Assembly (NCBI RefSeq): GCF_004353825.1
Contig: NZ_SMNA01000003.1
Location: 1 to 64,000, forward strand
Direction: 5' to 3'
Source: Occultella glacieicola
GTDB taxonomy: Bacteria; Actinomycetota; Actinomycetes; Actinomycetales; Beutenbergiaceae
DNA: 64,000 nucleotides
Shown: in pieces, positions 1 through 64,000 of the stretch
How the letters are laid out: each line of letters begins with the position of its first letter
Position numbering within the stretch: the stretch's first letter is position 1
Program-made: the position numbers and the translations under genes
The notes under the pieces: model-generated
What the model was told of the DNA's origin: nothing
The model's database searches: none
What the model saw: the letters and a program-made list of their open reading frames with translations, nothing else

Positions 1-842
1 CCGCCGGTGCCGCCGACGCCGACGCGGCCACGATGGTGGCGGCGCCCGCCGCCCGGGCGAGTGCCGCCGTCGACGGCGCGACCAGCCGCACGAGCCCCGT
101 CCGGCCGGGCGTCCCGGGGCGGGTGACCTCCGCGGTCGCCCCCACGGTCGTCGCGACCGGCCTCGCCTGCGGCCACCCGGGCCGCCCACCGGTGCTGACC
201 GGGCTCGACCTGAGCATCGAACCGGGCCGCGCCGTCGTGGTGGTCGGGCCGAGCGGGGTCGGCAAGACGACCCTGCTGCTCACCCTCGCCGGCCTGCTCG
301 ACCCCGTAGCCGGCGAGGTCCGGATCGGCGGCGGCGCCGCGGCCCCGCCGTCGGCGACCGTCGCCCTCACGGCCGAGAACGCCCACGTGTTCGCGACCAC
401 GGTCCTGGAGAACCTGCGCGTGGCCCGCGGCGACGTCACCGTGCAGGAGGCCACCGACGCCCTCACCCGGGCCGGTCTCGGCGACCTGCTCGATCGGCTG
501 CCGGACGGCTTGGGCACCATGCTCGGGCCGGACGCCACCACGCTCTCCGGCGGGGAACGCCGTCGGCTCCTGCTCGCCCGCGCCCTCCTGCACCCGGCCC
601 CGCTGATGCTGCTCGACGAGCCGGGCGAACACCTCGACCCGGCCACCGCGGACGCGCTCCTCGCCGACATCCTCGACGTCGGCCGCGAGCGCGGCGTGCT
701 CGTGGTCACCCACCGGCTCACCGGTCTGGACCGGGCCGATCGGGTGATCGACCTCGGCCGGGACATCCGTCCCTCGCCCGAACCACGGCCCACCGGCCAG
801 ACTGGAGGCATGGACACCCTCGTGCTCGGCCACCGGTCATGA
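1..842 (+). CDS. cydC: ABC transporter ATP-binding C-terminal part, CydC-like (partial at window start)
   Basis: The reading frame is open from base 3 with no stop upstream, so this is the 3' part of a longer gene and the internal ATG at 33 is not its start. Visible are Walker A (GPSGVGKTT), the ABC signature (LSGGERRRLL), Walker B (LMLLDEPGEHLD) and the switch His in VVTHR: a complete nucleotide-binding domain after a linker. The CydC assignment rests on domain style and on the GAF-kinase neighbour usual for this locus. CydDC exports cysteine and glutathione for cytochrome bd assembly at the membrane. Its stop overlaps the next start as ATGA, so the two are translationally coupled. Another fused exporter is possible because the membrane domain is outside the window. 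Confidence 0.72.
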   Translation, partial: AGAADADAATMVAAPAARASAAVDGATSRTSPVRPGVPGRVTSAVAPTVVATGLACGHPGRPPVLTGLDLSIEPGRAVVVVGPSGVGKTTLLLTLAGLLDPVAGEVRIGGGAAAPPSATVALTAENAHVFATTVLENLRVARGDVTVQEATDALTRAGLGDLLDRLPDGLGTMLGPDATTLSGGERRRLLLARALLHPAPLMLLDEPGEHLDPATADALLADILDVGRERGVLVVTHRLTGLDRADRVIDLGRDIRPSPEPRPTGQTGGMDTLVLGHRS

Positions 843-2470
843 AGCAGTTCCTCGACGCCGTCCTCTCGGTCACCTCGCGGCTGCACCTCGACGACATCCT
901 CGCGAACTTCGTCCGGGCCGCCGCGGACCTGACCGACGCCAGGTACGCGGCGATCGGTGTGCTCGATGCGACCGGCGAGACCGAGACCTTCGTCCAGTAC
1001 GGGGTCGACCCGGTCACCCAGGCGGCGCTCGAGCACCCGCACGGACGCGGGATTCTCGCCGCGATCCCCACGGACGGGGTGCTGCTGCTCTCCGACCTGA
1101 CCACCCACCCGCGGTTCCAGGGGTTCCCCGAGGGGCACCCGATGATGCGGACGTTCCTCGGGGTCCCGGTGCGGGTGGCCGACCAGGTCTACGGGCGGCT
1201 CTACCTGTCCGAGAAGGCCGGCGGCTCCCACTTCACCGAGGCCGACGCCGAGAACATCCGGATGCTCGCCGCGGCGGCCGCGATCGCGGTGCAGAACTCC
1301 CGCCTGTACAAGGAGGCGCAGACCCGGCAACGGTGGCTCGCCGTCGGGCAGGAGATCACGACGGCGCTGCTGTCCGGGCTCGACGTCGAGGACGCGCTCG
1401 CCCTGATCGCCCGGGAGGTCCGCAAGGCCGCGGACGCCGACACCGCCGTGGTCGTGCTGCCCGGCGTCGGCGACTCCTGGCTGATCGAGTTCGCGGACGG
1501 CGACCCGGTCGGGGACCTGGTCGGGATCGTGATGCCGCCGGACGGGCGGGCCATGACCGTGCTGGCGGAGAAGGAGGGGATCATCGTCGACTCCTTCGCC
1601 CGGGCGCGCAACCTCCGGGTGCCGGAGTTCGGCCGGTACGGGCCCTCCCTGTACGCGCCGCTCATCGCGGAGGGTCAGAGCATGGGCGTGATCATCCTGC
1701 TGCGGAACAAGCACGCCCCGGAGTTCACCCCGAGCGACCTGAGTGTGGCCGAGTCGATCGCCCGGCAGGCTGCGCTGGCGCTCAAGCTCGCCGAGGCCCG
1801 CCAGGCGCAGGACCTCGCCGGGCTGATCGAGGAACGCGGGCGGATCGCGCGGGACCTGCACGACATGGCGATCCAGCAGCTGTTCGCGACCGGGCTGCAG
1901 CTGTCCCGGGCGCGCGAGCAGGTGCCCGCCGACGACGAGGACCTGCGCCGCGTGCTCGCCACCGCGCTCGACGGCGTCGACGACTCGGTGCGCCAGATCC
2001 GCGCGATCGTGCACAACCTGCGCTCCCCGGACGAGAACGCCCCACTGCTGGAGCGGCTGCGCCGGGAGGCCTCGCTCGCTCGCACCGGTCTCGGGTTCGC
2101 ACCATCGCTGGTACTGGAGGCCGTGGACCCCGTGACGGGCGTGCCGCGGGCCTCACAGGAGGCGGGCGAGGACCTGGACGCGCGCGTGGACGCCGACCTC
2201 GCCGACGACGTGGTCGCCGTGGTCCGGGAGGGGCTCGCGAACGCGGCCCGGCACGCCCAGGCCGCGTCGGTGCACGTGCGTCTGGCGCTCGGGCCGGAGG
2301 ACATCGAGGTGGTGGTCACCGACGACGGCGTCGGGATCGACCCCGACCAGACCCGCTCGTCCGGGCTGAGCAACCTCGCCGCCCGGGCCCGCCGCCACCG
2401 GGGCGAGTTCCGGCTGGAGCCGGGGCCCGACGGCGGAAGTTCTGTGGTCTGGACGGCGCGGTTGGGCTGA
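839..2470 (+). CDS. GAF-domain sensor histidine kinase, DevS/DosS-like
   Basis: A 543-residue soluble kinase with two GAF regions (about residues 10-155 and 175-320), a HisKA_3 dimerisation helix with the phosphoacceptor His341 in ARDLHD, and a C-terminal HATPase_c domain (VREGLANAARHA, DDGVGID). No membrane helices are seen. In the DevS/DosS family GAF domains sense gas, redox or small ligands and the kinase phosphorylates a NarL-type regulator. It is coupled to the upstream cydC-like gene by an ATGA overlap, which suggests redox or oxygen sensing. No regulator follows directly; the likely partner is the DevR-like protein at 8696-9349, across an accessory insertion. Whether heme is bound cannot be judged. 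Confidence 0.88.
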   Translation: MKQFLDAVLSVTSRLHLDDILANFVRAAADLTDARYAAIGVLDATGETETFVQYGVDPVTQAALEHPHGRGILAAIPTDGVLLLSDLTTHPRFQGFPEGHPMMRTFLGVPVRVADQVYGRLYLSEKAGGSHFTEADAENIRMLAAAAAIAVQNSRLYKEAQTRQRWLAVGQEITTALLSGLDVEDALALIAREVRKAADADTAVVVLPGVGDSWLIEFADGDPVGDLVGIVMPPDGRAMTVLAEKEGIIVDSFARARNLRVPEFGRYGPSLYAPLIAEGQSMGVIILLRNKHAPEFTPSDLSVAESIARQAALALKLAEARQAQDLAGLIEERGRIARDLHDMAIQQLFATGLQLSRAREQVPADDEDLRRVLATALDGVDDSVRQIRAIVHNLRSPDENAPLLERLRREASLARTGLGFAPSLVLEAVDPVTGVPRASQEAGEDLDARVDADLADDVVAVVREGLANAARHAQAASVHVRLALGPEDIEVVVTDDGVGIDPDQTRSSGLSNLAARARRHRGEFRLEPGPDGGSSVVWTARLG

Positions 2471-2687
2471 AGGTCGCCCGGTTCAGGTCTGTGGCTTCGG
2501 GTGGGTCACGTGCGGATCTGGTTCGAGCGCCGATCTCTGCGCGGGCGACTCGGCCGTCGGGGCCGCTTGGGGACTCGCCAACTTGTGACCGGCTGACCGT
2601 CCGCCGCCCCGTCAGCGGCCTGATCGGACACCAGGCCATGGCCCCGGCGGACGTAGTCTCGGAAGCGTCGGGAGGAGTGTGAGGCCG
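2471..2687. other. Intergenic region downstream of the sensor kinase
   Basis: No gene, strong hairpin or recognised motif is seen. It marks the left junction of the accessory segment that ends near 7298. Confidence 0.5.
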
Positions 2688-2879
2688 ATGAGCAGGCACG
2701 AGTGGTCCGGCGGGGCGAGCACGGGGACGGCGTCCGCTCGGGCTCCCTCCCGCGCCGGGAGCGCGCTGAAACTCGCGCTCGCGGTGCCACGGCCAGAGGG
2801 AGCGTCGGTGCCGGAGGAGCACCGCAGGCGTTGCTCGGCCTGCAGCGGGCTGCGGGCAATCGAGCGGGGCGTGTCAGAT
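2688..2879 (+). pseudogene. Decayed N-terminal fragment resembling eCIS-associated DUF4157-type proteins
   Basis: A start-like ATG at 2688 opens a frame beginning MSRHEW. The recognisable motif LLGLQRAAGNRA is in a second frame (about 2827-2868), so a frameshift near 2800-2825 is needed to join them. Motifs of the type LxLQRxAGNxAV are found near the N-terminus of actinobacterial proteins linked to extracellular contractile injection systems, usually before a DUF4157 domain. Here the sequence runs straight into the left end of an IS256-like element at about 2880 and nothing of the downstream domain remains. Only the short motif supports this, so identification is tentative. Confidence 0.42.
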
Positions 2880-4345
2880 GGTCTGTGTAAGCGGTTCCGG
2901 GAGTGAACTGGAGCATGGACATGACTGCGATGGAGCAGAAGCAGGAGAGTGAGTCGTCGTTCGGTGCGGTCTCGTCTGGGCCGGCGACGGCGCGGGAGAC
3001 GGTGAACGCGATGGTCGGTGCTGGCCTGTTCGATCACGTGATCGCTCGTGCTGCCGATGGCGAGCTCACGCTGACGGGTCCGGGGGGTTCCTGCCGGAGA
3101 TGGTCCGAGCGGTCCTGGAGGCCGGTCTGGCGACCGAACTGAGTGATCACCTCGGTGATGAGAAGGGCGACCCGGCCGGTCGGGGGTCGCCGAACTCCAG
3201 GAACGGATCCACCCCGAAGACGGTCGCGACCGAGGTCGGCGACGTGGCGCTGGCGACCCCGCGGGATCGGGCCAGGACGTTCACCCCGCGCCTGGTGCCC
3301 AAGGGCGCCCGCCGGGTCGGTGGTCTGGACGAGATGATCATCAGCCTCTACGCGGGTGGGATGACGGTCCGCGACATCGGCCATCACCTCGCCGCGACGC
3401 TCGGGACCGAGCTCTCCCCGGACACGATCAGCAACATCACCGACACCGTCACCGCGGAAGTCATCGCGTGGCAGAACCGGCCGTTGGAGGCGATCTACCC
3501 GATCATCTACATGGACGCGATCGTGGCGGGAGATCCGCGACGGCGCGCACGTGAGCAACCGGGCCGCGCACATCGCCGTCGGCGTCGACCTGGACGGCGT
3601 CAAGCACGTCCTGGGGATCTGGATCCAGGCCCACGAGGGCGCGAAGGTCTGGGCCGGGTCTGCGTCAAACTGGCCAACCGGGGCGTCAAGGACGTCCTGA
3701 TCGTGTGCTGCGACGGGCTGAGCGGGTTCCCCGAGGCGATCGAGGCGACCTGGCCCCAGACGACCGTGCAGACCTGCGTGGTGCACCTGATCCGGGCCGC
3801 GATGCGGTTCGTGTCCTACAACGACCGCAAGGCCGTTGCGGCCGCGCTGCGCCCGATCTACACCGCCTCCAGCGCCGATGTCGCCGAGACCGAGCTGGTC
3901 ACCTTCGCCGACTCCAACTGGGGCAAGAAGTACCCCGCGGCGGTCGCGACCTGGACCAACGCCTGGGAACGGTTCATCCCCTTCCTGGCGTTCCCGCCCG
4001 CGGTGCGCAAGATCATCTACACCACGAACTCGGCCGAGTCGCTGAACTTCCAACTGCGCAAGATCATCAAGAACCGCGGCCACTTTCCCTCCGACGAGGC
4101 CGCCACCAAGCTGCTCTGGCTGGCGATCATGAACATCGAGGACAAACGGGCCCGAGAACGCGCGAAGGAACGCGGCAAGCCCGCGAACAAGCGCAAAGCA
4201 CCCGGCCGCCTCGTCGAGGGCCAGACCGTCACCGGCTGGACCGCCGCCCTGAACGCCCTCGCGATCGCTCACCCCGAACGCCTCGCCGGCTACCTCATCT
4301 GACACCAAAGAAACCAAGCAAGTGGAAATCACTTACACAGAAGAC
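2880..4345 (+). mobile_element. IS256-family insertion sequence, degenerate
   Basis: The element is bounded by imperfect inverted ends sharing TCTGTGTAAG: left copy at about 2881-2898 and right copy on the opposite strand at about 4322-4342. Between them lies a Mutator-type transposase gene broken by frameshifts. The right end interrupts an IS110 transposase fragment, while the left end abuts an unrelated gene fragment, so the flanks no longer correspond to one simple insertion. No clear target duplication was found. Confidence 0.8.
2903..4302 (+). pseudogene. IS256-family transposase, three frameshifts
   Basis: Homology to IS256/Mutator transposases is clear along about 430 codons (for example MTVRDIGHHLAATLGTELSP, CVVHLIRAAMRF, NSAESLNFQLRK). 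The frame breaks in a G run at about 3081-3086, where one base appears missing, again near 3529, where one extra base appears, and is restored near 3659 by a missing G. Residues between the last two points are read out of frame, losing the segment after YMDAIV that carries part of the DDE catalytic core. The longest open stretch is 3100-4302. Real decay is likely, but homopolymer sequencing errors could mimic two of the three changes. Confidence 0.85.
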
Positions 4346-4561
4346 TTGACAGGCTCGCCTGCGGGTCAGGTGCCGGCAGTCCTCCAGGGCGAACCGCACC
4401 CCGTGCTCGTCGTGGTCGCGGAATTGTGCCGACCACTGCACCAGGGCCAGATGTCCCTCGGCGTTGGTGCGAACGGTCTTGGTGGCCAACCGTCTGCCGA
4501 CCTCGTCCAGCGCCACCACGGTGTGTGTGCGCTTGTGGGAGTCGGTGCCGATCATGACCAT
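4346..4561 (-). pseudogene. IS110-family transposase, N-terminal fragment
   Basis: From ATG at 4561 the frame reads MVMIGTDSHKRTHTVVALDE, then GRRLATKTVRT and LEDCRHLTRR, the start of a DEDD-type IS110 transposase with its first catalytic Asp and Glu regions. About 70 residues remain of roughly 350-400. Homology stops where the right end of the IS256 element begins, so the rest was lost at that junction. The non-coding stretch up to about 4785 is probably the upstream end of the same element. Confidence 0.78.
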
Positions 4562-4784
4562 GCGGGCAACCTCCAGATCTCGTCTCGGGAACTCGGGCAC
4601 CCTGGCGCCAGCGAGACGAGCACGCCTCAATCCAGCACGACCTCCGTCGCAAGCAGGCTCCTATCAAGCCACGCACCCGCTGGCGCCAGGGCACCCGGCC
4701 GAGGCCGCACATCGGGGACAAGCCACCGAGCACCAGCGCGCGCCGAGGCAGCGAAGAAACGAGCGAACCCCGGCCGGGTACCAC
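4562..4784 (-). mobile_element. Upstream non-coding end of the IS110 remnant
   Basis: This stretch lies between the IS110 transposase start and the truncated IS3 orfA. It has no convincing coding frame and replaces what should be IS3 orfB, which places the IS110 insertion inside the IS3 element. The exact IS110 boundary is inferred. Confidence 0.5.
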
Positions 4785-5084
4785 TCACTGTGGCATTGAC
4801 GCGAAGAAAGTTGTTGCGGCCTTCAGTACGGCCACGTCCTCGCGCAACCGACGGTTCTCGGCCTTCAGCCGCTTGATTTCCTCGTGCTCCTGGCTGCTGA
4901 CTCCCTCGCGGCGTCCGGCGTCGACCTCTGTCTGGGTGACCCATCGGCGCACCGACTCCCGCGAGACGCCCAACTGCTTCGACACTGCGACCATCGCCTC
5001 GGTCACCGACGGATACTCCTGCTGGTGCTCACGCACCAACCTGACGGCTCGAGCCCGCAACTCGGGATCAATCTTCTTCGGCAT
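4785..5084 (-). CDS. IS3-family transposase OrfA
   Basis: A 99-residue protein with the HTH_Tnp_1 fold: MPKKIDPELRARAVRLV, then QLGVSRESVRRWV, then a leucine-zipper-like helix (EIKRLKAENRRLREDVAVLKAA), which is standard IS3 OrfA. In intact elements OrfA and OrfB are joined by a programmed -1 frameshift to give the transposase. OrfB is absent: IS110-type sequence starts just after the OrfA end, so the protein could bind ends but cannot transpose. The left IS end probably lies at about 5142 within GTATGAAGCGCCCCAGG read on the minus strand. Confidence 0.85.
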   Translation of the reverse strand: MPKKIDPELRARAVRLVREHQQEYPSVTEAMVAVSKQLGVSRESVRRWVTQTEVDAGRREGVSSQEHEEIKRLKAENRRLREDVAVLKAATTFFASMPQ

Positions 5085-5139
5085 GTGCTCATCCTCCTGG
5101 ACTCAAACAGGAGCGGCATCAAACCTGGGGCGCTTCATA

Positions 5140-5661
5140 CATGATCAGAGCCGCTTTGCCGCAGGTGCGGGCCGAGTGCGCCAAACTTGCCGTCGCGAGC
5201 GTGTCGCGGTAGTCACGCTCATGGCAGCGCTTCAACGACCGGAACAACGTCCGAAGACTCGGACACGGGGCACCGATCTCGGCCAGCACCCGGACCGTGT
5301 CAGCCTTCGAGGTCGGCTCAATGATCCGCGCGAGCGCCATCGCCGCGAACGCCTCATCACCCAGGGCATCGAAACCCAGATGCACGTACGCGTCCGTCAG
5401 CACTTCCCAGAGCAAGCGGCTTCGAGTCGCCGCCACACGAGCACCCACCCCCGAGCTGCCGCCGGGATCCGGGCCAAGGTCAAGGACCCCCTGCCCCGGA
5501 CGCAGCCGCTGCCGGGCGATCTCCATCTACAGCGCGAGTTGGGCCTCATCGTGAGCCGAGCCGATGTGCTCGATGCCCGTGACCTGCCGGCCCTGCTTAT
5601 GCACGATCTGGACCGCCCGCGCCCCCGAGGCCGTGGGCACCTTCCGCACGAACGAAGCCAC
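5140..5661 (-). pseudogene. IS1634-family transposase, truncated, with internal stop
   Basis: Read from a GTG at 5661, the product shows FVRKVPTASGARAVQIVHK and IEHIGSAHDEAQLAL, then an in-frame TAG (5527-5529), then EPTSKADTVRVLAEIG and LKRCHERDYRDTLATASLAH. These match the N-terminal third of IS1634-type transposases (about 500 residues). The frame is cut near 5140 by the IS3 element end. With both a stop and a truncation it is inactive. Confidence 0.78.
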
Positions 5662-5840
5662 CAGCCGAGGCTACAACCCCGAATTAGTCACCCCGAACGA
5701 CCCCCAGCCCGACCATCACCGCAGGTCACAGCCCCGCGCACCACCCCGACCCCGAAAGTGGCACGAGTCAGGCCAGAGCACGAGACTGACTTCTCGACGC
5801 TCGGTCAACACGTAACCGAATTCAATCTCGTCATGAGCCG
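5662..5840. other. IS1634 flank and junction to lower-GC DNA
   Basis: The segment after the IS1634 start probably holds its terminal sequence (near 5750-5775, around CCCGAAAGTGGCAC). From about 5770 to 6900 base composition becomes visibly less GC-rich than the surroundings. No gene is seen. Confidence 0.4.
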
Positions 5841-6056
5841 TTACATCAGCGCGACGATGATGAGTGCACCGACTATTACTGCGGCGAGAGCGGCGCCAAC
5901 TATCGCTGCAACGAGAGCTGGCTTCGACATCCGTGTTGCGCGTCGCTCGGACGGGATCGGCGCTGCCTCGTTTGGATTCAGCGCGAAGGTCCGTGCGCTC
6001 TCCAGAGCGAGACGGCGTTCTCGGTCCTCACGGTCGAGATTATTACCCTGCTCCAA
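5841..6056 (-). CDS. Small C-terminally anchored membrane protein, unknown function
   Basis: A 71-residue product with a charged N-terminal half (REDRERRLALESARTF) and one hydrophobic helix at the extreme C-terminus (about residues 47-70, ALVAAIVGAALAAVIVGALI), so tail-anchored with most of the chain in the cytoplasm. Start is TTG at 6056; an AGGA sits across the stop codon of the upstream gene (6066-6068), which suggests coupled translation. It is third in a minus-strand operon behind a secreted protein and a small unknown protein. No family was recognised. Immunity to, or helper of, the secreted product is a guess from position only. Confidence 0.55.
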   Translation of the reverse strand: MEQGNNLDREDRERRLALESARTFALNPNEAAPIPSERRATRMSKPALVAAIVGAALAAVIVGALIIVALM

Positions 6057-6065
6057 GATTCAGTC

Positions 6066-6410
6066 CTATCCGTTCCCGGCGTCTATTCCTGGGAGGTGGA
6101 TGACGACAGAGTGCGAAAGGTCACTAAAGCCGCTTGTGTCAAGTACCACCTGACGTTCCCCCGACGTAGGTGAGATGTTCTCCAAGATGCTTGGGGCGAC
6201 TTGCACTAAACCCTGACCTGCGAGATCTGCACTCTGCACACCGTCAGGGACAAGCACGAATTGGTGAAACAATCCATTGCTGGAGCCAAAAGTGCTAACG
6301 AGACCATACGATTGAATCGCCGCCACGTCGCTGCAGGCGACGGCCGAGTACTCGCCGACTACGGTTTCTAGGCAACGTTCGCCAGGTCGATCGAAAGCCG
6401 ATATGCTCAC
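6066..6410 (-). CDS. Hypothetical protein, translationally coupled to secreted protein gene
   Basis: A 114-residue product from a GTG at 6410 whose GTGA overlaps the stop of the upstream gene (6407-6409). It has two cysteines close to the start (GERCLETVV, SAVACSDV) and no signal peptide or membrane helix from this start; the C-terminus reads DLSHSVVIHLPGIDAGNG. The same frame stays open upstream to 6551, so an alternative is one longer exported protein split by a frameshift at about 6430-6490. The overlap geometry favours two genes. Family unrecognised. Confidence 0.5.
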   Translation of the reverse strand: MSISAFDRPGERCLETVVGEYSAVACSDVAAIQSYGLVSTFGSSNGLFHQFVLVPDGVQSADLAGQGLVQVAPSILENISPTSGERQVVLDTSGFSDLSHSVVIHLPGIDAGNG

Positions 6411-6856
6411 TCCGGGATAAATAGACGAGGTACCGGACGCCGTGGCAGATCCAAGCGCCGGAATGACTCGGCCCAGATGGCGCCAGTCAGTTGGATCAAG
6501 AACTTGTTTCCTGGACTGGGTTCGGCGTTGGGGTCCGGGTTGTACACCCATTTCGCCTTCGTCTTCTCGTAGCCGTTCGGACCGTTTACACTCGCCGAGG
6601 CGCCCCCGATATTGTAATGTGCGCCGAGCCAGGCCGTCACGTTAACGAACTGACCCGTAAATCCGTCGATCTCTGCGTAGACACCAGTTCGACTGATGTA
6701 CTGCTGGTGGGAAGGCTCGACTCGATATATTCCCTGGGCTGTGGTTGCGTTGAACCAGGTCGAGGTGGCCGCTGTCGCTGGAGCGGCCGGGCTTAAGGCT
6801 AACGCTGCTGCCATTAGAATTGCGACACCGCTTGCTCGCCGCCAAAGTTTAATCAT
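6407..6856 (-). CDS. Small secreted protein with Sec signal peptide, unknown function
   Basis: A 149-residue product with a clear Sec signal: MIKLWRR, hydrophobic core GVAILMAAALALS, and an Ala-X-Ala-type cleavage region near PATAA (about residue 30). The mature part is polar and rich in Asn, Gly, Thr and aromatic residues (WFNATTAQGIYRVE, AWLGAHYNIGGASASVNG). The start has a good ribosome binding site (GAGGGG). The last 25 residues become Arg/Pro-rich (FRRLDLPRRPVPR), consistent with either a real tail or a frameshift. Base composition is lower in GC than neighbours, suggesting transfer. A bacteriocin or surface role is possible but not shown by any motif. Confidence 0.6.
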   Translation of the reverse strand: MIKLWRRASGVAILMAAALALSPAAPATAATSTWFNATTAQGIYRVEPSHQQYISRTGVYAEIDGFTGQFVNVTAWLGAHYNIGGASASVNGPNGYEKTKAKWVYNPDPNAEPSPGNKFLIQLTGAIWAESFRRLDLPRRPVPRLFIPE

Positions 6857-6888
6857 GTTCCCCTCTGAACGAATGACTGTCCTCTAAC

Positions 6889-6917
6889 ACTACACCTGGC
6901 TGGATGTGGTTGGTCAA
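6889..6917 (-). promoter_or_regulatory. Sigma70-type promoter for the secreted-protein operon
   Basis: On the minus strand a -35 TTGACC (6912-6917) and a -10 TGTAGT (6889-6894) are separated by 17 bp, placing transcription start about 25 bp upstream of the ATG at 6856. Confidence 0.55.
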
Positions 6918-7298
6918 CCCTCCAAACGGGGTCAAAGTCAAATAAGGGTCAGCCACCTGCGGGTGTTCCGACACCTCTGGCCTCTCGCCCGGTGTCGTGG
7001 ACGACGCGCCCGAGGTCAGTACACCTCACACGCCGGGCGTCCGATCGACCACTCGTCGAGGGCGCCCGAAAAGACCGATCCGCACGAGCGCTTCGACAAG
7101 GGACAGCCACGTCGTCGAACTCCAGGAGGATGTCGCCCTCTCAGGTACGTCTCCCGCGAAGTCACACGCCGCGCGGCGGCGCCAGGTTCACGCCGGTGGC
7201 AGCTGGGGCGACGACGGCAATGACGAGCCACCGCTGCTGACGCGACTTCCACGCCGAGCACAGCGAGCCGGCGGAGTCCTGACCGGCGCCCAGACCGC
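6918..7298. other. Gene-free right flank of the accessory segment
   Basis: No recognisable gene is found. An open plus-strand frame (6997-7302) has GC-driven composition and no similarity I recognise; it may be a scar of lost sequence. The M20 peptidase gene ends at 7299. Confidence 0.4.
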
Positions 7299-8696
7299 TT
7301 AGCGCGCCTCGCCACCGGCGGCGCCGAGGCGGCGCAGGAACATCGCCACGCCGAGCGCGATGTGCTCGATCTCTCCGGGATGCACGCTCTCGTTCGGGGC
7401 GTGCATCTGGCTCGCCGGTTCGGCGAGGCCGAGCATCACGATGGATGCGTCCGGCTGCGCGGCTGCCAGCGCCGGGGTCAGCGGGATCGAGCCGCCCTGG
7501 CCCGAGGTGACCGTGGGCCTACCGAACGAGTCACCAAGGGCCTCGTGCAGCGCCGCGAACGTGGGCGTGTCGGTGTCGGCACGGTAGGGCCGCCCGTTGC
7601 CCTGACCCTCGGTCGTGACCCGCACGCCCCACGGTGCGACGTCGACCAGGTGGGCCCGTAGCAGCCGTTCGGCGTCGTCCGGGTCCACGCCGGGCGGGAT
7701 CCGCAGGTTCAGCCGCGCGGCCGCGGTCGGCTGGATGGCCGCGACCGATCCGACCACGGCGGGGGCGTCCAGGCCGATCACGGTGACGGCGGGACGGGAC
7801 CAGACCTGGTCGGCCACGGTGCCCGAGCCGAGGCGGCGCCCGCCCGGCAGGATGCCGGCCTCCGCGCGGAACGTCTCCTCCTCGTACCCGGCCCCGTCCC
7901 AGACACCGTCGGCAGCCAAGCCGCGCACCGTGGTGTTGCCGTCGGCGTCACGCAGGGTGGCCAGGATCGCGATGAGGGCGGCCAGCGCATCCGGGGCGGC
8001 GCCTCCGAACGCGCCGGAGTGCAGTTCCCCGGCGAGGGCCTCGACCCGGACCACCACGTCCACGACCCCGCGCAGCGACACGGTCAGCGTGGGCTGCCCG
8101 ACCGCGACGTTGCCGGTGTCCTGGATCAGGATGACGTCCGCGGCGAACTCCTCGGGGTGGGCCTGCACGTACTGCTCCAGACCGCCCGTGCCCTGCTCCT
8201 CCGACCCCTCGACCACCACGGTCAGGGAGACCGGATAGTCGCCGTCGGGCCGGAGCGCGCGCAACGCGGTCAGGTGGGCGACGATGCTGCCCTTGCAGTC
8301 CGCGGCGCCGCGACCGTAGTACCGGCCGCCGCGCTCGGTGAGGGTGAACGGGTCCGTGGCCCAGGCCTCGGTGTTGGAGGCGGGCTGCACGTCGTAATGG
8401 GCGTAGAGCAGCACCCGGGGTGCGCCGGCGGGGCCTTCGTGGTGGGCGATGACGGCGTCGGTGCCGTCCGGGGTCCGCACGAGCGCGGCGTCGGCCAGAC
8501 CGATCTCGGCGAAGGCGTCGGCGACCCACTGCGCGGCCAGCCGGCACTGCTGTGGGTCCTCGACGGCGGGGTCGGCGACCGAGCGATAGGCGACCAGGTC
8601 GGCCAGGTCGGTCAGGGCCTGCGGCATCAGCGCGGCCACCCGGGTGCGCAGGTCGGCGTCGGTTCGCGGCGGGGTGGTGGTCTCGTCGGCGCTCAT
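7299..8696 (-). CDS. M20-family dipeptidase/metallopeptidase
   Basis: A 465-residue zinc peptidase of the M20/M25/M40 family. Seen are the first metal motif LLYAHYDVQP, the bridging Asp region YYGRGAADCKG, the catalytic Glu pair EGSEEQGTGGLEQY, a lid/dimerisation domain in the middle, and the last metal His near MHAPNESVHPGE. The family cleaves dipeptides or N-acyl amino acids in the cytoplasm. The start chosen is ATG 8696, which shares one base with the TGA of the upstream regulator (TGATG), so the two are coupled; a longer frame to 8726 would overlap that gene. Substrate unknown. Confidence 0.86.
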   Translation of the reverse strand: MSADETTTPPRTDADLRTRVAALMPQALTDLADLVAYRSVADPAVEDPQQCRLAAQWVADAFAEIGLADAALVRTPDGTDAVIAHHEGPAGAPRVLLYAHYDVQPASNTEAWATDPFTLTERGGRYYGRGAADCKGSIVAHLTALRALRPDGDYPVSLTVVVEGSEEQGTGGLEQYVQAHPEEFAADVILIQDTGNVAVGQPTLTVSLRGVVDVVVRVEALAGELHSGAFGGAAPDALAALIAILATLRDADGNTTVRGLAADGVWDGAGYEEETFRAEAGILPGGRRLGSGTVADQVWSRPAVTVIGLDAPAVVGSVAAIQPTAAARLNLRIPPGVDPDDAERLLRAHLVDVAPWGVRVTTEGQGNGRPYRADTDTPTFAALHEALGDSFGRPTVTSGQGGSIPLTPALAAAQPDASIVMLGLAEPASQMHAPNESVHPGEIEHIALGVAMFLRRLGAAGGEAR

Positions 8697-9349
8697 CAGT
8701 GCTGTCCCTCGCTCGGCACCCGCCACCGGCCGCCGCGGTGGGCGGCCACCCAGGCGGCCACCTGGGTGCGTCGCTGCAGGCCCATCTTCGCCAGCAGCGA
8801 CGTGATGTGGTTCTTGACGGTCTTCTCGGCCACGCCGAGCCGGTCCGCGATCTCGCGGTTGGACAGGCCCTCCCCGATCAGGTCGAGCACCCTCAGCTCG
8901 CTCGGGGTCAGGTCCGCCGTCGGGTCCGGGTGGGCGTCCTGGCGACGGGTCACGGTCCGGTCGTCCAGAAGGGTCCGGCCCGCCGCGACCGCTCGGACCA
9001 CGTCTGCGATCTCGGCCCCGCGCACGGTCTTGAGGACGAACGCCTTGGCGCCGGCGGCCAGCGCCGCGGCCACCGCGTCGTCGTCGTCGAAGGAGGTCAG
9101 CACCACGGCGCGCGCCTCGGGGAGCACCCGGGCCGCCTCGGTGATGATGTCCAGCCCGGTGCCGTCCGGCAGCTGCAGGTCCACGAGCAGCACGTCCGGG
9201 CGGACCAGCGGCACCCGGCGGTGCGCCTCGGCCACCGAGGACGCCTCGCCGACCACGGTCAGCCCGTCCGAGCGCTCGATCACCTCGGCGATGCCACGCC
9301 GCACCACCTCGTGATCATCGACAATCATCACGCGCACGGGATCCGTCAT
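8696..9349 (-). CDS. NarL-type response regulator, DevR/DosR-like
   Basis: A 217-residue regulator: receiver domain with Asp11/Asp12 and phosphoacceptor Asp57 (VLLVDLQLPDG), switch Thr and Lys84-region (VLTSFDDDD, AFVLKTV), then a LuxR-type DNA-binding domain (LTPSELRVLDLIGEGLSNREIADRLGV split over its helices, VKNHITSLLAKMGLQRRTQ). This arrangement is the DevR/DosR type. It faces the GAF kinase at 839-2470 across the accessory insertion, and is the best candidate for that kinase's partner since no other regulator is near. It probably controls respiratory or redox genes such as cydDC. Confidence 0.86.
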   Translation of the reverse strand: MTDPVRVMIVDDHEVVRRGIAEVIERSDGLTVVGEASSVAEAHRRVPLVRPDVLLVDLQLPDGTGLDIITEAARVLPEARAVVLTSFDDDDAVAAALAAGAKAFVLKTVRGAEIADVVRAVAAGRTLLDDRTVTRRQDAHPDPTADLTPSELRVLDLIGEGLSNREIADRLGVAEKTVKNHITSLLAKMGLQRRTQVAAWVAAHRGGRWRVPSEGQH

Positions 9350-9392
9350 GGCCCGAGACTATCGGCCCGGCCCGCCCGGACGCTCCACTCGG

Positions 9393-9420
9393 GAGTGTCG
9401 AGGGTGGCCCCTCGACACTC
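9393..9420 (-). terminator. Hairpin terminator after the surface protein gene
   Basis: A perfect 12-bp stem (GAGTGTCGAGGG paired with CCCTCGACACTC) with a 4-nt loop lies 13 bp past the stop of the surface protein gene. There is no long U tract, as is common in high-GC hosts. Confidence 0.7.
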
Positions 9421-9432
9421 TCGGCGGCGGGC

Positions 9433-12400
9433 CTATGCGCGATTGATCAGCAGGCGGCGCGCACGTACGAGCATCAGCCCGACCAGGATCGCGCCGGCCG
9501 ACACCAGCAGCGTCCACGGGTGCCCTCCGCTGCCGGTCGCGGGCAGGTCACCGGCGGTGGGCCGATCGGCGGCCGCGACGTTCGCCAGGGTCAGGTCGAC
9601 GATCGCGCCACCGGTCAGCGGGACGGTGACCCACCCCTGCTCGTCGGCGGTGAGCGTGGTGCCCGCAACGCTCCACACGGGTGATTGCCACTGGAGGCCC
9701 TCGATCGCCGGCGGAACGGTCTCGCGGACCTGGACGAGGGCGCCGGGCTCCAGCCCGTCCACGAGGCAGGGATCCCCGGGCGCCACGGAGCACTCGATGG
9801 CGTCGCCCCCGTCGATCCGGTACTCCACGCCATAGAGCAGACCCGGTGGCACGCTGCCCGCGGCCGGTCCGGTCACGGCCTTCGCCACGGCGAATCCAGC
9901 CGAGGTGCCGTTGGTCATGGCGTTCGTGAGCTGGAGTTCGATCGGGCGCTCCCGGGTCGAGGAGACCGGTAGCACCGTGCGGCCGTTGTCCTCGATGGAC
10001 AGTCGCTGCCCGTCGAGCGTCCATACGGGCGTGGCCCAGGTGACACCCGCGATCTCCGGTGGCACCGCCTCCGTGGCTTCGATGATCGACCCGACCACGA
10101 ATCGGTCGGATGAGACGGTCTCACCCGCGGCCAGCGCCAGCGGGGGCTGGGGTTCGCCGTCGAGCCACCAGTCGACGGTGAAGACCGCGTCATCGGGCAA
10201 CGACTGCGCCTCGCCGACGACGACCTTCGTCAGCGCGATCTGCGCGTGCTCCACGGCCGTGTTGGTCACCGTGATGGTCGCTGGTTCCACCGGGTCGGCG
10301 ATCCGCAGCGTGCGGGACGGGGTCCACACGGGTTGAGCCCAGACGTAGTGCTCGGGCAGCGCCTCGTCCGGGGGAATCGATTCGGCGAGCAGGATGTGGG
10401 TGCCCAGCGGGAACTGCACCGGCGCACCCTGGGCATCGACTGGACCGGCGGCGGTGCCGTCCACGGGCAGGTCGAAGGACCCGGTCCGGACTCCTCCTCC
10501 GGGCGGTACGGCGAGGAAGTTCACGGTGAAGCTGGTGGCTGTCAGCTCGGCCGCATCGATCCCGACGAGGTCCTTCGCGACCAGGAAGGTGCCGGTCACC
10601 TGGATGGCCGTGTTGGTCACCGTTGCCGCCACGGAGGTCGCGCCACCGACGCCGATGATCAGCGGATCGGGGGCGACGGACCCTGGTCCCCACACGACCC
10701 CGCGGAATTGCGGCGGGGTTTCCTCCTGGAACGTCACCGTCGTGCCGAACGGGAACTGGAGAGCCACACCGTCCACGTCGACGGGAGAGACCGCAGTACC
10801 GTCCGCGGGCAGCCGCAGCGTCCCGGTCACGACATCGCCCAAAGGCGTGGTGGCCGTCCAGGACACGGTGAACTCGGTCCCCGGTGGGAGATCGTCCGGC
10901 TCGATCCCGGTGAGGTCCTTGGCGACCGTGAACGTGCCGGTTCGCTGCACGTTGACCACGGAGATCTCGACCGTGCCGCCGTCCTCGGGCATCGGGATCG
11001 ACGCGATCGCGTCCTCGAGCGGCACGGCGCCCTCGAATCCGGCCGTCGGATAGTCGGTGGTGCCCTCGGCGGTCGTGACCCGGAACACCGGAGCCTCCCA
11101 CTGCGCGACATCCACGGGCTGGGAGTCGAACAGGGGCACCGGTTCGGCCAACTCGAGCGTGTTGGCACCCGTCTCGAGGTCGGACAGCGTGATCGGCTCA
11201 CCGACGGCGATCGGCCGGGTCCGGCGGGCCTGCTCGCCCGGCGACGGGGGGTCGATGTTGTAGCTGATCGAGTACTCGTACCTCGGATCGGCGGCCTCGC
11301 CGCCGGCCTCCTTCAGCACCGTGACGGTGCTCGTTCCCGCCGGTGCGAGCACATTGGTCAGCGTCACCTCCACCGGCGTGGTCGCGTCCGTGATCCGGAT
11401 GACCTGTCCGGGGCTCCAGCCGGAAGCCACCCACTCGTAACCCGGTGGCGTGGTCACGGTGGAGAGGTCCTCGACGAGCGTGACGACCGTGCCGATCGGG
11501 AAGTCGCCGGGCGGGGAGACGGCGGTGCCGTCGAGGGGGACCGAGAGCAGCCCTGATCCGGACTCCGCGCCACGGTGGAGCGCCGTCCAGGCGACGGTCA
11601 CGGTGCCGGCGAGGGCCGGGCTCGAGCCGTCGGCGATGGTCACCACCTTGCGCACGGAGAAGGTCCCCTGGTTCGCGGTGGCGATGTTCTCGACGGTGAC
11701 GTCGACCGTCTCACCCGCGGTGATCGTGAGCGGGTTCGGGGTGATGGTCGTGGTGCCCCAGGAGTAGCCCGGGACCGTCGGTGGAGTGACCTCGGTGAAC
11801 GATACGACGGTGCCCTCGACGAACCGTTCGCCGGGATCCACCCACTCGCCGGATGCGGGGAGCTCCAACGACCCCACCGACACGTCTCCGTCCGGGTCCG
11901 TCGCGGTGTAGTTCACCGTGAACGCCAGGTCCGCCACCGCGGGGTCGGCCGGGTCGAGTCCCGGTGTGGTCTTGCGGAGCCGGAACGAGCCGGTGTCGCT
12001 GGTGCACGCGATCTCACCGGCGAACATGAAGGAGTGCACCTCGCCACCGAGCGTCGACACGGTGCGCCCGATGATCTGTCCGTCGAGTGGCGCCGCGGTC
12101 ACGGTGACGTCGGCCTCGGGTGCGTAGATGGAGCCGTCGATCCGTCCCTGCGCGGCCGTGACGTCCACGGGACCGCTGAGTGCGGACAGGTCCCAGAGGA
12201 TGTAGGGCGAGAACGCACCCTGTGGGTCCGTATGAGCCCCGATCACCTCATCGGTCCCGGTCGGGACACGGATGATGAGGGGGTTGGCCACACCGGGCTC
12301 CGGCCCGGGTGAGAACTGGATGAGCGCGGTACCGGCGATGTCGGCGTAGTCGACCACGTTCGGCCGGTCCGGACTGAGGGGTGCGAGGACGACCCGGTCA

Positions 12401-13125
12401 CCGAAGTCCTGCGCGACCGCGACCTGGTACCCGGTCTCCTGCAGCGGGTCGGCGACGTCCGCGAGGCACTGGGCCGACTCGGTCCAGGACGCCTCGCGGT
12501 TCGCCTCGACGTAGGACGTCACCGCGTCCGCGGAGGTGTCGGCGGTGTAGATGCTGCCCGCTCCGGTCGCCCCTTGAGGTGGCGCGGCGTCCGCCGGGTA
12601 CTGCTGGTGGGTTGCGTCCATCAGCGGGGTCTGGTCGGGATTCTGCGGGTTCGTGTTCAGCCGCAGCCAGTCCGCCCGCGAGAACGGCTGGAACGGACCG
12701 CCCCGTTCGACCATCTTCAGGTCGCCCAGCAGCGAGGGGTCCGAGGTTCCCGCGCTCGTGATCGCCGTGATGCCGCCGCTTTCCGTCGAGAAGGACCCGA
12801 TCAGCAACCTGGTCGGGTCCCCGTCCACGGTGGGGAGCGTGTACGCGCCGGTCCCGGCCACCACATGTACGAGGCTGAACTGCCCGTCACCGGGCTTGGT
12901 CAGTTCACCACCGACCGCGACGCTCCCCTCGGTCTCGGTGTTGCCGAGGGTGGCGTCCTCCCGGGCATAGATCGTGAAGCCGCCGCCGATCGCGAACGGG
13001 TTGAACGTCTCGGGGTAGGCGGCGACCGCCGTCGGTGCGGTCCCGGTCTCGAGCGCGACGGCGCCCGAAGCGGCCAGCACGGCCGCGATCAAGGCGGCGC
13101 CGAGGCGGCGGCGAGTATCAGGCAT
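9433..13125 (-). CDS. Sortase-anchored surface protein with choice-of-anchor A domain and DUF5979 repeats
   Basis: A 1230-residue cell-surface protein. Order: Sec signal (LGAALIAAVLAASGAVA), an N-terminal choice-of-anchor A-type domain (about residues 40-375, FNPFAIGGGFTIYAREDA), then about seven related modules of 100-130 residues, each opening with a strand like GTFTVAKDLTG and closing with VTNTA or similar (DUF5979-like), then LPATG, a hydrophobic helix and a basic tail (RARRLL). LPATG is the sorting signal by which sortase links the protein to peptidoglycan. The modules probably act as a stalk; the N-terminal domain may bind a ligand. No sortase gene is in view. The gene ends in its own hairpin, so it is monocistronic. 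Confidence 0.85.
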   Translation of the reverse strand: MPDTRRRLGAALIAAVLAASGAVALETGTAPTAVAAYPETFNPFAIGGGFTIYAREDATLGNTETEGSVAVGGELTKPGDGQFSLVHVVAGTGAYTLPTVDGDPTRLLIGSFSTESGGITAITSAGTSDPSLLGDLKMVERGGPFQPFSRADWLRLNTNPQNPDQTPLMDATHQQYPADAAPPQGATGAGSIYTADTSADAVTSYVEANREASWTESAQCLADVADPLQETGYQVAVAQDFGDRVVLAPLSPDRPNVVDYADIAGTALIQFSPGPEPGVANPLIIRVPTGTDEVIGAHTDPQGAFSPYILWDLSALSGPVDVTAAQGRIDGSIYAPEADVTVTAAPLDGQIIGRTVSTLGGEVHSFMFAGEIACTSDTGSFRLRKTTPGLDPADPAVADLAFTVNYTATDPDGDVSVGSLELPASGEWVDPGERFVEGTVVSFTEVTPPTVPGYSWGTTTITPNPLTITAGETVDVTVENIATANQGTFSVRKVVTIADGSSPALAGTVTVAWTALHRGAESGSGLLSVPLDGTAVSPPGDFPIGTVVTLVEDLSTVTTPPGYEWVASGWSPGQVIRITDATTPVEVTLTNVLAPAGTSTVTVLKEAGGEAADPRYEYSISYNIDPPSPGEQARRTRPIAVGEPITLSDLETGANTLELAEPVPLFDSQPVDVAQWEAPVFRVTTAEGTTDYPTAGFEGAVPLEDAIASIPMPEDGGTVEISVVNVQRTGTFTVAKDLTGIEPDDLPPGTEFTVSWTATTPLGDVVTGTLRLPADGTAVSPVDVDGVALQFPFGTTVTFQEETPPQFRGVVWGPGSVAPDPLIIGVGGATSVAATVTNTAIQVTGTFLVAKDLVGIDAAELTATSFTVNFLAVPPGGGVRTGSFDLPVDGTAAGPVDAQGAPVQFPLGTHILLAESIPPDEALPEHYVWAQPVWTPSRTLRIADPVEPATITVTNTAVEHAQIALTKVVVGEAQSLPDDAVFTVDWWLDGEPQPPLALAAGETVSSDRFVVGSIIEATEAVPPEIAGVTWATPVWTLDGQRLSIEDNGRTVLPVSSTRERPIELQLTNAMTNGTSAGFAVAKAVTGPAAGSVPPGLLYGVEYRIDGGDAIECSVAPGDPCLVDGLEPGALVQVRETVPPAIEGLQWQSPVWSVAGTTLTADEQGWVTVPLTGGAIVDLTLANVAAADRPTAGDLPATGSGGHPWTLLVSAGAILVGLMLVRARRLLINRA

Positions 13126-13220
13126 GTTCTCCCCAGACGATGTCGCCGCCAGTCAAGCACCCACGTCAAGCGGGCGCGGTCCGCCACCCATCCGCACCCG
13201 CGCCGACGGAGCAGGACGGA

Positions 13221-14252
13221 TCAGCGCTCCCGGCGCCCCGCGGCCTGCGCCGTCGAGCGCCGCACCTGGAGTTCCACCGGCAGCACGCGAAGCAGGGCTC
13301 CCGGCCCGTCCTCGGGACGTGCGGCCGGCGTCCCGGCGAGCAGCAGGTCGACGGCGGCCGCGCCCATCCGTTGCGCGGGCACCACGACCGTGGTCAGGGC
13401 GGGAGCGAGCAGCCGCGCCACCGGTACGTCGTCGAAGCCGACCACGCTCATCGCCTCCGGCACCGCGACGCCCCGTTCGGCGAGCCGGCCGAGCAGCCCG
13501 AGGGCGAGCTGGTCGTTGAACGCCAGGACCGCGCTCACCCGTTCGGAGATGGCCAGGTCCGCGGCCGCCAGTCCCCCGGCCGGACCCGGTCGAAACGCGC
13601 CGAGGTCCACGATGGTGACGCCGCGGCCCTGGTCGTGCGCGGCGTCCACGGCGGCGGTCAGGCCGGCGCGTCGTTCGGCGTCCGACCACGAGGTCACCGG
13701 TCCACCGGCGTAGCCGATCCGAGTGTGCCCGAGCGCAAGCAGGTGGCCGAGCGCCTGCCGGATGCCGTCGGCGTTGTCGCCGGTCACCGCCGGAACGCCG
13801 GCCAGGGACCGGTTGATCAGCACCACCCGGCTACGCGCGGCGAGGGCGAGCAGGTCGGTGTCGGCCGCGCGCGGGGAGGCCAGGATCAGCCGGTCCACGT
13901 CCGTGGCCAGTTGGGCGAGCACCTCCCGCTCCCGGGCGACGTCCTCGTCGGTGTCGGCGATGATCGCGGTCAGGCCGGCGGCCCGGACCCGGTTCTGCAT
14001 GCCCTTGGCGACCGAGGAGTAGAACGGGTTCTCCAGGTCCGGGATCACCAGCCCGACGGACTGGCCCCGGCCGGTGACGAGCTGACGGGCCGCCCGGTTC
14101 GGCTCGTACCCGAGTGCCGCGGCGGCCCGGCGGACCCGGCCGGCGGTGGCCGGGGCAACCGTGGCGGAGCCGGCGAGCGCCCGCGAGACTGTCGCGATGG
14201 AGACCCCGGCCTCCCGCGCGACGTCGTGGATCGTCACCACACCCTCGGGCAC
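13221..14252 (-). CDS. LacI-family transcriptional regulator of the KDG operon
   Basis: A LacI/GalR repressor of 343 residues: N-terminal helix-turn-helix (VTIHDVAREAGVSIATVSRAL), hinge helix (NRAARQLVTGR) and a periplasmic-binding-like sensor domain (VGLVIPDLENPFYSSVAKG). GTG 14252 is preferred because a GGGAGGGG lies at good distance upstream; the frame is open to an ATG at 14306. It is divergent from the aldolase/kinase operon, with AAACGTTT sites in between, so it most likely represses both itself and that operon and responds to a sugar acid or keto-deoxy sugar. Confidence 0.86.
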   Translation of the reverse strand: MPEGVVTIHDVAREAGVSIATVSRALAGSATVAPATAGRVRRAAAALGYEPNRAARQLVTGRGQSVGLVIPDLENPFYSSVAKGMQNRVRAAGLTAIIADTDEDVAREREVLAQLATDVDRLILASPRAADTDLLALAARSRVVLINRSLAGVPAVTGDNADGIRQALGHLLALGHTRIGYAGGPVTSWSDAERRAGLTAAVDAAHDQGRGVTIVDLGAFRPGPAGGLAAADLAISERVSAVLAFNDQLALGLLGRLAERGVAVPEAMSVVGFDDVPVARLLAPALTTVVVPAQRMGAAAVDLLLAGTPAARPEDGPGALLRVLPVELQVRRSTAQAAGRRER

Positions 14253-14314
14253 CCGCTCCACCCCCTCCCGGTCGCGGACTCGGGAACCCGATCGGGCGCC
14301 CGACATCGCTTCAC

Positions 14315-14322
14315 AAACGTTT
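14315..14322. promoter_or_regulatory. LacI-type operator AAACGTTT, upstream copy
   Basis: A perfect AAACGTTT palindrome, wider context ACAAACGTTTACA, matching the AANCGNTT core of LacI-family sites. It lies just upstream of the operon -35 box and close to the divergent regulator gene. Confidence 0.75.
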
Positions 14323-14332
14323 ACATCGGCTC

Positions 14333-14361
14333 TTGTCCGCCCATCCTTACCGTGCTAGCGT
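14333..14361 (+). promoter_or_regulatory. Promoter of the KDG operon
   Basis: A -35 TTGTCC (14333-14338) and -10 TAGCGT (14356-14361) are spaced 17 bp and sit between the two operator palindromes, ideal for repression by looping or occlusion. Confidence 0.6.
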
Positions 14362-14382
14362 CACCAGTCAAGAGCGTTCTGA

Positions 14383-14390
14383 AAACGTTT
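14383..14390. promoter_or_regulatory. LacI-type operator AAACGTTT, downstream copy
   Basis: The second perfect AAACGTTT, within GAAAACGTTTAGA, lies about 20 bp after the -10 box and would block transcription start or elongation. Centres of the two copies are 68 bp apart. Confidence 0.75.
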
Positions 14391-14425
14391 AGATTCCCTC
14401 TCCCGATCCCCTGGAGGCGTCTGCC

Positions 14426-15052
14426 ATGTCCGAACTTCTCGACCAGATCGGCGCCGCACGGCTCGTGCCGGTCGTCGTCCTTGACGACGCCAAGGACGCC
14501 GCCCCGCTCGCGCGGGCGCTGACCGCCGGCGGCCTCCCGGTGGCCGAGGTGACGTTCCGCACCGACGCCGCCGTGGAGTCGATCAGGGCGATGTCCGCCA
14601 TCGACGGGATGCTCGTCGGGGCCGGCACCGTGCTCACCCCCGAGCAGGTCGACGCCGCCGTGGACGCCGGCGCCAGTTATATCGTCTCCCCCGGCCTGTC
14701 CGTGGCCGTGGTCCGCCGCGCGAGGGAGCGGGGCGTGCTCGCGCTGCCCGGCGCGGTCACCGCGACCGAGGTGCAGGCCGCGCTCGCCGAGGGCCTGGAG
14801 GCCGTCAAGTTCTTCCCGGCCGAGACTTCCGGCGGCGCCGCCGCGATCAAGGCGCTGTCCGCCCCGTTCGCGGGACTGAGGTTCGTGCCCACCGGCGGCA
14901 TCGGCCCGAAGAACGTCGCCGAGTACACGGCCGTCTCGGCGGTGCTGGCCATCGGCGGCAGCTGGATGGTCCCCCGGGACAAGGTCGCCGCCGGCGACTT
15001 CGACGCGATCACCACCCTCACCGCCGAGGCCGTCGCCCTCGTGCGCGGCTGA
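14426..15052 (+). CDS. eda: 2-keto-3-deoxy-6-phosphogluconate aldolase (Eda-type), first copy
   Basis: A class I aldolase of 208 residues that splits 2-keto-3-deoxy-6-phosphogluconate into pyruvate and glyceraldehyde 3-phosphate, or 4-hydroxy-2-oxoglutarate into pyruvate and glyoxylate. Evidence: EVTFRTDAAVE with the catalytic Glu region, GAGTVLTPEQ, the Schiff-base Lys in AVKFFPAE and the phosphate site PTGGIGPKN. Length matches the family. It is first in a four-gene catabolic operon under the divergent LacI regulator; the ribosome site is GGAGG about 8 nt before ATG 14426. Confidence 0.9.
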   Translation: MSELLDQIGAARLVPVVVLDDAKDAAPLARALTAGGLPVAEVTFRTDAAVESIRAMSAIDGMLVGAGTVLTPEQVDAAVDAGASYIVSPGLSVAVVRRARERGVLALPGAVTATEVQAALAEGLEAVKFFPAETSGGAAAIKALSAPFAGLRFVPTGGIGPKNVAEYTAVSAVLAIGGSWMVPRDKVAAGDFDAITTLTAEAVALVRG

Positions 15053-15101
15053 CCACCCCGAACACCACACCCCGAGCACCCGTCCACGGAGGACACCCGA
15101 C

Positions 15102-16202
15102 ATGAGCCTGAGCATCCGCCCCGCCGCCGACTGCCGCTACGACATCGTCTCCCTCGGTGAGGTGATGCTGCGCCTCGACCCGGGCGAGGGTCGCATCCGC
15201 ACCACCCGCCAGTTCCGCGTCTGGGAGGGCGGCGGCGAGTACAACGTCGCCCGGGGCCTGCGACGCGCATTCGGGCAGCGCGCCGCCGTCGTCACGGCCC
15301 TCGCCGAGAACGAGGTGGGCCGCCTCGTGGAGGACTTCATCCTGCAGGGCGGCGTCGACACCCAGTTCATCCGGTGGGTTCCCTACGACGGCATCGGCCG
15401 CGAGGTCCGCAACGGCCTGAACTTCACCGAGCGCGGCTTCGGCGTGCGCGGCGCCGTCGGGGTCTCCGACCGCGGCAACACCGCCACCAGCCAGCTGGGG
15501 CTCGGCGACATCGACTGGGACCACCTCTTCGGTGACCTCGGCGTCCGCTGGCTGCACACCGGCGGGATCTTCGCCGCCCTGAGCGAGTCCACGGCCGAGG
15601 TGGTCGTCGAGGCCGTCACCGCCGCCAAGAAGCACGGCACGGTCGTCTCCTACGACCTCAACTACCGCCCGAGCCTGTGGAAGTCCATCGGCGGCCAGGC
15701 GAAGGCCCAGGAGGTCAACAAGGCGATCGCCCCGTACATCGACGTGATGATCGGGAACGAGGAGGACTTCACCGCCTCCCTCGGCTTCGAGGTCGAGGGC
15801 GTCGATGACAACCTCTCCGACCTGGACATCTCGAAGTTCCAGTCGATGATCTCCACGGCCTCGGCTGCGTACCCGAACTTCGAGGTCATCGGGAACACAC
15901 TGCGCACGGTGCACACCGCCTCGGACAACGACTGGGGCGCGATCGCGTGGAGCAAGGACTCCGGCTTCGCCCAGGCCACCCACCGCCCGCACCTGGAGAT
16001 CCTCGACCGCGTCGGCGGCGGGGACTCCTTCGCCTCCGGCCTGATCTTCGGCCTGCTCGAGGGCGAGCCGCTGAGCACGGCCGTCGAGTACGGCGCCGCC
16101 CACGGGGCGCTGGCCATGACGACGCCCGGCGACACCACCATGGTCACCAAGGCCGAGGTGCTCAAGCTCGCCGGCGGCGGGAGCGCGCGCGTCGACCGCT
16201 GA
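15102..16202 (+). CDS. kdgK: PfkB-family 2-keto-3-deoxygluconate kinase
   Basis: A 366-residue ribokinase-fold enzyme. Seen are the N-terminal substrate region (SLGEVMLRLDPGEGRI, GGGEYNVARGL), the middle NYRPSLWKS element and the C-terminal anion hole and catalytic base in RVGGGDSFASGL, a GGGD version of the usual GAGD. By context it phosphorylates 2-keto-3-deoxygluconate to the substrate of the adjacent aldolase. The start ATG 15102 follows GGAGGACA. It is somewhat longer than KdgK of enterobacteria, which is normal for actinobacterial members. Fructose or another sugar cannot be excluded from sequence alone. Confidence 0.82.
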   Translation: MSLSIRPAADCRYDIVSLGEVMLRLDPGEGRIRTTRQFRVWEGGGEYNVARGLRRAFGQRAAVVTALAENEVGRLVEDFILQGGVDTQFIRWVPYDGIGREVRNGLNFTERGFGVRGAVGVSDRGNTATSQLGLGDIDWDHLFGDLGVRWLHTGGIFAALSESTAEVVVEAVTAAKKHGTVVSYDLNYRPSLWKSIGGQAKAQEVNKAIAPYIDVMIGNEEDFTASLGFEVEGVDDNLSDLDISKFQSMISTASAAYPNFEVIGNTLRTVHTASDNDWGAIAWSKDSGFAQATHRPHLEILDRVGGGDSFASGLIFGLLEGEPLSTAVEYGAAHGALAMTTPGDTTMVTKAEVLKLAGGGSARVDR

Positions 16203-16261
16203 CGTTCCAGCACCTGACCGGGGTGCGGCCGGCATCGGATCCACCAGTACTCTCAGGATCC

Positions 16262-17263
16262 ATGCACAGCCGCACCCTGGTCACGTTCGGCGAGACGATG
16301 GGCCGCCTCGATGCCGACGGCATCGGCCTGCTCGACGGCGTCCGTCCCCTCTCCCTGAAACTCGCCGGCGCCGAGAGCAACGTCGCGATCGCCGCCGCCC
16401 GCCTCGGTGCGGACGTCACCTGGGTCGGCCGGGTGGGGCCCGACGGCGTCGGTGACCTCATCGAGCGACGCCTTCGTGGCGAGGGGGTACGGACGCGGGC
16501 GCTGCGCGACGCCGCGTTCACCGGCCTGATGATCTCCTCGCGGCGCACCAGCGCGGGGGTGCGGGTGGACTACCACCGGGCCGGCAGCGCCGGGTCCCGG
16601 CTGCGGCCGTCGGACCTGCCCCGGGACCTGATCGCCGGCGCCGGCGTGCTGCACGTCACCGGCATCACGCCGGCCCTGAGCGCGGGCGCACGGGAGGCGA
16701 CCTTCTACGCCGTCGAGGTCGCGCGGGCCGCCGGGGTGACGGTCTCCTTGGACATCAACCATCGCGCGAAGCTGTGGTCGGCGCAGGAGGCGGCGCCGGT
16801 GCTGCGGGACCTCGTCCGCCTCGCGGACCTCGTGTTCGCGGGGCCCGAGGAGGCCCGGCTCGTCCTCCACCCGGCCACCGAGGACGACCGCACGGTGGCC
16901 CCGGAGGCCGACAACGGCGCGGACCGGGCCCGGTCGTCGCTCGCGCTGGCGCACGCCGTGGCCGCCCTCGGCCCGGCCACGGTGGTCATCAAGGACGGTC
17001 CGCGCGGCGCCGTCGCCGTCGTCGAGGGCGGCGAGCACCTCGCGCCGCCGGTGCCGGTGCAGGCCGTGGATCCCGTCGGGGCGGGCGACGCGTTCGTGGG
17101 CGGCTACCTCGCCGACCTGCTCGCGGGTGCCGACCCCGGGCAGTGCCTGACCACGGCAGCCCGCACCGGCGCCTACGCCGTCACCGTGCCCGGCGACTGC
17201 GAGCACCTTCCCTACCGGCACGAGCTGACCGCGTTCGCCGCGGCCGAGGACGTGGCCCGGTGA
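16262..17263 (+). CDS. Second PfkB-family sugar kinase
   Basis: A 333-residue ribokinase-like kinase: VTFGETMGRLDADG, LAGAESNVAIAAARLGAD, ISSRRTSAGVRVDYHRAGSA cut short here, SLDINHRAKLWS and the catalytic motif PVGAGDAFVGGYLA. It has the canonical GAGD, unlike its operon neighbour. ATG 16262 is chosen; the frame is open far upstream but that part lies inside the previous gene. Likely substrate is 2-keto-3-deoxygluconate or a related keto-deoxy sugar acid. Two kinases with two aldolases in one operon suggest two parallel substrates, or division by stereoisomer. Confidence 0.83.
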   Translation: MHSRTLVTFGETMGRLDADGIGLLDGVRPLSLKLAGAESNVAIAAARLGADVTWVGRVGPDGVGDLIERRLRGEGVRTRALRDAAFTGLMISSRRTSAGVRVDYHRAGSAGSRLRPSDLPRDLIAGAGVLHVTGITPALSAGAREATFYAVEVARAAGVTVSLDINHRAKLWSAQEAAPVLRDLVRLADLVFAGPEEARLVLHPATEDDRTVAPEADNGADRARSSLALAHAVAALGPATVVIKDGPRGAVAVVEGGEHLAPPVPVQAVDPVGAGDAFVGGYLADLLAGADPGQCLTTAARTGAYAVTVPGDCEHLPYRHELTAFAAAEDVAR

Positions 17264-17320
17264 GCCGCAACGGGTCCGCCCGAACCAGCCACGGACCCAC
17301 CGCACCCGACCACCGCACCG

Positions 17321-17331
17321 CCCCCCCCCCC
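17321..17331 (+). repeat. C11 homopolymer tract
   Basis: Eleven consecutive C residues lie between the second kinase and second aldolase genes, 40 bp before the GTG start. Such tracts slip during replication; here it is non-coding and could change only spacing or leader structure. Confidence 0.9.
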
Positions 17332-17370
17332 GCCGTCGACCATCCCTGCGAACCGCCCCAGGAGCAAGCC

Positions 17371-17988
17371 GTGACCACCGAGCCGCACCCGTTCACCACG
17401 TACTTCGACGACGCCTACGCGCGGGTGCCGGTGATGGCGATCCTGCGCGGCTACTCACCGGAGCGGACCGTCGAGTTGTGCACGCGCGCCTGGGATCTGG
17501 GCCTGACGCAGGTGGAGGTCCCGATCCAGACGCCCGACGCCGTCCCCTCGCTCGAGGCGGCCGTCGCGGCAGCGCGCGAGCGGGGCACCGAGGTCGGCGC
17601 CGGGACGGTCACGACCACCGACCAGGTCGATCTCGCGCACCGGGTGGGTGCGGTGTTCACGGTGGCGCCCGGATTCGACCCGGAGGTCATCGCCCACAGC
17701 GTCGAGCGCGGGGTGCCGCACGTGCCCGGGGTGTCCACGCCGTCCGAGATCCAGCGGGCCGCCCGGCTCGGCCTGACCTGGGTGAAGGCGTTCCCCGCGT
17801 CCGTGCTCGGCCCGGCCTGGATCCGGGCGGTCCTGGCCCCGTTCCCGGGCGCCAGGATCGTGGCCACCGGAGGGATCAACGCCACGAACGCGTCCGAGTA
17901 CCTGGACGCCGGTGCACGGGTGGTCGCCCTCGGATCCGCGCTGGAGGACCCGAGCCAGCTGGACCGGGTGGCCGCGCTGCTGGCCTAG
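17371..17988 (+). CDS. KDPG/KHG aldolase, second copy
   Basis: A 205-residue class I aldolase of the KDPG/KHG family: VPVMAILRGYSPERT, QVEVPIQTPDAV with the catalytic Glu, GAGTVTTTDQVD, Schiff-base Lys in WVKAFPASVLGP and phosphate loop ATGGINATN. It differs widely from the first copy, so it is not a recent duplication and may prefer another keto acid, for example the galactonate-derived stereoisomer. GTG 17371 has AGGAG at 17360-17364. It ends the sugar-acid operon, 107 bp after the second kinase. Confidence 0.86.
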   Translation: MTTEPHPFTTYFDDAYARVPVMAILRGYSPERTVELCTRAWDLGLTQVEVPIQTPDAVPSLEAAVAAARERGTEVGAGTVTTTDQVDLAHRVGAVFTVAPGFDPEVIAHSVERGVPHVPGVSTPSEIQRAARLGLTWVKAFPASVLGPAWIRAVLAPFPGARIVATGGINATNASEYLDAGARVVALGSALEDPSQLDRVAALLA

Positions 17989-18051
17989 GCGACCGGGCGG
18001 CGGACCGAGATTCGGGCCCCACGGCAGGGCCGCCGGTTCCATACTGGTGCC

Positions 18052-19065
18052 ATGGCCGCCCCGCGTGGGCTCCGACTCGACCAGCCGCCGACCATGGTGC
18101 CGACCGGCGGCCAGGTGAAGCGCGCGCTCCTGGTCGGCATCGACGCCTACGACCACAGCCCGGCACTGACCGGCTGCGTGAACGACGTCGAGGCGCTCCG
18201 CCCGCTCCTGGCCCGCAACGTCGACGACAGCCCGAACTTCGAGTGCCGCACGCTCGTCGGGCCACCGGACCGGGTCACCCGCCCGACCGTGCTCACCGCG
18301 CTCGCCGGGCTGTGCGCCCCGGGGGCGGACGTGGCCCTGTTCTACTTCGCCGGGCACGGCCGGTCCGGCGGTGAGGACGTCACCCTCGTCACGACCGAGG
18401 GCACCGAGCACGCCTGGGGCGTCGGCTTCGCGGAGGTCATGGGCCTGGTCATGGGTTCCCCGGTGCCGGAGATCCACGTGATCCTGGACTGCTGCTTCTC
18501 GGGTGCGGCGGGCGCGGTGCCGCAACTCGGCTCCGCGGCGGCGACCCTGCGCTCCGGCGTGGCGATCCTGACCGCGAGCCGACCCGATCAGGTCTCCACC
18601 GAGACCTCCGGCCGGGGACGGTTCTCGGTGATGCTGTGTGGTGGGCTGGACGGCGGCGCGGCGGACGTGCTCGGTCAGGTGACGGCCGCGGGCCTGTACG
18701 CCTACCTCACGGAGTCGTTCGGGGCGTTCGACGCGCGCCCGATGCTCAAGGCGAACATCGACCGGCTCCGCGCCATCCGGACCTGCCGGCCCTGGGTGGA
18801 CCCGGCCGAGCTGCGCCGGCTGCCGACGTTGTTCGAGACCGAGGACGCGCCGCTGCGGCTCGACCCCGGGTACGAGCCGACCTCAGGGCTCGCCATCCCG
18901 GAGAAGGAACACGACTTCGCCCTGCTCCAACGGTGCCGGGACGCTCGGCTGGTCGAACCCGTCGACGAGGAGCACCTCTACTACGTGGCCATGCACTCCG
19001 GGACCTGCCGGCTTACCCCGCTGGGGCGGCACTACTGGCGGATGGCGCGGTCCGGTCGGGTCTGA
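18052..19065 (+). CDS. Caspase-like (metacaspase-type) protease
   Basis: A 337-residue caspase-fold protein. The p20-like domain spans about residues 22-245: ALLVGIDAYDHSPALTGCVND, the catalytic His102 in LFYFAGHG, and the catalytic Cys148 in ILDCCFSGAAG. After it comes a short C-terminal domain (about 290-337, EKEHDFALLQRCRDARLVEP, RLTPLGRHYWRMAR) that looks like a small winged-helix or effector-associated adaptor. Bacterial caspase-like proteins often act as suicide effectors in phage defence. The gene begins leaderless (CATACT six nt before ATG 18052) and is followed 9 bp later by a membrane protein, so the two form an operon. Target proteins are unknown. Confidence 0.85.
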   Translation: MAAPRGLRLDQPPTMVPTGGQVKRALLVGIDAYDHSPALTGCVNDVEALRPLLARNVDDSPNFECRTLVGPPDRVTRPTVLTALAGLCAPGADVALFYFAGHGRSGGEDVTLVTTEGTEHAWGVGFAEVMGLVMGSPVPEIHVILDCCFSGAAGAVPQLGSAAATLRSGVAILTASRPDQVSTETSGRGRFSVMLCGGLDGGAADVLGQVTAAGLYAYLTESFGAFDARPMLKANIDRLRAIRTCRPWVDPAELRRLPTLFETEDAPLRLDPGYEPTSGLAIPEKEHDFALLQRCRDARLVEPVDEEHLYYVAMHSGTCRLTPLGRHYWRMARSGRV

Positions 19066-19074
19066 GGGGTCACG

Positions 19075-20466
19075 ATGACGCCGCAGACACGTCCGAACCG
19101 GACCACCGAGCGGAACGCCGCCCTGGCCTGCCTGCGCAGTGCCCTGGTTCCCGGCGCCATCGCCGCCGTCTGCTGGCTCGGGCCGGCCTGGCCCCCGCTC
19201 CAGCAGGTCGTGGCGGACGCCGGCCTGGTCGAGTTCGCCGACCTGCAGCGGGTCGCCACCATCGCCGCCGTTGTCGCCCTCGGCCTGGTGGTGTTCCACC
19301 TGGCCAGATCCGGTCGGCACCTGCTCCGGTGGGTGCGGGCGGTCCGCTGGGAGCAGCAGTTCGACGACCCCGAGCGTGCCCACCTGGTGCCTCCCCTCGC
19401 CTCGCACACCCGGTCGCTGACCTCGTGGTCGAGTTGGCTGCGGTGGGTGCTCCTGGGCGGACTGGTGCTGGCCGGGGCCCTGGTGTACGCGGGTCTGGCC
19501 GCGCTCGGGCTCGTGCCTCGACCCACGGACGAGATGATCGACGGCTGGGCGACACCCGTGCTGGGCGTACTGGCTCTGGTCGCGGTCGGGTGGGTCGCCC
19601 GGGTCCGCCTGGCCGGCCGCCGCCTGCGAGCCCGCACCGTCGAACGGCTCTCGGGGGACACCGCCGCCCCCCGTGCCACGGCAGAGGTCGCCGCGGACCG
19701 TGCCGAGCGGATCCCCACCCTGGAGGTCTCGTTCGGAGCCTGGGGTCCGGATCCGGGCCGGCTCACCCGCCGGGCCGGCCGCCGGGTCAGCGGGCCGCTA
19801 CAGATCCTGTATCTGCGGCTGTTCGACAACGTCGACGGCACGGCGGCGTTCCTGGGCAGCCCGTGGCGGACGGTCGGCCTGGTGCACCTGCTGCGCGGCT
19901 CCGACCAGGTCGAGGCCGACGAACTGCGGGCGGCGCGGGCCCGTGGTTCGGTGGCCACCCTGTTCATCAGGTCCCCGGAGCAGTTGAGCGCGGTGCTCGC
20001 CGAACTGCCGAGTCAGCGGCACGACCCGGCCACCCCGCACGGCGTCCTGGCCAGGATCCGTTGGCTCCGGGACCCCGAACGGGGTCGCTACCCGGTCCGC
20101 GGCCTGCTGTGCCACGGCTCCTTCTGGCGGCGGGCGGTCGACCTGATGCTCGACCGGATGGACCTGGTGGTCCTCGACCTGAGCGGGTACCGGCCCGAGA
20201 ACATCGGCACCCGGTTCGAACTGCAGCGGGTCGTCGACGGCTTCCCGGTGGACCGCGTCCTGTTCCTCGCCGAGCCCCACAGCGATCAGCCGTTCCTGAC
20301 CGCCCAACTCCGTGCGGCCTGGTCCGCGATGGCGGCCGGTTCCCCGAACGAGGGCACGGGTACCCGCCGGGCCCGAGTGGCCTGGGACACCCCGCCGACC
20401 GGGTTCAGGTACGCCGGGGCGGCCGCCGGCAGCGCGGGCGCAAGTACGAGGACCCGACCGGGTTGA
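19075..20466 (+). CDS. Four-helix membrane protein with TIR-like/Rossmann C-terminal domain
   Basis: A 463-residue protein partnered with the caspase gene. Four membrane helices are visible (about residues 20-38, 57-78, 122-150, 160-182), then a cytoplasmic region from about 240: ILYLRLFDNVDG, a helical part, then VDLMLDRMDLVVLDLSGYR, GTRFELQRVVD and DRVLFLAEP. This strand-helix order resembles TIR-like domains attached to membrane helices in other actinobacterial proteins, but key catalytic residues cannot be assigned. It may sense infection or be a target or anchor for the protease. The last 25 residues (from PPTGFRYAG) are encoded by a duplicated piece of mutM, so the natural C-terminus has been replaced. 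Family name not recognised with certainty. Confidence 0.65.
   Translation: MTPQTRPNRTTERNAALACLRSALVPGAIAAVCWLGPAWPPLQQVVADAGLVEFADLQRVATIAAVVALGLVVFHLARSGRHLLRWVRAVRWEQQFDDPERAHLVPPLASHTRSLTSWSSWLRWVLLGGLVLAGALVYAGLAALGLVPRPTDEMIDGWATPVLGVLALVAVGWVARVRLAGRRLRARTVERLSGDTAAPRATAEVAADRAERIPTLEVSFGAWGPDPGRLTRRAGRRVSGPLQILYLRLFDNVDGTAAFLGSPWRTVGLVHLLRGSDQVEADELRAARARGSVATLFIRSPEQLSAVLAELPSQRHDPATPHGVLARIRWLRDPERGRYPVRGLLCHGSFWRRAVDLMLDRMDLVVLDLSGYRPENIGTRFELQRVVDGFPVDRVLFLAEPHSDQPFLTAQLRAAWSAMAAGSPNEGTGTRRARVAWDTPPTGFRYAGAAAGSAGASTRTRPG
20395..20452. repeat. Imperfect direct repeat of the mutM 3' end, left copy
   Basis: About 58 bp starting CCGACCGGGTTCAG matches the mutM 3' end at 21069-21126 at roughly 84 percent by eye. 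This copy forms the 3' end of the membrane protein gene and brackets the toxin-antitoxin genes with the other copy, 674 bp away. Confidence 0.75.
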
Positions 20467-20484
20467 GGCCGCCCCGTTCACTGC

Positions 20485-20739
20485 TCAGTAGTGGTAGCGC
20501 GCCTGGAGGATGACGAGGTCGTCACCGTCGACGAGATACACCAGCCGGTGCTCATCGGTGATCCGTCGCGACCATGACCCGTGCGCTCCGTACTTGAGTT
20601 GCTCCGGCTTGCCGATCCCCTCGAACGGCTCCCGGAGGCAGGCGTCGATGAGTGAGTTGATCCGCTTGAGTGCCCGCCGGTCCGCGGCCTGCCAATGCGT
20701 GTAGTCCTCCCAGGCGGATGCGTCCCAGACCAGACGCAT
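20485..20739 (-). CDS. yoeB: YoeB/Txe-family toxin
   Basis: An 84-residue ribosome-dependent mRNA interferase of the RelE/YoeB family: WDASAWEDYTHWQAADRRAL, IDACLREPFEGIGKPEQLKY, WSRRITDEHRLVYLV and the C-terminal catalytic QARYHY, all diagnostic for YoeB. It cleaves mRNA at the ribosomal A site when free. The start ATG directly follows the TGA of the antitoxin gene, so expression is coupled. Length is exact for the family and all catalytic positions (Glu, Arg, His, Tyr) are present, so it is probably active. Confidence 0.93.
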   Translation of the reverse strand: MRLVWDASAWEDYTHWQAADRRALKRINSLIDACLREPFEGIGKPEQLKYGAHGSWSRRITDEHRLVYLVDGDDLVILQARYHY

Positions 20740-21000
20740 TCAGTCATCCTCGCCCGCGCGGTCGAGGTCATGGGTCTCGGTCCGCCCCGCACGGGCGCGT
20801 TCGTAGGAGTCGAGCAGTCGCCGGGCGTTGGCCGGCGAGCGGAACAGGTACGCGGTCTCCTGCCAGGCGGCGTACTCGTCGGCCGCCATGAGGACGGCAT
20901 TCCCCTTGCGGGAGACGATCTCGACGGCCTCGCGGTCCTCGTTCACACGCTCGATGAGCGGGAACAGGGTCTTCCGCGCCTCGCTGGCACTGATCGACAT
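20740..21000 (-). CDS. yefM: YefM/Phd-family antitoxin
   Basis: An 86-residue antitoxin starting MSISASEARKTLFPLIERVNED, the N-terminal dimeric DNA-binding fold of YefM/Phd proteins, followed by VEIVSRKGNAVLMAADEYAAWQE cut here by family boundaries, and a C-terminal helix that neutralises YoeB (YLFRSPANARRLLDS). ATG 21000 is chosen because the family always begins near this motif; the frame is open to 21174 but that part overlaps mutM. It represses its own promoter, alone weakly and with toxin strongly. Confidence 0.93.
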   Translation of the reverse strand: MSISASEARKTLFPLIERVNEDREAVEIVSRKGNAVLMAADEYAAWQETAYLFRSPANARRLLDSYERARAGRTETHDLDRAGEDD

Positions 21001-21024
21001 GGTGGCACTCCTCTGGTTCACGCA

Positions 21025-21049
21025 AGTGGTACAGCAACACGGTACCACT
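21025..21049. promoter_or_regulatory. Inverted-repeat operator of the yefM-yoeB module
   Basis: A perfect 8-bp inverted repeat, AGTGGTAC (21025-21032) and GTACCACT (21042-21049), lies 25 bp upstream of the antitoxin start, where YefM-YoeB autorepression is expected. Confidence 0.72.
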
Positions 21050-21068
21050 CGACCCCGAGCCACTCCAC

Positions 21069-21126
21069 CGACCGGGTTCAGATACCCCGGGGCGGCCGCT
21101 GGCAGCTGGGGCAGAAGTACGACGAC
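21069..21126. repeat. Direct repeat, mutM copy
   Basis: The right copy of the 58-bp repeat covers the last codons of mutM, including the end of its zinc finger, and is functional coding sequence. It is therefore the likely ancestor of the copy at 20395-20452. Confidence 0.75.
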
Positions 21127-22028
21127 CGGTTCATGAAGGCCTCCCGCACGATCGGGGTGCCGCACCGCGGGCACGGCTCACCCTCCTGCCCGTAGACGTT
21201 GAGGGACCGATCGAAGTACCCACTCGCCCCGTTCACGTTGACGTAGAGGGCGTCGAAGCTGGTGCCACCGGCCACGAGGGCCTCGCTCATCACCTCGGTG
21301 GCGGCGTCGAGGAGGTCGGCGACCTGGCGGGCCCGGAGCCGGTCGGTGGGCCGGGCGTAGTGCAGGCGCGCGCGCCAGAGCGCCTCGTCGGCGTAGATGT
21401 TGCCGACGCCGGAGACCACCTCCTGGTCCAGCAGCACCCGCTTGATGCCGCGGGAGCCGGCACGGATCCGCCGGTTCAGGGCCACCCGGGCGGGTGCCCC
21501 CGGCGCGGCCAGCAGTGGGTCGAGGAGGTCCCGGGCGATATGCGCCACGGGCGCCGGCAGGTACGCCCGATCGGGCGACGTGCCTGCGAAGCCGCCGGGG
21601 CCGCCGTCGGGCGTCGGCACCAGCGGCACGACGGTGAGATGCCCGAACGTGCGCTGGTCCACGAAGTGCAGCTCGGTGGCATCGGCGAAGCCGATCCGAA
21701 CGCGCAGGTGCGGGTTGCGCCCCGTTTCCGGCAGGGCCGGGTCACCGGGCCCGGTGACGAGCAACTGCCCGCTCATGCCGAGATGGGCCAGCAGCGCGTG
21801 GTCCTCCGGGGCACCATCCGGTCCGTCGAGCGTGAGCCAGAGGAACTTGCCGCGGCGGACGGCGGCCGTCGGGGTCCGGTCGACGAGCAGTGCGGCGAGC
21901 TCGGCTGCGCCACCCTCCTGGTGTCGCACGGCGCGATCGCGGGACACCTCGACGGCGGCGATGCGGCGGCCGAGCACGTGGTCGGCGAGGCCGGCCCGGA
22001 CGGTCTCGACCTCGGGGAGCTCGGGCAC
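21078..22028 (-). CDS. mutM: Formamidopyrimidine-DNA glycosylase
   Basis: A 316-residue bifunctional DNA repair glycosylase/AP lyase removing 8-oxoguanine and formamidopyrimidines. The GTG start gives [10 protein letters not shown] after Met removal, with catalytic Pro and Glu; also seen are [11 protein letters not shown], the helix-two-turn-helix region ([12 protein letters not shown]) and the C-terminal zinc finger with four Cys ([14 protein letters not shown]). The gene starts one base after the rnc stop and belongs to the conserved rnc-mutM order. Its 3' end is intact despite the copy of it at 20395. Confidence 0.95.
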
Positions 22029-22029
22029 C

Positions 22030-22752
22030 TCAGCCCGGCTCGGCGGCCAGCGCGCGGTAGGCCTGCTCCGCCGCGTGCTGCTCGGCGATCTTCTTCGAGG
22101 ACCCCTCGCCCTCGCCCCAGGAGACGTCCCCGAGGAGCAGCCGGGCGTTGAACGAACGCTCGTGGTCCGGCCCGGTGCCGGACACGTCGTACACGGGCGC
22201 GCCGAGGCCCCGGGTGGCGGCCAGTTCCTGGACGCTGGTCTTCCAGTCCAGGCCTGCGCCGAGGTCGGCGGCGGCCTGCAGCGTGGGCCCGACGAGGTGC
22301 TGCACCATCGCGCGCGTCGGCTCGAGACCGTGGCACAGGTAGACGGCGCCGATCACGGCCTCGAGGGTGTCGGACAGGATCGAGTCCTTGTCCCGGCCGC
22401 CGGTACCGGTCTCGCCCTTGCCGAGCAGCAGGTAGTCGCCGAGCCGGATGCCGCGGGCGGTCGCGGCGAGCGCGCGCTGGGACACCGTGGCGGCCCGCAT
22501 CTTGGCCAGGTCACCCTCGGACAGGTCCGGGTGGGTGCGGTAGAGGTGCTCGGTGACCACGACGCCCAGGACGGCGTCCCCGAGGAACTCCAGTCGCTCG
22601 TTCGTGGGGATGCCGCCGGCCTCGTGGGCGAACGAGCGGTGGGTCAGGGCGAGCACGAGGAGTTCGGGGTCGACATCGACGCCGAGGGACTGCTGCAACC
22701 GGGTGGCGCTCGGCGCGGAGGTGTCCGCCGGCGGCGCGTCCGGCGCAGTCAT
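22030..22752 (-). CDS. rnc: Ribonuclease III
   Basis: A 240-residue double-strand-specific endonuclease acting in rRNA and mRNA processing. The signature [15 protein letters not shown] carries catalytic Glu and Asp, with the second acidic site in [11 protein letters not shown], and a C-terminal dsRNA-binding domain ([33 protein letters not shown]). ATG 22752 overlaps the yceD stop by 4 nt (ATGA). The frame is open further upstream inside yceD, which is rejected. In most relatives rpmF lies between yceD and rnc; here they touch directly. Confidence 0.95.
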
Positions 22753-23378
22753 CGGCTCGTCCCCGGGCCGCCGGGGTCGGGCCGGTCGGTCCGTTCGGGT
22801 GCGGGATCCACGCCATCCCCCGTGTCCTCGCTCCCGGCGAGTCCGCTCAGGGCGGCCCAGCGCGGGTCCAGGATCTCGTGGGAGTGCCCGGGTTCGGCGT
22901 CCTCGAGACGGATCCCGCACTCCGGGCACAGCCCGGGGCAGTCCGGGCGGCACAGCGGCTGGAACGGCAGGGACAGCACGACGGCGTCCGTCACGGTCTC
23001 CTCGAGGTCGATCAGTTCGCCGTTCATCTCCTTGAGCGGCTCGGCCTCGTCGCCGGTCTCCTCGACCTTGGGGTGGCGTCCGCCGGGGTAGGCGAACAGT
23101 TCGGTGAGGTCCACCTCGACGTCGTGGACGATGTCGCGAAGACAGCGCACGCACTCGCCGGTCGCCTCGGTCTGCGCGGTCCCAGTGACCAGGACGCCCT
23201 CCATGACCGCCTCCAGGCGCAGGTCGAGGTCGATCGCGTTGCCGGCCTGGACCCCGATCACCTCAGTCCCCATCAGGGCCGGCGCCGGGACGGTCAGGGC
23301 GAGCTCGCGCATCGAGCCGGGGCGGCGGCCGAGATCGTGGGTGCTGATCACGAACGGTCCGTGCGGGGTGTGGCTCAT
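22749..23378 (-). CDS. YceD family (DUF177) protein
   Basis: A 209-residue DUF177/YceD protein. Seen are the start [18 protein letters not shown], the Cys-pair segment [12 protein letters not shown] and the conserved [19 protein letters not shown]. The family is linked to 23S rRNA accumulation and is usually encoded with ribosomal protein L32. A charged tail of about 40 residues, rich in Asp, Pro and Arg, follows the conserved core. It overlaps both neighbours by 4 nt, so it is the central gene of a tightly coupled operon. Confidence 0.88.
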
Positions 23379-23998
23379 GGCTTCTCCCGACCGCCGCGCG
23401 GGCCCTCGTGGTTTCCCGCGCGGTCCTTCGTCGCGACCCGGTTCGGTGGGCGGCTCGGGCCCTGACCCTCAGCACCGCCGGCACCATCAGCACGGTCGGT
23501 CCGGTCCTCATCGCGAGCGGCGCGGCTCCGGTTGCGCTCCATGAGCCGCGCCCGGCCGGCCGCGACCTGGGTGCCGACCGCGTTCAGGTCGATCTCGAAC
23601 TGGGCGAGCTGGCGGTCGCAGTAGTCGTCCGCCTCGCGGGAGAGCTTCTCCGCGTCGGCCGTGGCGTCGGCGACGATCTGCTCGGCCCGGGCGTTCGCGG
23701 CCCGGACGACCGCCTCGTTGGAGACGAGGTCCGCGGCGCGCTCCTTGGCCTTCTCGACGATCCGTCCGGCCTCCTTGCGGGCGCGCTCGAGGACGGCGTC
23801 GGCGTCCGCCACCACGGTGTCCGCCTGGGAGATCTGGCTCGGCAGGACGGCCTTGGCGGACTCGATCAGCTCGAGGACCTCGGCCCGGTTCACCAGCGCG
23901 GACGCGGACATCGGCATCGATCGTGCGGACGCGACCAGGTCGGAGAGCTCGTCGAGGATCGCGACCAGCGACTCCCCGTGTTCGGCTGCTGTACTCAT
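23375..23998 (-). CDS. Coiled-coil protein, DivIVA/ATP synthase B-like
   Basis: A 207-residue mostly helical protein. Residues about 50-150 form a charged, Ala-rich coiled coil (VLERARKEAGRIVEKAKERA, AEQIVADATADAEKLSREAD) similar to DivIVA and F-type ATPase b subunits; the tail is disordered and basic. Actinobacteria carry such a gene between coaD and yceD, often annotated as a septum or cell-division-associated protein. No membrane helix. ATGA overlaps link it to both coaD and yceD. A cell-pole or septal scaffold role is inferred from fold and family only. Confidence 0.78.
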   Translation of the reverse strand: MSTAAEHGESLVAILDELSDLVASARSMPMSASALVNRAEVLELIESAKAVLPSQISQADTVVADADAVLERARKEAGRIVEKAKERAADLVSNEAVVRAANARAEQIVADATADAEKLSREADDYCDRQLAQFEIDLNAVGTQVAAGRARLMERNRSRAARDEDRTDRADGAGGAEGQGPSRPPNRVATKDRAGNHEGPRGGREKP

Positions 23999-24531
23999 CT
24001 GGGGTCATCCTTGCTCTCGGTGCGGCGGGCGCTGGGGCCGAGGCCCGGTGCGGTGCCCAGCGCGGTGTACACGGCGTCGGCCACGCCGGGTGGGACCAGG
24101 TCGGTGATGTCGCCGCCGTAGCGGGCCACCTCCTTCACCATCGAGGAGGAGATGTGGGCGAGCGTGGCCTCGCTGCTCAGGTAGACGGTCTCGACCCCGG
24201 CCAGGTAGCGGTTCATCAGGGTCATCGGCTGCTCCGCGTCGAAGTCCGCGCCGCCCCGCAGTCCCTTGACGATCGCCGACGCGCCGACGTCGCGGCACAC
24301 GTCCACGATCAGGCCGGGGGCGGCGAGCACCCGGGCGCCGGGCAGGTCCGCGACGGCGTCGGTGAACAGGTCCCGGCGCTGGTGCGGCGTGAGCAGGGTG
24401 GACTTCGCGGCGTTGATACCGATGACCACCACGACCTCGTCGAACAGCGTGAGGGCGCGGCGCACGATGTCGAGGTGTCCCAGGGTCACCGGGTCGTAGG
24501 AGCCCGGACACACGGCGATTCGAGACGTCAC
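23995..24531 (-). CDS. coaD: Phosphopantetheine adenylyltransferase
   Basis: A 178-residue enzyme transferring AMP from ATP to 4'-phosphopantetheine in coenzyme A synthesis. The nucleotidyltransferase motif CPGSYDPVTLGHLDIV is at the N-terminus; also VVVIGINAAKSTLL, IVKGLRGGADFDAE, and the ISSSMVKEVARYGGD element near the end. GTG 24531 is the only start that preserves the first strand at normal length. It heads the coaD-coiled-coil-yceD-rnc-mutM run. rsmD, often directly upstream of coaD, is 10 kb away here. Confidence 0.93.
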   Translation of the reverse strand: MTSRIAVCPGSYDPVTLGHLDIVRRALTLFDEVVVVIGINAAKSTLLTPHQRRDLFTDAVADLPGARVLAAPGLIVDVCRDVGASAIVKGLRGGADFDAEQPMTLMNRYLAGVETVYLSSEATLAHISSSMVKEVARYGGDITDLVPPGVADAVYTALGTAPGLGPSARRTESKDDPR

Positions 24532-24602
24532 CCCGATAACGTACCGCCACGGCCCACCCAGGCCACTTCTGCCGACCCGCCCCGGGCCGTCCGACATTCT
24601 TC

Positions 24603-24626
24603 GGGAAGCGGTTTCTGAGTTAGGGT
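24603..24626 (+). promoter_or_regulatory. LacI-type operator and -10 box before the altronate dehydratase gene
   Basis: GGGAAGCGGTTTCTG (24603-24617) contains AAGCGGTT, an AANCGNTT match for LacI regulators, followed by TAGGGT (24621-24626) as a possible -10. The same core precedes the PmoA gene at 26951. Confidence 0.55.
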
Positions 24627-24676
24627 GGGAACGGTTGCGGCACGATTGCCATCCCCGTCTACGAAGGTTCCCCCTG

Positions 24677-26224
24677 ATGACCGGTCTGTCCCTGCCCCTG
24701 CGCGACGTCGCCCTGGTGCTGCGCCCCGACGACTCCGTGGCGGTCGCCACCCGCGATCTCGCCTCCGGAACGGTGCTGACCCTCGCCGACGGCGGCGCAC
24801 TCCCCGTGGTCGCCGACATCCCCCGCGGTCACAAGGTCGCCCTCCGGGCGGTCGAGGCGGGCGGGCAGGTGCTCAAGTACGGGCAGTCCATCGGCCGTGC
24901 GACCACGCCGATCGGGCCCGGGCAGCACGTGCACTCCCACAACCTGGGCATGGACGCCACCGAGCGCGAGCACGAGTTCGGGACCGCGCGGGTCACACCG
25001 GACCTCCCGGCGGATCTGCCCCGGACGTTCCTCGGCTACCACCGGGCCGACGGCCGGGTGGCCACCCGTAACTTCATCGGCGTGATCACCTCCGTGAACT
25101 GCTCGGCCAGCTCGGCGAAGATGATCGCGGACCAGTTCCGGGGTATGGCCCTGGACTCCTACCCGAACGTCGACGGCGTCATGGCCATCACCCACCAGAG
25201 CGGCTGCGGACTGGTGCCGGCCTCCGAGGGCGGGCAGTTGCTGCTGCGGACCCTGCGCGGGTACGCCCAGCACCCGAACTTCGGCGGCCTGCTGGTCCTC
25301 GGCCTCGGCTGCGAGATGATCCCGGTCGAATCCCTCGCGGGCGGCCTGGGCCTGCCCGAGGGGCTGCTCGTGGAGACCATGAACATCCAGGACGCCGGCG
25401 GGGTGCGCGCCACGGTCCGGGCCGGCGTCGAGAAGATCAAGGAGATGCTGCCCCGGGTCAACGAGGCCACCCGGGCCCCGGCGGACATCTCCCACCTGGT
25501 CCTCGGCCTGAACTGCGGCGGATCCGACGGTTACTCCGGGATCACCGCCAATCCGGCTCTCGGGGTGGCCTCGGACATGCTGGTCGCGGCCGGCGCTACG
25601 TCGGTACTGGCCGAGACACCCGAGGTGTACGGCGCCGAGCACCTGCTCACCCGCCGCGCCGTGTCCGCCGAGGTGGGCCAGAAGCTGCTGGACCGGATCG
25701 AGTGGTGGAAGGCCTACACCGAGGCCGGCGAGGGCACCCTCGACAACAATCCGTCCCCGGGCAACAAGGCCGGCGGACTCACCACGATCCTGGAGAAGTC
25801 CCTCGGTGCGGTCGCCAAGGGCGGCACCGCGGAGATGACGGCGGTCTACGAGTATGCCGAGCCCATCACGGACAAGGGCTTCACGTTCATGGACACCCCC
25901 GGCTACGACCCGGTCTCGGTGACCGGCCTGGTCGCCGGTGGGTCCACCGTGGTCTGCTTCACCACCGGCCGGGGCTCGGTGTTCGGGTGCAAGCCGACAC
26001 CGTCGATCAAACTCGCCACGAACACCGAGATGTACGAGCGGATGTCCGAGGACATGGACATCAACGCAGGGCGGATCGTCGACGGCACCGCGAGCCTCGA
26101 GGAGGTCGGCCGGGAGATCTTCGAGAAGATCATCGCGGTGGCCTCCGGGGAGCAGACGGTCAGCGAGGACCTCGACATCGGCCAGGAGGAGTTCATCCCC
26201 TGGCATGTCGGTGCCGTCACCTGA
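24677..26224 (+). CDS. UxaA-family altronate (or galactarate) dehydratase
   Basis: A 515-residue UxaA-family enzyme with the N-terminal SAF-like domain (LRDVALVLRPDDSVAVATRD to ATTPIGPGQHVHSHN) fused to the large catalytic domain. Seen are GYHRADGRVATRNFIGVI, TSVNCSASSA, THQSGCGL, LGLGCEM and NCGGSDGYSGITANP, whose Cys and His bind the metal. It dehydrates D-altronate to 2-keto-3-deoxygluconate; galactarate is the main alternative. ATG 24677 is chosen over an upstream in-frame ATG at 24635 because it follows the promoter elements and starts the conserved region. Its product is the substrate of the kinase genes at 15-17 kb. Its 3' end overlaps the convergent ThuA gene by 8 bp. Confidence 0.86.
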   Translation: MTGLSLPLRDVALVLRPDDSVAVATRDLASGTVLTLADGGALPVVADIPRGHKVALRAVEAGGQVLKYGQSIGRATTPIGPGQHVHSHNLGMDATEREHEFGTARVTPDLPADLPRTFLGYHRADGRVATRNFIGVITSVNCSASSAKMIADQFRGMALDSYPNVDGVMAITHQSGCGLVPASEGGQLLLRTLRGYAQHPNFGGLLVLGLGCEMIPVESLAGGLGLPEGLLVETMNIQDAGGVRATVRAGVEKIKEMLPRVNEATRAPADISHLVLGLNCGGSDGYSGITANPALGVASDMLVAAGATSVLAETPEVYGAEHLLTRRAVSAEVGQKLLDRIEWWKAYTEAGEGTLDNNPSPGNKAGGLTTILEKSLGAVAKGGTAEMTAVYEYAEPITDKGFTFMDTPGYDPVSVTGLVAGGSTVVCFTTGRGSVFGCKPTPSIKLATNTEMYERMSEDMDINAGRIVDGTASLEEVGREIFEKIIAVASGEQTVSEDLDIGQEEFIPWHVGAVT

Positions 26225-26900
26225 GCCTGTCGGTCCTGCCGAGCAGCCAGTCCACCTCGCGGCGCAGGAGGTCGACGCGTCCCGGCTGGGCGTACGCGGG
26301 GCGGTCGTGACCGAACGCGTCGTATATCACGCGGGCGCCCGAACGCTCCCGCGCCCAGACCAGCGGGTGCGCCCGCTCGTCGTGGGCGTGCGTGACCAGG
26401 ACGGTCACGTCCGGGGAGGTCTCGAGGTAGGAGTACCGCTCGTCGGTGGCCTCGAAGTCGCTCAGGCCGTCGGTGACCGGGTGCGTCCCGGCGACCCGCA
26501 CCACCGTGGTGTCCAGGGGCGGGTGCATCGATAGCCCCGGCACCCAGCGGCCGCCGAGGACGTGCGCCCAGTCCGGCGTCTCGAAGAACGTGTTCGACGC
26601 CGTATGGGTGGCCAGGACCGGACCGCCGGAGTCGGCGTGTTCGAGCACCGCCTCGCGCGCTCCCCCCGGGGCAAGCTCCGGCGCCGGTGTGCTGCCGCCA
26701 CCAGCATTGACCACGAGCAGGGCGATGCCCTCGAAGGAGGACGTCACCTCGTCCGTTCGGAGCACCCGGGCCCGAACACCGAGCCCGTCGAGCAACTCGG
26801 CCAGGGCGGCGGAGGTGCCGTCGAAATCGTGCCAGGGGTCGGCGTACCGGCCGGCACCGGAGAGCACGACGGCGTTGGGCTGGTTCTGCGTCGAGGGCAT
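26217..26900 (-). CDS. ThuA-like domain protein
   Basis: A 227-residue single-domain protein of the ThuA (trehalose utilisation) superfamily, a flavodoxin or glutamine-amidotransferase-like fold. Seen are NAVVLSGAGRYADPWHDF, ALLVVNAGGG, LATHTASNTF, HPVTDGLSDF and VIYDAFGHD, typical of the family. No signal peptide. The gene is leaderless: TAGACA lies six nt before ATG 26900. It is convergent with the dehydratase and divergent from the PmoA/Gfo-Idh operon, a frequent neighbourhood for ThuA in actinobacteria. Function is probably carbohydrate turnover; no catalytic residue can be assigned. Confidence 0.82.
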   Translation of the reverse strand: MPSTQNQPNAVVLSGAGRYADPWHDFDGTSAALAELLDGLGVRARVLRTDEVTSSFEGIALLVVNAGGGSTPAPELAPGGAREAVLEHADSGGPVLATHTASNTFFETPDWAHVLGGRWVPGLSMHPPLDTTVVRVAGTHPVTDGLSDFEATDERYSYLETSPDVTVLVTHAHDERAHPLVWARERSGARVIYDAFGHDRPAYAQPGRVDLLRREVDWLLGRTDRLR

Positions 26901-26950
26901 CGCCCATGTCTAGCGCATCCGGCGGGGCGCGGCCCCCACGGCGCCCGCCG

Positions 26951-26971
26951 GTAAGCGGTTTCCGATAGCAT
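26951..26971 (+). promoter_or_regulatory. LacI-type operator and -10 box before the PmoA gene
   Basis: GTAAGCGGTTTCC (26951-26963) has the AAGCGGTT core seen before the dehydratase gene; TAGCAT (26966-26971) follows as -10 box. Confidence 0.58.
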
Positions 26972-27017
26972 GGCCCCGGCCCGCGGAGCGCGGACCCGAG
27001 GCAACCGAAGGAGTACC

Positions 27018-27848
27018 GTGACCGCACTGCGCATCGGTGCGCGCGCCGTCGCCACCCATCACGACGGCCAGGACCTGGCCGCGCACCTCTCCCCCCGGCC
27101 CTACCTGCACCCGGTGACGACGCTCGAGGGCAGCGTGCTCACGGAGACCGGACCGGAGGACCACCGCCACCACTACGGGGTGAGCAACGCCGTCGTCGAG
27201 GTGAACGGGCACATGTTCTGGGGCGGCGCGTCCTACGTGCACCCGACCGGCTACGAGATGCTCACCAACCACGGTCGTCAGGTGCCGCGCAGCGCCGACC
27301 TCACCGACCACCGCATCACCCAGACCCTCGAGTGGCTCGGTAGCGACGGCTCGCACGTGCTCACCGAGGACCGCGAGATCACGGCCGATCTGCTCCCGGA
27401 GCGATCCGCCTGGGCGCTGCGCTGGCGTAGCACGCTGCACGCCGACGGCGGCGACCTCGAGCTCGGCTCGCCGGCCACCCGCGGGCGCGTCGGCGCCGGG
27501 TACGGAGGCCTGTTCTGGCGGCTCTCGTCGGCATCGATCCCCACCACGGCAACCACGGCCGACGGCGGCCCTCCCCTGGGCTCGACGTCACCCTGGCTGC
27601 TGCTCACCCAGGCGCGGGAGACCGGTCCGGTCGCGCTGCTGCTGGCGCAGCCGCGCGAGCAGGTGCTGCCGTGGTTCGTGCGCACGCAGGGGTACGTCGG
27701 CGCCGGACCCGCCGTCGCCTGGGATGCGCCCCGGACCGTCGCCGCCGGGACCAGCCTGGACCTGCACCTCTGGGCGCTCCTCGTGGACGGCGACCTCTCA
27801 CCCGAGTCCGCCCGCACCCACTACGACCTCCTGGAGCAGTTGCGATGA
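27018..27848 (+). CDS. PmoA-like (DUF6807) protein
   Basis: A 276-residue DUF6807/PmoA-like protein: RPYLHPVTTLEGSVLTE, then the His-rich segment GPEDHRHHYGVSNA and FWGGASY, followed by a beta-rich body. These members lie in carbohydrate operons beside Gfo/Idh oxidoreductases and are not methane monooxygenase subunits. GTG 27018 follows AAGGAG (27007-27012) with ideal spacing. The ATGA overlap with the next gene shows coupling. Biochemical activity is unknown; binding or modifying a sugar derivative handled by the oxidoreductase is inferred from context. Confidence 0.8.
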   Translation: MTALRIGARAVATHHDGQDLAAHLSPRPYLHPVTTLEGSVLTETGPEDHRHHYGVSNAVVEVNGHMFWGGASYVHPTGYEMLTNHGRQVPRSADLTDHRITQTLEWLGSDGSHVLTEDREITADLLPERSAWALRWRSTLHADGGDLELGSPATRGRVGAGYGGLFWRLSSASIPTTATTADGGPPLGSTSPWLLLTQARETGPVALLLAQPREQVLPWFVRTQGYVGAGPAVAWDAPRTVAAGTSLDLHLWALLVDGDLSPESARTHYDLLEQLR

Positions 27849-28978
27849 CCACCACGTTCGCCGTCGTCGGCATCCACGGGTTCGGCAGCCACCACCTGCG
27901 CGAACTCGTCGAGCTCAGCGCGGACGGCCTCGCCGAGGTGATCGCCGTCGCCGACCCGCGCGGCGCCGAGGGTGCCGACAACGTGCCCTCGACGGCCCGT
28001 GCGTATGAGGACCTGACCGCGCTCCTCGCCGCCGAGAGCCCTGACGTCGTGATCATCGCGACACCGATCCACACGCATCTGCCGCTCGCGGTCGAGGCGC
28101 TGCGGGCAGGCTCCCACGTGCTCCTGGAGAAGCCGACGACGGCGTCCCTCGCCGAGCTCGAACAACTGATCGCGGTCTCGGCCGAGACCGGCCGGTCGGT
28201 GCAGGTCGGGTTCCAGAGCTTCGGGTCGCACGCACTGCCGGCCATCGACGAGCTCGTCGCCGGTGGGGAGATTGGCGAACTCGTCGGCGTCGGTGGCGTC
28301 GGCACGTGGCTGCGGGACACCCGGTACTACGCCCGCTCCCGCTGGGCCGGGCGCCGCACCCTGGACGGCGTCGCGGTGGTCGACGGCGCCGTCACGAACC
28401 CGCTCGCGCACGCCGTGGCCACGGCGCTGCGGATCGCGGGCGCGACCACCACGACGGACGTCGCCGAGGTGGTCGTCGACCTGTACCACGCGCACGACAT
28501 CGAGGCGGACGACACCTCGGCCGTGCGGCTGCGCACCACGAGTGGCATTCCGGTGGCGCTCGGTCTCTCCCTGACGTCCGCGACACAGAGCGCGCCGAGG
28601 CTGATCGTGCGCGGCACCCGCGGAACGGCCGAGCTGAGCTACACCGACGACGTCCTGACCGTCCGCACCCCTGACGGAGTGCGCACCGAGAAGTTCGAGC
28701 GGACCAGCCTGCAGCGCAACCTCGTCGACCACGTCACCACCGGCACCCCTCTGCTCGCGGACGCCCGGGACACCGGCGCGTTCATCCGGGTGCTCGAGGC
28801 GGTCCGCACGGCACCGGACCCGACGCCGATCCCGGCCGAGTACGTGCAGTGGCGCGACGACGAGCACGGTCGCCACCCGGTGGTGACCGACGTCGAGGCG
28901 TGGTGCGAACGGGTCGCCGCCGAGTACGCCACGTTCTCCGAACTCGGGGCACCGTGGGCCACCCGGCCCCGGCCGTGA
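27845..28978 (+). CDS. Gfo/Idh/MocA-family oxidoreductase
   Basis: A 377-residue NAD(P)-dependent sugar dehydrogenase. The Rossmann start FAVVGIHGFGSHHLREL has GIHGFG in place of the usual GxGxxG. Also seen are PDVVIIATPIHTHLPLA, VLLEKPTTASLAEL with the conserved EKP Lys, QVGFQSFGSHALP and the C-terminal substrate domain. ATG 27845 overlaps the PmoA stop. Substrate probably a sugar or inositol related to the neighbouring PmoA and ThuA proteins. The HAD gene is coupled behind it by GTGA. Confidence 0.86.
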   Translation: MTTTFAVVGIHGFGSHHLRELVELSADGLAEVIAVADPRGAEGADNVPSTARAYEDLTALLAAESPDVVIIATPIHTHLPLAVEALRAGSHVLLEKPTTASLAELEQLIAVSAETGRSVQVGFQSFGSHALPAIDELVAGGEIGELVGVGGVGTWLRDTRYYARSRWAGRRTLDGVAVVDGAVTNPLAHAVATALRIAGATTTTDVAEVVVDLYHAHDIEADDTSAVRLRTTSGIPVALGLSLTSATQSAPRLIVRGTRGTAELSYTDDVLTVRTPDGVRTEKFERTSLQRNLVDHVTTGTPLLADARDTGAFIRVLEAVRTAPDPTPIPAEYVQWRDDEHGRHPVVTDVEAWCERVAAEYATFSELGAPWATRPRP

Positions 28979-29607
28979 CCGGGCTCGGTTCGCCCGAACC
29001 GGGCGCCGTGCTCTGGGACGCCGACGGCGTGCTGCAGGACCTGCCCGGCGGCTGGGTGGCCGCGATGGCCGAGTTCGTGCCGGAGCAGACGCAGGAATTC
29101 CTCGCCGACGCCTGGCGCACCGAACGCCCGACCATCTCCGGCCAGGGTCGGTGGCCGGACCTCCTCGGGGAGGTGCTGGCCCGCTGGGATCTGGTGCACC
29201 ACTACGACGGCATCCTGGGGGTCTGGCACCGGATGGAGGCCTCGGCCGAGTCGGTCTCGCTCGTCACGCAGGTCCGGGCGGCGGGCCCGCGCTGCGCCCT
29301 CGCCACGAACCAGGACGCCGCCCGCGCCGAGGTGATGCAGGCCGAGTTCGACTACGCCACGCTCTTCGACGCCACGTACTACTCCTGTGACCTCGGCGTG
29401 GCGAAACCGGATCCTGCCTACTTCCGGCTCGTGCTCGACGATCTCGGGCTGGACCCGGAACAGGCACTGTTCATCGACGACACGGCACGCAACGTGGCCG
29501 CGGCCCGCGAGCTCGGGCTGCGGGCGGAGCAATGGTCGATCGCCGAGGGCCACGACGTGTTGCGTGGCCACCTGCGTAGGCACGCAGCACTGCCGGCGGC
29601 CGATTAG
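28975..29607 (+). CDS. HAD-superfamily hydrolase
   Basis: A 210-residue HAD phosphatase. Motif I is AVLWDADGVLQDLP (nucleophile Asp and acid Asp), motif II lies near CALATNQD, motif III is the Lys in GVAKPDPAYF and motif IV is LFIDDTARNV; a helical cap lies between motifs I and II. GTG 28975 gives GTGA overlap with the oxidoreductase stop. It probably dephosphorylates a small phosphorylated sugar in the same pathway, but HAD specificity cannot be read from sequence. It ends the three-gene operon. Confidence 0.85.
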   Translation: MTGLGSPEPGAVLWDADGVLQDLPGGWVAAMAEFVPEQTQEFLADAWRTERPTISGQGRWPDLLGEVLARWDLVHHYDGILGVWHRMEASAESVSLVTQVRAAGPRCALATNQDAARAEVMQAEFDYATLFDATYYSCDLGVAKPDPAYFRLVLDDLGLDPEQALFIDDTARNVAAARELGLRAEQWSIAEGHDVLRGHLRRHAALPAAD

Positions 29608-29666
29608 GGCGGTCCCTCCCGACCCGTCGCCGCCGACCGACCCGACCGGCTGCCGTCGAGCCGCAG

Positions 29667-30710
29667 TCAGGCCGGCGCGAGCCGCCCCGTCTCGACCGCG
29701 GCCGCGGTGTCCTGCGTCACCAGGGCGGCGTTGATCTGCGCACCCGCCCGCATGCCGGCCGCGGCCGCCGTGATGACCTGCGTGCTCACATCGGCGACGT
29801 TCCCAGCGGCCCAGAGCCCCGGCACCGACGTCTCCCCCTTCGCGTCGGTGGGCAGGTAGGTCCCGAACACGGTCCCGCCGACCTCGAAGTCCTCGGCCCG
29901 CAGGCCCAACCCCTCCAACGGCCCCACCTGTGCGAACACGCGGGTCTGCACCGCGAGGGCGGCCCGTGGCACGAACGAACCCGACGCCAGACGGACCCCG
30001 GTGAGCCGGTCGTCGGCGCTCTCGACGGCCGCGACGGCCCCGTCGACGACGGCGATCCCGCGGGCGGACAATTGCTCCCACTCGGCCTCGGTCGGCTCGA
30101 GAACGTCGTTGAGGAACAGCGTCACGTCGGCGCTCCACTGGCGCAGCAGCAGCACCTGGTGCATGGCCATCGGCGTGGATGCGAGGACCCCGACCGCCTG
30201 ATCGCGGACCTCCCAGCCGTGGCAGTACGGGCAGTGCAGCACGTCCCGTCCGAAGCGCTCCGCCAGGCCCGGGAGGTCGGGGAGCTCGTCGCGGGCGCCG
30301 GTGGCGAGCAGCACGTGCCGGGCCCCGGTGCGGCGGCCGTCGTCGAGCCTCACCTCGAACCCACCGTCGGCACCCCGGTCGACGGCGGTGACCAGTCCCG
30401 CGGTCACCTCGCCGCCGTAACCGCCCACCTCCCTGCGGCCGATGGCGACCAGGTCCGCCGGCGGGGTGCCCTCGCGACCCAGGTAGTTGTGGACGCCGTC
30501 CGCCGGGGTGTTGCGCGGTTGCCCGGCATCCACGACGAGGACGCTGCGCCGGGCGCGCGCGAGGGTCAGCGCGGCGCTCAGACCCGCCGCCGCGCCGCCG
30601 ATCACCACCACGTCGTAGCGGTCGCGTAGTCCGGCGGCGTCGGGTGCGGGGTTCGGGTTCGGGTTCGGGTTCGGGTTCGGGTTCGGGTTCGGGTTCGGGT
30701 TCGTCTGCAC
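29667..30710 (-). CDS. Thioredoxin reductase-like FAD/NAD(P) oxidoreductase with Asn-Pro repeat leader
   Basis: A 347-residue two-dinucleotide-binding flavoprotein: FAD site VVVIGGAAAGLSAALTLARA, NADPH region around VGVLAS, redox pair CPYCHGWE in the thioredoxin reductase position, and C-terminal GLWAAGNVAD. GTG 30710 is preceded by AGGAG; the next residues are VQT then nine Asn-Pro pairs encoded by a hexamer repeat, before the folded domain begins. The frame is open upstream to 30968, but that crosses the divergent regulator's start. The pairing with an XRE-cupin regulator across a short divergent promoter is common. A small redox substrate rather than thioredoxin is likely. Confidence 0.84.
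   Translation of the reverse strand: MQTNPNPNPNPNPNPNPNPNPAPDAAGLRDRYDVVVIGGAAAGLSAALTLARARRSVLVVDAGQPRNTPADGVHNYLGREGTPPADLVAIGRREVGGYGGEVTAGLVTAVDRGADGGFEVRLDDGRRTGARHVLLATGARDELPDLPGLAERFGRDVLHCPYCHGWEVRDQAVGVLASTPMAMHQVLLLRQWSADVTLFLNDVLEPTEAEWEQLSARGIAVVDGAVAAVESADDRLTGVRLASGSFVPRAALAVQTRVFAQVGPLEGLGLRAEDFEVGGTVFGTYLPTDAKGETSVPGLWAAGNVADVSTQVITAAAAGMRAGAQINAALVTQDTAAAVETGRLAPA
30649..30702. repeat. Hexanucleotide tandem repeat, nine GGGTTC units
   Basis: Nine perfect copies of GGGTTC lie within the oxidoreductase gene and encode (Asn-Pro)9 directly after the start. A change in copy number would leave the frame intact and alter only linker length. Confidence 0.95.
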
Positions 30711-30808
30711 GGTGGGCTCCTGGCGTTCGGTCGGCCTGGACGGCCGGGCTCTGTTGAGAATTGATCTCGTTAGTATTGGACACCACGCCGCCAGGATCGC
30801 CAACGATC

Positions 30809-30825
30809 TTTGCCGGTCTGGCAAA
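30809..30825. promoter_or_regulatory. Inverted-repeat operator between oxidoreductase and XRE-cupin genes
   Basis: TTTGCC and GGCAAA arms with a 5-bp spacer end 9 bp before the regulator start, a probable site for autoregulation and control of the divergent gene. Confidence 0.55.
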
Positions 30826-30834
30826 CTCGACCCC

Positions 30835-31437
30835 ATGACGACCACGGAGCAAGCGACCGAACTCGGCGACGTACTGGACGCCGTCGGCCCGCGGTTACGT
30901 TCCCTGCGTACCCGCCGAGGCACCAGCCTCACCGATCTGTCGGAGACCACCGGGATCTCGGTGAGCACGCTGTCCCGTCTGGAGACCGGACGGCGCCGTC
31001 CGACGCTGGAGCTCCTGCTGCCACTCGCCCGCGCCTATCAGGTGACCCTCGACGACCTCGTCGGCGCGCCCGAGACCGCGGACCCGCGCGTGCACATCCG
31101 CCCCGTGATCCACCACGGCGTGGCGCACGTGCCGCTCACCCGCCGGGTCGGCGGTCAGCTCGCGGCGAAGCTCATCCTGCCGCCGGTCGAGGTCGTCACG
31201 CCGCCGGACCTGCAGACCCACGACGGCTACGAATGGCTGTACGTGCTGAGCGGGCGGCTGCGGTTGATCCTCGGCGAGCATGACGTCGTGCTGACCGAGG
31301 GCGAGGTGGCCGAGTTCAACTGCCGCACCACCCCGCACTGGTTCGGCAACCCCGGACCCGGCCCGACGGAACTGCTGAGCATCTTCGGCCCCCAAGGGGA
31401 GCGCATCCACGTGCGCGCCCGCCCGAGGACACGGTAG
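30835..31437 (+). CDS. XRE-family regulator with C-terminal cupin domain
   Basis: A 200-residue regulator: HTH_3 domain (VGPRLRSLRTRRGTSLTDLS, GISVSTLSRLETGRRRPT) followed by a single cupin domain (HDGYEWLYVLSGRLRLILGEH, VLTEGEVAEFNCRTTPHWFGN). The cupin senses a small ligand or metal. It is divergent from the thioredoxin reductase-like gene with a perfect 6-bp inverted repeat in the intergenic region, so it probably controls that gene and itself. ATG 30835 fits the start of the HTH domain; the frame is open upstream but covers the divergent gene. Confidence 0.87.
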   Translation: MTTTEQATELGDVLDAVGPRLRSLRTRRGTSLTDLSETTGISVSTLSRLETGRRRPTLELLLPLARAYQVTLDDLVGAPETADPRVHIRPVIHHGVAHVPLTRRVGGQLAAKLILPPVEVVTPPDLQTHDGYEWLYVLSGRLRLILGEHDVVLTEGEVAEFNCRTTPHWFGNPGPGPTELLSIFGPQGERIHVRARPRTR

Positions 31438-31582
31438 GCACACCGCCCCTCGTGGGAGTCGCACGCGGACGTCCGGCCGACCGAGCCGGTTCCAGCCGAC
31501 CGCCTGAAGCCCCTGCTCCGGCCGGTCACACCGTCCGCCGTAGGGTGTTCCGGGTGAGGTCCGACCCGCCGACGGTGAGACG

Positions 31583-33100
31583 ATGACCCGCGACCGCAGA
31601 ACCCCCGTGCTCATCGCCCTGATCCTGACGATGGCGCTGGTGGCGATGGACACCACGATCGTGGCCACCGCGATCCCCCAGGTGGTCGCGGACCTGGGTG
31701 GGTTCTCCGCCGTCGGCTGGGTGTTCTCCGTCTACCTGCTGGCGCAGACGGTGACGATCCCGGTCTACGGCAAGCTCGCCGACCTCTACGGGCGCAAGCC
31801 GGTCCTCGTGGTCGGGGTCTCGATCTTCCTGCTCGGCTCGCTGCTGTCCGCCGCGTCGCCGGACATGCTCACGCTGATCCTGTTCCGGGCCCTGCAGGGG
31901 GTCGGCGCCGGGGCCATCGGTGCCACCGTGAACACGATCGCCGGCGACCTCTACAGCGTCGCCGAGCGGGGCCGGGTACAGGGCTGGCTCGCCAGCGTGT
32001 GGGGCATCTCCGCCGTCGCCGCGCCAACCCTCGGTGGTCTGTTCGCGCAGTATCTGAGCTGGCGCTGGATCTTCCTGGTCAACCTGCCCCTCGGGGCGCT
32101 CGCCCTCACCCTGATCGTGCGCGGCCTGCACGAGGACGTGATCAGGCGGCGGCACCGGATCGACTACGCCGGCACCGTGCTGCTGCTGATCGCGGCGAGC
32201 CTGCTCATCCTGGGCCTGCTGCAGGGCGGGACCGCGTGGGCCTGGGACTCCGTCACGAGCGTGGTCGTGTTCGCCCTCGCGATCGGCGCCGGCGCCGCCT
32301 ACGTGCTGGTGGAGCACCGGGCCGCGGAGCCGATGATGCCGCCCTGGCTGTGGCGCACCCGCGTCACGGCAGGGTCCTACCTCGCCACCCTGACCGCGGG
32401 ACTGATGGTGATCGGGCTATCGGTGTTCCTGCCGAACTGGGGCCAGATCGTGCTCGGCCTGCCCCCGGTGTCGGCCGGCTTCGTGCTGGCGGCGATGTCG
32501 ATCACCTGGCCGACCGCCTCGGGGCTGTCCGCCCGCCTGTACCTGCGGATCGGATTCCGCGACACGGCCCTGGTCGGCGCGGTCTTCGCGCTGCTCGCCG
32601 GCGTGGTGTTCGCCCTGCTCGGCCCCGGTGCCCCGGTCTGGCAGCCGGTACTCGGGGCCGCGCTGCTCGGAGCCGGGATGGGCCTGATCACGTCCCCGCT
32701 GATGGTCGGGCTGCAGTCCACGGTGGGATGGGGTGAGCGGGGCGTGGTGACCGGTGGCGCGGTGTTCGCCAGGTTCCTCGGTCAGAGTGTCGGGGCAGCG
32801 GTCTTCGGCGCGCTGACCAATGCCGTGCTCCTGGACCGGCTCGCGACGGCGCCGGCCGGTCTGGCCGAGGATCTCCCGACCGACGTGGACGGCGTCAGTG
32901 CCTATCTTGCCGAGGCGCACCCCCGGCCGGAGGTCGCCGAGTTCCTGCGACTGGCCGTACACGATGCCACCCACGCGGTCTTCCTCGGGCTGCTGGTCGC
33001 GGCGGTCCTGACGGTGTTGGCGCTCGTGTTCGTGGTGCCACGCCGATTCCCGACCGTGGCCGAGGACCCGAATCCGACGAGTGCGCCACCGAGTCGTTGA
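31583..33100 (+). CDS. MFS drug exporter, DHA2 (EmrB/QacA) family
   Basis: A 505-residue integral membrane protein with 14 predicted helices. DHA2 hallmarks are LVAMDTTIVATAIPQVVADLG (motif D1, one residue over the family core), LADLYGRKPVLV (motif A), FRALQGVGAGAIGATVN and the helix 5 motif WGISAVAAPTLGG. It would expel hydrophobic cations or drugs by proton antiport. GGTGAGACG precedes ATG 31583. It stands alone, upstream of the alanine leader/AlaRS-like unit; a link to that unit, for example exporting a compound that hits alanine metabolism, is only positional. Confidence 0.88.
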   Translation: MTRDRRTPVLIALILTMALVAMDTTIVATAIPQVVADLGGFSAVGWVFSVYLLAQTVTIPVYGKLADLYGRKPVLVVGVSIFLLGSLLSAASPDMLTLILFRALQGVGAGAIGATVNTIAGDLYSVAERGRVQGWLASVWGISAVAAPTLGGLFAQYLSWRWIFLVNLPLGALALTLIVRGLHEDVIRRRHRIDYAGTVLLLIAASLLILGLLQGGTAWAWDSVTSVVVFALAIGAGAAYVLVEHRAAEPMMPPWLWRTRVTAGSYLATLTAGLMVIGLSVFLPNWGQIVLGLPPVSAGFVLAAMSITWPTASGLSARLYLRIGFRDTALVGAVFALLAGVVFALLGPGAPVWQPVLGAALLGAGMGLITSPLMVGLQSTVGWGERGVVTGGAVFARFLGQSVGAAVFGALTNAVLLDRLATAPAGLAEDLPTDVDGVSAYLAEAHPRPEVAEFLRLAVHDATHAVFLGLLVAAVLTVLALVFVVPRRFPTVAEDPNPTSAPPSR

Positions 33101-33158
33101 CGACGACCCGGGGCGACCTCCGCGTTCCGGGTGCAGGAATTCGACGTGACAGTCCGGG

Positions 33159-33164
33159 TAAGGT
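33159..33164 (+). promoter_or_regulatory. -10 box for the leader peptide transcript
   Basis: TAAGGT lies 7 nt before the leader ATG at 33172, the spacing expected for a leaderless mRNA. No good -35 box is seen. Confidence 0.55.
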
Positions 33165-33171
33165 GCCTGAC

Positions 33172-33237
33172 ATGTACCAGACGTCGCGTTCCGCCGCGGC
33201 CGCGCGAGCTATCCGCTCGCCGGCTGCCGCTGCCTGA
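33172..33237 (+). CDS. Alanine-rich leader peptide of an attenuator
   Basis: A 21-codon reading frame whose start MYQTSRS is followed by four Ala codons in a row (33193-33204), another Ala at codon 13, and four more Ala just before the TGA at 33235-33237: nine Ala of 21. It is leaderless (TAAGGT 7 nt upstream) and is followed by mutually exclusive hairpins and then a gene similar to alanyl-tRNA synthetase. This is the architecture of ribosome-mediated attenuation: shortage of charged tRNA-Ala stalls the ribosome on the Ala run. Too short for gene finders. Confidence 0.72.
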   Translation: MYQTSRSAAAARAIRSPAAAA

Positions 33238-33260
33238 CGTCCACCCACGCACACCGGCGA
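33217..33260 (+). promoter_or_regulatory. Predicted antiterminator pairing
   Basis: TCGCCGG (33217-33223), inside the leader peptide gene, is the exact complement of CCGGCGA (33254-33260) in the 5' arm of the terminator. If formed while a ribosome is stalled on the first Ala run, it prevents the terminator. A further 8-bp pairing links 33230-33237 to 33290-33297. Confidence 0.6.
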
Positions 33261-33280
33261 CCGGAAACGGTCCGCCGGTG
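33252..33280 (+). terminator. Attenuator terminator hairpin
   Basis: Twelve base pairs with one bulged G close a GAAA loop: CACCGGCGACCG (33252-33263) with CGGTCCGCCGGTG (33268-33280). It lies 15 nt after the leader stop codon and 62 nt before the AlaRS-like start. There is no U tract. Confidence 0.65.
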
Positions 33281-33342
33281 TCATGCTGTTCAGGCAGTGC
33301 CATCGGGCTCCTTTCCGGTCGTCTCCCGAAAGGACCACTCCC

Positions 33343-34536
33343 TTGAGCCTCGACCAGACCTTCATCGACTTCTTCGTCCAGCACGGTCACATCCCGACCA
33401 CGGGATCCTCGCTGATCCCGCGCCCCGGCGACCCTGTGCTCTTCACGACCGCCGGCATGCATCCGCTGACGCCCTTCCTGGAGGGTGAGCCGCATCCACT
33501 CGGGCGACGGCTCGTCGGGGTCCAGCGATGCCTGCGCACCACCGACCTCGACGAGATCGGCGACCCGACCCACCTCACCGTGTTCGAGATGCTCGGCTCC
33601 TGGTCGCTCGGCGACTACGGCAGCGAGCAGAGCCTGCGCTGGGGATACGAGGTGCTCCGCGACAGGCTGGGCGTCGACCCCGACCGGATGCACGCCACCG
33701 TCTTCGGTGGCAACGACGAGGTCGAGCTCGACCTGGAGTCGCTGGACACCTGGCGCAGCCTCGGCGTCCCGGTCGAGCTGACCACCGAGGACAACTGGTG
33801 GTCGAACGGCCCGGCCGGTCCGTGCGGCCCGGACTCGGAGATCTTCCTGTGGACCGGCGATGGCTCACCGGAGGGCACGCCGACCAGCGACGACCGCTGG
33901 ATCGAGGTGTGGAACCACGTCATGGTGCGCTTCCGTCGGCACCAGGACGGGTCGCTGGAACCGCTGCCGCAACACAACATCGACACCGGCCTCGGCCTGG
34001 AGCGGCTCAGCATGCTGCTCGAGGGCAAGCGGTCCGTCTACGAGACCGAACTGTTCGAGCCATGGATGCGGCTCCTGCCCGAACTGTGGAGGCTGGACGA
34101 GGAGTCCGAGCGGATCGTGATCGACCACCTCCGCTCGAGCATCGTCATCATCGGCGACGGCGTCCGGCCGTCGAACACCGGACGCGGCTACGTGCTGCGC
34201 CGGCTGATCCGGCGGGTGCTGACCCTGCTGTGGCAGGTCGATCGGTCCAGGACGCTCGTCGATCTGCCGCTGGAGGTGGTCGAGCACACGCTGCGACACT
34301 TCCACCAGGATGAGGGCATGACGCTGGTGCAGCAGGTGCTGGTCGACGAGGAGGTCCGGTTCACCGACCTGCTCCAGCGGGGCAGGCGGATCCTCGGCAG
34401 CGACCGCTTCCGGAAGACCCTCGACGAAGAGGACTTCGAGTATCTGCACCAGACCCACGGACTCCCGCGGGAACTCGTCCGATCGCTGATCGCGCAAGAG
34501 AGTGGAGCGTCGGACGCTCCTCTCTCGCTGATCTAG
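33343..34536 (+). CDS. Stand-alone alanyl-tRNA synthetase-like catalytic domain protein
   Basis: A 397-residue protein matching only the N-terminal aminoacylation part of AlaRS (full enzymes about 880 residues). Class II motifs are present: FFVQHGHIPTTGSSL, LFTTAGMHPLTPFLEG, VQRCLRTTDLDEIGD, FEMLGSWSLGDY, WSNGPAGPCGPDSEI, HNIDTGLGLERLSML and the tRNA-side RPSNTGRGYVLRRLIRR. Editing and C-Ala domains are missing. Start TTG 33343 follows AAGGA with 8 nt spacing. The upstream alanine attenuator argues that expression answers to alanyl-tRNA level. It may charge tRNA-Ala, activate alanine for another acceptor, or give resistance to an AlaRS inhibitor. Confidence 0.85.
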   Translation: MSLDQTFIDFFVQHGHIPTTGSSLIPRPGDPVLFTTAGMHPLTPFLEGEPHPLGRRLVGVQRCLRTTDLDEIGDPTHLTVFEMLGSWSLGDYGSEQSLRWGYEVLRDRLGVDPDRMHATVFGGNDEVELDLESLDTWRSLGVPVELTTEDNWWSNGPAGPCGPDSEIFLWTGDGSPEGTPTSDDRWIEVWNHVMVRFRRHQDGSLEPLPQHNIDTGLGLERLSMLLEGKRSVYETELFEPWMRLLPELWRLDEESERIVIDHLRSSIVIIGDGVRPSNTGRGYVLRRLIRRVLTLLWQVDRSRTLVDLPLEVVEHTLRHFHQDEGMTLVQQVLVDEEVRFTDLLQRGRRILGSDRFRKTLDEEDFEYLHQTHGLPRELVRSLIAQESGASDAPLSLI

Positions 34537-34547
34537 TACCCGGCGGG

Positions 34548-34579
34548 CTGATCTCGCCCACGCGCAGGGGCGAGATCAG
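34548..34579. terminator. Bidirectional terminator between the AlaRS-like gene and rsmD
   Basis: A perfect 12-bp stem, CTGATCTCGCCC and GGGCGAGATCAG with an 8-nt loop, sits between two convergent genes. Confidence 0.8.
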
Positions 34580-34595
34580 CCACGCAGGTGCGATC

Positions 34596-35162
34596 TCACC
34601 GGGGGTCGCCGGCGGTGGTCGCGAACCACAGCGTCGTGTCGCCGTAGGTCTTCTCGCCGTCCGGGGTCAGCCCGTCCGGCCAGACGGGCTCCCCTGACCG
34701 GCCGGCCCGTTCGACCACGACCACGGCGCCCGGAGCGAGCCAACCCGGAAGCACCAGCGCAGCCAGCACCTCGTCGAGGCCGCCGAGGTCGTAGGGAGGG
34801 TCCGCCAGCACGAGGTCGAAGGGGCCGCCGGGCGGGTCGCCGCCGAGGTAACGCTCCGCTCGGGTCGCGACCACCCGGACCCGGTCCGCGAGGCCCACCT
34901 GCGCGGCATTGGCCCGGCACAGTGCGGCGGCGGCCTTCGCCGCCTCGACCGCGACCACCTCGGCGGCGCCGCGGCTCGCGGCCTCCAGCCCGAGCGCACC
35001 GGAGCCGGCGTACAGGTCGAGCACCCGGGCCCCGCGGACCACGCCGAGATGGTCGAGCCGGGAGAACAGGGCCTCCCTGACCCGTTCGCTGGTGGGCCGG
35101 GTCCCGGCCGGCGGCACCTTGAGGGTCCGGCCGCCCGCGGAGCCGGCGACGATCCTGGTCAC
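34596..35162 (-). CDS. rsmD: 16S rRNA (guanine(966)-N(2))-methyltransferase
   Basis: A 188-residue Rossmann methyltransferase modifying G966 of 16S rRNA. Seen are RIVAGSAGGRTLKVPPAGTRPT, the SAM site VLDLYAGSGALGLEAASRGA and the catalytic DLVLADPPYDL. GTG 35162 overlaps the stop of the upstream membrane gene (GTGA); the open frame running to 36917 is an out-of-frame read-through of that gene and is rejected. It lies in its usual place downstream of recG, though two ABC genes stand between and coaD has moved 10 kb. Confidence 0.93.
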   Translation of the reverse strand: MTRIVAGSAGGRTLKVPPAGTRPTSERVREALFSRLDHLGVVRGARVLDLYAGSGALGLEAASRGAAEVVAVEAAKAAAALCRANAAQVGLADRVRVVATRAERYLGGDPPGGPFDLVLADPPYDLGGLDEVLAALVLPGWLAPGAVVVVERAGRSGEPVWPDGLTPDGEKTYGDTTLWFATTAGDPR

Positions 35163-36784
35163 CGCGGTCCCGCGGCCTTCTGCGCCTCGGTCGCCCGCTC
35201 CATCATCGAGGGCTTCTTCTCGTCCTTGACATGGGTCGCGATCGCGAACGCGATGGCCGAGGTTGCGGCCTGCAGCCACACGAGCACGAACGTGGGGCCG
35301 AACGCGATCAAGGCGATGAGGGTCGGGATCAGGCAGATCACCACGAGGTCGGGGCCGCGGGCGAAGGCCAGCAGCACCCCGGGCGGCACCGGACCCATCG
35401 GGCCCGTCACCAGTGGCTTGGTCCAGTCCGGCGGCTTCCGGTACGCCGCCCGGACCACACCGGCGGCGAAGGTGGGGGCGGCGATCACGCCGAGCGCGAT
35501 CCAGCCGGGCAGGTTGCCATGGGTGGCGCCCCAGACTGCGAACACCCCGGCGGACCAGAGCACCATGATGACGCCCGGCAGAATGATCCGGACCCGGCGC
35601 ACGTCGAACGCGGAGATCGGGAAGAACCGGTCCAGCACCGGCGCCATCTCGGCGCGGCGGGCGCTCTCGGCGGTGGCCATCGCGGCCAGGTACCCGCCGA
35701 GGAGCAGGGTCGTCACGTTGACCCAGGTCGGCCAGCCGGCGAGCAGCGCCATCAGGGCCAGGGAAGCCGCGACCACGATCTGGATGAGGTGACGCGGTGA
35801 CCGGGACAGCACCAGGGCGTCGCCGGTGACGATCGCACTCACGGGGCCACGGACCCAGGCCATACGAGCCGACCGGCGGCGCTGGTCCGGAGCGGTGCTC
35901 CCGCTCAGCGCCCGGCCGAGTTCCCGGGTGTCCATCGAGGTCACCGCACCGGCGGCGTAGGCCGAGACCGCGCCCCGGGCCCGCAGTTCCCGGCCGGAGA
36001 TCGCGTTCAGGCCGGTGTCCACCCGGACCAACAGGGCCACCACCAGAACGGCAAGCACGGCGATCGCGACCACGGCCACCGTGCCGGTCGGCATCATCAG
36101 CGGCGGCGGACGCACGAACACCACGGCCAGTCCGAGGACCGGCCCGGCGGCCATCAGGATGTCGCCGATCAGCGCGGCCGGGCGCACCCGCCGGGCCCGC
36201 TTGTTGCCGAGCTGTACCTGCCCGGCCGCGGCGGCGAGCGCGAGCGCGGCTCCACCCAGGGTGCTGAGGACGACGATCGAACCGAGCGCCGGTCCCGGCT
36301 CCCCGAGCGCCAGGAACCCGATCAGGAGCCCACCGGCGGCGCCGACCGCGGCGCCCATGATCGGCACCAGCACCGACCGGGGGCGCAGCAGTCCCCGGCG
36401 GTCCGCCGGCGTCGGTAGCCACCAGACGGCCTGACCGCCGCCCATTCCGACCGGGCCGATCCGACCCGCGAGCCCCACGATCGCCCCGGCCACGATGAGG
36501 GTGGTGACCACGGCGAGCCAGGTCGGATCGAGCGTGTGCACCTCCGGGCCGGGGGTGAGGGTGGCGTTCAGGCCCTGCACCGCACCGAGCGCGATCGCCA
36601 GGGCGATGGCGGCGCTGAACACCACCGAGTAGACCTCCGAGATGACCTCGAAGTAGCTCCCACCGGTGTGCGCGTCGGTCGCGTCCCGGGTCAGCGAGCG
36701 CAGCTGCCGGCCATTCGGCCAGGCGTCGTCGTCGCCCCGAGGGTCCTCGACCGGCCGGGTCTCGTCGGCGTCCGTGGTGCTCAC
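35159..36784 (-). CDS. DUF6297-type ABC transporter membrane protein
   Basis: A 541-residue multi-pass protein with about 12 hydrophobic segments (for example FSAAIALAIALGAVQGL, LAVVTTLIVAGAIVGLAG, SVLVPIMGAAVGAAGGLLIGF) and a central soluble loop with TSMDTRELGRALSGS. It matches the DUF6297 style of actinobacterial permeases. GTG 36784 overlaps the ATPase stop by 4 nt, so the two make one transporter. Substrate unknown. The gene pair sits between recG and rsmD in several actinobacteria, which suggests a housekeeping envelope or export role rather than a specialised one. Confidence 0.8.
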   Translation of the reverse strand: MSTTDADETRPVEDPRGDDDAWPNGRQLRSLTRDATDAHTGGSYFEVISEVYSVVFSAAIALAIALGAVQGLNATLTPGPEVHTLDPTWLAVVTTLIVAGAIVGLAGRIGPVGMGGGQAVWWLPTPADRRGLLRPRSVLVPIMGAAVGAAGGLLIGFLALGEPGPALGSIVVLSTLGGAALALAAAAGQVQLGNKRARRVRPAALIGDILMAAGPVLGLAVVFVRPPPLMMPTGTVAVVAIAVLAVLVVALLVRVDTGLNAISGRELRARGAVSAYAAGAVTSMDTRELGRALSGSTAPDQRRRSARMAWVRGPVSAIVTGDALVLSRSPRHLIQIVVAASLALMALLAGWPTWVNVTTLLLGGYLAAMATAESARRAEMAPVLDRFFPISAFDVRRVRIILPGVIMVLWSAGVFAVWGATHGNLPGWIALGVIAAPTFAAGVVRAAYRKPPDWTKPLVTGPMGPVPPGVLLAFARGPDLVVICLIPTLIALIAFGPTFVLVWLQAATSAIAFAIATHVKDEKKPSMMERATEAQKAAGPR

Positions 36785-37488
36785 ATCGCCTCGATCGCCT
36801 GGGCTGCCACCTCGGGGCTGACCACCCGGACCTCGTCCTCGCCGAGCAGCACCGCTCGGGTGGCCACCACCCGGACCAGCACCGGGTCGTGGGTGGCCAT
36901 GACCACGCCACCGCCACTCTTGCGCTCGGCGGCGAGCCGCTCCGCCAGCCGGTCCCGCATCCCGGAGTCCAGCCGCTGCTCGGGTTCGTCCAGGACCATC
37001 AGCCGCCGCGGCCGCACGAACGCCGAGGCGAGCAGCAGCCGGCGCCGCTGGCCCGAGGACAGTGCGGTCGGGGCGGCCTGCTGGCGGGCGGTGAGGCCGA
37101 ACTCCTCGATGATCTCGGTGACCAGCTCGGACACGCGTTCCATGCCGTGCCCTCGGGCGGTCAGCAGGAGGTGCTCGCGGACGGTGAGGGCCGGCAGGTA
37201 GGAGTCCTCGTCGAGCACGATCGCGACGTCCGCCCGGAACCGGCGGGCCCGCTCGTCGACGGGCCGCCCGAAAACGTCGATCTGGCCGCCGAGGACGTCG
37301 AGGAGGCCGGCGACGGCGCGCAGGAACGTCGACTTGCCGGTGCCGTTCGCGCCCACCACGGCCAGGCCCTCGCCTGGCTTCATGTTCACCGTGATCGGCG
37401 GGCACACGGCGCTGGCGATGTCCGAGCCGTAGCCGACGCTGACCTTGTCCGCACGGATCATGGGGGCGGTCGTCTGCTTCTTAGCCAC
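36781..37488 (-). CDS. ABC transporter ATP-binding protein
   Basis: A 235-residue nucleotide-binding domain: Walker A VVGANGTGKSTFLRAVAGLL, Q-loop region, ABC signature ALSSGQRRRLLLASA, Walker B RLMVLDEPEQRLD and switch His in VMATHD. The Q-loop is unusual, DVAIVLDEDSY, with no Gln at the normal place. It powers the membrane protein encoded directly downstream. The start MAKKQTTAPM is 45 bp after the recG stop, so both may be transcribed with recG. Confidence 0.88.
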   Translation of the reverse strand: MAKKQTTAPMIRADKVSVGYGSDIASAVCPPITVNMKPGEGLAVVGANGTGKSTFLRAVAGLLDVLGGQIDVFGRPVDERARRFRADVAIVLDEDSYLPALTVREHLLLTARGHGMERVSELVTEIIEEFGLTARQQAAPTALSSGQRRRLLLASAFVRPRRLMVLDEPEQRLDSGMRDRLAERLAAERKSGGGVVMATHDPVLVRVVATRAVLLGEDEVRVVSPEVAAQAIEAM

Positions 37489-37533
37489 GTTCGGGAGACT
37501 CCAGGGGTTTCGGGCACTCGGGTGGTCGGGCGG

Positions 37534-39735
37534 TCAGGCGCGATCGAGGAACTCCTCGTGGTCCGGGTCGACCAGCTGGGTGATCGCGACCAGCAGGTCC
37601 GGATGGTGCACCAGGTTCGGATCCTCGGCGATGAGCCTACGCGCGTCCTCGCGGGCCTCGGAGATGACCGCCCTGTCGGTGAGTACCCGGAGCAGCTTGA
37701 GCGAGTTGCCGCGACCGGACTGGGCCGCGCCGAGGACGTCCCCCTCGCGGCGCTGCTCGAGATCCTTCTCGGCGAGCACGAACCCGTCGGTGGTCTCGGT
37801 CAGGATCTTCAGTCGCGCCAGCGCCGGGGTGTCCTCGCCGGCTCCGGTGACCAGCAGACAGGTGCCCGGAGCGCGTCCCCGGCCCACCCGGCCGCGGAGC
37901 TGGTGCAACTGGGACAGGCCGAACCGGTCCGCGTCCATGACCACCATCACGGACGCCTCGGGCACGTCCACCCCGACCTCGATCACGGTGGTGGTGACCA
38001 GCACCGGCGTGCGGCCCGCGGCGAACGCGTCCATGACGGCGTCCTTCTCCTCGCTCGGCAGCCGGCCGTGCATCACGCCGACGGCGATCCCGGCCAGCAC
38101 AGGCTCGGCCTCGAGCAGCTCGGCGACCTCCTCGACCGTGGCCAGCGGCCGCTTGTCGTCCGGCGCGTCGAGCAGGTCGGCGCCGTCGTCCCCTCCGTTC
38201 GTGGTGATCCGGGGCGCCACCACGTAGGCCCGCTCCCCGCGGGCGACGGCCTCGGCGACCAGGTGCCAGGCGCGGGCGATCCACGTGGGCCGGTCCACCG
38301 GCACCAGGTGGGTGGTGATCGGTGACCGCCCGGCCGGCACCTCCCGCAGCGTGGACACCTCCACGTCCCCGAAGAACGTCATGGCCACCGACCGTGGGAT
38401 CGGCGTGGCGGTCATGTACAGCTGGTGCGGCATGGTCCGGCCCTTGGCCCGCAGCGCGTCCCGCTGCTCCACCCCGAACCGGTGCTGCTCGTCGATCACA
38501 GTGAGGGCGAGGTCGGCGAACTGGACCTTCTCGTTCAGCAGGGAGTGCGTGCCGATGACGATCCCGGCCGCCCCGGAGGCCGCGTCCGCGAGCGCCTGCC
38601 GCCGTTGGGACGCGCTCAGCGACCCGGTCAGCAGCGCGATCCGGGTGCCGTCGGTGGCGCCGCCGAGCATGCCGGCCTCCCCGAGCGGGCCGAGCAGGTT
38701 GCGTATCGAGCGGGCGTGCTGCTGGGCGAGGACCTCGGTGGGGGCGAGCAGGGCGGCCTGGCCGCCGGCGTCGATGACCTGCATCATGGCGCGCAGCGCC
38801 ACCACCGTCTTACCCGATCCGACCTCGCCCTGCAGGAGCCGCTGCATCGGGTTCGGCGCCGCGAGGTCCGCGGAGATCTCCGCGCTCACCTCCAGCTGAC
38901 CGGCGGTGAGCGCGAACGGGAGCTGCACGTCCAGCGCGTCCAGCAGGGCGCCGGGGCGCGGCGGTCTCGGCGTCGCCTCATAGGCGGCGATGTCCGCCCG
39001 CCGGCGGGCCAGGGCGGTCTGCAACAGGAACGCCTCGGTGTAGCGGAACCGGTGCTGGGCCCGCCGGTAGTCGGCCTCGGAGTGCGGCCGGTGGATCATC
39101 CGCATCGCCTGGGTCGCGTCCAGCATGCCGCGCCGCTCGACGATCTCGGCCGGCACCGGGTCGCTGACCTCACCGTCGTGCAGCGGGTCCACGACCATCC
39201 GCATGGCCCGGCGGATCAGCAGGGAACTGACCTTCGCCGTGGCCGGGTAGACGGGCACGGGCCGCTCCGCCTCGTGGGCGGCGCGCAGATCGTCGAGCGG
39301 ATCGGCCTCGTCGAACGGCTCGAACTCGGGGTGCTTGAGCTGGATCGTGCCGTTGAAGTTCTCGACCTGCCCGGAGAATATCGCCGAGGTGCCGACCGTC
39401 AGCGCGTGGGCCAGGCCGTGCACGGTGCCCTGGTGGCGGGCGAAGAAGCGCATCGGCAGCCGGGTGCGGCCGTCGCTGACGGTCACGTCCACGAGCGTCA
39501 TCGTCCCGTTCCGGGCGCGGCGTGAGGTGAAGTCCACGACCTCTGCGGCGACCGTGACGTTCTCCCCCACTCGCAGCTCGGACAGTTTCGTGTACTCGCC
39601 GCGCTTGAGGTAGCGCCTCGGGAAGTGGAAGAGGAGGCCGCGCTGGTCGGTGATGCCGAGGGTGAGCAGCGCCTTGGCAGCACCCGGACCGACCAGGCGG
39701 CTGAACTCCTTGGTCGGCGTCGGCTTCTCGGCCAT
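37534..39735 (-). CDS. recG: ATP-dependent DNA helicase RecG
   Basis: A 733-residue superfamily 2 helicase that regresses stalled forks and processes Holliday junctions. Order: N-terminal wedge/OB domain (LLFHFPRRYLKRGEYTKL), Walker A GEVGSGKTVVALRAMMQ, DEAD-box variant VIDEQHRFGVEQR, TATPIPRSVAMTFFGDVEVS cut at the family limit, and the C-terminal helicase domain ending in TRG and RGNSLKLLRVLTD. Length is right for the family. No DAK-phosphatase gene precedes it, although that is common in related genomes. Confidence 0.95.
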   Translation of the reverse strand: MAEKPTPTKEFSRLVGPGAAKALLTLGITDQRGLLFHFPRRYLKRGEYTKLSELRVGENVTVAAEVVDFTSRRARNGTMTLVDVTVSDGRTRLPMRFFARHQGTVHGLAHALTVGTSAIFSGQVENFNGTIQLKHPEFEPFDEADPLDDLRAAHEAERPVPVYPATAKVSSLLIRRAMRMVVDPLHDGEVSDPVPAEIVERRGMLDATQAMRMIHRPHSEADYRRAQHRFRYTEAFLLQTALARRRADIAAYEATPRPPRPGALLDALDVQLPFALTAGQLEVSAEISADLAAPNPMQRLLQGEVGSGKTVVALRAMMQVIDAGGQAALLAPTEVLAQQHARSIRNLLGPLGEAGMLGGATDGTRIALLTGSLSASQRRQALADAASGAAGIVIGTHSLLNEKVQFADLALTVIDEQHRFGVEQRDALRAKGRTMPHQLYMTATPIPRSVAMTFFGDVEVSTLREVPAGRSPITTHLVPVDRPTWIARAWHLVAEAVARGERAYVVAPRITTNGGDDGADLLDAPDDKRPLATVEEVAELLEAEPVLAGIAVGVMHGRLPSEEKDAVMDAFAAGRTPVLVTTTVIEVGVDVPEASVMVVMDADRFGLSQLHQLRGRVGRGRAPGTCLLVTGAGEDTPALARLKILTETTDGFVLAEKDLEQRREGDVLGAAQSGRGNSLKLLRVLTDRAVISEAREDARRLIAEDPNLVHHPDLLVAITQLVDPDHEEFLDRA

Positions 39736-40165
39736 CTACATCCCTCCGCCGCGATGGTATCGGGACCGGCCGACAGCGCCGCGACGGCGCACCCCAGGCC
39801 CACCCTCCTCCTCGCTCGCCCCAGGACCGCGACACCGTAACGGTGCGACAACGACGCGCCCGACACGTCGCGATCACACCACAAGGGACCCGAACGGGCG
39901 GGCACCGGCCGAGGATGAAGCGGGGTGTGGCGCTGCGAGCGCGCACCACACCCCCCTATCGGGCCGAACGCACCCAGCGCCCACAACGGGTCTGATCGTG
40001 CACAGCACGCCAGAGACACTCGCTGACCCGCACCAACGCGCTGACACCACATCCATGACGCACACCCACACAGGGCCCCACGCACACCGACCGGGCCGGA
40101 ACCCGGCCCCGCCTCGAGGTGAGAGGATGTGGCCAAGCCCACGCACCGCCGTCGGGCCCCAGGGT
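39736..40165. other. Long gene-free region between recG and the rpmB promoter
   Basis: No coding frame with plausible composition, tRNA or known RNA is seen. A strong hairpin occurs at 39922-39954. Confidence 0.5.
39922..39954. terminator. Orphan hairpin between recG and rpmB
   Basis: GGGGTGTGG (39922-39930) pairs perfectly with CCACACCCC (39946-39954) around a GC-rich loop that can pair further. It could end an unannotated transcript from either side. No gene ends here. Confidence 0.45.
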
Positions 40166-40195
40166 TTGGGCCACGGGCCCGGCGTGGAGTACTCT
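40166..40195 (+). promoter_or_regulatory. rpmB: Promoter of rpmB
   Basis: TTGGGC (40166-40171) and TACTCT (40190-40195), 18 bp apart, lie 116 bp before the GTG. The long leader contains GGTTGCCCAACC, a small inverted repeat. Confidence 0.45.
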
Positions 40196-40311
40196 GGACC
40201 GGTTGCCCAACCATGGGCACGGTCCGGCGGGCGGTTTGCGCCACGGCCGACCCCCACGAACTGCGCCGCTCCACCCTGTGGCGAGCACCCGAACCTAAGA
40301 GGAGACACACC

Positions 40312-40503
40312 GTGGCTGCTACGTGTGACGTCTGCGCCAAGGCCCCCAGCTTCGGCCACAGCATCTCGCACTCCCACCGACGCACCAAGCGTCGCTGGAA
40401 CCCGAACATCCAGAAGGTCCGCACCGTCGTGAACGGCACGCCCAAGCGCGTGAACGTGTGCACCTCCTGCCTCAAGGCGGGCAAGGTCGTCCGCGCCAGC
40501 TGA
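40312..40503 (+). CDS. rpmB: 50S ribosomal protein L28, zinc-binding form
   Basis: A 63-residue large-subunit protein: [20 protein letters not shown], then [15 protein letters not shown] and [13 protein letters not shown]. Two CxxC pairs mark the zinc-binding (C+) type. GTG 40312 follows AGAGGAG at ideal distance; the frame is open upstream to 40129 but with no homology. It is monocistronic, with its own promoter and a strong terminator. The C+ form is often replaced by a C- paralog under zinc limitation; none is in view. Confidence 0.95.
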
Positions 40504-40517
40504 GGCCGACAGACTCC

Positions 40518-40550
40518 GAGAGCCGTCCACCGTCGAGGTGGGCGGCTCTC
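40518..40550 (+). terminator. rpmB: Terminator of rpmB
   Basis: A 14-bp stem with one G-T pair, GAGAGCCGTCCACC and GGTGGGCGGCTCTC around a 5-nt loop, starts 14 bp after the stop codon. Confidence 0.8.
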
Positions 40551-40586
40551 GTGCGTTCGGGACCGGGCCCGACGGCGGAACGTGGG

Positions 40587-41531
40587 TCAGTCCGTCAGGG
40601 TGCGGAAGCCGTCGCGCCAGCTCGGGTGGTCCGGCACCCAGCCGAGTTCGGTGCGGGCCAGGGTGTTGTCCGCACCGCGGGTCGACGTCATCATGTTCAG
40701 CCCGTGCCGGCCGAGGATCGGCCGGGCCAGCCAGGCGGGGACCCGACGCGGCGGGCGCACCCCGAGGAGCCGGTGCAGGTAGGGCAGCCAGACGGCGACC
40801 GGCGCCGGGTCGGAGTCGGTGACGTGGTAGATCCCCGGTCGGCCCCGACCGACCGCGAGCGCGGTCGCCCGCGCGGCATCGGCGATGTGCACGAACGACC
40901 AGACCCCGCCTCCCCCGCCGACCACCGGCAGCTTGCGCGCCCTGATCATCGCGAGCAGGTCGCCGTCGCGGGCGAGGCCGGTGCCGGGCCCGTAGAACAT
41001 GCCGTAGCGCAGCACCAGAGCGTCGATGTCCCGCGCGCCGGTCACGGCGGCCTCGGTGTGCTTGATGGCGGCCAGGGTCCGGTGGGACTCCGGCGCGGGA
41101 TCGGCGTCCAGGGGCGCGGACTCGTCGTGCACCGGCGCCCCGGTGCGTGCCTGCGGCCAGCCGGTGTAGCTGGCCGCGATGAACCGCTTCGCGCCTGCCT
41201 CCCGGGCCGCTTCGAGCAGGTTGTCGGTGCCCGCGAGCCTGAGGTCGTTCGTGGCGGCGAAGTCCTCGTCGAAACGCCTGAGGTCGCCGCTGCTGCCGGC
41301 CAGGCCGCTCATCTGGTGGATGACCACGTCCGGCTCCGCCGCCCCGACCACGGCCAGCACCTCGGCGCGGTCCAGCCCGTCCATCGTCACCGGTTCGGCG
41401 CCCCGGGCACGCAGGGTGTCGTCGTGGGCGTGGCCCCGGCTGGTACCGATCACCGTGTGCCCGTCCGCGACCAGCATCGGCACCAGGGGCCGACCGATCG
41501 CACCGGTCGCACCGGCCAGGAAGATCCTCAT
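40587..41531 (-). CDS. NAD-dependent epimerase/dehydratase family protein
   Basis: A 314-residue extended short-chain dehydrogenase: MRIFLAGATGAIGRPLVPML (NAD site GxxGxxG), VIHQMSGLAG, AASYTGWP with Tyr but a changed catalytic motif, LRYGMFYGPGTGL and the C-terminal substrate lobe. ATG 41531 is used because GAGGAG lies 8 nt upstream; an upstream ATG at 41546 lacks a site. The YxxxK motif is not obvious, so it may act as a reductase or binding protein rather than an epimerase. Substrate unknown. Confidence 0.82.
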   Translation of the reverse strand: MRIFLAGATGAIGRPLVPMLVADGHTVIGTSRGHAHDDTLRARGAEPVTMDGLDRAEVLAVVGAAEPDVVIHQMSGLAGSSGDLRRFDEDFAATNDLRLAGTDNLLEAAREAGAKRFIAASYTGWPQARTGAPVHDESAPLDADPAPESHRTLAAIKHTEAAVTGARDIDALVLRYGMFYGPGTGLARDGDLLAMIRARKLPVVGGGGGVWSFVHIADAARATALAVGRGRPGIYHVTDSDPAPVAVWLPYLHRLLGVRPPRRVPAWLARPILGRHGLNMMTSTRGADNTLARTELGWVPDHPSWRDGFRTLTD

Positions 41532-41675
41532 GGTTGCGCTCCTCATCGCTCGTTCACCCCTCTGACGAGACAGCCGATCCGGTTGTGACAGGCCCGTGAC
41601 AGGTTCCGGCCGTCGGCCTGTCGCCGAGGCGTGCGCCGACGGGGCTCGGACGCTTCCGCGGAAGCGCCGCCGAGA

Positions 41676-42188
41676 TCAACCGCCGGAGCCGAGGGTGTCG
41701 AGGTAGCGGCGCAGCAGGTCGACGAGCGTGGCCCGCTCCGCCTCCTCGAACCCGGCGAGGGTCGCCTCCTCGTCGGCGAACAGTGCGGCGACGGTGGCGT
41801 CGAGGAGTTCCCAGCCGGCCGGGGTGAGGGTGACCAGCACCGAGCGGGTGTCCCGGTCGGACCTCCGGCGGGCGACCAGACCGGCGGCCTCGGCGCGAGC
41901 CAGGCGCTGGGACACGGCTCCGGTGGTCACCAGGGTGCGCTCGCCGAGCTGCCCCGGGGTGAGCTCGTACGGCGGCCCGGACCGGCGGATGGTGCTCAAC
42001 AGGTCCAGGGTGGCGTCGTCGGTGCCGAGGCTGCTCAGGAGCCGGGACCGGCGGGCCCGCAGCAGCTTCGCGGCCCGCCGGATCCTGGTGATGACGGCGA
42101 CCGAGGAGACGTCCAGGTCCGGCCGTTCGGACCGCCACTCCCGTTCGATCGCGTCCACCGCGTCGACGGGCCTCCCGCCCGCGCTCAT
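41676..42188 (-). CDS. MarR-family regulator
   Basis: A 170-residue winged-helix regulator: an N-terminal helix (VSSVAVITRIRRAAKLL), TLDLLSTIRRSGPPYELTPGQLGERTLVTTGAVSQRLARAEAAGLV split across its helices, the wing RRRSDRDTRSVLVTLT and a C-terminal dimer helix. ATG 42188 overlaps the SDR stop (ATGA), so it is the second gene of that operon. The palindrome at 42936-42949 is its probable binding site, giving autoregulation together with control of the divergent GNAT gene. Confidence 0.88.
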   Translation of the reverse strand: MSAGGRPVDAVDAIEREWRSERPDLDVSSVAVITRIRRAAKLLRARRSRLLSSLGTDDATLDLLSTIRRSGPPYELTPGQLGERTLVTTGAVSQRLARAEAAGLVARRRSDRDTRSVLVTLTPAGWELLDATVAALFADEEATLAGFEEAERATLVDLLRRYLDTLGSGG

Positions 42189-42928
42189 CCCGGTAGCGCC
42201 CCGCCGTTGACGCCGATCACCTGGGCGGTCAGATGCCCGGCCTCTGCGGAGGCGAGGAACTCGATCGTGGCGGCGACGTCGCCCGGCCGGCCGGCCCGCT
42301 TCGTCAGGGTCTCGGCGACGAGTCGCTCGTGCCGAGCCGGTGTCATCGCGTCGCCGAAGAACTCCGTGCCGGCCGTGTAGCCGGGCGCGACCACGTTGAC
42401 CGTGATGCCCCGCGGGCCGACGGCGCGTGCGCGGTCGTAGGCCCACCCGTGCACCGCGGCCTTGGCGCTCGCGTAGCCGAGGCCGCCACCTCGCTGCCCG
42501 GCGATCGAGGAGACCGCGATCACCCGGCCACGCCCGTCCCGCAGGGACGGGCCCAACGCGTGGGTGAGCAACGCCGTCGAGAGCACGTTCGCGGCGAACG
42601 AGGCACCCAGGTCCGCGGCCACCGCGGACAGCCCGTCGCCGTCGTCGTCGACCGACTCGACGTGCGCGAGACCACCGGCGGCATGCACGAGGACGTCGAC
42701 GCCGTCGTGCGTGCCGGTGATCTGCGCGGCCACCCGCCGCACCGCGGTGACGTCGGTCAGGTCACCCGGATGGACCGAGTGCGCCGTGCCCGGCAGCCCC
42801 TGGCGGGTGCGCTCGAGCCGATCGGCCCGGCGCCCGCACAGGGCCACCGTGTAGCCCGCGCCGGCCAGCCGTGCGGCCGTCTCGGCGCCGATCCCGCTGC
42901 CCGCTCCCGTGATCACTGCGATCGTCAT
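42185..42928 (-). CDS. SDR-family oxidoreductase
   Basis: A 247-residue classical short-chain dehydrogenase: VITGAGSGIGAETAARLAGAG, catalytic Ser in IAVSSIAGQRGGGLG, YASAKAAVHGW with Tyr and Lys, and VNVVAPGYTAGTEFF. The sequence around CGRRAD suggests NADPH preference. It is leaderless, TAAGAT six nt before ATG 42928, and the -10 box overlaps the MarR palindrome, so it is directly repressed. Substrate unknown; MarR control fits detoxification of a reactive compound. Confidence 0.88.
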   Translation of the reverse strand: MTIAVITGAGSGIGAETAARLAGAGYTVALCGRRADRLERTRQGLPGTAHSVHPGDLTDVTAVRRVAAQITGTHDGVDVLVHAAGGLAHVESVDDDGDGLSAVAADLGASFAANVLSTALLTHALGPSLRDGRGRVIAVSSIAGQRGGGLGYASAKAAVHGWAYDRARAVGPRGITVNVVAPGYTAGTEFFGDAMTPARHERLVAETLTKRAGRPGDVAATIEFLASAEAGHLTAQVIGVNGGALPG

Positions 42929-42935
42929 GCAGATA

Positions 42936-42949
42936 TCTTAGCGCTAAGA
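42936..42949. promoter_or_regulatory. MarR-type palindromic operator
   Basis: TCTTAGCGCTAAGA is a perfect 14-bp palindrome 8 bp before the SDR start, overlapping the SDR -10 and close to the GNAT -35 region. Confidence 0.8.
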
Positions 42950-42975
42950 GATCGGGCCTTGTCTAGCATGGCCGG

Positions 42976-43518
42976 GTGCCGACCACACCGCCGTCCGTCC
43001 GTCCCGCCACCGCCGCCGACGTGCCGGGCATCGCCGAGGTGCACGTGCGGGCGTGGCAGCGCGCCTACGCCGGGATCGTCCCGGCCGCCTACCTGGACTC
43101 CCTGGACCCGGGCGTGCGGGCCGAGCAGCTCGCTCGCCGGTTCGGACCGGACGCGGTGGCGGGGACCGTGCCGACGCTGGTGGCGACCGGCGCCGAGGGC
43201 ACCGTGCTGGGCTTCGTGAACGCCGGGCCCTACCGGGACGACGACGTGCCGGCGGACGGCCCCGGCTGGGGCGAGATCTACGCGATCTACGTGCACCCCG
43301 GCCACTGGACCCGCGGGGCCGGCCGAGCCTTGTTCGACGCCGCGCTCGGGACCCTCGACGCCGACCGGACGGTCGCACTCTGGGTCCTCGAGGCGAACTC
43401 GAACGCGCGCAGGTTCTACGAGCGGATGGGATTGCGCCCCGACGGCGCAACGAACGTGTTCGAGATCGCCGGGGCCGCGATCCCCGAGATCCGCTACCGG
43501 CGCGACCCGGTCACCTGA
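42976..43518 (+). CDS. GNAT-family N-acetyltransferase
   Basis: A 180-residue acetyltransferase: RPATAADVPGIAEVHVRAWQ, motif A with the CoA loop (GEIYAIYVHPGHWTRGAGRAL), LWVLEANSNARRFYERMGL and a C-terminal strand. GTG 42976 is leaderless: TAGCAT lies six nt upstream. It is divergent from the SDR-MarR operon with the shared palindrome. Its 3' end overlaps the convergent methyltransferase-like gene by 8 bp. The substrate is unknown; a toxic amine or antibiotic is plausible given the MarR context. Confidence 0.87.
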   Translation: MPTTPPSVRPATAADVPGIAEVHVRAWQRAYAGIVPAAYLDSLDPGVRAEQLARRFGPDAVAGTVPTLVATGAEGTVLGFVNAGPYRDDDVPADGPGWGEIYAIYVHPGHWTRGAGRALFDAALGTLDADRTVALWVLEANSNARRFYERMGLRPDGATNVFEIAGAAIPEIRYRRDPVT

Positions 43519-44476
43519 CCGGCGCCCGCGGCCCGGACGGCACGGTCGGCACAGGCGGCCGCGGTACCCACACGGGCACCGACGCCCGATACCGCTCGTA
43601 CGGGTCACCGAAACGGGCCGCCAGGTCCGCTTCTTCCGCGCCTCGGATGCCGAAGTGCCACGCCAGCGCACCGAGCATGGCCGCGACCATCATCGTCCAG
43701 GAGCCGAACCAGAGTCCGGCTCCGATGCTCTGGAGCACGCCGGCGGTGGCCATCGGGTTGCGGAGCCATCGGTAGGGCCCGGCCACGACCAACTGCCGGG
43801 CGGTCTGCGCCGGCAGGGGTGTCCCTTCGCCGGCGATCGCCATCGTGAGGCACGAGGCGAAGCCGAGGGGGCTGGCCGCCAGGAACAGCACCGCGCCCAC
43901 CGTGGGCCACGGTTGCGCGGCCAGTGCGGACCAGTCCACCCGAAGTCGGCGCTCGAACGCGACGAGCAGCAGTGGGACGACCACGAAGAAGCCGACCCAG
44001 AACACGACCAGTTGGGTCAAACTCGCGGCCACGTGACGCCACCGGGATCGCGCCCGGGCCTCCCGGAACCGGAACGGCCCGACGAAGTACCAGCTCGTCG
44101 GGATCCGGCCGAACCGCAGTGCCCCGGCAGCGGTCACGGACCCGCTCGTCGCGGCCAGCATGAGCAGCACGCCCCACCCGGCGGCACCCTCGAGCAGGCC
44201 TTGGCCGAGCAGTGCGATGGTGAGCAGCGCGGACCAGGCCGCGGTGACGGCCGCCACCCGCCAACTGCCGCGGGCCGCCCCGAGCGCGGAGCCGCCGACG
44301 AACAGGAGCAGGTCCGGTCCGACGAGCAGCCACGGATCCCAGCTGCCGAGCGTCCACACCCGCACCGTGTCGGAGCCCAACACCGCGACCCACCACAGCA
44401 CACCAGCGACCGCCTGAGCCGCGAGGTAACTCCGGGCCACGGTCGCGGGGCGGATCGCAACGTCATCCGCTCGCAC
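43511..44476 (-). CDS. Membrane isoprenylcysteine methyltransferase-like protein
   Basis: A 321-residue protein with about eight membrane helices. The C-terminal third has the ICMT/PEMT signature: QLVVAGPYRWLRNPMATAGVLQ, then GAEEADLAARFGDPYERYRASVP. That motif forms the SAM site of integral membrane methyltransferases. The N-terminal helices are extra relative to short ICMT proteins. GTG 44476 is leaderless with TAGCCT seven nt upstream; a longer open frame to 44938 runs through the CBS gene and is rejected. The substrate may be a lipid or lipid-linked small molecule. Confidence 0.75.
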   Translation of the reverse strand: MRADDVAIRPATVARSYLAAQAVAGVLWWVAVLGSDTVRVWTLGSWDPWLLVGPDLLLFVGGSALGAARGSWRVAAVTAAWSALLTIALLGQGLLEGAAGWGVLLMLAATSGSVTAAGALRFGRIPTSWYFVGPFRFREARARSRWRHVAASLTQLVVFWVGFFVVVPLLLVAFERRLRVDWSALAAQPWPTVGAVLFLAASPLGFASCLTMAIAGEGTPLPAQTARQLVVAGPYRWLRNPMATAGVLQSIGAGLWFGSWTMMVAAMLGALAWHFGIRGAEEADLAARFGDPYERYRASVPVWVPRPPVPTVPSGPRAPVR

Positions 44477-44499
44477 GCGGATCAGGCTATCGGGCGACG

Positions 44500-44931
44500 T
44501 CAGCGGCGCACGTAGTCGACCAGGTGGTCCCGTTCGGCCTGGAGCTCGTCGATGCGGTTCTTCACGATGTCGCCGATGGAGACGATCGCCTTGAGCTCGC
44601 CCTCGACCACGACGGGCAGGTGCCGGATCCGCAGGTCGGTCATCCGGCGGGCCAGGTCCTCCAGGTGATCCTCGGGCAGACAGGTCTGCACCTCGACGGT
44701 CATCACCTCGGCGACCCGGACCGTCAGCACCGCGGGCCCGCGGTGGTGGAGCTCGCGGACCACGTCGCGCTCGGTGACGATGCCCGCCACCGTCCGCCCG
44801 CCGTCCTCGGAGACCACCAGGGCACCGATGTGGTGCTCGTCGAGCTGCGCCAGCAGCTCCGCCACGGTGGCATCCGGCTCGATCGTGACCACGGCCGCGC
44901 CCTTGCGTCGAATCACCTCTGAGATACGCAT
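44500..44931 (-). CDS. CBS-domain pair protein
   Basis: A 143-residue stand-alone CBS pair (Bateman module): first repeat VVTIEPDATVAELLAQLDEH to IVTERDVVREL, second repeat VQTCLPEDHLEDLARRMTDL to GIVSIGDIV-like sequence. It binds adenine nucleotides and would act as an energy sensor or regulate a partner. ATG 44931 is supported by a TATCGT box 5 nt upstream and by the start of the first repeat; the frame is open to 45021. No partner enzyme is adjacent. Confidence 0.87.
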   Translation of the reverse strand: MRISEVIRRKGAAVVTIEPDATVAELLAQLDEHHIGALVVSEDGGRTVAGIVTERDVVRELHHRGPAVLTVRVAEVMTVEVQTCLPEDHLEDLARRMTDLRIRHLPVVVEGELKAIVSIGDIVKNRIDELQAERDHLVDYVRR

Positions 44932-44996
44932 ACTCCACGATAGCCCGTTGTGACCCCGCTCACACCAGGCAGGGCCACGCCGGCCCCGAACGGGCG

Positions 44997-46016
44997 TCAG
45001 GAGGACCCGAAGTGGTCCCACCCGGAGCCGCCCACGGCCGGCGGTTCACCGTCGAGCGTGACCCGGGTGCCGCCGTCGGGCACCGTGCCCTCTGCCTGCT
45101 CGCCGGAGCGGTCCGGGGCCGGCCCGATCACTCCGATACGGCGGAATCCCGCCGGATACGCCGCACCGGGCGGGAACGTCGCGACCAGGCCGTGATCCTC
45201 TCCCCCGGTGAGCACCCAGCCGAGCGCGCTTGCCTCGCACGCCTGCGCCACCACGTCGAGCTCGTCGACGGCGGGGCCGAGGTCGCGCGAACTCAGGTCG
45301 ACCGACACGCCCGAGGCGCGGGCGATCCGGCCGAGGTCCTTCAGGAGCCCGTCGCTGACGTCCATCATCGCGGTGGCCCCGGCGTCGGCCGCGGCGGGAC
45401 CGTCGGTGAGCGGCGGGTCGGGGCGTCGGAACGCCCGCACGAAGTCCGCGTCCGGGACCGGCGGGCCGGCCGCCGTCGGACCGTGCGCCCGCAGCAGTGC
45501 GAGGCCGGCGGCCGAGTGCCCCAGCAGCCCGGAGTGCACGACGACGTCCCCAGGCCGTGCGCCCGAGCGCCGCACCGGCGCCCGGCCGGCCAGGTCGCCG
45601 TGCACGGTCACCGCCGCCACGATCGCCGGCCCGCCGGAGAGGTCGCCGCCGACGACCCCGACGCCATGCGGACCGCACGCCTGCGCCAGACCGTCCGCGA
45701 CGCCGAGCACCCAGTCCACCTCGACGTCGTCGGGCAGTACGAGCGAGACCGTCAGGGACGTCGGCCGCGCGCCCATCGCGGCCACATCGGCGAGGTTCTG
45801 CATCGCGGCCCGCCAGCCGACGTCCGCTCCGGAACTCCAGGCGCGGACGAAGTGGCGGCCCTCGACGAGCACGTCGGTGCTGACCACGAACCGGCCGTCG
45901 GGCGCGCGGACGACGGCCGCGTCGTCGCCGGGGCCCAGCAGCGTGTCGGTCCCGGCGGGGAGCCGCGGGAGGATCCGGGCGAGCAGCTGCTCCTCGGACA
46001 ACCCACCCACGCGCAT
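44997..46016 (-). CDS. thiL: Thiamine-phosphate kinase
   Basis: A 339-residue enzyme phosphorylating thiamine phosphate to thiamine diphosphate. Seen are EEQLLARILPRLPAGTDTLLGPGDDAAVV, STDVLVEGRHFVRAW, AMQNLADVAAMGARP, VGGDLSGGPA and MMDVSDGLLKDLGRIA, the typical ThiL metal and ATP sites. ATG 46016 is preferred to GTG 46022 since TAGCCT lies seven nt before it (leaderless). It is divergent from the DUF3515 gene, the usual arrangement in actinobacteria. Confidence 0.93.
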   Translation of the reverse strand: MRVGGLSEEQLLARILPRLPAGTDTLLGPGDDAAVVRAPDGRFVVSTDVLVEGRHFVRAWSSGADVGWRAAMQNLADVAAMGARPTSLTVSLVLPDDVEVDWVLGVADGLAQACGPHGVGVVGGDLSGGPAIVAAVTVHGDLAGRAPVRRSGARPGDVVVHSGLLGHSAAGLALLRAHGPTAAGPPVPDADFVRAFRRPDPPLTDGPAAADAGATAMMDVSDGLLKDLGRIARASGVSVDLSSRDLGPAVDELDVVAQACEASALGWVLTGGEDHGLVATFPPGAAYPAGFRRIGVIGPAPDRSGEQAEGTVPDGGTRVTLDGEPPAVGGSGWDHFGSS

Positions 46017-46071
46017 GGGCACGAGGCTAGCCGGTGCGGGCGGCCGTCCGGAACGCGGCTACCGTGAGGGG

Positions 46072-46602
46072 GTGAGTTCGCTTCGCCCTCGCCCCGGCAC
46101 CCGTCCGACCGGCCGACGCGGCGTGCGTGCGGCCGCGACGACGGCGGCCGTCGCCCTGGTCTGGTCCGTCGCCGGCTGCGCCACCCCGGTGACCCTCGAG
46201 CCGGCCCCGACCGCGAGCGAGCCGGTCTGCGCCGATGTGCTGATCGCGCTCCCGGACACCCTCGCCGGGGCGGACCGCCGCTCCACCACCTCGCAGGCCT
46301 CCCGCGCCTGGGGCGACCCGCCGATCACGCTCCGCTGCGGTGTCACACCCCCGGGGCCCACCACCGACCGGTGCATCACGGCCGAGGCCGACGACGGGTC
46401 GACCGTGGACTGGGTGGTCGCCGACCTCGCCGACGACGACACCGGTTCGGAGTCGGGATCCTGGACGTTCACCACCTACGGGCGCACCCCGGCGATCGAG
46501 GTCGTGGTGCCCGTCGAGTACGCCGGCGAGGACGCCACGTCCGTGCTCATCTCGCTGAACGGCGCGGTCTCGGTGATCCCACAGGAGCGCGCCTGCCTCT
46601 GA
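46072..46602 (+). CDS. DUF3515 lipoprotein
   Basis: A 176-residue secreted lipoprotein: a basic start, hydrophobic core AATTAAVALVWSVAGC with lipobox Cys, then the DUF3515 body (CADVLIALPDTLAGADRR, WGDPPITLRCGV, VEVVVP-like segments and a terminal Cys in ERACL). The function of the family is unknown, but it is conserved near thiL and ddl in actinobacteria. GTG 46072 is leaderless with TACCGT six nt upstream. Four cysteines beyond the lipobox may form disulfides. Confidence 0.85.
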   Translation: MSSLRPRPGTRPTGRRGVRAAATTAAVALVWSVAGCATPVTLEPAPTASEPVCADVLIALPDTLAGADRRSTTSQASRAWGDPPITLRCGVTPPGPTTDRCITAEADDGSTVDWVVADLADDDTGSESGSWTFTTYGRTPAIEVVVPVEYAGEDATSVLISLNGAVSVIPQERACL

Positions 46603-46641
46603 GGGCGCCGCGTCTGCCCGCCGGACCCTGGTGAAGCACGC

Positions 46642-46681
46642 TTGACATTGCTCTCGCACGTGAAGTTAACTTGACGTCAAG
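46642..46681 (+). promoter_or_regulatory. Promoter and palindrome of the membrane/HTH gene pair
   Basis: TTGACA (46642-46647) and TTAACT (46666-46671) are spaced 18 bp. The palindrome CTTGACGTCAAG (46670-46681) overlaps the -10 end and is the probable site of the small HTH protein. Confidence 0.7.
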
Positions 46682-46710
46682 CTTCCTTAACATCAATCCC
46701 GGGAGACATC

Positions 46711-47112
46711 ATGCTCGTCCGCTGGACCCTCACCGTCGCCTTCGCGCTCGTCGTCGCGGCCGCCGTCGGTGCCGTCGCCGCCGTGTTCAACCCGGACGCG
46801 CCGCTCCTGACCGGCGTCGTCTTCGCCGCGGCCACCCTCGGCCCGGCAGGGGCACTCGGCTGGTTCCTGTTCGTCAGCCCGAAGACCGCGGCGCCGGACC
46901 CGAACGCCGAGGACAACGTCGAGAACACCTGGCTGGAGAAGGCCGCCGCCGCGGCGTTCGTCGACCTGCTCGTGCTGCTCTCCCTCGCGCTGACCGCGGT
47001 CTCGGTGTCCGGTCGGTCCCCGGACCCGCAGCTCCTGCTCCTCGGGGCCGTCGTGGTCGCGATGGGCGACGTCGCGATCCGCTACGTGATCGCCGCGCGC
47101 CGGGAGCGCTGA
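46711..47112 (+). CDS. Small integral membrane protein
   Basis: A 133-residue protein with four hydrophobic stretches: TLTVAFALVVAAAVGAVAAVF, LLTGVVFAAATLGPAGALG, FVDLLVLLSLALTAVSV and LLLLGAVVVAMGDVAIRYV (each shorter than the whole helix). A charged loop (DPNAEDNVENTWLEKA) joins helix 2 and 3. It resembles membrane partners of small HTH regulators in many bacteria. ATG 46711 follows GGGAGA. It lies 3 bp before the HTH gene, so the two are co-translated. Function unknown; sequestering or signalling to the regulator is inferred. Confidence 0.8.
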   Translation: MLVRWTLTVAFALVVAAAVGAVAAVFNPDAPLLTGVVFAAATLGPAGALGWFLFVSPKTAAPDPNAEDNVENTWLEKAAAAAFVDLLVLLSLALTAVSVSGRSPDPQLLLLGAVVVAMGDVAIRYVIAARRER

Positions 47113-47115
47113 ACG

Positions 47116-47310
47116 GTGCGCAACTCCCTCCCCCAGCGGCGCGCCGAGCGTGGCTGGTCCCAGGCCGAGCTCGCCCAGCGCCTCGGCGTCTCCCGACAGA
47201 CGGTCATCTCGATCGAGAAGGGCCGCTTCGACCCGAGCCTGCCGCTCGCGTTCCGCCTCGCCCGCGAGTTCCGCGTGACGATCGAGGACCTGTTCGACCC
47301 CGAACCCTGA
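47116..47310 (+). CDS. Small XRE-family HTH regulator
   Basis: A 64-residue protein that is nothing but a Cro/C1-type helix-turn-helix: LPQRRAERGWSQAELAQRLG, VSRQTVISIEKGRFDPSLPL and AREFRVTIEDLFD. Such minimal regulators usually pair with a membrane protein and repress the common promoter. GTG 47116 is used, with GGGAG in the end of the preceding gene. The palindrome at 46670-46681 is the likely target. It is followed 20 bp later by the convergent ddl gene. Confidence 0.88.
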   Translation: MRNSLPQRRAERGWSQAELAQRLGVSRQTVISIEKGRFDPSLPLAFRLAREFRVTIEDLFDPEP

Positions 47311-47329
47311 CGGTCCCGGAACGGGCGGC

Positions 47330-48460
<1,131 letters not shown>

Positions 48461-48607
48461 CGTCGAGGGTACAGCGGCACCAGGGGCCCGACGGCGGAGC
48501 GCGCCGTGGGTGCACGGCCCCCGGCCGGTCCGTGGTCGGGCGTCCACGGACCGGTCGGGGCGCCCGCCCGCACGGTCCGGCCGGCGCGCCGGTCCTACGC
48601 TGAAGCC

Positions 48608-49888
48608 GTGACCGACACACCCACGCCCCCGACCGATCCCGCCACCCACCGGGCCGAGCCCGCCGCCCACCCGGACGCCCTGCATCCCGAGACGATCGCC
48701 GTCTCGGCCGGCCGACCGGCGCGGACCGAGCAGGCCCCGGTCAACCCGCCGGTGGTGCTCTCCTCGACCTACGTGAGCACCGGCGAGCCGGCGCCCGGCG
48801 ACCTCATCTACGCGCGCTCGGGTACCGAGACCTGGCTGCCGTTCGAGCGGGCCCTGGCGGACCTGGAGGGTGCCCGGCTGCCGGGTCTGCTGTTCGGATC
48901 CGGGATGGCGGCGATCGCGGCGGCGCTGGACCTGGTACCGGTCGGCGGGGAACTGATCATCCCGCGGCACGGTTATCACGCCTCACTCGTGGCCGCCCAC
49001 GACCTGACCGTCCGGTCCGGGGTACGGGTCACCGAGGTCGCGATCGAGGACACCGGTGCCGTGGTCGCGGCCGTCCGCGCCGCCGCCAGGCGTCTGACCG
49101 GCAGCGACACGCCGGCCGCCACGTCCGTGGGCACCCCGAACGGGCCCATCCCGAACGGCCCGGTCCTGTGGGTCGAGACCCCCACGAACCCGATGCTCGA
49201 GGTCGCGGACCTGCCGGCCCTCGTGGCGGCCACGCACGACGTCGACGGGCTGGTCCTCGTGGACAACACGTTCGCGACCCCGCTCGGCCAGCGGCCGCTG
49301 AGCCACGGTGCGGACGTCGTGGTGCACTCGGTGACGAAGTACCTCGCCGGGCACTCCGACGTGGTCCTCGGCGCGGTGGTCACCGACAGCCCGGACCTGC
49401 GCGCGGCTCTCCTGGACCGGCGCAGCCTCGGCGGCGCCGTCGCGGGCCCGTTCGAGGCGTGGCTGGCGTTGCGCGGGCTGCGCACCCTGGCGCTGCGGGT
49501 GGAACGCTCGCAGCGCACGGCCGCGGACCTGGCCGAGCGGTTGTCCGGGCACCCGAACGTCGTCGAGGTCTCCTACCCGGGCCTGACCACCCACCCCCAG
49601 CACGAGCGGGCCTCGATCCAGATGACCGGTTTCGGCTCGATCCTGACGCTGCGCCCGGTCGGTGGCGCGGCCGGGGCGGACGCCCTCACCCGGGCCGTGC
49701 GGCTCTGGGTCCCGGCCACGAGCCTGGGTGGCGTGGAGTCCTCACTGGAGCGCCGCCGTCGGCTCGGGGCCGAGGCGCCCACGGTGCCCGAGGACCTGCT
49801 CCGGCTCTCCGTCGGCATCGAACACGCCGACGATCTGTTCGCCGACCTGGAACAGGCTCTGGCGGTCGCCGCCACGTACGCTGGGTGA
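48608..49888 (+). CDS. PLP-dependent trans-sulfuration enzyme (cystathionine gamma-synthase/lyase type)
   Basis: A 426-residue Cys/Met-metabolism PLP enzyme: VNPPVVLSSTYVSTGEPAP, FGSGMAAIAAALDLVP, GELIIPRHGYHASLV, LWVETPTNPMLEVADL, LVLVDNTFATPLGQRPLSHGAD cut here, and the PLP Lys in HSVTKYLAGHSDVVLGA. The N-terminus is extended by about 30 residues rich in Pro and Ala. GTG 48608 is leaderless (TACGCT six nt upstream). Choice between synthase and lyase is not possible by eye. It lies alone between ddl and a lipoprotein gene. Confidence 0.87.
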   Translation: MTDTPTPPTDPATHRAEPAAHPDALHPETIAVSAGRPARTEQAPVNPPVVLSSTYVSTGEPAPGDLIYARSGTETWLPFERALADLEGARLPGLLFGSGMAAIAAALDLVPVGGELIIPRHGYHASLVAAHDLTVRSGVRVTEVAIEDTGAVVAAVRAAARRLTGSDTPAATSVGTPNGPIPNGPVLWVETPTNPMLEVADLPALVAATHDVDGLVLVDNTFATPLGQRPLSHGADVVVHSVTKYLAGHSDVVLGAVVTDSPDLRAALLDRRSLGGAVAGPFEAWLALRGLRTLALRVERSQRTAADLAERLSGHPNVVEVSYPGLTTHPQHERASIQMTGFGSILTLRPVGGAAGADALTRAVRLWVPATSLGGVESSLERRRRLGAEAPTVPEDLLRLSVGIEHADDLFADLEQALAVAATYAG

Positions 49889-49914
49889 GACCGAGCCCAG
49901 ACCTGGAGGCCACG

Positions 49915-50583
49915 ATGACGAGATCCCGCCACCTGTTGACCCTCGCGGCGGCCGGCGCCGCCCTGGCCCTCCTGGCCGGCTGCACCTCGGGCTCCGGCGA
50001 CGACGAGCCCACCGGCGATGCCACCACGGCGACCGGGACGCCGTCGGCCACCGAGACCCCGAGCGAGCCGAGCCCGAGCGAGACCGGATCGACCGACCCG
50101 GGACGGACCGACGACGACATCGACGACGCGCCACCGTTCCCGGCCGACGCGTCCGAGGACGTCGGCGAGGCCGCCGGCGAGCCGGACCTGATGCTCGCCG
50201 ACGTCCGGGCCGCCGAGCACGAGGACTTCGACCGCGTGGTGCTGGAGTTCGTGGGCACGGGCACGCCCGGGTGGGTCGCGGACTACGTCGACGGGGCCAC
50301 CGAGGACGGCAGCGGCGAGCCGATCGACCTCGAGGGTGAGGCCGACCTGCAGATCTCGGTCTCGAACACCCGGTACCCGAACGAGGGCGAGGCCGGCTAC
50401 TACGACGGGCCGCGACAGTTCGAGGCCGAGGGCGATGAGATCGAGGAGGTCCACGTAGCGGGGACGTTCGAGGGTCTGACCCAGGTGGTGGTCGGGATCG
50501 ACACCGACGGCGCCCCGTTCCGGGTGTTCGCGCTCACCGACCCGGTGCGGGTGGTCCTCGACGTGCAGCACGTCGAGGACTGA
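49915..50583 (+). CDS. AMIN-like domain lipoprotein
   Basis: A 222-residue lipoprotein: HLLTLAAAGAALALLAGC with lipobox, a long Thr/Ser/Glu/Pro linker (about residues 25-75), then an AMIN-like beta domain (DLMLADVRAAEHEDFDRVVLE split at family start, TGTPGWVADYVD, VVVGIDTDGAPFRVFALTDP and VRVVLDVQH). AMIN-type domains bind the cell wall or secretion partners. GGAGG lies 6 nt before ATG 49915. It is 26 bp after the trans-sulfuration gene and may be co-transcribed, without functional link. The protein is acidic. Confidence 0.83.
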   Translation: MTRSRHLLTLAAAGAALALLAGCTSGSGDDEPTGDATTATGTPSATETPSEPSPSETGSTDPGRTDDDIDDAPPFPADASEDVGEAAGEPDLMLADVRAAEHEDFDRVVLEFVGTGTPGWVADYVDGATEDGSGEPIDLEGEADLQISVSNTRYPNEGEAGYYDGPRQFEAEGDEIEEVHVAGTFEGLTQVVVGIDTDGAPFRVFALTDPVRVVLDVQHVED

Positions 50584-50604
50584 TCCCGGCTCGGGCCCTC
50601 GGGC

Positions 50605-51327
50605 TCACTGCGCGTAGCCGGCCGTGGGATCCGGCCGCCACTCGAACGGCTCCGCGGGCGGTCGTTCGCCGCGGATCCCCGCGAGCTGCGCGGTGATCGC
50701 GGTCATGATCCGGTCCGTGGCCTCGCGCACCGCGCCGGGGTCCTCGCCGCGCCCGGCCAGGTCACCGAGGTCGACGGGCGGCCCGGCCACCACCTGCACC
50801 GGCCGGCGCAGCACCGGGCGGATCATCGAGGCGTGCCGGGCCATCACCTCGTGCGCGCCCCACTGCGCGATCGGGACCACCGGCATCCCGGTGGCCAGCG
50901 CCATCCGCGCCGCGCCCGTCTTCGCGCGCATCGGCCACAGGTCGGGGTCCCGGGTGAGGGTGCCCTCGGGGAACACGGACACGCACTCCCCCGCGCCGAG
51001 TGCGGACGCTGCCGCGGTCAGCGAGGCGGCCGCGGACCCGGTCCCGCGCTGCACCGGGATGTACCCGACCGAGCGCAGCAGCGGACCGAGCAGCGGCACC
51101 CGGAACAGGGACGCCTTCGCGAGCATCTTCGGGTAGCAGCCGGCCTTCGTGAGGAAGTCCAGGAGGGTCAGCGGGTCGAAGTTCGTGACGTGGTTCGCCG
51201 CGGCGATGAACCCGCCGCCCGGCAGGTGCTCGGCGCCGTGGTGGGTGGGTCTGGTCAACAGGCGCACCGGCGGGCGGGCGATGGCGACGGCGGCCCGATA
51301 GGACCTCGGCGGGCGTGGTCTGCTCAC
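50605..51327 (-). CDS. plsC: 1-acyl-sn-glycerol-3-phosphate acyltransferase
   Basis: A 240-residue membrane-associated acyltransferase adding the second acyl chain to lysophosphatidic acid. Motif I is AANHVTNFDPLTLLDF (HX4D), motif II near PVQRGT, motif III VFPEGTLTRDPDLW, motif IV VVPIAQWGAHEV. GTG 51327 is leaderless: TACCAT lies six nt upstream. A longer frame to 51606 crosses the divergent MmcQ gene. It lies near ddl as in many actinobacteria, where gpsA usually stands between. Confidence 0.9.
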   Translation of the reverse strand: MSRPRPPRSYRAAVAIARPPVRLLTRPTHHGAEHLPGGGFIAAANHVTNFDPLTLLDFLTKAGCYPKMLAKASLFRVPLLGPLLRSVGYIPVQRGTGSAAASLTAAASALGAGECVSVFPEGTLTRDPDLWPMRAKTGAARMALATGMPVVPIAQWGAHEVMARHASMIRPVLRRPVQVVAGPPVDLGDLAGRGEDPGAVREATDRIMTAITAQLAGIRGERPPAEPFEWRPDPTAGYAQ

Positions 51328-51390
51328 GCATCGATGGTAGGAGACGGTGGCAGATGGCGCGTTGTCAGAGGCCGGTGGCACGCTTGACCC

Positions 51391-51774
51391 GTGGCTTCCG
51401 CTGACCGACCCGACGTACCCGAGCAGATGCTCGCCCGGCTCGATGCGCTCCTCACCGCGCTGCCCCGGGTGCATGCCGAGGATGCCTGGATCGGCCGGCG
51501 TTGGCGGGTCGGTGGCGCGACCGTCGCCCACGTGTTCGGCGGCGAGGACGGGCTGCTGCGGATCACGTTCCGGGCGGAGCCCGAGGAGGTCTTCGCGATG
51601 GAGCACATGGGGCCGCCGTACTTCCGGGCCGACTGGGGTGCGAACGTCGTCGGGCTGATCGTCGACGAGGGCACCGACTGGGAGGAGCTCGGTGAGCTGC
51701 TCACCGACTCCTACCGGCTCCAGGCGCCGGCCCGGCTGGCCGAGCAGGTCCCGGCGCCCGGGATCCGGTCCTGA
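51391..51774 (+). CDS. MmcQ/YjbR-family protein
   Basis: A 127-residue CyaY-like-fold protein of the MmcQ/YjbR family: ALPRVHAEDAWIGRRWRVGG, ATVAHVFGGEDGLLRITFRA and FRADWGANVVGLIVDEGTDWEELGELLTDSYR split over strands. Members are often called DNA-binding, without a defined role. GTG 51391; a weak CACGCT lies six nt upstream and could be a leaderless promoter. It ends 14 bp before the convergent regulator gene. Function unknown. Confidence 0.85.
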   Translation: MASADRPDVPEQMLARLDALLTALPRVHAEDAWIGRRWRVGGATVAHVFGGEDGLLRITFRAEPEEVFAMEHMGPPYFRADWGANVVGLIVDEGTDWEELGELLTDSYRLQAPARLAEQVPAPGIRS

Positions 51775-51787
51775 CCCGCCCCGGCTC

Positions 51788-52396
51788 CTAGATCCAGCCG
51801 CGTGCCCGGGCCAGGCGTGCGGCCTCGTGCCGGTTGCCCACGCCGAGCTTGGTGGCGGCGCTGGACAGGTAGTTGCGCACGGTGCCCGGGGACAACGAGG
51901 CCCGGGAAGCGATCTCCTCCACCGGGGCGCCGTCGGCGGCGAGCTCGAGCACGTCCGCCTCCCGCGCGGTGAGCGGGCTCGCCCCGGCCGCGATCGCGTC
52001 GGCGGCCAGTTCCGGGTCGACGTACCGGCCGCCGTCGTGCACCTGCCGGATCACGTCGGCAAGCACCTTCGCGGACGCCGTCTTCGGCAGGAAGCCGCGC
52101 ACCCCCGCCTCGAGGGCCTTCTTCAGGTAGCCGGGCCGGCCGTGGCTGGTGACGATGATGCACCGGCAGCCGGGCACGTCGGCGGCGAGGCGCTGCGCCA
52201 CCTCGATGCCGTCGAGGCCGGGCATCTGCAGGTCCAGGACCGCCACGTCCGGGGTGAACCGGGTCGCGGCGGCCACCGCCTCCGGGCCGGAGGCTGCCTG
52301 CGCGAGCACCTCGAGGTCGTCCTCGAGGCCGAGCATCATGGCCAGGGCGTCGCGGATGAGGTTCTCGTCGTCGGCGAGCAGGAGCCGGATGGTCAC
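51788..52396 (-). CDS. NarL-type response regulator, DesR-like
   Basis: A 202-residue regulator: receiver with Asp9/Asp10 and phosphoacceptor Asp55 (VAVLDLQMPGLDGIEVA), switch Thr in IIVTSHGR, Lys in GFLPKTAS, then a LuxR-type HTH (SPLTAREADVLELAADGAPVEEIASRA spanning two helices, LSPGTVRNYLSSAATKLG). GTG 52396 overlaps the kinase stop (GTGA), so the two are a pair. It follows an ABC exporter and kinase gene set, so it probably controls that exporter in response to membrane stress, like DesKR or LiaRS systems. Confidence 0.9.
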   Translation of the reverse strand: MTIRLLLADDENLIRDALAMMLGLEDDLEVLAQAASGPEAVAAATRFTPDVAVLDLQMPGLDGIEVAQRLAADVPGCRCIIVTSHGRPGYLKKALEAGVRGFLPKTASAKVLADVIRQVHDGGRYVDPELAADAIAAGASPLTAREADVLELAADGAPVEEIASRASLSPGTVRNYLSSAATKLGVGNRHEAARLARARGWI

Positions 52397-53676
52397 GGGG
52401 TGGCTCCAGGGGTCGGGTCCGCGGTTGTCGGCGGCACGGGTGGACCGCCGACGAGGGGCACCACGGCAATGAGCGTGAACTCCGTGTCGTTGCGGTGCAC
52501 GTCGAGCGTGCCACCGAGGGTCGCGAGCCGCTCCCGCAGCCCGTTCAGCCCGGCGCCCACACGGGCCGCGTCGGCCGGCCGGGCACCGTCGTTGCTGATC
52601 CTCAGGGTCGCGGCGTCCGGGGAGGCGCGCAGCTCGATCACGCACCGGTCGGCGTCGGCGTGTCGCACGACGTTCGTGACGGCCTCCCGCACCACCCAGG
52701 CGAGGGCCTCCTGTGAGCGCGGTGGGAGGTCGGTGCCCTCCCCTGCGACGAGCACGTCCACGCCGGCCGACCGCAGGATCTCCCGGGCTCCCGCCACCTC
52801 GGTGGGCAGGTCGGCGGCACGGTAGCCGTCCACGACGGCGCGGACCTCCCGGAGGGCGTCCTGGGCGATCCGGCGCACCTCGAGCATCTGGTCCGGCGCC
52901 CGGTCGTCGCCGCGGCGGGCGAGTTCGGCGGCGAGCTCGCTCTTGACCGCCACGGTGGACAGGGTCCGCCCGAACACGTCGTGCAGGTCCCGGGAGAATC
53001 GCAGGCGTTCCTCCGCGACCGCCAGCCGGGCGTCCACGGCGCGGCGCTGCTCCTGCTCCCAGACCACGCCGATCATCCAGACCGAGATCCGGAACGACAG
53101 GGCCGCACCGACGGCCACCAGGCCGGTGCTGATCACCAGGGGGATGACCCCGCCGGCCGCCGTGGCCGGGCCCAGCGCGATCATCGTGGCGAGCACCGCG
53201 GCCACCGGCCCGACGATCACGGACACCAGCACCAGTCGGCCGGCCGACAGCAACGGCGAGACCGCGAGCACCGCGATCACCGGCGCGATCGCCGCGGCGA
53301 AGCCCGTCGCGATCGGGCTGGGGTTCGCGGAACTCCCCGCCCAGAAGATCGCGGCCCCCACCGTCAGCGGGGTCCCGACGGCGAGCAGCCACAGCTCCCG
53401 GCGCGCGGAGCCGGCCCGGCCGAGGTAGACACCGAGGCAGGCCCGCGTGGCCATGATCGCCAACGCGCAGTGCACGGTCGAGGCGACCAGGAACGCGAGT
53501 GCCCCGGCACCGGTGTACTCGGTGGACCCGGAGAACAGCATCAGGGCGAAGACCGGTTCGAACGCGAGCAGGAAGTACAACGTCCACCGGTTGTAGGTCT
53601 CGAACCGTTGCGGGTTGCTCGCCCGGGACCAGCCGGCCAGCCCGATGGCGCCGGCTGAGGTACGGGCAGGGTTCAC
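52393..53676 (-). CDS. Membrane sensor histidine kinase, DesK-like
   Basis: A 427-residue kinase with about six N-terminal membrane helices (for example WTLYFLLAFEPVFALMLF, LAFLVASTVHCALAIMA, LGLLSAGRLVLVSVIVGPVAA-like), then a dimerisation helix with phosphoacceptor His232 in FSRDLHDVFGRTL and a HATPase domain (ALAWVVREAVTNVVRHA, GAGLNGLRERLATLGG). Architecture is that of DesK-family thermosensor or envelope stress kinases. GTG 53676 is preferred: TAGGTT lies six nt upstream (leaderless) and it avoids overlap with the permease gene ending at 53730. The partner regulator is coupled downstream. Confidence 0.87.
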   Translation of the reverse strand: MNPARTSAGAIGLAGWSRASNPQRFETYNRWTLYFLLAFEPVFALMLFSGSTEYTGAGALAFLVASTVHCALAIMATRACLGVYLGRAGSARRELWLLAVGTPLTVGAAIFWAGSSANPSPIATGFAAAIAPVIAVLAVSPLLSAGRLVLVSVIVGPVAAVLATMIALGPATAAGGVIPLVISTGLVAVGAALSFRISVWMIGVVWEQEQRRAVDARLAVAEERLRFSRDLHDVFGRTLSTVAVKSELAAELARRGDDRAPDQMLEVRRIAQDALREVRAVVDGYRAADLPTEVAGAREILRSAGVDVLVAGEGTDLPPRSQEALAWVVREAVTNVVRHADADRCVIELRASPDAATLRISNDGARPADAARVGAGLNGLRERLATLGGTLDVHRNDTEFTLIAVVPLVGGPPVPPTTADPTPGATP

Positions 53677-53729
53677 GGCCCCCAACCTACCGGCGGCCAC
53701 CCGGGTCGCGACCTCGGGGCCGACCGCTG

Positions 53730-54560
53730 TCACCGGCGCGGCTCCCAGCGCATCCACCTACGGGTGGCGAGGACGCCGAGCGCCGTCCAGCCGAGCAGGA
53801 CGACCAACGGCACCAGTGCCTCGGCGAGCGAACCCGCGAAGGTGACCTGGGCGCCGTCGGGCGTGATGCCGGTCAGGCCCAGGTTCAGCAGGGTGACGAC
53901 CGGCGCGAGTGGGGTCAGCTGGGCGAGCACCTGTGCCGGTTCCGGGAGGACCGAGAACGGCACGGTCAGCCCACTGAACAGCATGGTCACCATCAGCACC
54001 GGCAGGGTGGTCAACTGCGCGGCCTCGACGGTCTTGGTCAGTCCGGAGCTCGCGTAGGCCAGTCCAGCGAACATGACGAACCCGAAGCCGAGGGCGAGGA
54101 CCACCAGGACCGGGTTCGTCAGCGGCGGCACCTCGATGCCGCCGGCGACGGCGGCCAGGCCGAGCACCGCCTGGGCGAGCACGATGAGCAGGGCCGGCAT
54201 GCTCATCGCGGCCAGGACCTCGGCGCGGCTGGAGGTACCGGAGGTCAGCCGCTTGAGGGTGAGTTCCTCGCGGCGCGCGACGGCGGTGGTGGTGAGGTTG
54301 TAATAGGCCACGAACAGCAGGCCGAACGAGATCAGCGCGGTGAGCAGGGTGCCCCCGAAGACGCCCGCGCCGGCGCCCTCGGTACGGTCGCCGATCAACT
54401 GCATGAGCACGAGCGCCATCAGCGGGGCGAGTGCGATCGCGTTGAAGAGCGTGGTCCTGTTGCGTCCGAGCAGGGTGAGTTCCATCCGGGTCAGGGCCCG
54501 GGTCCGGGCGAGGGAACCGGCCGGCCGGGTGGTGGTGGTGGACGTCGTCGTGGCGCTCAT
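53730..54560 (-). CDS. ABC-2 type transporter permease
   Basis: A 276-residue permease with six membrane helices (FNAIALAPLMALVLMQLIG, LLTALISFGLLFVAYYNL, MPALLIVLAQAVLGLAAVAGG, VLVVLALGFGFVMFAGLAYA, LPVLMVTMLFSGLTVPFSV, LVPLVVLLGWTALGVLA). It has the ABC2_membrane fold of daunorubicin-type and lantibiotic exporters. ATGA overlap with the ATPase gene shows one unit. With the DesKR-like pair downstream it forms a classic sensor-exporter module, possibly handling membrane-active peptides or lipids. Confidence 0.88.
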   Translation of the reverse strand: MSATTTSTTTTRPAGSLARTRALTRMELTLLGRNRTTLFNAIALAPLMALVLMQLIGDRTEGAGAGVFGGTLLTALISFGLLFVAYYNLTTTAVARREELTLKRLTSGTSSRAEVLAAMSMPALLIVLAQAVLGLAAVAGGIEVPPLTNPVLVVLALGFGFVMFAGLAYASSGLTKTVEAAQLTTLPVLMVTMLFSGLTVPFSVLPEPAQVLAQLTPLAPVVTLLNLGLTGITPDGAQVTFAGSLAEALVPLVVLLGWTALGVLATRRWMRWEPRR

Positions 54561-55513
54561 GCGGGGACCTCCGAGAGATCGTGGCTGGGACGACCGCCGG
54601 CGGCAATCGTCAGGAATGCCTGCTCGAGCGAGGCGGCGCGGGCGTCCAGGCCGTCGAGGGTGACGTCCTGCGCCTGGGCCCAGTCGAGCAGGATCCGAAG
54701 GTCGGCCTCGAGCCGCTGGGTGCGGATCAGGTGCCGGATGCCACGGGCGGAGTCACCGGACGAGTCCGTGCCGTGCAGGGGCGGCAGTGGCCGCCTCGCG
54801 GCGAGGGTGAAGGAGATCGTGGCCGGTGCACCCGCACCGATCTCGGCGGGGGTGCCCTCGGCAACCACGACGCCCCCGTGCATGATGGCGATCCGGTCGG
54901 CGAGGTCCTCGGCCTCCTCCAGGTAGTGCGTGGTCAGGACCACGGTCACGCCGTCGGCGAGCAGGGACCGGACCAGGTCCCAGGCGTCCCGGCGACTCTC
55001 CGGGTCGAGGCCGGTGGTGGGCTCGTCCAGGAACAGCACCTGCGGGCGGCCCATGATGGCCAGGGCCAGGTCCAGGCGGCGGCGCTCACCGCCGGACAGG
55101 CTCTTGACAGCCACCCCGGCCCGGTGATCGAGCCCGACGGCGCCGAGCACGTGCTCCGCCGGCAGCGCTGCCGGCAGGGTGGCCGCCCAGGTGCGGGCCA
55201 TCTCGGCGACCCGCAGGTCGGTCGGGAAGCCCGCCTCCTGGAGCATGATGCCGATGTGCGGGCGCACCTTCGCCCTGGAACGGTACGGGTCGTGCCCGAG
55301 CACCCGGACCTGCCCCTCGGTCGCGGGTGCGATGCCCTCCACGACCTCCATCAGGGAGGTCTTCCCGGCCCCGTTCGTGCCGAGCAGGGCGAACAGTTCG
55401 CCGCGTCGGATGTGCAGGTCGACCCCGCGCACCGCCTCGAACGCGGTGGCACCCGGAGTGCTGGGACGGTACCTGCGTCGCAGCCCGTCGATGGTGATGA
55501 TGGTGGAGTCCAT
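54557..55513 (-). CDS. ABC transporter ATP-binding protein
   Basis: A 318-residue ATPase of the DrrA/CcmA type: Walker A LLGTNGAGKTSLMEVV, Q-loop GIMLQEAGFPTDL, signature SLSGGERRRLDLALA, Walker B VLFLDEPTTGLDPE, switch VLTTHYLEEAE. A C-terminal extension of about 80 residues (APATISFTLAARRPLPPL onward) is the regulatory DUF4162-like tail of this class. It starts the exporter-kinase-regulator operon; GTGACGTCAC upstream at 55552-55561 might be a regulatory site. Substrate unknown. Confidence 0.9.
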   Translation of the reverse strand: MDSTIITIDGLRRRYRPSTPGATAFEAVRGVDLHIRRGELFALLGTNGAGKTSLMEVVEGIAPATEGQVRVLGHDPYRSRAKVRPHIGIMLQEAGFPTDLRVAEMARTWAATLPAALPAEHVLGAVGLDHRAGVAVKSLSGGERRRLDLALAIMGRPQVLFLDEPTTGLDPESRRDAWDLVRSLLADGVTVVLTTHYLEEAEDLADRIAIMHGGVVVAEGTPAEIGAGAPATISFTLAARRPLPPLHGTDSSGDSARGIRHLIRTQRLEADLRILLDWAQAQDVTLDGLDARAASLEQAFLTIAAGGRPSHDLSEVPA

Positions 55514-55835
55514 GGATCCAGACTCCCGCCGGATCCGGGTCCACCACAGTGCGTGACGTCACCGCCTCGGCGCCCCGGTGCACCGATCGGGCATGAGGAA
55601 TGTCATGGGTGGGGCGCCGGGTCCAGGGGAGGGATCCGGCGCCCCGCGCGGGGCACGGGGGGAAAGCGCGCCGCGCAGCCGCCCGGGCATCACGTCCCGG
55701 ACGACGATCTCGCGGGGTCGTTGTCCAGGCGACCCCGGGGGACATCCGTGGATGTCACATCACCCAGTGTGCGCGGCGCGGCTGGGAGATCCCTGGGAAA
55801 GCCCTGGGACGGACCTGCCAGTTCCCGGCGGTGTG
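55514..55835. other. Gene-free region between murA end and the exporter operon
   Basis: The region holds the promoter area of the exporter operon, with the palindrome GTGACGTCAC at 55552-55561, and the downstream end of murA. A 15-codon minus-strand frame near 55560-55606 might be a leader but is unsupported. Confidence 0.45.
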
Positions 55836-57149
55836 TCAGTCCGTCTCGATCTTCGCGCCGAGGGCCTCGAGCTTCGAACTGAAGTTCTCGTATCCGCGGT
55901 TGATCAGCCCGATCCCGCGCACCCGGGAGGTGCCTTCGGCGGCCAGGGCCGCGATGAGGTGCGAGAACCCACCGCGCAGATCGGGCACCTCGATGTCAGC
56001 GGCCCGCAGCGGCGTCGGGCCGGAGACCACGGCGGAGTGGAAGAAGTTCCGCTGCCCGAACCGGCACTGGAGTCCGCCCAGGCACTCCCGGTAGACCTGG
56101 ATGGTGGCGCCCATCCGCACTAGCGCGTCGGTGAACCCGAACCGGTTCTCGTACACGGTCTCGTGCACGATCGACAGGCCGGCGGCCTGCGTGAGTGCGA
56201 CCACCAGGGGCTGCTGCCAGTCCGTCATGAACCCGGGGTGCACGTCCGTCTCCAGGACGATCGAGTTCAGGTCGGTGCCCGGGTGGCGGAACCGGATGCC
56301 GCCGTCGTCGATGTCGAACGCGCCGCCGACCTTCCGGAACGTGTTCAGGAACGTCATCATGTCCGCCTGCCGGGCGCCGCGCACGTACACGTCACCGCGG
56401 GTCGCCAGCGCCGCGGACGCCCACGAGGCCGCCTCGATACGGTCCGGGAGCGCGGTATGGGTGAACCCGCCGAGGCGGTCCACCCCCTCCACCCGGATGG
56501 TCCGGTCGGTGTCCACGGAGATGATCGCGCCCATCCGCTGCAGCACCGCGATCAGGTCGGTGATCTCCGGCTCGATGGCGGCGTTGCGCAGCTCGGTGAG
56601 GCCGCTGGCGCGGACCGCGGTCAGCAGGAGCTGCTCGGTGGCGCCCACGCTCGGGTACGGCAGCTCCACCTTGGTGCCCTGCAGCCCGCGTGGGGCGGTG
56701 ATCAGGATCCCGGTGTCCAGCTTGTCCACCTTGGCGCCGAACTGGCGCAGGATGTCGAGGTGGTAGTCGATCGGGCGGTCGCCGATCCGGCAGCCGCCGA
56801 GGTCGGGGATGAAGGCCTCGCCGAGCCGGTGCACGAGCGGGCCGCAGAGCAGGATCGGGATCCGGCTGGAACCGGCGTGGGTGTCGATGTCCGCCTTGTG
56901 CGCGGACTCGACGTTGCGGGGGTCGAGGCGGATCACGCCGCCGGAGACGTCCCGTTCGACGATCACCCCGTGCAGTTTGAGCAGGCCACTGACCACGTTG
57001 ACGTCGCTGATGTCCGGGACGTTGCGCAGTTCGCTCGGCTCCTCGCCGAGCAGCGCCGCCACCATCGCCTTGGAGACGAAGTTCTTCGCCCCGCGGACCG
57101 TGATCTCGCCCGACAGCGGCGACCCGCCATGCACCCGAAGCTGATTCAT
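55836..57149 (-). CDS. murA: UDP-N-acetylglucosamine 1-carboxyvinyltransferase
   Basis: A 437-residue enolpyruvyl transferase for the first committed step of peptidoglycan synthesis. Seen are LSGEITVRGAKNFVSKAMVA, the loop Cys in DLGGCRIGDRPIDYHL (fosfomycin-sensitive type, Cys not Asp), PYPSVGATEQLLLTAV, DRIEAASWASAALATRGDV cut at the motif, and HPGFMTDWQQPLVVALTQA. ATG 57149 follows AGGATGA; the frame is open to 57218 without a site. It lies between two two-component/exporter sets, which may watch over cell-wall stress. Confidence 0.94.
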   Translation of the reverse strand: MNQLRVHGGSPLSGEITVRGAKNFVSKAMVAALLGEEPSELRNVPDISDVNVVSGLLKLHGVIVERDVSGGVIRLDPRNVESAHKADIDTHAGSSRIPILLCGPLVHRLGEAFIPDLGGCRIGDRPIDYHLDILRQFGAKVDKLDTGILITAPRGLQGTKVELPYPSVGATEQLLLTAVRASGLTELRNAAIEPEITDLIAVLQRMGAIISVDTDRTIRVEGVDRLGGFTHTALPDRIEAASWASAALATRGDVYVRGARQADMMTFLNTFRKVGGAFDIDDGGIRFRHPGTDLNSIVLETDVHPGFMTDWQQPLVVALTQAAGLSIVHETVYENRFGFTDALVRMGATIQVYRECLGGLQCRFGQRNFFHSAVVSGPTPLRAADIEVPDLRGGFSHLIAALAAEGTSRVRGIGLINRGYENFSSKLEALGAKIETD

Positions 57150-57246
57150 CCACTCATCCTCACGCCGGCGTTCCCGACCTCGCTCACACCTACCGCCGAA
57201 CGGCGGGCAACCGATCAAGGGTACGACGCGGCCGTGGAAGCGCCCG

Positions 57247-57939
57247 TCAGGCGGGGCGCACGAGTCCGGCGCGGTGCGCGAGGATCGCCGCCTGCACCCG
57301 GTTCTCGACGCCGAGTTTCACCAGGATGGCACTGACGTAGCCCTTGACCGTCCCCTCGGTGAGATGCAGCTCGCGGCCGATCCGTGCGTTGGAGGCACCG
57401 GCGGCGACGAGACCGAGTACCTCGACCTCACGTTCGGTGAGCACGGCCAGCCGGGCGCGGTCGTCGGCGGCCCGCGGCGCACGTCCGGCGCGGAGGTTGT
57501 CGATCACGCGCTGAGCCACCCGCGGTGAGAGGTACGCGGCGCCGTCCCCGACCGCCCTCACCGCGGCCACCAGTTCGCGAGGGTCGGACGCCTTCAGCAG
57601 GAACCCCGACGCACCACCCTCGAGGGCCTCGGCGATGTAGGAGTCCTCCCCGAACGTTGTCAGCATCACCACCCGGACCCCGAGACCGAGCCCGACGATC
57701 TCCCGGCAGGCGCCGAGCCCGTCCAGCCCCGGCATCCGGACGTCCAACAGCACCACGTCCGGCCTGGTGCGCCGGACCAGGTCCACCGCGGCGTGCCCGT
57801 CACCGGCCTCGCCGACCACCTCGATCGTGGGGTCGGAGGCCAGCACCGCCCGTACCCCCGCTCGGATCATCGCCTCGTCGTCGACGATCAGCACCCGAAC
57901 CACTCCGGCATCGCCGCCGGCCGGCTCCGCCGCCGTCAT
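57247..57939 (-). CDS. NarL-type response regulator
   Basis: A 230-residue regulator: acidic pocket VLIVDDEAMIR, phosphoacceptor Asp66 in VVLLDVRMPGLDGLGA, switch Thr in VVMLTTFGEDSY, Lys in GFLLKASDP, and LuxR-type HTH (VLTEREVEVLGLVAAGASNARIG split, LHLTEGTVKGYVSAILVKLGV). The ATGA overlap pairs it with the upstream kinase. It is similar in layout to LiaR/DesR-type regulators that induce exporters; the ABC genes at 59485-61226, divergent from the kinase gene, are the natural target. Confidence 0.9.
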   Translation of the reverse strand: MTAAEPAGGDAGVVRVLIVDDEAMIRAGVRAVLASDPTIEVVGEAGDGHAAVDLVRRTRPDVVLLDVRMPGLDGLGACREIVGLGLGVRVVMLTTFGEDSYIAEALEGGASGFLLKASDPRELVAAVRAVGDGAAYLSPRVAQRVIDNLRAGRAPRAADDRARLAVLTEREVEVLGLVAAGASNARIGRELHLTEGTVKGYVSAILVKLGVENRVQAAILAHRAGLVRPA

Positions 57940-59321
57940 CGGTCGCGGTCCGGGGTGAGCCGGTCCGTGGCGACCACCACACCCCGGTCGAAACAGATCC
58001 GGAAGAAGTCCGAACCGAAGTCGAGCGCGCCGCTGCGGGCGAGGTAGAACTCGCACCGGCTCGGCTCGGGTGCCGGTGGGATGGGAACCGGAACACCGTC
58101 GGCCGGAATGCTGCGCGGCGGGAGCAGGTCGGCGATCTCGGCCCGTTCCACGCCGGTCTCGATCTGCTGGAACGCCTCGGGGGCCAGCCCGGTGGTGCGG
58201 ACGGTGAGCACCTGCAGCCCGAGGAGTACCGCGCCCAGGATGCACGCGAGCGCGAGCGGGATCATGGCCGGCTGCCACTGACGGCGCCGGGACTGGCGGC
58301 GGGCGTGGATGACGAGCCGCTGCGTGGCCGCATCCTCGCCCTGCGCCGATGCCGACGGGTCCGGCGTCCGCGGAACATGGGCGACGACCTCGAAGCCGCC
58401 GCCGGCCCGGGGCCCGGCATCGAGGCGGCCTCCCGCGAGCCGCACCCGCTCGCTCAGGCCGATCAGACCGAGGCCCGCCCGCGGGGCCCGCGGATCGTCA
58501 CCGCGGTGCTGCGCGGCGTCGTTGACGACCAGGACCACGACCGGATCCTCGGTGGCGTCGACCGTGACCGAGACGTCCGCGCCGGGCGCGTGCCGCGCGG
58601 CATTCGTGAGCGCCTCCTGGACCACCCGGTGCGCCACCGGCGCAACCGACGGCGGTAGGTCACCGGAACTGCGCAACCGTACCGCGACGCCGGCGTCGTG
58701 GGCGCGGGCGACAAGGTCGTCCACCCCCTCCGTCCCCGGCACCCGGGACGCCGGGCTCGCGTCGTCGCGAAGGAGCTCGACGACCGTGTGCAGGCGGTCC
58801 GTGGCAGCCACCGCCCGGGAACGGACCTCGGCCGCAGCCGCCCGGATCCGCTCGGGCGCGTCCGGGGCGAGTTCCAGGGCGCCGCTGCCGAGGGCGATCA
58901 TGGCCAGGTCGTGCCCGATCGTGTCATGCACCTCCTGGGCGATCCGAGCGCGCTCGCGCAGCCGCGCCTGGTCCGAGACGATCTCCTGCAACCGCAGCCG
59001 CTGCTCCTCGCGCAGCCACAGGTACCTCCCGACCCACCACGGCAGGATCACGCCCAGGAATTGCCCGAGCAGGGATACCAGCCAGTCGGAAAGAAAAGAA
59101 TCCGGGTTCCGTAGCCACACCAGGAATAGATTGACAAGGGCGCCGGCACCGAAGGCCACGAGCGCGATTCTGAACGACCGCATTCTGCGCCCGACGAGGA
59201 ATGCTCCGGCGACCACAGCCGGCACGAGCAGGAGAGCCAGGTTGCCGCTGCCGACCGGTAGTGCCACGGTCGCGGCCACGAGTGCGAGCCCGAGGAGGCG
59301 ATCCCGTCCGCGGGTGCTCAT
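57936..59321 (-). CDS. Sensor histidine kinase with an extra C-terminal membrane/extracytoplasmic domain
   Basis: A 461-residue kinase. Four N-terminal helices (about residues 8-100), a dimerisation helix with His132 in AQEVHDTIGHDLA, a HATPase domain (VAPVAHRVVQEALTNAARHA, RAGLGLIGLSERVRLAGG) ending near residue 330, then, unusually, another membrane helix (MIPLALACILGAVLLGLQVL, about 355-377) and an 80-residue tail with two Cys (CEFYLARSG, FFRICFDRG) that would lie outside the cell. ATG 59321 is leaderless, TAGCCT six nt upstream. Sensing by the C-terminal part would reverse the normal order. The downstream regulator is coupled. Confidence 0.85.
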   Translation of the reverse strand: MSTRGRDRLLGLALVAATVALPVGSGNLALLLVPAVVAGAFLVGRRMRSFRIALVAFGAGALVNLFLVWLRNPDSFLSDWLVSLLGQFLGVILPWWVGRYLWLREEQRLRLQEIVSDQARLRERARIAQEVHDTIGHDLAMIALGSGALELAPDAPERIRAAAAEVRSRAVAATDRLHTVVELLRDDASPASRVPGTEGVDDLVARAHDAGVAVRLRSSGDLPPSVAPVAHRVVQEALTNAARHAPGADVSVTVDATEDPVVVLVVNDAAQHRGDDPRAPRAGLGLIGLSERVRLAGGRLDAGPRAGGGFEVVAHVPRTPDPSASAQGEDAATQRLVIHARRQSRRRQWQPAMIPLALACILGAVLLGLQVLTVRTTGLAPEAFQQIETGVERAEIADLLPPRSIPADGVPVPIPPAPEPSRCEFYLARSGALDFGSDFFRICFDRGVVVATDRLTPDRDR

Positions 59322-59484
59322 ACGTCAAGGCTAGCAGCGGCGGGAACCTGCCTCCCATCCGACGAAGGTCGGAGCCTCGTGCGGACGGCCACTGACCTTC
59401 GTCAGGTCCTCTTCCTCACCTTCGCGGGTGGTGCTCTGCCGAGGACCCTCCATATTCTCGACCCATGAGGATCGGAATTCACAC

Positions 59485-60414
59485 ATGATCGAAATAGACG
59501 GGCTCAGCAAATGCTTCGGAAAGGCTCGTGCGGTCGATGATCTGACGGTGACGATCAGGCCGGGACTGGTCACGGGATTCCTCGGGCCGAATGGTGCCGG
59601 AAAGTCGACGACGATGAGAATGATCCTCGGCCTGGACCGGCCGAGCGCCGGCCGGGCCCACATCGACGGACACCGGTACGAGGAACTCGCAGACCCGTTG
59701 CGGACCGTCGGTGCCGTTCTCGACGCTCGGGCGGGCCACCCCGGCCAGTCGGCCCGGAGCCACCTGCTCGGCGTCGCCAGGAGCAACGGGCTGGCCCGGA
59801 ACCGGGTGACCGACGTCCTCGAGACCGTCGGGCTCGAGGACGTGGCGGCCAAGCGGATCGGGACGTTCTCCCTCGGCATGACCCAGCGGCTCGGCATCGC
59901 TCGCGCGCTCCTCGGTGACCCGTCAGTGCTCCTCCTGGACGAGCCGGTCAACGGCCTCGACCCGGACGGCGTGCTCTGGATCCGTGGTGTGATGCGCACG
60001 CTGGCGGCCGAGGGGCGCACCGTGCTCGTCTCCAGTCACCTGCTCTCGGAGATGCAGGACACGGCCGATCATCTGGTCATCATCAGCCGGGGCCGCCTGG
60101 TGGCGGACGAGTCGATGTCCGCACTGCTCGCCAGGCGCAGTGCCGGCGCGGCCACCGTCCGCAGCCCACACGGACCGGCGCTCGCCACGGTGCTCGAGAA
60201 CGCCGGGATGTCGGTCACGATCGGCGCGGACTCCGTCCTGCAGGTCACCGGGGCCGACCTCGACGTGATCGGGACCCTCGCCTTCGACCACGGTCACCGG
60301 GTGGACGAGCTCACCTTCCGCCGTCCGTCGCTCGAGGAGGTCTACTTCGACCTCACCGGGGCGGAGCTGGAGTACACGGGCAGACCCATCCGCACGGCGG
60401 TGGTGGCAGCGTGA
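59485..60414 (+). CDS. ABC transporter ATP-binding protein, bacitracin/lantibiotic type
   Basis: A 309-residue ATPase: Walker A FLGPNGAGKSTTMRMILGL, Q-loop region GAVLDARAGHPG (without the typical Gln), signature TFSLGMTQRLGIARALLG, Walker B VLLLDEPVNGLDPDG, switch VSSHLLSEMQD. The SLGMxQRLGIA signature is that of BcrA/lantibiotic-immunity exporters. ATG 59485 starts at the fold. It is divergent from the kinase gene, with a TATTCT box at 59453-59458, and coupled by GTGA to its permease. Probably removes a membrane-active antibiotic. Confidence 0.9.
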   Translation: MIEIDGLSKCFGKARAVDDLTVTIRPGLVTGFLGPNGAGKSTTMRMILGLDRPSAGRAHIDGHRYEELADPLRTVGAVLDARAGHPGQSARSHLLGVARSNGLARNRVTDVLETVGLEDVAAKRIGTFSLGMTQRLGIARALLGDPSVLLLDEPVNGLDPDGVLWIRGVMRTLAAEGRTVLVSSHLLSEMQDTADHLVIISRGRLVADESMSALLARRSAGAATVRSPHGPALATVLENAGMSVTIGADSVLQVTGADLDVIGTLAFDHGHRVDELTFRRPSLEEVYFDLTGAELEYTGRPIRTAVVAA

Positions 60415-61226
60415 GCACGCCGACGGCGCCCGGCCCGCGAAGCCCGCTCACACCCGTGTCCGACCGAGGGCGGTGGCGTCGCCTGGGCTGCGCCATCGCC
60501 TTCGAATGGACGAAGCTGGCGGGGGTGCGCTCGACGCTGTGGCTCCTGGCGACCGGCACCCTGCTGACCGTGGCCGGTGCCCTCCTGATCGGTGCCTCCG
60601 CACGGGCGAGCGGCGTGAACGGATACGACACCGCGACGCCGGCACCCTGGATCGCGGCACAGAACATCTCGTTCACCCAGGTGGCGATCTTGCTCGTGGC
60701 CGTGTTCGCCGTCACCAGCGAGTACGCGAGCGGCTCGATCCGGACCACGCTCCTGAGCGTCCCGAGCCGGGGCAGCGTGCTGCTCGCGAAGGCGGCCGTC
60801 CTGGCTGGCGGCTCGGCCGTCACCGGTGCCGCACTCGTGCTGTTGGGAACGGTCAGCGCCGCGGCCGTCGCGGCCGAGTACGGCACGTACACGGGCGCCC
60901 AGCTCGGCCATGCCGTGCTCGGCACCGCGATCTCGCTGGCGCTGACCAGCATCCTGGCACTCGGTATCGGAACGACCTTGCGCAACACGGCCGGGACCAT
61001 CCTGACGCTGGTCGTGATCCTGTTCGCCCTGAGCAGCGTGCTGCCGATCTTCGGCCAGGCCTGGCTCACCGACCTGGTCGCGTACCTGCCCGGGTCGGCC
61101 GCCGGGGCCCTGGTCACGAACGCCTCGGAACCCTACGGCCCGGCGGCCGCTCTGGCCGTGCTCGCCGGGTGGGCGGTGGCGGGCCTGTCCGCCGGCTATC
61201 TTGCGCTGCGCAGCCGCGACACCTGA
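60411..61226 (+). CDS. ABC-2 type permease
   Basis: A 271-residue permease with six helices: LWLLATGTLLTVAGALLIGA, AILLVAVFAVTSEYASGSI, AVLAGGSAVTGAALVLLG, LGTAISLALTSILALGIG, ILTLVVILFALSSVLPIF and ALAVLAGWAVAGLSAGYLAL. The conserved EYASGSIRTTLLSVPSR after helix 2 marks the BcrB/ABC2-membrane exporters of lantibiotic immunity. GTG 60411 overlaps the ATPase stop. It closes the second exporter-kinase-regulator module and ends 18 bp before the convergent leuD. Confidence 0.88.
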   Translation: MSTPTAPGPRSPLTPVSDRGRWRRLGCAIAFEWTKLAGVRSTLWLLATGTLLTVAGALLIGASARASGVNGYDTATPAPWIAAQNISFTQVAILLVAVFAVTSEYASGSIRTTLLSVPSRGSVLLAKAAVLAGGSAVTGAALVLLGTVSAAAVAAEYGTYTGAQLGHAVLGTAISLALTSILALGIGTTLRNTAGTILTLVVILFALSSVLPIFGQAWLTDLVAYLPGSAAGALVTNASEPYGPAAALAVLAGWAVAGLSAGYLALRSRDT

Positions 61227-61244
61227 CCCGGCCCGGCAGTTCGC

Positions 61245-61883
61245 TCAGACGACGGGCCGAGCCGCCTCGATCTCGACGGTCGGCAGGTGCTTGGCCGGGA
61301 GGGTCTTCGGGCGCCAGGGCTGGCGCCCGGTCTCGAAGGCCGAGATCTCGCCCTCGTGCTCGAGGGTCAGGCCGATGTCGTCCAGGCCCTCCATCAGGCG
61401 CCAGCGGGTGTAGTCGTCGATCTGGAAGGACGCGACGACATCCCCGCAGATCACGGTGCGCGCCTCGAGGTCGACGGTCACCTCGGTGCCCGGCTCGGAC
61501 TCCAGGATCTTCCAGATGAGTTCGATGTCCTCCTGGGCGACCTGGGCGGCGAGCAGGCCCTGCTTGCCGGAGTTCCCGCGGAAGATGTCCGCGAACCGCG
61601 GCGCGAGTACGGCCTTGAACCCGTAGTCCTTGAGGGCCCAGACGGCGTGTTCCCGCGAGGACCCGGTGCCGAAGTCCGGCCCGGCCACGAGCACGGACCC
61701 GGAGCCGTAAGCCTCCTGGTTCAGCACGAACGACGGATCGCCGCGCCAGGCCGCGAACAGCGCGTCCTCGAACCCCGTGCGGGTGACCCGCTTCAGGTAG
61801 ACGGCGGGGATGATCTGGTCGGTGTCGACGTTGCTGCGGCGCAGCGGCACCCCGACGCCGGTGTGGGTGGTGAACTTCTCCAT
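61245..61883 (-). CDS. leuD: 3-isopropylmalate dehydratase small subunit
   Basis: A 212-residue subunit that, with LeuC, isomerises 2- to 3-isopropylmalate in leucine synthesis. Seen are [21 protein letters not shown] split after the DTDQI motif, [35 protein letters not shown], which form the swivel domain and substrate contacts. Length is typical. It follows leuC at a 47-bp gap and is its usual operon partner. Confidence 0.95.
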
Positions 61884-61930
61884 GACTGGTTCCTACGTCC
61901 TTCGTTCTCGGCAGTTCTCGGTGCTGCGGC

Positions 61931-63412
61931 TCAGACCTGGACCTGCAGGCGCGGGTCCAGCGGGGCCAGCGGCGTTCCGTCGAACGTGGTCAGGTCCGTC
62001 TCCTCACCGAGGTCGAGGTCGGCCAGCGAGGACAGGGTGCCGCGGATCGCGGTGGCGGCGGCCACCAGCGGGGACACCAGGTGGGTGCGGCCACCCTTGC
62101 CCTGGCGGCCCTCGAAGTTGCGGTTCGAGGTGGACGCGGCCCGCTCCCCCGGCTTGAGCTGGTCGGGGTTCATGCCCAGGCACATCGAACAGCCGGCGTT
62201 GCGCCACTCGGCCCCGAAGTCGAGGAAGATCCGGTCCAGGCCCTCGGCCTCGGCCTGTAGCCGCACCCGCGCGGAGGCGGGCACCACCAGGACGCGGACG
62301 TCGTCGGCCTTCTTGCGGCCCTTGACGACCTTGGCGACCGAGCGCAGGTCCTCGATCCGCCCGTTCGTGCAGGAGCCGATGAAGACGGTGTCCACGTGGA
62401 TGTCGCGCAGCGGCGTCCCGGGCACCAGGCCCATGTACTCGATGGCCCGCTCGGCGGTGGTGCGCTCGTTGTCGTCGCCGATCTCCTCGGGCACCGGCAC
62501 GTTCGCCGACAGCGGCAGCCCCTGGCCCGGGTTCGTGCCCCACGTGATGAACGGCTCCAGGTCGGCGGCCTTCAGCACCACCTCGGCGTCGAAGGTCGCG
62601 TCGTCGTCGGAGCGCAGCGTCCGCCAGTACTCGACGGCGGCGTCCCAGTCGGCCCCCTCGGGGGCGTGCGGGCGGCCCTTGAGATAGTCGAACGTGGTCT
62701 GGTCCGGCGCGATCATGCCGGCCCGCGCGCCCGCCTCGATCGACATGTTGCAGATCGTCATCCGCGCCTCCATGGAGAGCTTGCGGATCGCCTCGCCCCG
62801 GTACTCGAGCACGTAGCCCTGACCGCCGCCGGTGCCGATCTTGGCGATGATCGCCAGGATGATGTCCTTGGACGTCGCGCCGGGCGGCAGTTCGCCGTCG
62901 ACCGTGATCGCCATCGTCCTGAACGGGGCCAGCGGCAGCGTCTGGGTGGCGAGGACGTGCTCGACCTCGCTGGTGCCGATCCCGAAGGCGAGCGCTCCGA
63001 ACGCGCCGTGGGTGGAGGTGTGGGAGTCGCCGCACACGACCGTGAGGCCGGGCATGGTCAGCCCGAGCTGCGGGCCCACCTGGTGCACGATGCCCTGGTC
63101 GGCGTCGCCGAGCGAGTGCAGCCGGATGCCGAACTCCTTGGCGTTGGCCCGCAGGGTGTCGATCTGGGTCCGGCTGGTCAGGTCCGCGATCGGCAGGTCG
63201 ATGTCCAGGGTGGGGGTGTTGTGGTCCTCGGTGGCGAGGGTCAGGTCCGGGCGGCGGACCGTCCGGCCGGCGAGGCGAAGGCCCTCGAACGCCTGCGGGC
63301 TGGTCACCTCGTGGACCAGGTGGAGGTCGATGTAGAGCAGGTCCGGAACACCGTCCGCTCCCTTGCGGACCACGTGGTCCTGCCACACCTTCTCAGCCAG
63401 AGTTCCGGCCAT
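61931..63412 (-). CDS. leuC: 3-isopropylmalate dehydratase large subunit
   Basis: A 493-residue aconitase-superfamily subunit with the [4Fe-4S] cluster: Cys ligands in [13 protein letters not shown] and [12 protein letters not shown], plus [20 protein letters not shown] at the N-terminal domain and [19 protein letters not shown] for substrate binding. ATG 63412 is preceded by AGAAGGTGACGTGAC. It is divergent from the IclR-family gene, whose intergenic inverted repeat is the probable operator. Confidence 0.95.
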
Positions 63413-63476
63413 GTCACGTCACCTTCTTCGTTCTGAACCCCGTGGGTGTCGGGGCTGTGTTGCCATCCGGACTTGC

Positions 63477-63493
63477 GTCTCACGGTGCGAGAC
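63477..63493. promoter_or_regulatory. Inverted repeat between leuC and the IclR gene
   Basis: GTCTC (63477-63481) and GAGAC (63489-63493) flank 7 bp; TTGC and GCAA extend it with one unpaired G. A probable site for the divergent IclR-family regulator controlling leuCD and itself. Confidence 0.6.
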
Positions 63494-63507
63494 GGCAATA
63501 TCGACCT

Positions 63508-64000
63508 ATGGACAACTCTAGCGGAGTCGGCGTTCTTGACAAGGCGGCCATCGTCCTGGGTGCTCTCGAGGCGGGCCCCGCGACCCTGGCCCAGTTGGTG
63601 GCGGCGACCCATCTCGCCCGCCCCACGGCGCACCGCCTCGCGGTCGCGCTCGAACACCACCGCCTCGTCTCCCGCGACATGCAGGGCCGGTTCGTGCTCG
63701 GCCCACGCCTGGCCGAGCTCGCGTCGGCGGCCGGCGAGGACCGCCTGCTCGCCGCGGCAGGGTCGGTGCTGCTGGCCCTGCGCGACCACACCGGGGAGAG
63801 CGCGCAGTTGTTCCGTCGCCAGGGCGATCAGCGCATCTGCGTCGCTGCCGCGGAGAAGCAGATGGGCCTGCGCGACTCGATCCCGGTCGGCGCCACGCTC
63901 TCGATGCTGGCCGGCTCGGCGGCGCAGATCCTGCTCGCCTGGGAGGAGCCCGACCGTCTGCACCGCGGCCTGCACGGCGCGAAGTTCACGGCCACGATCC
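63508..64000 (+). CDS. IclR-family regulator (partial at window end)
   Basis: The frame from ATG 63508 runs to the window end without a stop: 164 residues seen of about 240. The N-terminal winged helix is VGVLDKAAIVLGALEAGPAT then ATHLARPTAHRLAVALEHH, the linker RFVLGPRLAELASAAG and the start of the effector domain (GLRDSIPVGATLSMLAGSAA). In actinobacteria the IclR protein divergent from leuCD (LtbR in Corynebacterium, NdgR in Streptomyces) controls leucine and related synthesis, so that role is likely. CAATAT lies just upstream, probably leaderless. Confidence 0.88.
   Translation, partial: MDNSSGVGVLDKAAIVLGALEAGPATLAQLVAATHLARPTAHRLAVALEHHRLVSRDMQGRFVLGPRLAELASAAGEDRLLAAAGSVLLALRDHTGESAQLFRRQGDQRICVAAAEKQMGLRDSIPVGATLSMLAGSAAQILLAWEEPDRLHRGLHGAKFTATI

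Follow-up and report, generated by a model that had tools for sequence, protein, structure and literature searches.

A leader region of Occultella glacieicola, lying directly in front of an auxiliary, editing-less alanyl-tRNA synthetase (AlaRS) gene, is probably a ribosome-mediated attenuator controlling that gene, with alanine as the presumed signal. Leader and gene were located in a 64,000-nucleotide stretch of DNA (positions 1 to 64,000 of contig NZ_SMNA01000003.1, here called the window). The locus comprised the following observed or predicted features:

33159–33164, plus strand: -10 box TAAGGT, ending 7 nt 5′ of the leader ATG (33172)
33172–33237, plus strand: leaderless upstream ORF of 21 codons, MYQTSRSAAAARAIRSPAAAA and a stop, read directly
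33193–33210, plus strand: proposed sensor codons Ala Ala Ala Ala Arg (CGA) Ala, 5′ of the switch arm, their sensing role being suggested by geometry
33196–33227, plus strand: protector hairpin 1:2 (33196–33202 with 33221–33227; inner stem 33206–33209 with 33215–33218)
33220–33232, plus strand: switch arm 2, the 5′ strand of the antiterminator, pairing with 33252–33264
33252–33264, plus strand: arm 3, the 3′ strand of the antiterminator, doubling as the 5′ strand of hairpin 3:4
33251–33281, plus strand: GAAA-capped terminator-like hairpin 3:4 (33251–33263 with 33268–33281)
33312–33320, plus strand: TTTCCGGTC element just 5′ of the Shine-Dalgarno (SD) sequence, complementary to GACCGGAAA (33259–33267)
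33328–33334, plus strand: SD sequence GAAAGGA, eight bases before TTG 33343, read from the sequence
33343–34536, plus strand: auxiliary AlaRS-like gene (alaS2 type), TTG start, 397 aa

Leader frame and RNA helices

The leaderless 21-codon frame of the original prediction (33172–33237) was found as described: it ran from ATG 33172 to the stop codon TGA (33235–33237), and nine of its 21 codons were Ala, including two runs of four (33193–33204 and 33223–33234). The transcription start was predicted to be the A of this ATG, i.e. the transcript would be leaderless, because transcription from WblC-activated promoters begins 7 or 8 bp past the -10 box (PMC7157823). A simple promoter/terminator scan reported neither element at the window leader.

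The final set for comparison contained 54 leaders, 52 of them distinct, L033 and L034 (a near copy of L014) having been excluded beforehand. All 54 had a leaderless ATG frame of 21–23 codons, a hairpin spanning its Ala codons, a competing helix and, further downstream, another hairpin. The sequence TANNNT was detected 6–7 nt before the leader ATG in 54/54, but in 0–1/52 at twelve control offsets. As judged from these alignments, the conserved leader is more than chance. Counting codons backward from the stop codon, Ala -13, Arg (CGA) -10, Ala -9, Ser -6 and Ala -3 were invariant in the 52 distinct leaders; codon -12 was Ala (23) or Thr (29), codon -11 was Ala (44), Val (7) or Gly (1), and codon -4 was Ala (23) or Val (29). 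Positions -14 to -9 held three Ala codons in 33, four in 13 and five in 6 of the 52, and codons -15 to -19 were highly variable.

Helices 1:2, 2:3 and 3:4 could all form in every clade, as mutually exclusive pairings. Hairpin 1:2 was paired in 98.1% and 99.5% of cells (52 distinct leaders), and one of its pairs was G-C in 22 and A-U in 28 of them. The original prediction had missed this third element, and its reading of the locus as an attenuator was otherwise supported by the conserved leader, the competing helix and the hairpin. The first base of the invariant CGA codon (-10) was unpaired in the RNA model. As a point against the attenuator reading, Ala -13 and -9 could be retained through RNA pairing alone, since both codons sit in helix 1:2.

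Of the last four Ala codons, three lay entirely within arm 2 and one partly. An antiterminator had been proposed from TCGCCGG (33217–33223), which was indeed the exact complement of CCGGCGA (33254–33260) in the window. This heptamer pairing holds there but is not general (both halves occurred in 27/52 distinct leaders); the conserved antiterminator 2:3 consisted of 33220–33229 with 33255–33264, i.e. ten positions with weaker flanks. The GAAA-capped hairpin was also present, not as the predicted 12-bp stem of 33252–33280 but as 33251–33281 with one mismatch or bulge. Thirteen positions of hairpin 3:4 were paired in the model, and two-sided changes were seen at 5/13 pairs (52 distinct leaders).

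Orthologous leaders were aligned to look for covariation, as had been suggested. In a first MAFFT alignment of 15 leaders, from which the structure itself was picked, 1:2 plus 3:4 were paired in 92.8% of cells (24–52% when slid 1–3 columns), and five pairs were changed on both sides, a number reached by 32/500 shuffles. In the alignment of 52 distinct leaders, fitted to the model, they were paired in 92.2% of cells, with six double-changed pairs (equalled in 50/500 shuffles) and a covariation score reached by 0/500 shuffles. Helix 2:3 was paired in 83.9% of cells of the 52 distinct leaders, one of its 13 positions (columns 44-71) being unpaired in all leaders; its double-changed pairs were no more numerous than in shuffles, and its double-changed cells were above shuffles (1/500).

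One base was common to 1:2 and 2:3 (A3 columns 13-38-77). The triple was A-U-A in 29, G-C-A in 14 and G-C-G in 9 of 54 leaders, with one G-U-A and one A-C-G remaining. Both helices paired at the shared base in 39/54 leaders, a C-A mismatch occurred there in 2:3 in 14/54 (the window among them), and 1:2 was mismatched in one of 54. The covariation of 2:3 rested mainly on one column pair, which was mismatched in the window. On the protein tree the triple labels were gathered in a few blocks (6 changes over all groups, where at least 5 are needed), and therefore reflected few events.

A search of positions 33000–33500 of the window against Rfam matched no family, neither a T-box nor another element; the sole match was a lncRNA on the minus strand (E 0.58, 17.3 bits; gathering score 60).

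The AlaRS-like paralog and the distribution of the leader

Pfam tRNA-synt_2c covered residues 4–388 of the AlaRS-like protein (2.1e-88). The match to NCBIfam alaS (TIGR00344) scored 308.5 bits, under the cut-off of 457.05, and stopped at model position 406/847, so that the protein fell outside the canonical alanine--tRNA ligases (full-length equivalog with editing and C-terminal domains). Because the match ended before the second half of the model, the gene is, by its domain content, a paralog with the catalytic and tRNA-recognition domains and without the editing and C-terminal domains. The original prediction had described the gene as a stand-alone AlaRS catalytic domain; it is corrected here to an auxiliary, editing-less AlaRS that accompanies a normal alaS. 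A separate AlaRS was found in the same genome (961-residue open frame, 38% identical over the common part).

Active-site positions were compared in a 50-protein alignment (E. coli numbering with Met1), from which L061 (no gene start found) and L062 (frame below the 330-residue limit) were omitted. Motif-2 Arg70, Asp236 and Gly238 were invariant in the 50 paralogs, Trp171 and Asn213 were kept in 49/49 paralogs with a residue there, and N303 was kept in 42/50. The D400 position was occupied by Asp (36), Glu (8), Gln (4, window included) or Gly (2). Arg86 was found in E. coli AlaRS and in five AlaRS from actinobacteria but was absent in 50/50 paralogs. We take these residues to have the roles known for them in the AlaRS active site. 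Aminoacylation activity of the AlaRS-like protein is plausible, and the enzyme would charge tRNA-Ala.

Genome contigs were scanned, with one genome per species, and 53 stretches were obtained, 14 of which encoded an AlaRS-like relative 65–88% identical to the window gene. All 14 orthologous loci from named genomes had a leaderless Ala-containing frame and a hairpin, and none of the AlaRS-like orthologs examined lacked the leader or hairpins, the finding that would have counted against the original prediction. Among 394 genomes of the class, a covariance model built on the leader (R1) matched 12 times. The AlaRS-like gene (E 1e-90 or better) was detected in 11/394, and the same 11 carried the leader; the match in G073 (L033, E 5.3e-4) lacked both the ORF and, at E 1e-90, an AlaRS-like gene, and was rejected as false. 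The leader was found in 4/4 genomes of the window's own genus, and with the leader model it was not detected in any of the 20 further genomes sampled from the family. In genus g37 (Streptomyces, inferred from kin), 29/150 genomes had the leader and 28/150 the gene. All 28 AlaRS-like genes were accompanied by the leader, the exception being G428, where a leader preceded a divergent frame (L065, a long branch in the tree). The class sample (394) and the g37 sample (150) shared two genomes. Thus, the leader was strictly linked to the AlaRS-like gene in the genomes sampled.

The arrangement of leader and hairpin was conserved in Streptomyces, Streptacidiphilus, Kribbella and Occultella, and one leader stretch (L035, genome G001) was identical to that of Occultella aeris (L006). 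The leader model matched the window genome once, at the window leader only, and no such leader was visible by eye in the ~380 nt before the ATG of the canonical alaS of the same genome (L016).

Neighbouring genes were compared by their 14 largest clusters, two of which spanned all 15 loci: the AlaRS-like gene itself, and minus-strand frames, some of them antisense to the AlaRS-like gene. Another of the listed clusters (8 loci) overlapped the AlaRS-like gene in another frame, and the others were confined to 7 or 6 Kribbella-like or 3 Occultella loci. Among the clusters listed, no flanking genes were common to the Kribbella-like, Occultella and Streptomyces loci. In a protein tree, the AlaRS-like paralogs formed one clade (100/100) against five canonical AlaRS, and the four Occultella copies grouped with the Kribbella copy L001 (100/99). 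Because the Occultella copies group with L001 and the flanking genes differ, we infer that leader and gene may have moved between lineages as a cassette.

Attenuation model and its alternatives

The spacer from the leader stop codon to arm 3 was 11–19 nt in 54/54 leaders, and never <11. A ribosome with a stop codon in its A site has its front edge ~10 nt past the stop; with such a spacer, a ribosome at the TGA would therefore cover arm 2 and leave arm 3 free. On the same footprint, a ribosome waiting at codons -14 to -9 would leave arm 2 free. Only the upstream Ala codons are possible sensors, the switch arm being formed by the final four. The terminal Ala run was rejected as a sensor: a ribosome of this footprint would cover arm 2 there, and codon -4 was Val in 29/52.

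Before synthesis of arm 4, the minimum-energy fold had 7 or more arm-2 bases paired with arm 3 in 52/52 distinct leaders. Mean energies were -22.8 kcal/mol for 1:2, -17.8 for 2:3 and -21.5 for 3:4, and 3:4 was stabler than 2:3 in 41/52. The minimum-energy fold of the finished transcript, with arm 2 free, retained 2:3 in only 9/52; antitermination must therefore be kinetic, as it is in classical attenuators.

The proposed switch would have three states. Transcription would begin at the first base of the leader ATG, with immediate initiation by a ribosome. When Ala-tRNA is plentiful, the ribosome would reach the TGA and cover arm 2 (33220–33232) and ~10 nt past the stop; with arm 2 covered, hairpin 3:4 (33251–33281) would form, and synthesis of the AlaRS-like mRNA would end early. 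When Ala-tRNA is short, the ribosome would wait on an upstream Ala codon within 33193–33210, and its front edge would open hairpin 1:2; the free arm 2 would pair with arm 3 ahead of arm 4 synthesis, and transcription would continue into the AlaRS-like gene. When no ribosome is present, 1:2 and 3:4 would both form and the gene would be off. Features of a classical attenuator were found in this leader, i.e. a short ORF with codons of the relevant amino acid (54/54, read from sequence), the mutually exclusive helices 1:2, 2:3 and 3:4, and, given the footprint above, a stop-codon ribosome that would cover arm 2 and not arm 3.

The leader might sense slow translation generally, as under antibiotic stress or at a pause on CGA, and not alanine, its Ala codons following from RNA pairing and a GC-rich genome. 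We consider this unlikely: an AlaRS relative lay downstream in every confirmed case, and 3–5 Ala codons were kept at -14 to -9. Where codon -11 was Val or Gly (8/52), codon -12 was always Ala, and where -12 was Thr (29/52), -11 was always Ala, both being counts from related sequences with few events. Such general sensing would nevertheless fit the dependence of S. coelicolor alaS2 on WblC and tetracycline (PMC7157823), and the broad reporting of ribosome-targeting antibiotics by a trpL attenuator with its Trp codons swapped for Ala (PMC5039519). It would also fit the invariance of CGA at -10 (52/52), a codon whose first base the model leaves unpaired, and the WblC box, defined as GAAAWY 32–34 nt before the -10 box. 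This box was exact in 24/41 distinct leaders outside Kribbella and Occultella, and within one mismatch in 40/41, against 0–3/41 in 27 control windows. Yet the 11 distinct Kribbella and Occultella leaders, the window included, kept the attenuator without an exact box (0/11 exact, 6/11 with at most one mismatch).

Still less probable is that the hairpin is not a terminator and that the leader controls translation of the AlaRS-like gene, e.g. via the TTTCCGGTC element and the adjacent SD. In the 51 of 52 leaders with a gene start found by script, the pairing of arm 3 with the TTTCCGGTC region (mean z -0.75) was only weakly above shuffles, and the gain in folding of the hairpin-to-start stretch over shuffles was slight (mean z -0.93). 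Nevertheless, TCCGG occurred ≤50 nt before the start codon in 43/51 and CCGG in 50/51, an SD-covering stem seemed possible by eye in several leaders, and at least 5 U in the 8 nt past the hairpin were seen in just 11/54 leaders (3 U in the window). Seven Kribbella-like hairpins (L001–L004 and L011–L013) with 5 or 6 U in 8 nt speak for termination. Very improbable is a working peptide encoded by the small frame, with the hairpins unrelated to it; conservation of the frame in 54/54 would agree with this, but codons upstream of -14 drifted freely, the conserved codons matched RNA arms, and the alternation of Val and Ala at -4 mostly tracked pairing. Under the preferred reading, ribosome-mediated attenuation, the presumed output is premature termination, and for the window hairpin it is kept as a presumption because the U-tract is poor.

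A wider proposal is offered tentatively and is, taken as a whole, somewhat unlikely. Leader and gene would form a self-contained, horizontally moving cassette of an alanine-decoding RNA switch and a non-proofreading AlaRS. In Streptomyces a second gate (WblC, responding to translation stress) would stand in front, so that the spare enzyme appears only under translation stress plus Ala-tRNA shortage, even at the cost of misacylation. The altered motif 2, which lacks Arg86, would then be the sign of an enzyme adapted to such conditions or to the transfer of alanine to an acceptor other than tRNA.

The switch is now tied to a shortened AlaRS paralog. Should the attenuation reading hold, actinobacteria would possess a sensor of alanine decoding for an AlaRS that lacks proofreading. 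Experiments could then address under which conditions, and for what reason, cells tolerate a synthetase of lower accuracy, and whether the AlaRS-like gene confers protection from AlaRS inhibitors or translation stress.

Relation to known systems

Streptomyces trpRS1, an auxiliary aminoacyl-tRNA synthetase gene, is reportedly under ribosome-mediated transcriptional attenuation, as described by Vecchione and Sello in 2010. Going by the title of that work, the likeness to the window is an auxiliary synthetase gene under attenuation; the trpRS1 system concerns tryptophan, whereas the window leader has alanine codons and its enzyme lacks the editing domain. The trpRS1 enzyme is indolmycin-resistant (PMC9437257). 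Classical attenuators were also predicted upstream of Streptomyces trpS and leuS, likewise consisting of a leader peptide, an antiterminator and a terminator before a synthetase gene (PMC1262725); the words alaS, alanine and alanyl are absent from the available text of that paper.

The paralogs were also compared with AcmF of ascamycin synthesis, which resembles them as an AlaRS reduced to the aminoacylation and tRNA-recognition domains. Its N219 and D232 are presumably, by motif correspondence, the same Asn and Asp as in the paralogs. AcmF is a truncated AlaRS-like transferase carrying N219Q and D232E (PMC12945691), whereas the paralogs keep the Asn in 49/49 and the Asp in 50/50, a comparison made with the published description of AcmF and not by alignment. 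An aminoacyl transferase of the AcmF type was not favoured, since the two marker changes (Asn to Gln and Asp to Glu) were absent.

An engineered trpL with Ala codons serves as a broad reporter of translation inhibitors and resembles the window leader in its Ala-codon leader peptide and in the relief of attenuation by ribosome stalling (PMC5039519); it is man-made, by name an E. coli type trp leader, and used as a broad inhibitor sensor. An Ala-codon leader need not be alanine-specific in effect, because this construct senses translation inhibitors broadly. The dependence of S. coelicolor alaS2 (SCO7600) on WblC and tetracycline is not shared by its alaS (PMC7157823). SCO7600 appears to be of the same type as the window gene, going by its name and the coexisting normal alaS and not by alignment. 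It belongs to the WblC/WhiB7 regulon, whereas GAAAWY, the mark of a WblC/WhiB7-activated promoter, was not found at the expected place in the window. Because the WblC box is present in Streptomyces and missing in the window, two inputs are likely there and the window probably has one.

The closest known relative is AlaL of S. lividans TK24, a 22-aa leader upstream of alaS SLIV_01315 that was found through RNA-seq, listed in 2021 and reported as a type not previously described (PMC8079986). The original prediction had named no known case of alanine control of an AlaRS paralog; with AlaL, this type of leader is already on record. The AlaL peptide MNVIGRNIFATARATSSPVAAA was identical letter for letter to the leader peptide of L051, which belongs to the same leader family as the window leader, and in the L051 genome (G527) the AlaRS-like gene came right after the leader. 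AlaL and the window leader differ in peptide and genus. The window leader falls in the AlaL/alaS2 family, having a leaderless ATARATSSPVAAA-type frame directly 5′ of an AlaRS-like gene. In the available part of PMC8079986, AlaL receives a single table row and a single paragraph, the gene bears the name alaS, and paralog status, competing structures, relatives and leaderlessness are not given; nor are the three-state structure, gene linkage, spacing and dual control described for AlaL there. What was a one-paragraph annotation in S. lividans can now be described as a defined three-state switch, with predictions down to single bases, that occurs in four or more genera. The window leader is a member, from another family, of a known kind, the ribosome-mediated attenuation of a synthetase gene.

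Invariant CGA codon and complement of the hairpin
Comparison of codons among the 52 distinct leaders showed that the Arg codon CGA of the Ala-rich leader ORF (33205–33207 in the window) was the same in all of them. Its first base was unpaired in the RNA structure model, and the codon may be a built-in pause. Upstream of the AlaRS-like gene start (33343), the following sequence was located in the window:

33312–33320, + strand: TTTCCGGTC, an exact complement of segment GACCGGAAA of the GAAA-capped, terminator-like hairpin

By leader comparison, TCCGG was found at most 50 nt upstream of the start codon in 43 of the 51 leaders for which a gene start had been found.

Two loci from relatives
Locus L013, recorded as Streptomyces sp. 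SID13031, clustered with Kribbella in the tree of AlaRS-like paralogs and, by neighbour-gene clustering, had flanking frames in common with Kribbella loci; this record name may be wrong. At locus L065, an intact leader was followed by a frame of 472 aa, divergent and above the usual length in the protein alignment, and a search of its genome (G428) for an AlaRS-like gene gave no match at E 1e-90.

Neighboring genes
An HTH-cupin regulator frame and a drug-export-type MFS efflux pump (30712–33100) lay directly 5′ of the leader on the same strand. An oxidoreductase-like frame (29667–30968, minus strand) contained in its N-terminal part a long Asn-Pro dipeptide repeat, possibly a length-variable tract.
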